Shown here: positions 1 through 12,361 of the stretch, piece after piece
How positions within the stretch are numbered: the stretch's first letter is position 1
How the letters are laid out: the number at the start of each line of letters is the position of its first letter
Source of the DNA: Candidatus Aminicenantota bacterium
GTDB lineage: Bacteria > Acidobacteriota > Aminicenantia > UBA2199
DNA: 12,361 bases
NCBI GenBank assembly: GCA_020355945.1
Contig: CP070627.1
Coordinates: forward strand, 9,022,555-9,034,915
Direction of reading: 5' to 3'
The notes under the pieces: model-generated
What the model was told of the DNA's origin: nothing
The model's input: the letters and a program-made list of their open reading frames with translations, nothing else
Database searches by the model: none
Program-made: the position numbers and the translations under genes

Positions 1-8
1 ATCTCGCC

Positions 9-2663
9 TTAAGAAACACCAAGCTTATTTTTGACATAGTCGATCGCATTTCTAAATCTGTCGTTCATTTCCAGGAGGCCGAAATCCAATAGAGTTCTGA
101 CAAACTTCGTTGGGTAATCCTGATGGCAGACAATGGGAATTCCCAGAAATCCTAACAGTAGTTCTATGTATTCATCCCGTCTGGCTTCGTCCACAGCAAT
201 TGTTTCAATCTCAAGCTCGAAATATTTGCAATCCTCTCTAGTGCTGAATGCGTCCAACTCCAGGGTCAGCTCACTTGCAGTTTCAACAGTAAGCCTGGTA
301 TTGACCATACTGGCGACATTTTCAAAATCTATATCACCGGGGGATGCTATATTTTTTCCCTTGAAATCCTCCTGGAATTCATTCCATAGAAGTTCCCTGA
401 AGAAATCAGGTAGTCGATCGAAACTCACCTCAATGTGATTCCGGGAATCTTTTGAGAAAAAATAAGGTGTAACGTTAAATTCTTTCTCCCATCGTTCCCG
501 CGTACCGCCATTTGCTTTCTTGCCTTTCTTTTTGATAGTAATGATAGCGCGTTCCGGTGTATGCTCTATCTTCTCAATTCTGATCCTAACCATCGCCTTA
601 TTATCCATGATGACGCCGGATTTATCATAAAAATAGTGGTTCTGTTGTACGACTTCTTTTACCTTATAGCGCCTTTCTATATGTTCTTTGAGTTTTTTGT
701 AACATGGTTCAGTGAGTATATACTTTATTTCCCGTTCAGGAATACTTTTTGGTGGGTTTGGTAGGGGGATATCATAAACCGCATTAGGGAGAAGTTTTTT
801 GTCGTTTTCATCTTGAAGCTTTGATTCAATTCTCATAAGGCCGGGAATGACGAATTCTTTTTTGTCCTTCCACTCGTCAGTCGGCTTAATGCGGATGACA
901 GAATGGATTTCCCTGGCGACTAAAATGAAGTCGTTCATATCATGTTTCGGGTGATATTGCGTCACTACAGGGTATATACCCTTCCATAATAGCAAACGTT
1001 TTGCTGTCAACATGCTGGACCCGATACTGATAATCTGCTGAGCTGGTTGGAAATAGGAAACGTATTTCGCGGTTTCACCAGTAGTGACTACAACAAAGAT
1101 AGCAGATGCATCCTTTAAACGGGCCGCAAGGCAGACCCTGTCTCCCATAACGATCTTCCTCCGAACCGATTCAACAGTTTCTGCCGGCAGTAATTTCCGC
1201 ACTTCCATTTCCTTCAGATATAACTCCCCGTTATGTAAAATTCGACTAAATCTTTCATCGAAATATTGTACATCATCGTAATTTCCCAGCCACTTCGCCT
1301 CTTCCTTTGCCTTTTCGGCTGTTTGAATTGCAGTCCTTAGTTCCTTTACAACTAAAGCCGGATCGGATTTCGATGAAGCGACCTCTCTTCCCAGCATGAT
1401 GATATCTGCTCCCTCTAGAACCGCTGCTGAAATGTCTCCAATTTCAGCTCTTGTGGAAGGGCTTCCCACAACCATTGATTGAAGGACTTCTGTCGCTATA
1501 ATTACTGGCTTGTTAAACAAGCGACAAACATTGATGATGGCCTTTTGATAGAAGGGGACATGATACTTATCTGCTTCTACAGCCAGGTCGCCCCGGGCAA
1601 CCACTACACCATCATAGGTTTCACAAATTGCTTTAATAGGATTTTCGATATATAAATCAATAAGTCGGAGGTATCTTTCATGATCCTTTTCGGCGACGCG
1701 TTTTTCGTACACCTTTTGATCTTTCAGACCTTTGGCTTTACAGTAATTTATAGCTTCATCCTTATCAACAGCAAATATCGTTTCAATCTTGGCGAATATT
1801 AAGGGAGAGTGCCTTTCCTCTGTTTTCCTATTTTTATTTAAATCGACTATTCTCTTTTTTAACTCGAAGTACTCGAGCGGGGAACAGACAAAAGATACAC
1901 AGATGAGATCAAAATCATTCTCCAGCGCCCATTCTAAATCTTCAAAGTCTTTCTGCTGAAGAATATAGGGGAAGATATAGCCCTTAGGGTTAACTCCCTG
2001 GGCTTGTGAAAAGAAAAAGTCATAAGCAACCTCTTCTATTATTGTTCTAACGAAATCATTTTTAGGGCTGCATGATTGAATACGTAGATTACACCTACCG
2101 TTTTTTATGCTTATATTCTCTTTAATTGTTTTAAAGCTGTCTATTGTAGTTTGAAGCCTCCAGGTTTTATCAATGCATAACACTCCCTGGCTATCGGAAG
2201 GGGCAATAGGTTTAAGTGTATTTTCATCAATGGGTAATGTTTCTCTTATGTGTTCATCATCCCAATTAACGTTATCACTGTAAAGGTAGACTACATCTCC
2301 GATATAAGGGCGATTCCACTGTTTCTCTTTTTTTAATGTTTTTTCTCTTTCATGAATGCTGATGAGTTTCTTCACCCTAACTTTGGGTCCTGCCAGGTCT
2401 AAGGAAGTTGCAATTGGTTGTCGGCGTGCTTCTGAAAGGAGGTTTATATTCTTTAAAACAGAGGACACAGGAAGGTTGGGTTTGGTTCCAAAATTGAAGT
2501 AACCTTTTTCAATTCTGGCCGCATTAAATCGAAAAATTGATGCACCATTATGAAGCATATTCTCAAGTTGTTCCGTTTTGTAATTTGAATTGCCTATTGT
2601 AGCCATGATTCGTGTCTTTGGTAGATCAAGGCTGAGGTGACTCAATACTGTGTTCTTCGCCAT
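9..2663 (-). CDS. pyk: Pyruvate kinase-CYTH fusion protein, downstream copy (884 aa)
   Basis: Residues 1-590 are a full pyruvate kinase (PEP + ADP to pyruvate + ATP, cytosolic). Visible motifs are FRFNAAR (44-50), LDLAGPKVR (88-96), the catalytic Lys/Glu of FAKIET (K292, E294), the metal-binding Asp of ARGDL (D359), IATEVLQSM (T391) and a C-terminal allosteric-type domain (about 505-590). Residues about 640-855 are a CYTH/triphosphate tunnel domain with the ExExK signature (E643, E645, K647), RIRIE (693-697), TIKKKG (709-714), RERWEKE (722-728), LELD (801-804) and ELEIE (816-820); such domains bind triphosphates with metal ions. Typical pyruvate kinases are about 470-590 aa, so this is a true fusion. 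The invariant SGE after IML is GRE here (G425, R426), unlike the paralogue. About 35-40 extra residues lie between K292 and D359. The ATG has an AAAGGAGA site upstream, and the gene sits 57 bp behind its paralogue, probably in one operon. The combined function is not known to me. Confidence 0.9.
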   Translation of the reverse strand: MAKNTVLSHLSLDLPKTRIMATIGNSNYKTEQLENMLHNGASIFRFNAARIEKGYFNFGTKPNLPVSSVLKNINLLSEARRQPIATSLDLAGPKVRVKKLISIHEREKTLKKEKQWNRPYIGDVVYLYSDNVNWDDEHIRETLPIDENTLKPIAPSDSQGVLCIDKTWRLQTTIDSFKTIKENISIKNGRCNLRIQSCSPKNDFVRTIIEEVAYDFFFSQAQGVNPKGYIFPYILQQKDFEDLEWALENDFDLICVSFVCSPLEYFELKKRIVDLNKNRKTEERHSPLIFAKIETIFAVDKDEAINYCKAKGLKDQKVYEKRVAEKDHERYLRLIDLYIENPIKAICETYDGVVVARGDLAVEADKYHVPFYQKAIINVCRLFNKPVIIATEVLQSMVVGSPSTRAEIGDISAAVLEGADIIMLGREVASSKSDPALVVKELRTAIQTAEKAKEEAKWLGNYDDVQYFDERFSRILHNGELYLKEMEVRKLLPAETVESVRRKIVMGDRVCLAARLKDASAIFVVVTTGETAKYVSYFQPAQQIISIGSSMLTAKRLLLWKGIYPVVTQYHPKHDMNDFILVAREIHSVIRIKPTDEWKDKKEFVIPGLMRIESKLQDENDKKLLPNAVYDIPLPNPPKSIPEREIKYILTEPCYKKLKEHIERRYKVKEVVQQNHYFYDKSGVIMDNKAMVRIRIEKIEHTPERAIITIKKKGKKANGGTRERWEKEFNVTPYFFSKDSRNHIEVSFDRLPDFFRELLWNEFQEDFKGKNIASPGDIDFENVASMVNTRLTVETASELTLELDAFSTREDCKYFELEIETIAVDEARRDEYIELLLGFLGIPIVCHQDYPTKFVRTLLDFGLLEMNDRFRNAIDYVKNKLGVS

Positions 2664-2684
2664 GGTGTTCTCCTTTTGTCTAAA

Positions 2685-2706
2685 TTGAAAAGAAATTCTT
2701 TTTCAA
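2685..2706. repeat. Inverted repeat in the intercistronic gap of the two kinase-CYTH genes
   Basis: TTGAAAAGAA is followed almost immediately by TTCTTTTTCAA, a near-perfect AT-rich palindrome with one unpaired base. It lies between the stop of the upstream copy (2721) and the Shine-Dalgarno of the downstream copy. In RNA it could form a weak hairpin, perhaps a processing site that tunes the ratio of the two products. There is no GC-rich stem, so it is not a convincing terminator. Confidence 0.45.
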
Positions 2707-2720
2707 CCATTTTATTGCAT

Positions 2721-5654
2721 TCAAGTACAAGCACCGGTACATCCTTTTCGGGGAGAAATATTAAGTTCTTTACAGACATATTCGATAGCATTTCTAAATT
2801 TTTTTGTAATTTTCTTAGGGTTGAGATCGAGCATTGTCATGACAAATTTAGATGGGTAATCCTTATGGCAGACAATTGGAATTTCAAGAGATCTAAATAG
2901 TAGTTCTATGTATTCATCCCGTCTGTCTTCATCGGCAGCAATCGTTTCAATCTCCAGCTCATAATAATTGCAATCCCCTTTAGTACCTTTAGTAGTAAAT
3001 GCGTCCAACTCCAGGGTCAACTCACTTGCTGTTTCAACAGTAAGCCTGGTATTGACCATCTTGGCGACATTTTCAAACCCGATATCTTTTGGGGATTCAA
3101 TATTTTCCCTCTTAAAATCATCCTGGAATTCATTCCATATAAGTTCCTTGAAGAAATCAGGTAGATATTCGAAACTATCTTTAGGGTGTTTTGATTCAAG
3201 ATCGCGTGTAACGTTAAATTCTTTCTCCCATCGTTCTACTGTCCCATCTTTTACTTTTTTGCCTTCCTTTTTTATAGTAAGTATAGCACGTTCCGCTTCT
3301 TGATCTACCCTCTCAATTCTGATCCTGACCATCGCCTTTTTATTTTCGATGACACCGGTATTATCATAGAAATAGTAGTTCTCTTGCTTAATAAGTTTGG
3401 ACTTTTGTTTGATTTCTTTTTCTATATCTCCTTTGAATTTTTTTTCTAAATCTTGTTTGACTTTTTCTTCTTCTAAATAGTGTTTGATTTTTTCTTCTAA
3501 ATCTTGTTTGACTTTTTCTTCTAAATCTTGTTTGATTTCTTCTTCTAAATCTTGTTTGACTTTTTCTTCTAAATATTGTTTGACTTTTTCTTCTAAATAC
3601 TGTTTGACTTCTCTTTCTTTATATTGTTTGACTTTTTCTTCTAAATATTTTCTGAGTTTTTTGTAATATGGCTCAGTGAGTATATACTTTATTTCTCGTT
3701 CTGGAGTAACTTCTGAAGGATTTGGTAGTGGTATCTCATGGACTGTATTTGGGAGGAGCTTTTTCTCTTTTCTATCTTGAAGTTTAGATTCAACCCTCAA
3801 AAGGCCAGGAATGAAGAATTCTTTCTTATCCTTCCAATCGCCAATCGGCTTAATGTTGATGACAGAATGGATCTCCCTGGTGATTAAAATGAAGTCGTTC
3901 AGCTTATGTTTCGAGGGATACTGCATTACAACAGGGTATATACCCTTCCATAGTAGCAAACGTCTTGCTACCTCCAGGCTGGACCCGATACTGATAATAT
4001 GTTGAACCGGACGAAAGTAGGAAACGTATCTTGCGGTTGCCCCTGTAGTAACACTTACGAAGATGGTGCTTGCGTTCTTTGCGCGAGCCGCAAGGCAAAT
4101 CCTGCTTCCCATACCGATCTTCCATCGAACCGATTCAACATCTTCAGACGACATTAATTTTAATTTTTCCATTTCCTTAAGATGGGATTCTCCCTCATGC
4201 AAACGGGGACTAAATTTTTCATAGAAATATTGTATATCACCGGCCTTTTTCAGCCACTGCTCCTTTTCTTCTGCCTCTTCGGCTGTCTCAATTGCTTTTT
4301 TTAATTCCTCCACCACTAAAACCGGATCATAATCCGTTGAGGCGACTTCTCCGGCTAGCATGATGACATCAGCTCCGTCGAGAACCGCTGTGGCAATGTC
4401 TCCAATCTCAGCTCGTGTGGAGGGATTTCCTTTATCCATTGATAGAAGGACCTCTGTGGCTATAATTACTGATTTGTTAGTCAAACGACTGGCCTCGATA
4501 ATGTTCTTCTGATAGAAAGGAACACGATACTTATCTGCTTCTACAGCCAGGTCTCCCCGGGCAACCATTATCCCATCAAAGGTTTCACAAATTGCTTTTA
4601 TAGGGTTTTCTTCATATAACTCAATAAGCCGAAGGTATCTTTCATGATCCTCTTTGGATACACGTTCTTTGTACACGTTTTGATTTTTAAGACCTTTAGA
4701 TTGACAATAATTCTTAGCTTCATCTTTATCAACAGCAAATATCGTTTCAATCTTGGCGAATATTAAGGGAGGTTGCCAATCATCTTTTTCCCTATTCTTC
4801 TTTAAATCGACTATTCTCTTTTTTAACTCGAAGTACTCGAGCGGGGAACAGACAAAAGATACACAGATGAGATCAAAGTCATTCTCGAGCGCCCAATCGA
4901 AATCTTTAAAGTCTTTCTTCTTAAGAATGTCTGGAAATATATAGCCTTTAGGGTTAACGCCCTGGTCTTCTGAAAAGAAAAAGTCATTGGCAACTTCTTT
5001 TACTTCAGTCTTGACAAAGTCATTTTGGGGGCCACTTGATTTAATTTGTAGATTACACTTCCCATCCTTTACGCTTACGTATTCTTTCACGGTTTTGAAA
5101 CTTTCGATTGTAGTCTGGAGCCTCCATTTTTTATCAATGCGAACCGGTTTTTGAGTACTGGCAGGCTCTATGGAATCTAGTGTCTCTTTTATATGTTCAG
5201 CATCCCAATCAATCTCCTTACTGTAAAGGTAGACAATATCTCCGATTTCAGGCTGATTCCATTGTCTCTCGTCTTTGGCACTTTTCAATTGTTTATCACC
5301 CTTTTCTTTTTGGGGTGCCTCCCTTCGGTTATGATAGCTGATAAATTTCTTCATTCTTACTTTAGGTCCTGCCAGGTCTAAGGAGGTGGTGATAGGTTGC
5401 CTAAGTTCTTCCGAGAGATGGTTTATGTCGGTTAAAATGGGTTTTATATCAATGTGTTTAGTATCTCCGCTTTCTTCTTTAAACTCAAATTTACCCTTCT
5501 CAATCCTGGCTGCATTGAAGCGAAAAATCGTGGCTCCTGCCTCAAGCATCTTTTTTAGTATGTTCGTTTTGTAATTTGCATTGCCTATGGTGGCCATGAT
5601 ACGGGTCTTTGGTAGATCAAGGCTAAGGTGACTCACTACTGTGTTTTTTGCCAT
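2721..5654 (-). CDS. pyk: Pyruvate kinase-CYTH fusion protein, upstream copy with octapeptide insertion (977 aa)
   Basis: This is a paralogue of the following gene, sharing the first six residues and most motifs. The pyruvate kinase part (1-600) has FRFNAAR (44-50), LDLAGPKVR (92-100), FAKIET (K301, E303), ARGDL (D368), IATEVLLSM (T400) and IMLAGE (431-436). All core catalytic residues are present. The CYTH part (about 650-935) has ExExK (E652, E654, K656), RIRIE (777-781), TIKKEG (793-798), VERWEKE (806-812), LELD (881-884) and ELEIE (899-903). Between the first CYTH strand and the YYFYD strand lie ten tandem eight-residue units of the form (Y/D)LEEKVKQ (670-750), predicted as a long charged helix. 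Start: ATG preceded by GAGGA, with the promoter about 40-65 bp upstream. It is the first gene of a likely two-gene operon, divergent from the NDT/TIR-like gene. The tail ends in an unusual Cys-containing stretch (GCTGACT). Confidence 0.9.
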   Translation of the reverse strand: MAKNTVVSHLSLDLPKTRIMATIGNANYKTNILKKMLEAGATIFRFNAARIEKGKFEFKEESGDTKHIDIKPILTDINHLSEELRQPITTSLDLAGPKVRMKKFISYHNRREAPQKEKGDKQLKSAKDERQWNQPEIGDIVYLYSKEIDWDAEHIKETLDSIEPASTQKPVRIDKKWRLQTTIESFKTVKEYVSVKDGKCNLQIKSSGPQNDFVKTEVKEVANDFFFSEDQGVNPKGYIFPDILKKKDFKDFDWALENDFDLICVSFVCSPLEYFELKKRIVDLKKNREKDDWQPPLIFAKIETIFAVDKDEAKNYCQSKGLKNQNVYKERVSKEDHERYLRLIELYEENPIKAICETFDGIMVARGDLAVEADKYRVPFYQKNIIEASRLTNKSVIIATEVLLSMDKGNPSTRAEIGDIATAVLDGADVIMLAGEVASTDYDPVLVVEELKKAIETAEEAEEKEQWLKKAGDIQYFYEKFSPRLHEGESHLKEMEKLKLMSSEDVESVRWKIGMGSRICLAARAKNASTIFVSVTTGATARYVSYFRPVQHIISIGSSLEVARRLLLWKGIYPVVMQYPSKHKLNDFILITREIHSVINIKPIGDWKDKKEFFIPGLLRVESKLQDRKEKKLLPNTVHEIPLPNPSEVTPEREIKYILTEPYYKKLRKYLEEKVKQYKEREVKQYLEEKVKQYLEEKVKQDLEEEIKQDLEEKVKQDLEEKIKHYLEEEKVKQDLEKKFKGDIEKEIKQKSKLIKQENYYFYDNTGVIENKKAMVRIRIERVDQEAERAILTIKKEGKKVKDGTVERWEKEFNVTRDLESKHPKDSFEYLPDFFKELIWNEFQDDFKRENIESPKDIGFENVAKMVNTRLTVETASELTLELDAFTTKGTKGDCNYYELEIETIAADEDRRDEYIELLFRSLEIPIVCHKDYPSKFVMTMLDLNPKKITKKFRNAIEYVCKELNISPRKGCTGACT
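3405..3647 (-). repeat. Ten 24-bp tandem repeats encoding a (Y/D)LEEKVKQ helix
   Basis: Ten in-frame units of 24 bp encode YLEEKVKQ, YKEREVKQ, YLEEKVKQ, YLEEKVKQ, DLEEEIKQ, DLEEKVKQ, DLEEKIKH, YLEEEKVKQ (27 bp), DLEKKFKG and DIEKEIKQ. The central units are nearly identical at the DNA level, while the outer units are more diverged, as expected for internal expansion. The paralogue has only one comparable stretch here (IERRYKVKE, 662-670), so the array arose or was lost after the duplication. It likely forms a Glu/Lys-rich single alpha helix or coiled coil. Confidence 0.92.
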
Positions 5655-5690
5655 TATGTCCTCATTTTCTTGAAACTGTTAAAAAATATA

Positions 5691-5719
5691 ATTCTAACAT
5701 TGATTTTCTAATCGATCAA
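5691..5719 (-). promoter_or_regulatory. Sigma70-type promoter of the kinase-CYTH operon
   Basis: On the minus strand a TTGATC -35 element (5714-5719) is followed by an exact 17-bp spacer and a TAGAAT -10 element (5691-5696). The predicted start falls about 30 nt upstream of the ATG at 5654, with the GAGGA ribosome site between. TTGAT (5700-5704) and ATCAA (5715-5719) form an inverted repeat overlapping the -35 and spacer, a possible operator. Confidence 0.65.
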
Positions 5720-5792
5720 GTAATTACAATATTAAAAAAAATTTTTCTTCAAGGTTCCCAATGTAAACAAAGAACTTACTTCGCTTCGCTCA

Positions 5793-5818
5793 CCTGTGCG
5801 TGTCCGCACGAAGACAGG
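5793..5818. repeat. Small GC-rich inverted repeat
   Basis: GTGCG (5796-5800) pairs with CGCAC (5805-5809) around a four-base loop, and the flanking CCT (5793-5795) can pair with AGG (5816-5818) across a 3' bulge. It stands out as GC-rich in an AT-rich spacer and follows a doubled TCGCT. It could be a remnant of a dispersed intergenic repeat or a terminator-like hairpin, but there is no T-run. Confidence 0.4.
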
Positions 5819-5901
5819 GAATGATGGAATGGCTGAATAATTGAATATTAGGTTTTGGAATAAAAATTTAAAAAATTTGTGGACAGACCAATTTAAAACC
5901 C

Positions 5902-5929
5902 CAATGACTAATGACAAATGACCAATGAC
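5902..5929. repeat. Four tandem NAATGAC heptamers
   Basis: CAATGAC, TAATGAC, AAATGAC and CAATGAC follow each other without gaps; only the first base of each heptamer varies. The array is about 70 bp upstream of the -35 element of the NDT/TIR-like gene. It may be a regulator-binding iteron or simple repetitive intergenic sequence. Confidence 0.75.
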
Positions 5930-5996
5930 TGTTGCTCGAAAGGGTTTTGGCCGCCGGAGGCATAAATTAATGGTGGATTTAGGGGTATCCGTGATG

Positions 5997-6025
5997 TTGA
6001 CTTATTTAAAAAAAAAGTGTATTAT
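5997..6025 (+). promoter_or_regulatory. Sigma70-type promoter of the NDT/TIR-like gene
   Basis: A TTGACT -35 element (5997-6002), a 17-bp spacer and a TATTAT -10 element (6020-6025) precede the gene. The predicted leader is only about 18 nt and contains GGAGG (6035-6039), 10 nt before the ATG. The block at 5991-6009, GTGATGTTGACTTATTTAA, matches 18 of 19 bases of the block at the PanD-like gene's promoter on the other strand. Confidence 0.75.
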
Positions 6026-6049
6026 CATATCTTTGGAGGTTAAGCAGCC

Positions 6050-7384
6050 ATGAATGAAAAAAATGTTTGTGGGGCGAATGGGGCATCACAAGAAATTCTA
6101 AATGCTTTCATAATGATGCCTTTTGGATCTGATGATGAAGGTGAAACTGTTTCAAAAAAGGTGCAAGATGCGCTTTTTTACCTGGTGCTATTTGGCTTAA
6201 ATGATGCCTACTACCAGAACTATATAAATCGCTCAGTCAGGAAGTGGAAGCCAATAAATCTTGAACGTGCTGATATAGGGGTGGGACGATCGGTAGATCT
6301 ACTTGAAAATGTGCTGCGTAAAATTGATGAAAGCGATTTCTGTGTTGTTGATTGTACATTCAATAATATGAATGTCGCATTGGAATGTGGATATGCAATG
6401 GCAAATAATAAGTTTATTATCCAATTGCAGCGGCCAAAGGACGATATAAAACTCAAGCAAGGTGAAGAATATCAAATGCCTCACATCAGTGATTTATCAG
6501 GTAAATTGATGCAAGATGTAAAGATTAAACCACTAATGGACCATAAAATGTGGCCGGATGTTTCTGAAATCATACAAGACTCCACTATATTGTTTAACCA
6601 GGCAAAATATTTTTCAGAAAATAAAGATAAAATAGCACCGTTCACTGATAACAAAGAAGCAAAAGAGACGTTTTTATATAATCTTGTCCTGGAAAAATCA
6701 AAAGGGAAAGATATCGTAGATTTAAGAGATTTTCAATCGTTGTATAGAAAATTTATTGTAAGACCTCTTTATAGTGTAATTCGTCCCTTGTCAGAAAAAC
6801 TTGATTCGGGTGCTACAGAAGTGGAGTACACCTGTAAAGCATACGCTTCCAGGGATGATGCAAATTTCCCGGGTATTTTTTCCAAGGCAAAAAATATCAT
6901 TAAAATTCTAACTACGAATTTACAGGGTTTAGAAGAGTACATTGATTCAATGGAAGTTGCATTGAGTCAAAGTCAATGTAATAAAAAAGTTAAGCTAGAA
7001 GTTCTTACATTGAATCCCGATAGTGAATTTGTGAATGCTCGTGGAAAACTAATTGGGAAAGAAATCGCCAGGTTTAGAACTGAGATGAGTGAGAGTCTTA
7101 GGCTTTTTATAACCAAACTTTATCAGAAATATCCCAATCAAGTTACAATAAAGATATATAGTGAATTCCCAACCCAGATTACATATTTTGTTGATAATAA
7201 TGTATATTCCTCTGTTGTATCGGTCAACCACCAAAGTCGGAAAAATATGGTTTTTGAAGTATCAATATCAAGGAAAGGTGTAGCTGAATCTTTTCTTCAG
7301 CATTGGGACACGATTTGGGCCAGGGCAACAGAAGTGTTGGCACCGAGATCAGGGGAACAAGAAGAAGATAGGAAGGCGAAATAA
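6050..7384 (+). CDS. NDT/TIR-like domain protein with C-terminal PLD-like domain (444 aa)
   Basis: The N-terminal domain (about 16-150) resembles the nucleoside 2-deoxyribosyltransferase/TIR-like fold. It has a first strand with AFIMMPFG (19-26), ADIGVGRSVDLLENVLRKI (74-92) and then DFCVVDC (96-102), followed by NMNVALECGYAMANNKFII (106-124), where Glu112 occupies the position of the family's catalytic Glu. Such domains cleave N-glycosidic bonds of nucleosides or NAD-like nucleotides and serve as effectors in several bacterial conflict systems. A helical linker follows (about 165-250). The C-terminal domain (about 265-428) has the pattern KNIIKILTTNL, KLEVLTLNPDSEFV, TIKIYSEFP and FLQHWDTIWARA, typical of PLD-like domains but without an HxK motif, so catalysis there is doubtful. 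No signal peptide or membrane segment is seen. It is the only plus-strand gene and stands alone, convergent with the PanD-like gene. The substrate is unknown, and a sensor-effector reading is inference. Confidence 0.75.
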   Translation: MNEKNVCGANGASQEILNAFIMMPFGSDDEGETVSKKVQDALFYLVLFGLNDAYYQNYINRSVRKWKPINLERADIGVGRSVDLLENVLRKIDESDFCVVDCTFNNMNVALECGYAMANNKFIIQLQRPKDDIKLKQGEEYQMPHISDLSGKLMQDVKIKPLMDHKMWPDVSEIIQDSTILFNQAKYFSENKDKIAPFTDNKEAKETFLYNLVLEKSKGKDIVDLRDFQSLYRKFIVRPLYSVIRPLSEKLDSGATEVEYTCKAYASRDDANFPGIFSKAKNIIKILTTNLQGLEEYIDSMEVALSQSQCNKKVKLEVLTLNPDSEFVNARGKLIGKEIARFRTEMSESLRLFITKLYQKYPNQVTIKIYSEFPTQITYFVDNNVYSSVVSVNHQSRKNMVFEVSISRKGVAESFLQHWDTIWARATEVLAPRSGEQEEDRKAK

Positions 7385-7469
7385 AAAACCAATATCCCTG
7401 GCTATCAATGAATCAATACGAATATTGAGAACGAAGGCCAAACTCACCCAAATCCTGGATAATACCGGT
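7385..7469. other. Convergent intergenic gap without clear terminator
   Basis: These 85 bp separate two convergent stop codons. The best self-complementarity is CAATAT near 7390 with ATATTG near 7422, only 6 bp and far apart. No GC-rich stem with a T-run is visible on either strand. Confidence 0.5.
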
Positions 7470-8336
7470 TTATTTGTTTGATGGTGGAGGGTGTAGTGCA
7501 TTAAATATAGTGGGTTTTCGTATTTTATCGGTAATAACAAATGATGCTTCGGAGATGATATCACCAAAACCTGCAACTTTTGAAAGGGCTCCTGAAATAA
7601 TGACTTTATCGTTACGAGTATTGGGGACCACATAGCTCTCTGCAGAGATACCCCCTCTGCTTGAATTATAAACAAAAATCGACTGGTTTTTGATCATACC
7701 TGCCTTCTTCATAGTCTCTACCGGTAATTCTGCACTCAGTTCGATACAGTGGTGTTCAATTTCAGCCACCTTAAGCCCGGATGCCAGGTTTGAAAGCATG
7801 ATTCTCGGAAGTTGTTTTCGCTGGTCTATAACTTCTTTCTCAAGTTCTTGATATTTATCAATCTCTGAATAATCTGAGGTTTTACCGGGAAATTCCAGGG
7901 CCATTTTCGCCTGGGATAGACCATTGGAACGAGTGCCGTGATTGGGATGAAATCTAATGTCGATTATAGGAATCGGGAGGGTGCCCTGGCAATAAGCTTC
8001 ATATTGATCTGAATCGAGATATGTTCCTGAAATGATACAACAGTACACTTCTTTATCCTTTTTCTCCTCTTTCTCCAACAGATGTGCCAGGGCCCCCCGT
8101 GCTTCAACGACTTCGCTTTTACCGGGAATGGCAAAGCTATACATGCGATTTTGCCAGTTATTACCACCATGCCGGGTAACCATGATTCTCTCATAGGGCA
8201 CTATGTCGCCAAGTTTCATCATCTTTTCAGGAATTACAAGCCCCTCACTCAAATATTCACTGGGGTTCCGAATAGATGATGTGACAAGAATATTATGAAT
8301 CGCTGTCCGTTTGAATTGATAAAACATTGTCTGCAT
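7470..8336 (-). CDS. Tandem aspartate 1-decarboxylase (PanD)-like repeat protein (288 aa)
   Basis: PanD is normally about 115-130 aa, self-cleaves at Gly-Ser to form a pyruvoyl group and makes beta-alanine. This protein holds two PanD-like units. Unit 1 (about 4-105) matches at IHNILVT (13-19), the GLVIPEKMM segment (32-40), SFAIPGK (67-73) and GALAHL (81-86). Unit 2 (about 176-268) matches at LPRIML (176-181), ETMKKAG (207-213), ESYVVP (233-238), ISGALSKVAGFGD (247-259) and EASFVI (263-268). Active-site residues are eroded: the Lys9 position is Ala or Leu; unit 1 lacks a clear Gly-Ser (LSEG); unit 2 has Leu200-Ser201 there; Tyr58 survives as Tyr235 only in unit 2; Arg54 survives as Arg64 only in unit 1; Asn72 is lost in both. 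So classic decarboxylation is unlikely, though Ser201 could still be processed. Start: ATG with GAGG upstream and a strong promoter. The role is unknown; a double-psi barrel binding protein is my inference. Confidence 0.7.
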   Translation of the reverse strand: MQTMFYQFKRTAIHNILVTSSIRNPSEYLSEGLVIPEKMMKLGDIVPYERIMVTRHGGNNWQNRMYSFAIPGKSEVVEARGALAHLLEKEEKKDKEVYCCIISGTYLDSDQYEAYCQGTLPIPIIDIRFHPNHGTRSNGLSQAKMALEFPGKTSDYSEIDKYQELEKEVIDQRKQLPRIMLSNLASGLKVAEIEHHCIELSAELPVETMKKAGMIKNQSIFVYNSSRGGISAESYVVPNTRNDKVIISGALSKVAGFGDIISEASFVITDKIRKPTIFNALHPPPSNK

Positions 8337-8381
8337 TTTCGTATTACCTCACACTTACAATGCTGTAATAAAAAGGGTTAC

Positions 8382-8410
8382 ATATTAACATACGAAATTA
8401 AATAAGTCAA
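8382..8410 (-). promoter_or_regulatory. Sigma70-type promoter of the PanD-like gene
   Basis: On the minus strand TTGACT (8405-8410), a 17-bp spacer and TAATAT (8382-8387) form a near-consensus promoter about 45 bp before the ATG at 8336. The block GTGAAGTTGACTTATTTAA (complement of 8398-8416) is shared, with one mismatch, with the promoter at 5991-6009. TTCACT (8412-8417) and AGTGAA (8439-8444) form an inverted repeat just upstream. The PanD-like gene is thus separately transcribed from the upstream gene ending at 8459. Confidence 0.75.
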
Positions 8411-8458
8411 CTTCACTCGAATTTCCCAGCAAATAGATAGTGAATATGAGATTCCCAA

Positions 8459-10018
8459 CTAACGGGCCCAATATTCGGCACACTCTAACATAGCTTTAAG
8501 AACCTTTCTCCAAATTTCATCTCCTTCTGGAATCAGGTTTTTGAGGTCAAACAGGGCTTCGGATAAATCTTCAAATTCATATTTACCTTTTGAGATACCC
8601 CGGGATAACTTTTCAGTTAGTTTATCAGTAAATAGTTCTTTTTGATTAACATCATCTCCCCTTTCCAGTATTTCGATTATTGCTTCCAGGGCATCTTGAA
8701 TGATTTCCGAGAAATTATTAAGAATATTCTTAATCCTCTCACTTGAAACCTCGTCCAAATAAGGTTTTTCTTTATTACTTGCTTTGTTTATGTTAATCGC
8801 CACCACCTCTTTTACAATGCTTCGGATACATTCCTGATGTGTGGACAGAGTACAGTGGTTTTTGTTTAGATGCTCTTTAAATTTAGTGATTGAAAATATA
8901 AAACTCATTAATTCACCAAATGATTTATTTTTTTCAGGAGCAAATTCATTACAACATTTTGCATTTTTTATACCCGAAGGCAGTGTTTCAAGCATAACTT
9001 TGAATATTTCAGTTCTTTTGCCCCATGGCAAATACGGTTTACTATCGGCCCATATTTTTTTAAAGTGTCTCGTCAGGTCATCATAAATCTCCACTCCAAT
9101 CTCTGTCCCATTACCGATATCTTTATTTTTGACTCTTGTTTTCATCTCATCTGAAGTTACCCTGGGGAGATGAAGTTTCAAATGAAATTGATCTCTTACA
9201 CGACTGCCACCCAGTGGGAAGCCTAAAAGGAACCGGTTATCAGCCCGGAATATCATAATTATCGGATATACGGTATACGTCCTGATTTGCCAATTCTTGA
9301 GCCGTTTTTTATGCAATCCTTCCAATGCCTTGCGAATTATATTTGAATATTCATCCCTTGACCCTATCTCATCTGATTCTCCCATATCATTGAATCTGCG
9401 ATAAACTGCAGAGCATTCAGGATGAAGTGACATCATGCGTACCTTAGCGTTTGGGTTTATAGGATTCTCAAGCAAGTAGTTATATATTTCCCACAGATTT
9501 GGAGTTAAGATATCAATCTCTTTAATCTCTTTAGCATCTTTGAAGAGTTCTTCTAAGACATCTTTCTCTCTTTTGGAAAAAACGTTTGATATAGGGCCGC
9601 GCCAGCGGCACCACCTATTTTTTTCATTCTTCTTCATTAACCAATAATCAAAATATTCTGTCTTAAATTCTTCCGAAACCTCTTCTGCAATGTATTCAGC
9701 GTCTGCTTTCATCCGATTAAATTCCGATTTGTATTTGCCCATCCTGGAAGCGAGTTGTGGAATGAATATTCCTAGAATAGTAACTCCAGTCAGAGGCAGC
9801 ACGATAGAAAAAAGATTTATCGCCCAATTAGCAGATTTAAACACATTTTTAATTATTGGCTCAGTAAGCGCACCAGCGAATACTAAAGAAAGGCCTAAAA
9901 TAATAAAAATAAGAGATACTACATAAAAGCGCAGCCGAGAGACTTCCATGGTATCAAGCCATTTTTTATACCGGTAATTTTCTTTACCTTCAATGTTAAC
10001 AGGTTCATGAGTTGACAT
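8459..10018 (-). CDS. Two-TM membrane protein with PLD-like domain and helical tail (519 aa)
   Basis: Two hydrophobic helices near the N-terminus (about 29-51 and 67-88) predict a membrane hairpin; the rest is soluble, most likely cytosolic. Residues about 130-320 show the PLD-like pattern also seen in the NDT/TIR-like protein: KEIKEIDILTPNL, AKVRMMSLHPECSAVYRRF, NWQIRTYTVYPIIMIFRADN, GTEIGVEIYDDLTRHFKKIW. No HKD catalytic motif is visible, so ligand sensing or protein interaction is more likely than hydrolysis. Residues about 325-519 are mainly helical and unrecognised, with several Cys and His (KCCNEF, HCTLSTHQEC) that could bind a metal. The gene follows PEP synthase after only four bases, and its AAGGAGG site (10027-10033, 8 nt spacing) lies within the last codons of that gene, implying translational coupling. 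Function unknown; a membrane-anchored partner of the PEP synthase or of the NDT/TIR-like protein is inference. Confidence 0.75.
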   Translation of the reverse strand: MSTHEPVNIEGKENYRYKKWLDTMEVSRLRFYVVSLIFIILGLSLVFAGALTEPIIKNVFKSANWAINLFSIVLPLTGVTILGIFIPQLASRMGKYKSEFNRMKADAEYIAEEVSEEFKTEYFDYWLMKKNEKNRWCRWRGPISNVFSKREKDVLEELFKDAKEIKEIDILTPNLWEIYNYLLENPINPNAKVRMMSLHPECSAVYRRFNDMGESDEIGSRDEYSNIIRKALEGLHKKRLKNWQIRTYTVYPIIMIFRADNRFLLGFPLGGSRVRDQFHLKLHLPRVTSDEMKTRVKNKDIGNGTEIGVEIYDDLTRHFKKIWADSKPYLPWGKRTEIFKVMLETLPSGIKNAKCCNEFAPEKNKSFGELMSFIFSITKFKEHLNKNHCTLSTHQECIRSIVKEVVAININKASNKEKPYLDEVSSERIKNILNNFSEIIQDALEAIIEILERGDDVNQKELFTDKLTEKLSRGISKGKYEFEDLSEALFDLKNLIPEGDEIWRKVLKAMLECAEYWAR

Positions 10019-10022
10019 TTTT

Positions 10023-12361
10023 TTATCCTCCTTCCTCGGATTTTATATTTTTCTCCATCTCAATGATACGCTGCCGCATACTGAGAAAACTTTCAGGATC
10101 CGGATCAAGGCCAATATAGTCAATGCCATTCTCAATAAGATAGCGAGCAAACTCCGGGTAATTGGAGACAGCAACCCCAGTTAAGCCGATCAATACTTTT
10201 ACTTCTTTTCCATTAATAATCTTAGGCGGTACCGAATGTATTTTGTCGATGGCTTCTTTGATAAACTTAAGGACGGCTGAGTTACGTTCATCAAAAACGT
10301 GGGCCAGTAGTTCGGAATCTCTATCAGTACCCAGTACCATCTGGGCAAGGTCGTTTGAACCGATGTTAAACATATCAAAGATTTCAGCAAATTCCACAGC
10401 TTCAATCACACTTGAGGGGACCTCAGTTTCAGCCGTTACCAATAAGCCATCTTTATGTTGTTCAATTCCACATTCACGTAGTGCTTTAACCACATTTCTT
10501 GCTTCCTCTACAGACCTGCAAAAAGGGATCATGATATGCATATTTGAGAACCCCATTTCTTCACGGACCCGTTTAAATGCGCGGCATTCCAGCTCGAATA
10601 CAGGGCGGTACCTCTCAGAGTAGTAACGTGATGCGCTGCGCCATCCGATCATGGGATTATTATCAATAGGCTCATAAAGAAACCCTCCGACAAGGGCCCG
10701 GAACTCATTACTCTTAAAATCACACAACTTCATATAGACTTCTTTTGGATAAACGGATGCTGCTATTTTAGCCATTCCTTCTGACAACTTTTCAACGAAA
10801 AATTCAACTTTGTTTTCGTAACCTTTACTCCGGCTTTCGATTGCATCGATAACTTCTTGAATCCTGTCAACGCCCTTAAGCGCATATTTTTTCTCCATTT
10901 GCTTTAATATCTTAATATCCTGTTTCATCTCTTCGTAGTAAACGAAAGCAAATGGGTGTATGCCTATATAAGAGTACATGATAAATTCCTCCCTACCCAT
11001 GGCGACGCCATCGCTGGGAAGGTTGGAGGCAACCAGCGCGGCATCTGGCAGCCCGGTGAGAAACATTAGTTTTGTCCTTGTTGGTGAATCATCGATGGGT
11101 TTTTCTATCAATTCAAATTTAAGAAGACCATCAAAAACTTTTCCTTCATCTCCATCTACACACGACACAGTTATGGGTTGACCGGTGTGAATAACCTCTG
11201 TTGCACTCTTGGTTCCAATAATGCAAGGTATACCCATTTCCCTGGAGACAATAGCCGCATGACAGGTACGTCCCCCTCTATTGGTCACAATGGCGGAGGC
11301 CTTTTTCATTATTGGCATCCAGGCAGGGTCTGTCATGTCGGTAACCAATACATCACCGCGTCTAAATTCTGCCAGTTGGTCCGGACTTGAAAGAACTGCT
11401 GCTGGTCCTTGCCCGATTTTCTTCCCAATCGCTTGCCCGGTAATCAATACGTTCGACCTTTCTCTCAATGCATAGGTTCGTAAACAAGGCTCTTTACGCG
11501 AATAAGCAGTAAGCGGCCTCGCCTGTACGATCCATAATTGCCCGCTGCCATCCACTACCCACTCGATATCCATAGGGGTAAATTTACCCATTTTTGAACT
11601 GAAATGTTTCTCAATAAAAAGGCATTGTTTTCCAAGTGAAATCAGGGTTTCATTTGAAAGAGAAAAAGAGTTGAGTTGTGCGGGGGAAAGTTGTTCACGG
11701 ACGATCTGATGCTTTTGAGAAGACCAGGCATATTTTACATCTTTTACCCCAAATCGACTGCCAATGATGGGAAAATGCCCTTGTTCCAATGCAGGCTTGA
11801 AAATAAGGTATTCATCAGGTGTCAAACGCCCTTTAACCAATCCCTCACCTAGCCCGAATACGGAGTTGATAACGATACCATTTTCAAAGCCGGTTTCAAG
11901 ATCGACAGTAAATGCTACCCCGGAACTTCCTTTGTCACTTTTTATCATCTTTTGAACCACCACAGCCATTTGAACATCCTGGTGATTGATATTTTGTTCT
12001 TCTCGATAGCGAATAGCCCTATCAGTAAACAAACTTGAAAAACACTTGCGACAGGCATTAAGGAGTTCATCAGGGCCGGAAACATACAAAAAACTATCGT
12101 GCATCCCGGCAAAAGAAGCAGAAGGCAAATCCTCGGCAGTGGCAGATGATCGCACAGCAACAAAAAACGGCCTGGAATGATCGCCTTTTTCCAATTCAGA
12201 GTATGCATTAAGAATACTTTCCCTGATATTTTTGGGGAATTGGGCAGCTTCGATAATGGCCCGGATCTGTCGGGACTTGTACTGAAGAGAAATTATATCA
12301 TCCTCTTCTATTTCAGAAAATAATTTTTGTGTTTTTTTGGTGATATCATTTGCTTTTATGA
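10023..12361 (-). CDS. ppsA: Phosphoenolpyruvate synthase-like protein, 5' end outside the window
   Basis: PEP synthase converts pyruvate + ATP + water to PEP + AMP + Pi through a phosphohistidine. About 778 residues are visible. The frame stays open to the right edge (for example SRQIRAIIEAAQF upstream of a TTG at 12194), so that TTG is not the start; by comparison with the E. coli enzyme roughly 50-70 residues are missing. Domains in order: ATP-grasp with VAVRSSATAEDLP and PMDIEW/IVQARP; swivelling domain with GDVLVTDMTDPAWMPIMKKA and GGRTCHAAI (catalytic His codon at 11259-11261); C-terminal TIM barrel with MGREEFI (Arg at 10992-10994), NPMIGWRSASRY, IMIPFCRS, TETEVPS, FNIGSNDLAQ and DERN. 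The barrel Cys that protonates the enolate in relatives (GICGQ) is Thr here (GLTGV, codon 10179-10181), and RGAGRY is RSASRY. The enzyme may therefore be altered in its last half-reaction or act on another acceptor. First gene of an operon with the two-TM PLD-like protein. Confidence 0.9.
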   Translation of the reverse strand, partial: IKANDITKKTQKLFSEIEEDDIISLQYKSRQIRAIIEAAQFPKNIRESILNAYSELEKGDHSRPFFVAVRSSATAEDLPSASFAGMHDSFLYVSGPDELLNACRKCFSSLFTDRAIRYREEQNINHQDVQMAVVVQKMIKSDKGSSGVAFTVDLETGFENGIVINSVFGLGEGLVKGRLTPDEYLIFKPALEQGHFPIIGSRFGVKDVKYAWSSQKHQIVREQLSPAQLNSFSLSNETLISLGKQCLFIEKHFSSKMGKFTPMDIEWVVDGSGQLWIVQARPLTAYSRKEPCLRTYALRERSNVLITGQAIGKKIGQGPAAVLSSPDQLAEFRRGDVLVTDMTDPAWMPIMKKASAIVTNRGGRTCHAAIVSREMGIPCIIGTKSATEVIHTGQPITVSCVDGDEGKVFDGLLKFELIEKPIDDSPTRTKLMFLTGLPDAALVASNLPSDGVAMGREEFIMYSYIGIHPFAFVYYEEMKQDIKILKQMEKKYALKGVDRIQEVIDAIESRSKGYENKVEFFVEKLSEGMAKIAASVYPKEVYMKLCDFKSNEFRALVGGFLYEPIDNNPMIGWRSASRYYSERYRPVFELECRAFKRVREEMGFSNMHIMIPFCRSVEEARNVVKALRECGIEQHKDGLLVTAETEVPSSVIEAVEFAEIFDMFNIGSNDLAQMVLGTDRDSELLAHVFDERNSAVLKFIKEAIDKIHSVPPKIINGKEVKVLIGLTGVAVSNYPEFARYLIENGIDYIGLDPDPESFLSMRQRIIEMEKNIKSEEGG
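10027..10033 (-). promoter_or_regulatory. Shine-Dalgarno site of the two-TM gene within the ppsA 3' end
   Basis: The minus strand reads AAGGAGG here, formed by the last Glu-Gly-Gly codons of the PEP synthase-like gene. It is 8 nt from the ATG at 10018. With the stop and start separated by four A bases, ribosomes finishing the first gene can reinitiate on the second. Confidence 0.8.

Follow-up and report, generated by a model that had tools for sequence, protein, structure and literature searches.

Two adjacent genes in a 12,361-nucleotide stretch of the genome of a Candidatus Aminicenantota bacterium (the window) encode proteins in which a complete pyruvate kinase (PK) is followed by a CYTH domain of the triphosphate tunnel metalloenzyme (TTM) type. 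The architecture, the two folds, the conservation of their residues and the single grouping of the family in a tree were established by computation. Based on conserved residues and structural models, we infer with a probability of ~0.55 that these proteins are bifunctional, combining a pyruvate kinase of the K+-independent type with an AtTTM3-like tunnel metalloenzyme that would also control the kinase; the two copies may in addition act as partners. Such a rare fusion could couple energy production with triphosphate chemistry.

Gene pair and domain organization

Both genes are located on the reverse strand as complete open reading frames with ATG starts, separated by 57 bp. Protein A (P0001, 884 aa) is encoded at positions 9-2663 and protein B (P0005, 977 aa) at positions 2721-5654, and ribosome-binding-site-like sequences on the same strand, AAGGAG (2670-2675) and GAGG (5660-5663), lie upstream of the respective starts. 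The pyruvate kinase part covers approximately residues 14-635 of protein A (759-2624), its end being set by the hairpin strand that precedes the tunnel in the structural model and by analogy with protein B, and residues 12-644 of protein B (3723-5621), in which the PK match stops at residue 643-644. The CYTH/TTM tunnel domain follows at approximately residues 642-882 of protein A (18-740) and at approximately residues 650-963 of protein B (2766-3707), where it is split by a coiled coil. The ExExK signature, proposed by the earlier note to be intact in both copies, was indeed located by translation and family alignment at residues 643-647 of protein A (EREIK, 723-737) and residues 652-656 of protein B (3687-3701). 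All of these features are on the reverse strand.

In Pfam searches, PK and PK_C domains were matched above the curated cut-offs with E-values of 4.2e-39 and 9e-10 in protein A, and of 1.8e-41 and 6.7e-10 in protein B; together with the presence of catalytic Lys, Glu, Asp and Thr in both sequences, this bears out the earlier claim of a complete pyruvate kinase in each copy. The CYTH domain claimed for both proteins was matched above its curated cut-off in protein A (2.3e-9) and had no Pfam match in protein B, most likely because of the coiled coil inserted in this domain. The NCBIfam model TIGR01064 scored the window copies at 178.9 and 201.9 bits compared with a curated cut-off of 306.4, and the remaining NCBIfam pyruvate kinase models likewise matched both copies below their curated cut-offs; therefore, both copies represent divergent pyruvate kinases.

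The insert of protein B is a coiled-coil hairpin of residues 661-748 (3411-3674, reverse strand), which the full-length model places between tunnel strands 1 and 2 as two helices (residues 661-709 and 718-748). By ten-residue blocks, its pLDDT is 95 at the base and 52-80 elsewhere, leaving the exact shape unsure. A 24-bp tandem repeat detected by Tandem Repeats Finder at positions 3405-3661 (10.6 copies, 82% matches) is in frame and encodes an eight-residue coiled-coil repeat (KQDLEEKV-like) inside the enzyme domain. The copy number of this repeat may differ among strains.

A conserved family of PK-CYTH proteins

The same architecture was found outside the window. At least 22 PK-CYTH proteins (P0001-P0022, including the window pair) form the top of the best 120 of 328 matches and are separated from the ordinary pyruvate kinases among these matches by a wide score gap; one of them, P0004, is a Candidatus Aminicenantes bacterium protein with 65% identity. 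At E<=0.01, Pfam PK and PK_C domains are present in all 22 proteins and CYTH in 19. P0018 (700 aa) is devoid of the tunnel end, and P0022 of the N-terminal part. In a tree from which P0022 was excluded and for which the tool gave a long-branch warning, the 21 family rows are on one side of a branch versus seven ordinary pyruvate kinases, with support of 100/100. The suspicion of an assembly artefact was rejected, because the 22 proteins are located on contigs of 19 different sizes and come from several sources. One member, P0010, carries a C-terminal PilZ domain and has lost tunnel residues and some PK motif residues; it is possibly a degenerate signalling form.

A search with the CYTH region only retrieved eight proteins, all within the 22, and no new PK-CYTH proteins were present in the best 120 of 1598 profile-search matches. 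The latter search missed P0015, P0017 and P0019, and thus the 22 members are a lower bound. A first contig scan of named genomes yielded no confirmed relative. The second scan yielded at least 581 confirmed relatives, the best 80 of which all end by query residue 614, covering the PK part only, and from these best 80 an absence of PK-CYTH proteins from the named genomes does not follow. Searches of 17 distinct whole genomes, run without a positive control, gave no match and show nothing in either direction. Phage or plasmid origin was also considered and rejected, as tblastn with the CYTH region of protein A found no match among 50,697 records of phages and 72,556 of plasmids, and no relative was confirmed in viral contigs. 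A role in anti-phage defence was dropped after PADLOC, run on six proteins of the window, gave no match at E<=0.1.

A divergent pyruvate kinase, probably of the K+-independent type

The pyruvate kinase part follows the fold of solved pyruvate kinases up to the last strand. All of the 22 family members except P0002 retain the catalytic Lys, Glu, Arg-Gly-Asp and Thr; we take the Lys, Glu, Asp and Thr to correspond to rabbit residues 269, 271, 295 and 327. Lys117 and Leu113 are each found in 20 of 21 family rows, and both residues are present in copies A and B. These two residues are described as the main marks of K+-independent pyruvate kinases in passages of PMC8835810, which also attribute Gln114 and Leu/Ile/Val120 to 77% of this group. 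Position 114 is Ala in both copies, the Gln being missing, and position 120 is Val in copy A and Met in copy B. Judged by Lys117 and Leu113, the PK part is probably of the K+-independent type.

For comparison we used 82 ordinary pyruvate kinases of 455-500 aa from the 84 proteins P0121-P0204, which were picked because they are matched by the family profile. Among 86 PK positions that are near-invariant in this set, 61 are kept in >=80% of the 21 family rows. The RxNxSH motif is affected in its Ser, lost in 21/21 family rows versus present in 80/82 ordinary enzymes, and in its His, kept in 11/21 rows versus 82/82 and replaced by Arg in copies A and B. With the Ser lost and the His often replaced, the handling of ADP and cations may differ from that of ordinary pyruvate kinases. 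In SGETA-like motifs, the conserved Glu is preceded by Ser in 81/82 ordinary enzymes, by Gly in copy A and by Ala in copy B, and the Gln after the catalytic Thr is changed to Glu (ATQ to ATE) in 20 of 21 family rows. Another Thr, which belongs to the effector phosphate loop of known PK structures, occurs in 80/82 ordinary enzymes versus 0/21 family rows, where it is Val or Ala. Finally, 38-74 residues separate the catalytic Lys-x-Glu from ARGD in the 21 family rows counted (P0003 was left out, since the pattern matched elsewhere). In 179 of the 182 other PK matches, this loop has a median length of 20 residues, with a range of 20-163.

The tunnel domain

An eight-stranded tunnel after approximately residue 640, the absence of which had been named beforehand as a refutation, is present in the AlphaFold2 model of the protein A domain (pLDDT 87.2). 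This domain was modelled and structure-searched by itself, and Foldseek and VIA-align matched it to TTM enzymes, the best matches being of the AtTTM3 type. The tunnel of protein B was seen within the full-length AlphaFold2 model (pLDDT 84.7, pTM 0.83), which contains all eight strands, with strand 1 (residue 652) beginning ~7 residues after the PK end at 643-644. Eight core CYTH residues are found in both copies, including protein B with its split domain. Across the family, the Glu, Glu and Lys of ExExK are kept in 21/22 members; the complete set, which also comprises the two Arg of RxR, the Lys that follows and the two strand-8 Glu, is kept in 20/22, with P0010 and P0018 as exceptions. The TTM assignment is based on Pfam, the structural model and these residues; phmmer with the CYTH fragment gave no match to PDB sequences, and a profile search gave only pyruvate kinases among the best 60 of 109 matches.

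The earlier note had allowed for hydrolysis of inorganic or thiamine triphosphate and for cyclization of ATP, and the motifs narrow this range. According to passages of PMC8233210, class IV adenylyl cyclases have HFxxxxExExK, a small residue in place of the first Arg and Ala in place of the second Glu, while thiamine triphosphatases have Trp or Tyr before RxR (W/YxRxR). Both window copies lack HF, retain the first Arg of RxR and have the two Glu of the strand-8 ExE. All of the cyclase rules thus fail, which makes adenylyl cyclase activity unlikely, and the residues are of the inorganic-triphosphatase type. Thiamine triphosphatase activity is likewise unlikely, because the place before RxR is occupied by Met in the window copies (Met, Thr, Ser or Leu in 22/22 members) and not by Trp or Tyr. 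The same source, in the passages concerned, regards the natural substrate of most TTM enzymes as itself unsettled.

Relationship of the two copies

The alignment of copy A with copy B spans 873 residues at 69% identity and gives a dN of 0.19 and a dS of 0.57 (dN/dS ~0.33). The nearest relative of copy A is P0002 (76% identity), which is grouped with it in the tree at 100/100. In the PK site of P0002 the catalytic Lys is replaced by Arg and the catalytic Asp by Asn, states that a pattern search found in none of 182 other PK matches; copy A itself keeps the catalytic Lys, Glu, Asp and Thr. Decay of copy A, considered on account of an Arg at the Gly of SGETA, was dropped, since Gly is found there in only 37/82 ordinary enzymes. 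P0002 and P0008 are both on contigs of 81,733 bp, and P0009 and P0019 both on contigs of 18,682 bp, which suggests that each of these pairs shares one contig and that paired PK-CYTH genes often travel together. P0005 (protein B) and P0008 are not grouped together in the tree, and therefore the pairs do not simply reflect one shared duplication.

Neighbouring genes in the window

The forward-strand gene at 6050-7384 encodes a protein whose N-terminal part weakly resembles nucleoside deoxyribosyltransferases and whose C-terminal part is DUF5919-like; both matches are below the curated Pfam cut-offs. On the reverse strand, a 288-aa protein (7470-8336) has two stretches similar to the aspartate decarboxylase PanD (Pfam 1.2e-11, above the cut-off) and is far below the NCBI panD cut-off; its second PanD-like stretch has Ser at the self-cleavage position and Leu in place of the preceding Gly. 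In the protein of the next reverse-strand gene (8459-10018), the N-terminus seems, on visual inspection, to include a membrane-spanning stretch, and a later domain shares 20% identity over 202 columns with the C-terminal part of the 6050-7384 protein (BLASTP E 6e-4). A PEP synthase (10023-12359, reverse strand, NCBIfam 1.2e-262) runs off the window edge. It catalyses the pyruvate-PEP step in the reverse direction; the PK fusions and the PEP synthase do not form one operon, because the forward-strand gene lies between them.

Proposed function and alternative explanations

In the reading that we prefer, the PK part would convert PEP and ADP to pyruvate and ATP, and a short linker would connect its last C-domain strand with an AtTTM3-like tunnel. 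The most likely activity of this tunnel is hydrolysis, with two metal ions, of inorganic triphosphate or of a nucleotide at its gamma phosphate. The loss of the effector-loop Thr in all 21 family rows is the reason to think that the tunnel domain probably replaces the usual sugar-phosphate control of pyruvate kinase, such that binding or turnover of triphosphate in the tunnel would tune the kinase. The coiled-coil spike on the tunnel domain of copy B could tether this protein to a partner, for example copy A. The altered RxNxSH motif and SGETA-like Ser count against a bifunctional enzyme, as do the losses of PK residues in P0002 and of tunnel residues in P0010 and the unsettled natural substrate of most TTM enzymes. 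A more elaborate version, which we consider quite unlikely, is a self-contained PEP valve, in which the tethered tunnel would hydrolyse the nucleotide product of the kinase, or a triphosphate derived from it, and return the acceptor to the kinase, with triphosphate as the control signal; if true, PEP would be driven to pyruvate whatever the ATP/ADP ratio, and the tunnel triphosphate signal would stand in for the lost sugar-phosphate site. In this version, the changes in the RxNxSH pocket might even point to a different phosphate acceptor.

Several of the same observations can be arranged differently. The lineage of copy A might be turning into a regulatory pyruvate kinase paralogue that forms a hetero-oligomer with copy B, a scenario compatible with bifunctionality, akin to the hetero-oligomer or division of labour suggested in the earlier note, and raised by the unusual PK site of P0002 and the two further possible gene pairs; we regard it as rather doubtful, given the full set of catalytic residues in copy A, the A-B dN/dS ratio and the separate positions of P0005 and P0008 in the tree. 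It is unlikely that the CYTH domain is a non-hydrolysing sensor, with PPPi, polyphosphate, NTP or an alarmone as its ligand and allosteric gating of the kinase as its effect: the loss of the effector-loop Thr and the short distance between the PK end and tunnel strand 1 in protein B would suit such a sensor, whereas 20/22 members retain the Glu pairs, the Lys and the two Arg that mark the hydrolytic type, even though a pure sensor would tolerate loss of the second-metal Glu. A mainly structural C-terminal domain that stabilizes the oligomer in the manner of the extra C-terminal sequence (ECTS) found in certain pyruvate kinases appears very improbable. The domain does lie at the same place as ECTS, the removal of which cost the Thermoplasma acidophilum enzyme its tetramer and most of its activity according to passages of PMC12428139, but a scaffold has no need of the TTM fold and conserved active-site residues. 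Production of cAMP from the ATP of the kinase by a cyclase-type CYTH domain is extremely improbable in view of the motifs described above.

The physiological function of the CYTH/TTM family is described as largely elusive in passages of PMC8233210. The conserved covalent fusion with pyruvate kinase places one branch of this family at the PEP-pyruvate-ATP node, and it allows CYTH/TTM function to be tested with a single purified protein. Tunnel-based control, if true, would represent a novel mode of pyruvate kinase regulation.

Comparison with known systems

The founding paper on CYTH domains is that of Iyer and Aravind (2002). The earlier statement that no PK-CYTH protein has been characterized agrees with the open-licence literature, in which no description of such a protein was found, co-mentions of CYTH and pyruvate kinase look unrelated by title and abstract, and nothing was found on a triphosphate tunnel together with pyruvate kinase or on Aminicenantes together with CYTH. 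Known CYTH partners, as listed in passages of PMC8233210, include HD hydrolase, exopolyphosphatase, nucleotidyl kinase, CHAD and phosphoribulokinase-like domains.

The fusions share the whole PK fold, the catalytic residues and Leu113/Lys117 with K+-independent pyruvate kinases (PF00224, PF02887), and differ from them in the lost RxNxSH Ser, the change of ATQ to ATE, the lost effector-loop Thr, the longer Lys-x-Glu/ARGD loop and the C-terminal tunnel. With AtTTM3-type inorganic triphosphatases (CYTH/TTM, PF01928) they have in common the eight-stranded tunnel, ExExK, RxR and the strand-8 ExE; in contrast to these, the tunnel is fused behind a pyruvate kinase and has a helical stretch between strands 5 and 6, and in copy B strands 1 and 2 are additionally separated by a coiled coil. 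In E. coli YgiF (CYTH-CHAD) the CYTH domain is N-terminal and its partner is CHAD, not a glycolytic enzyme. In plant TTM1 and TTM2 the partner is a phosphoribulokinase/uridine-kinase-like domain, and ExExK is lacking in these proteins according to passages of PMC8233210. Pyruvate kinases with ECTS similarly have an extra domain after the PK C domain, which the published passages on it present as another architecture and not as a triphosphate tunnel. Against this background, the PK-CYTH proteins unite two known domains in a way that is conserved and, judged by the open-licence literature, new.
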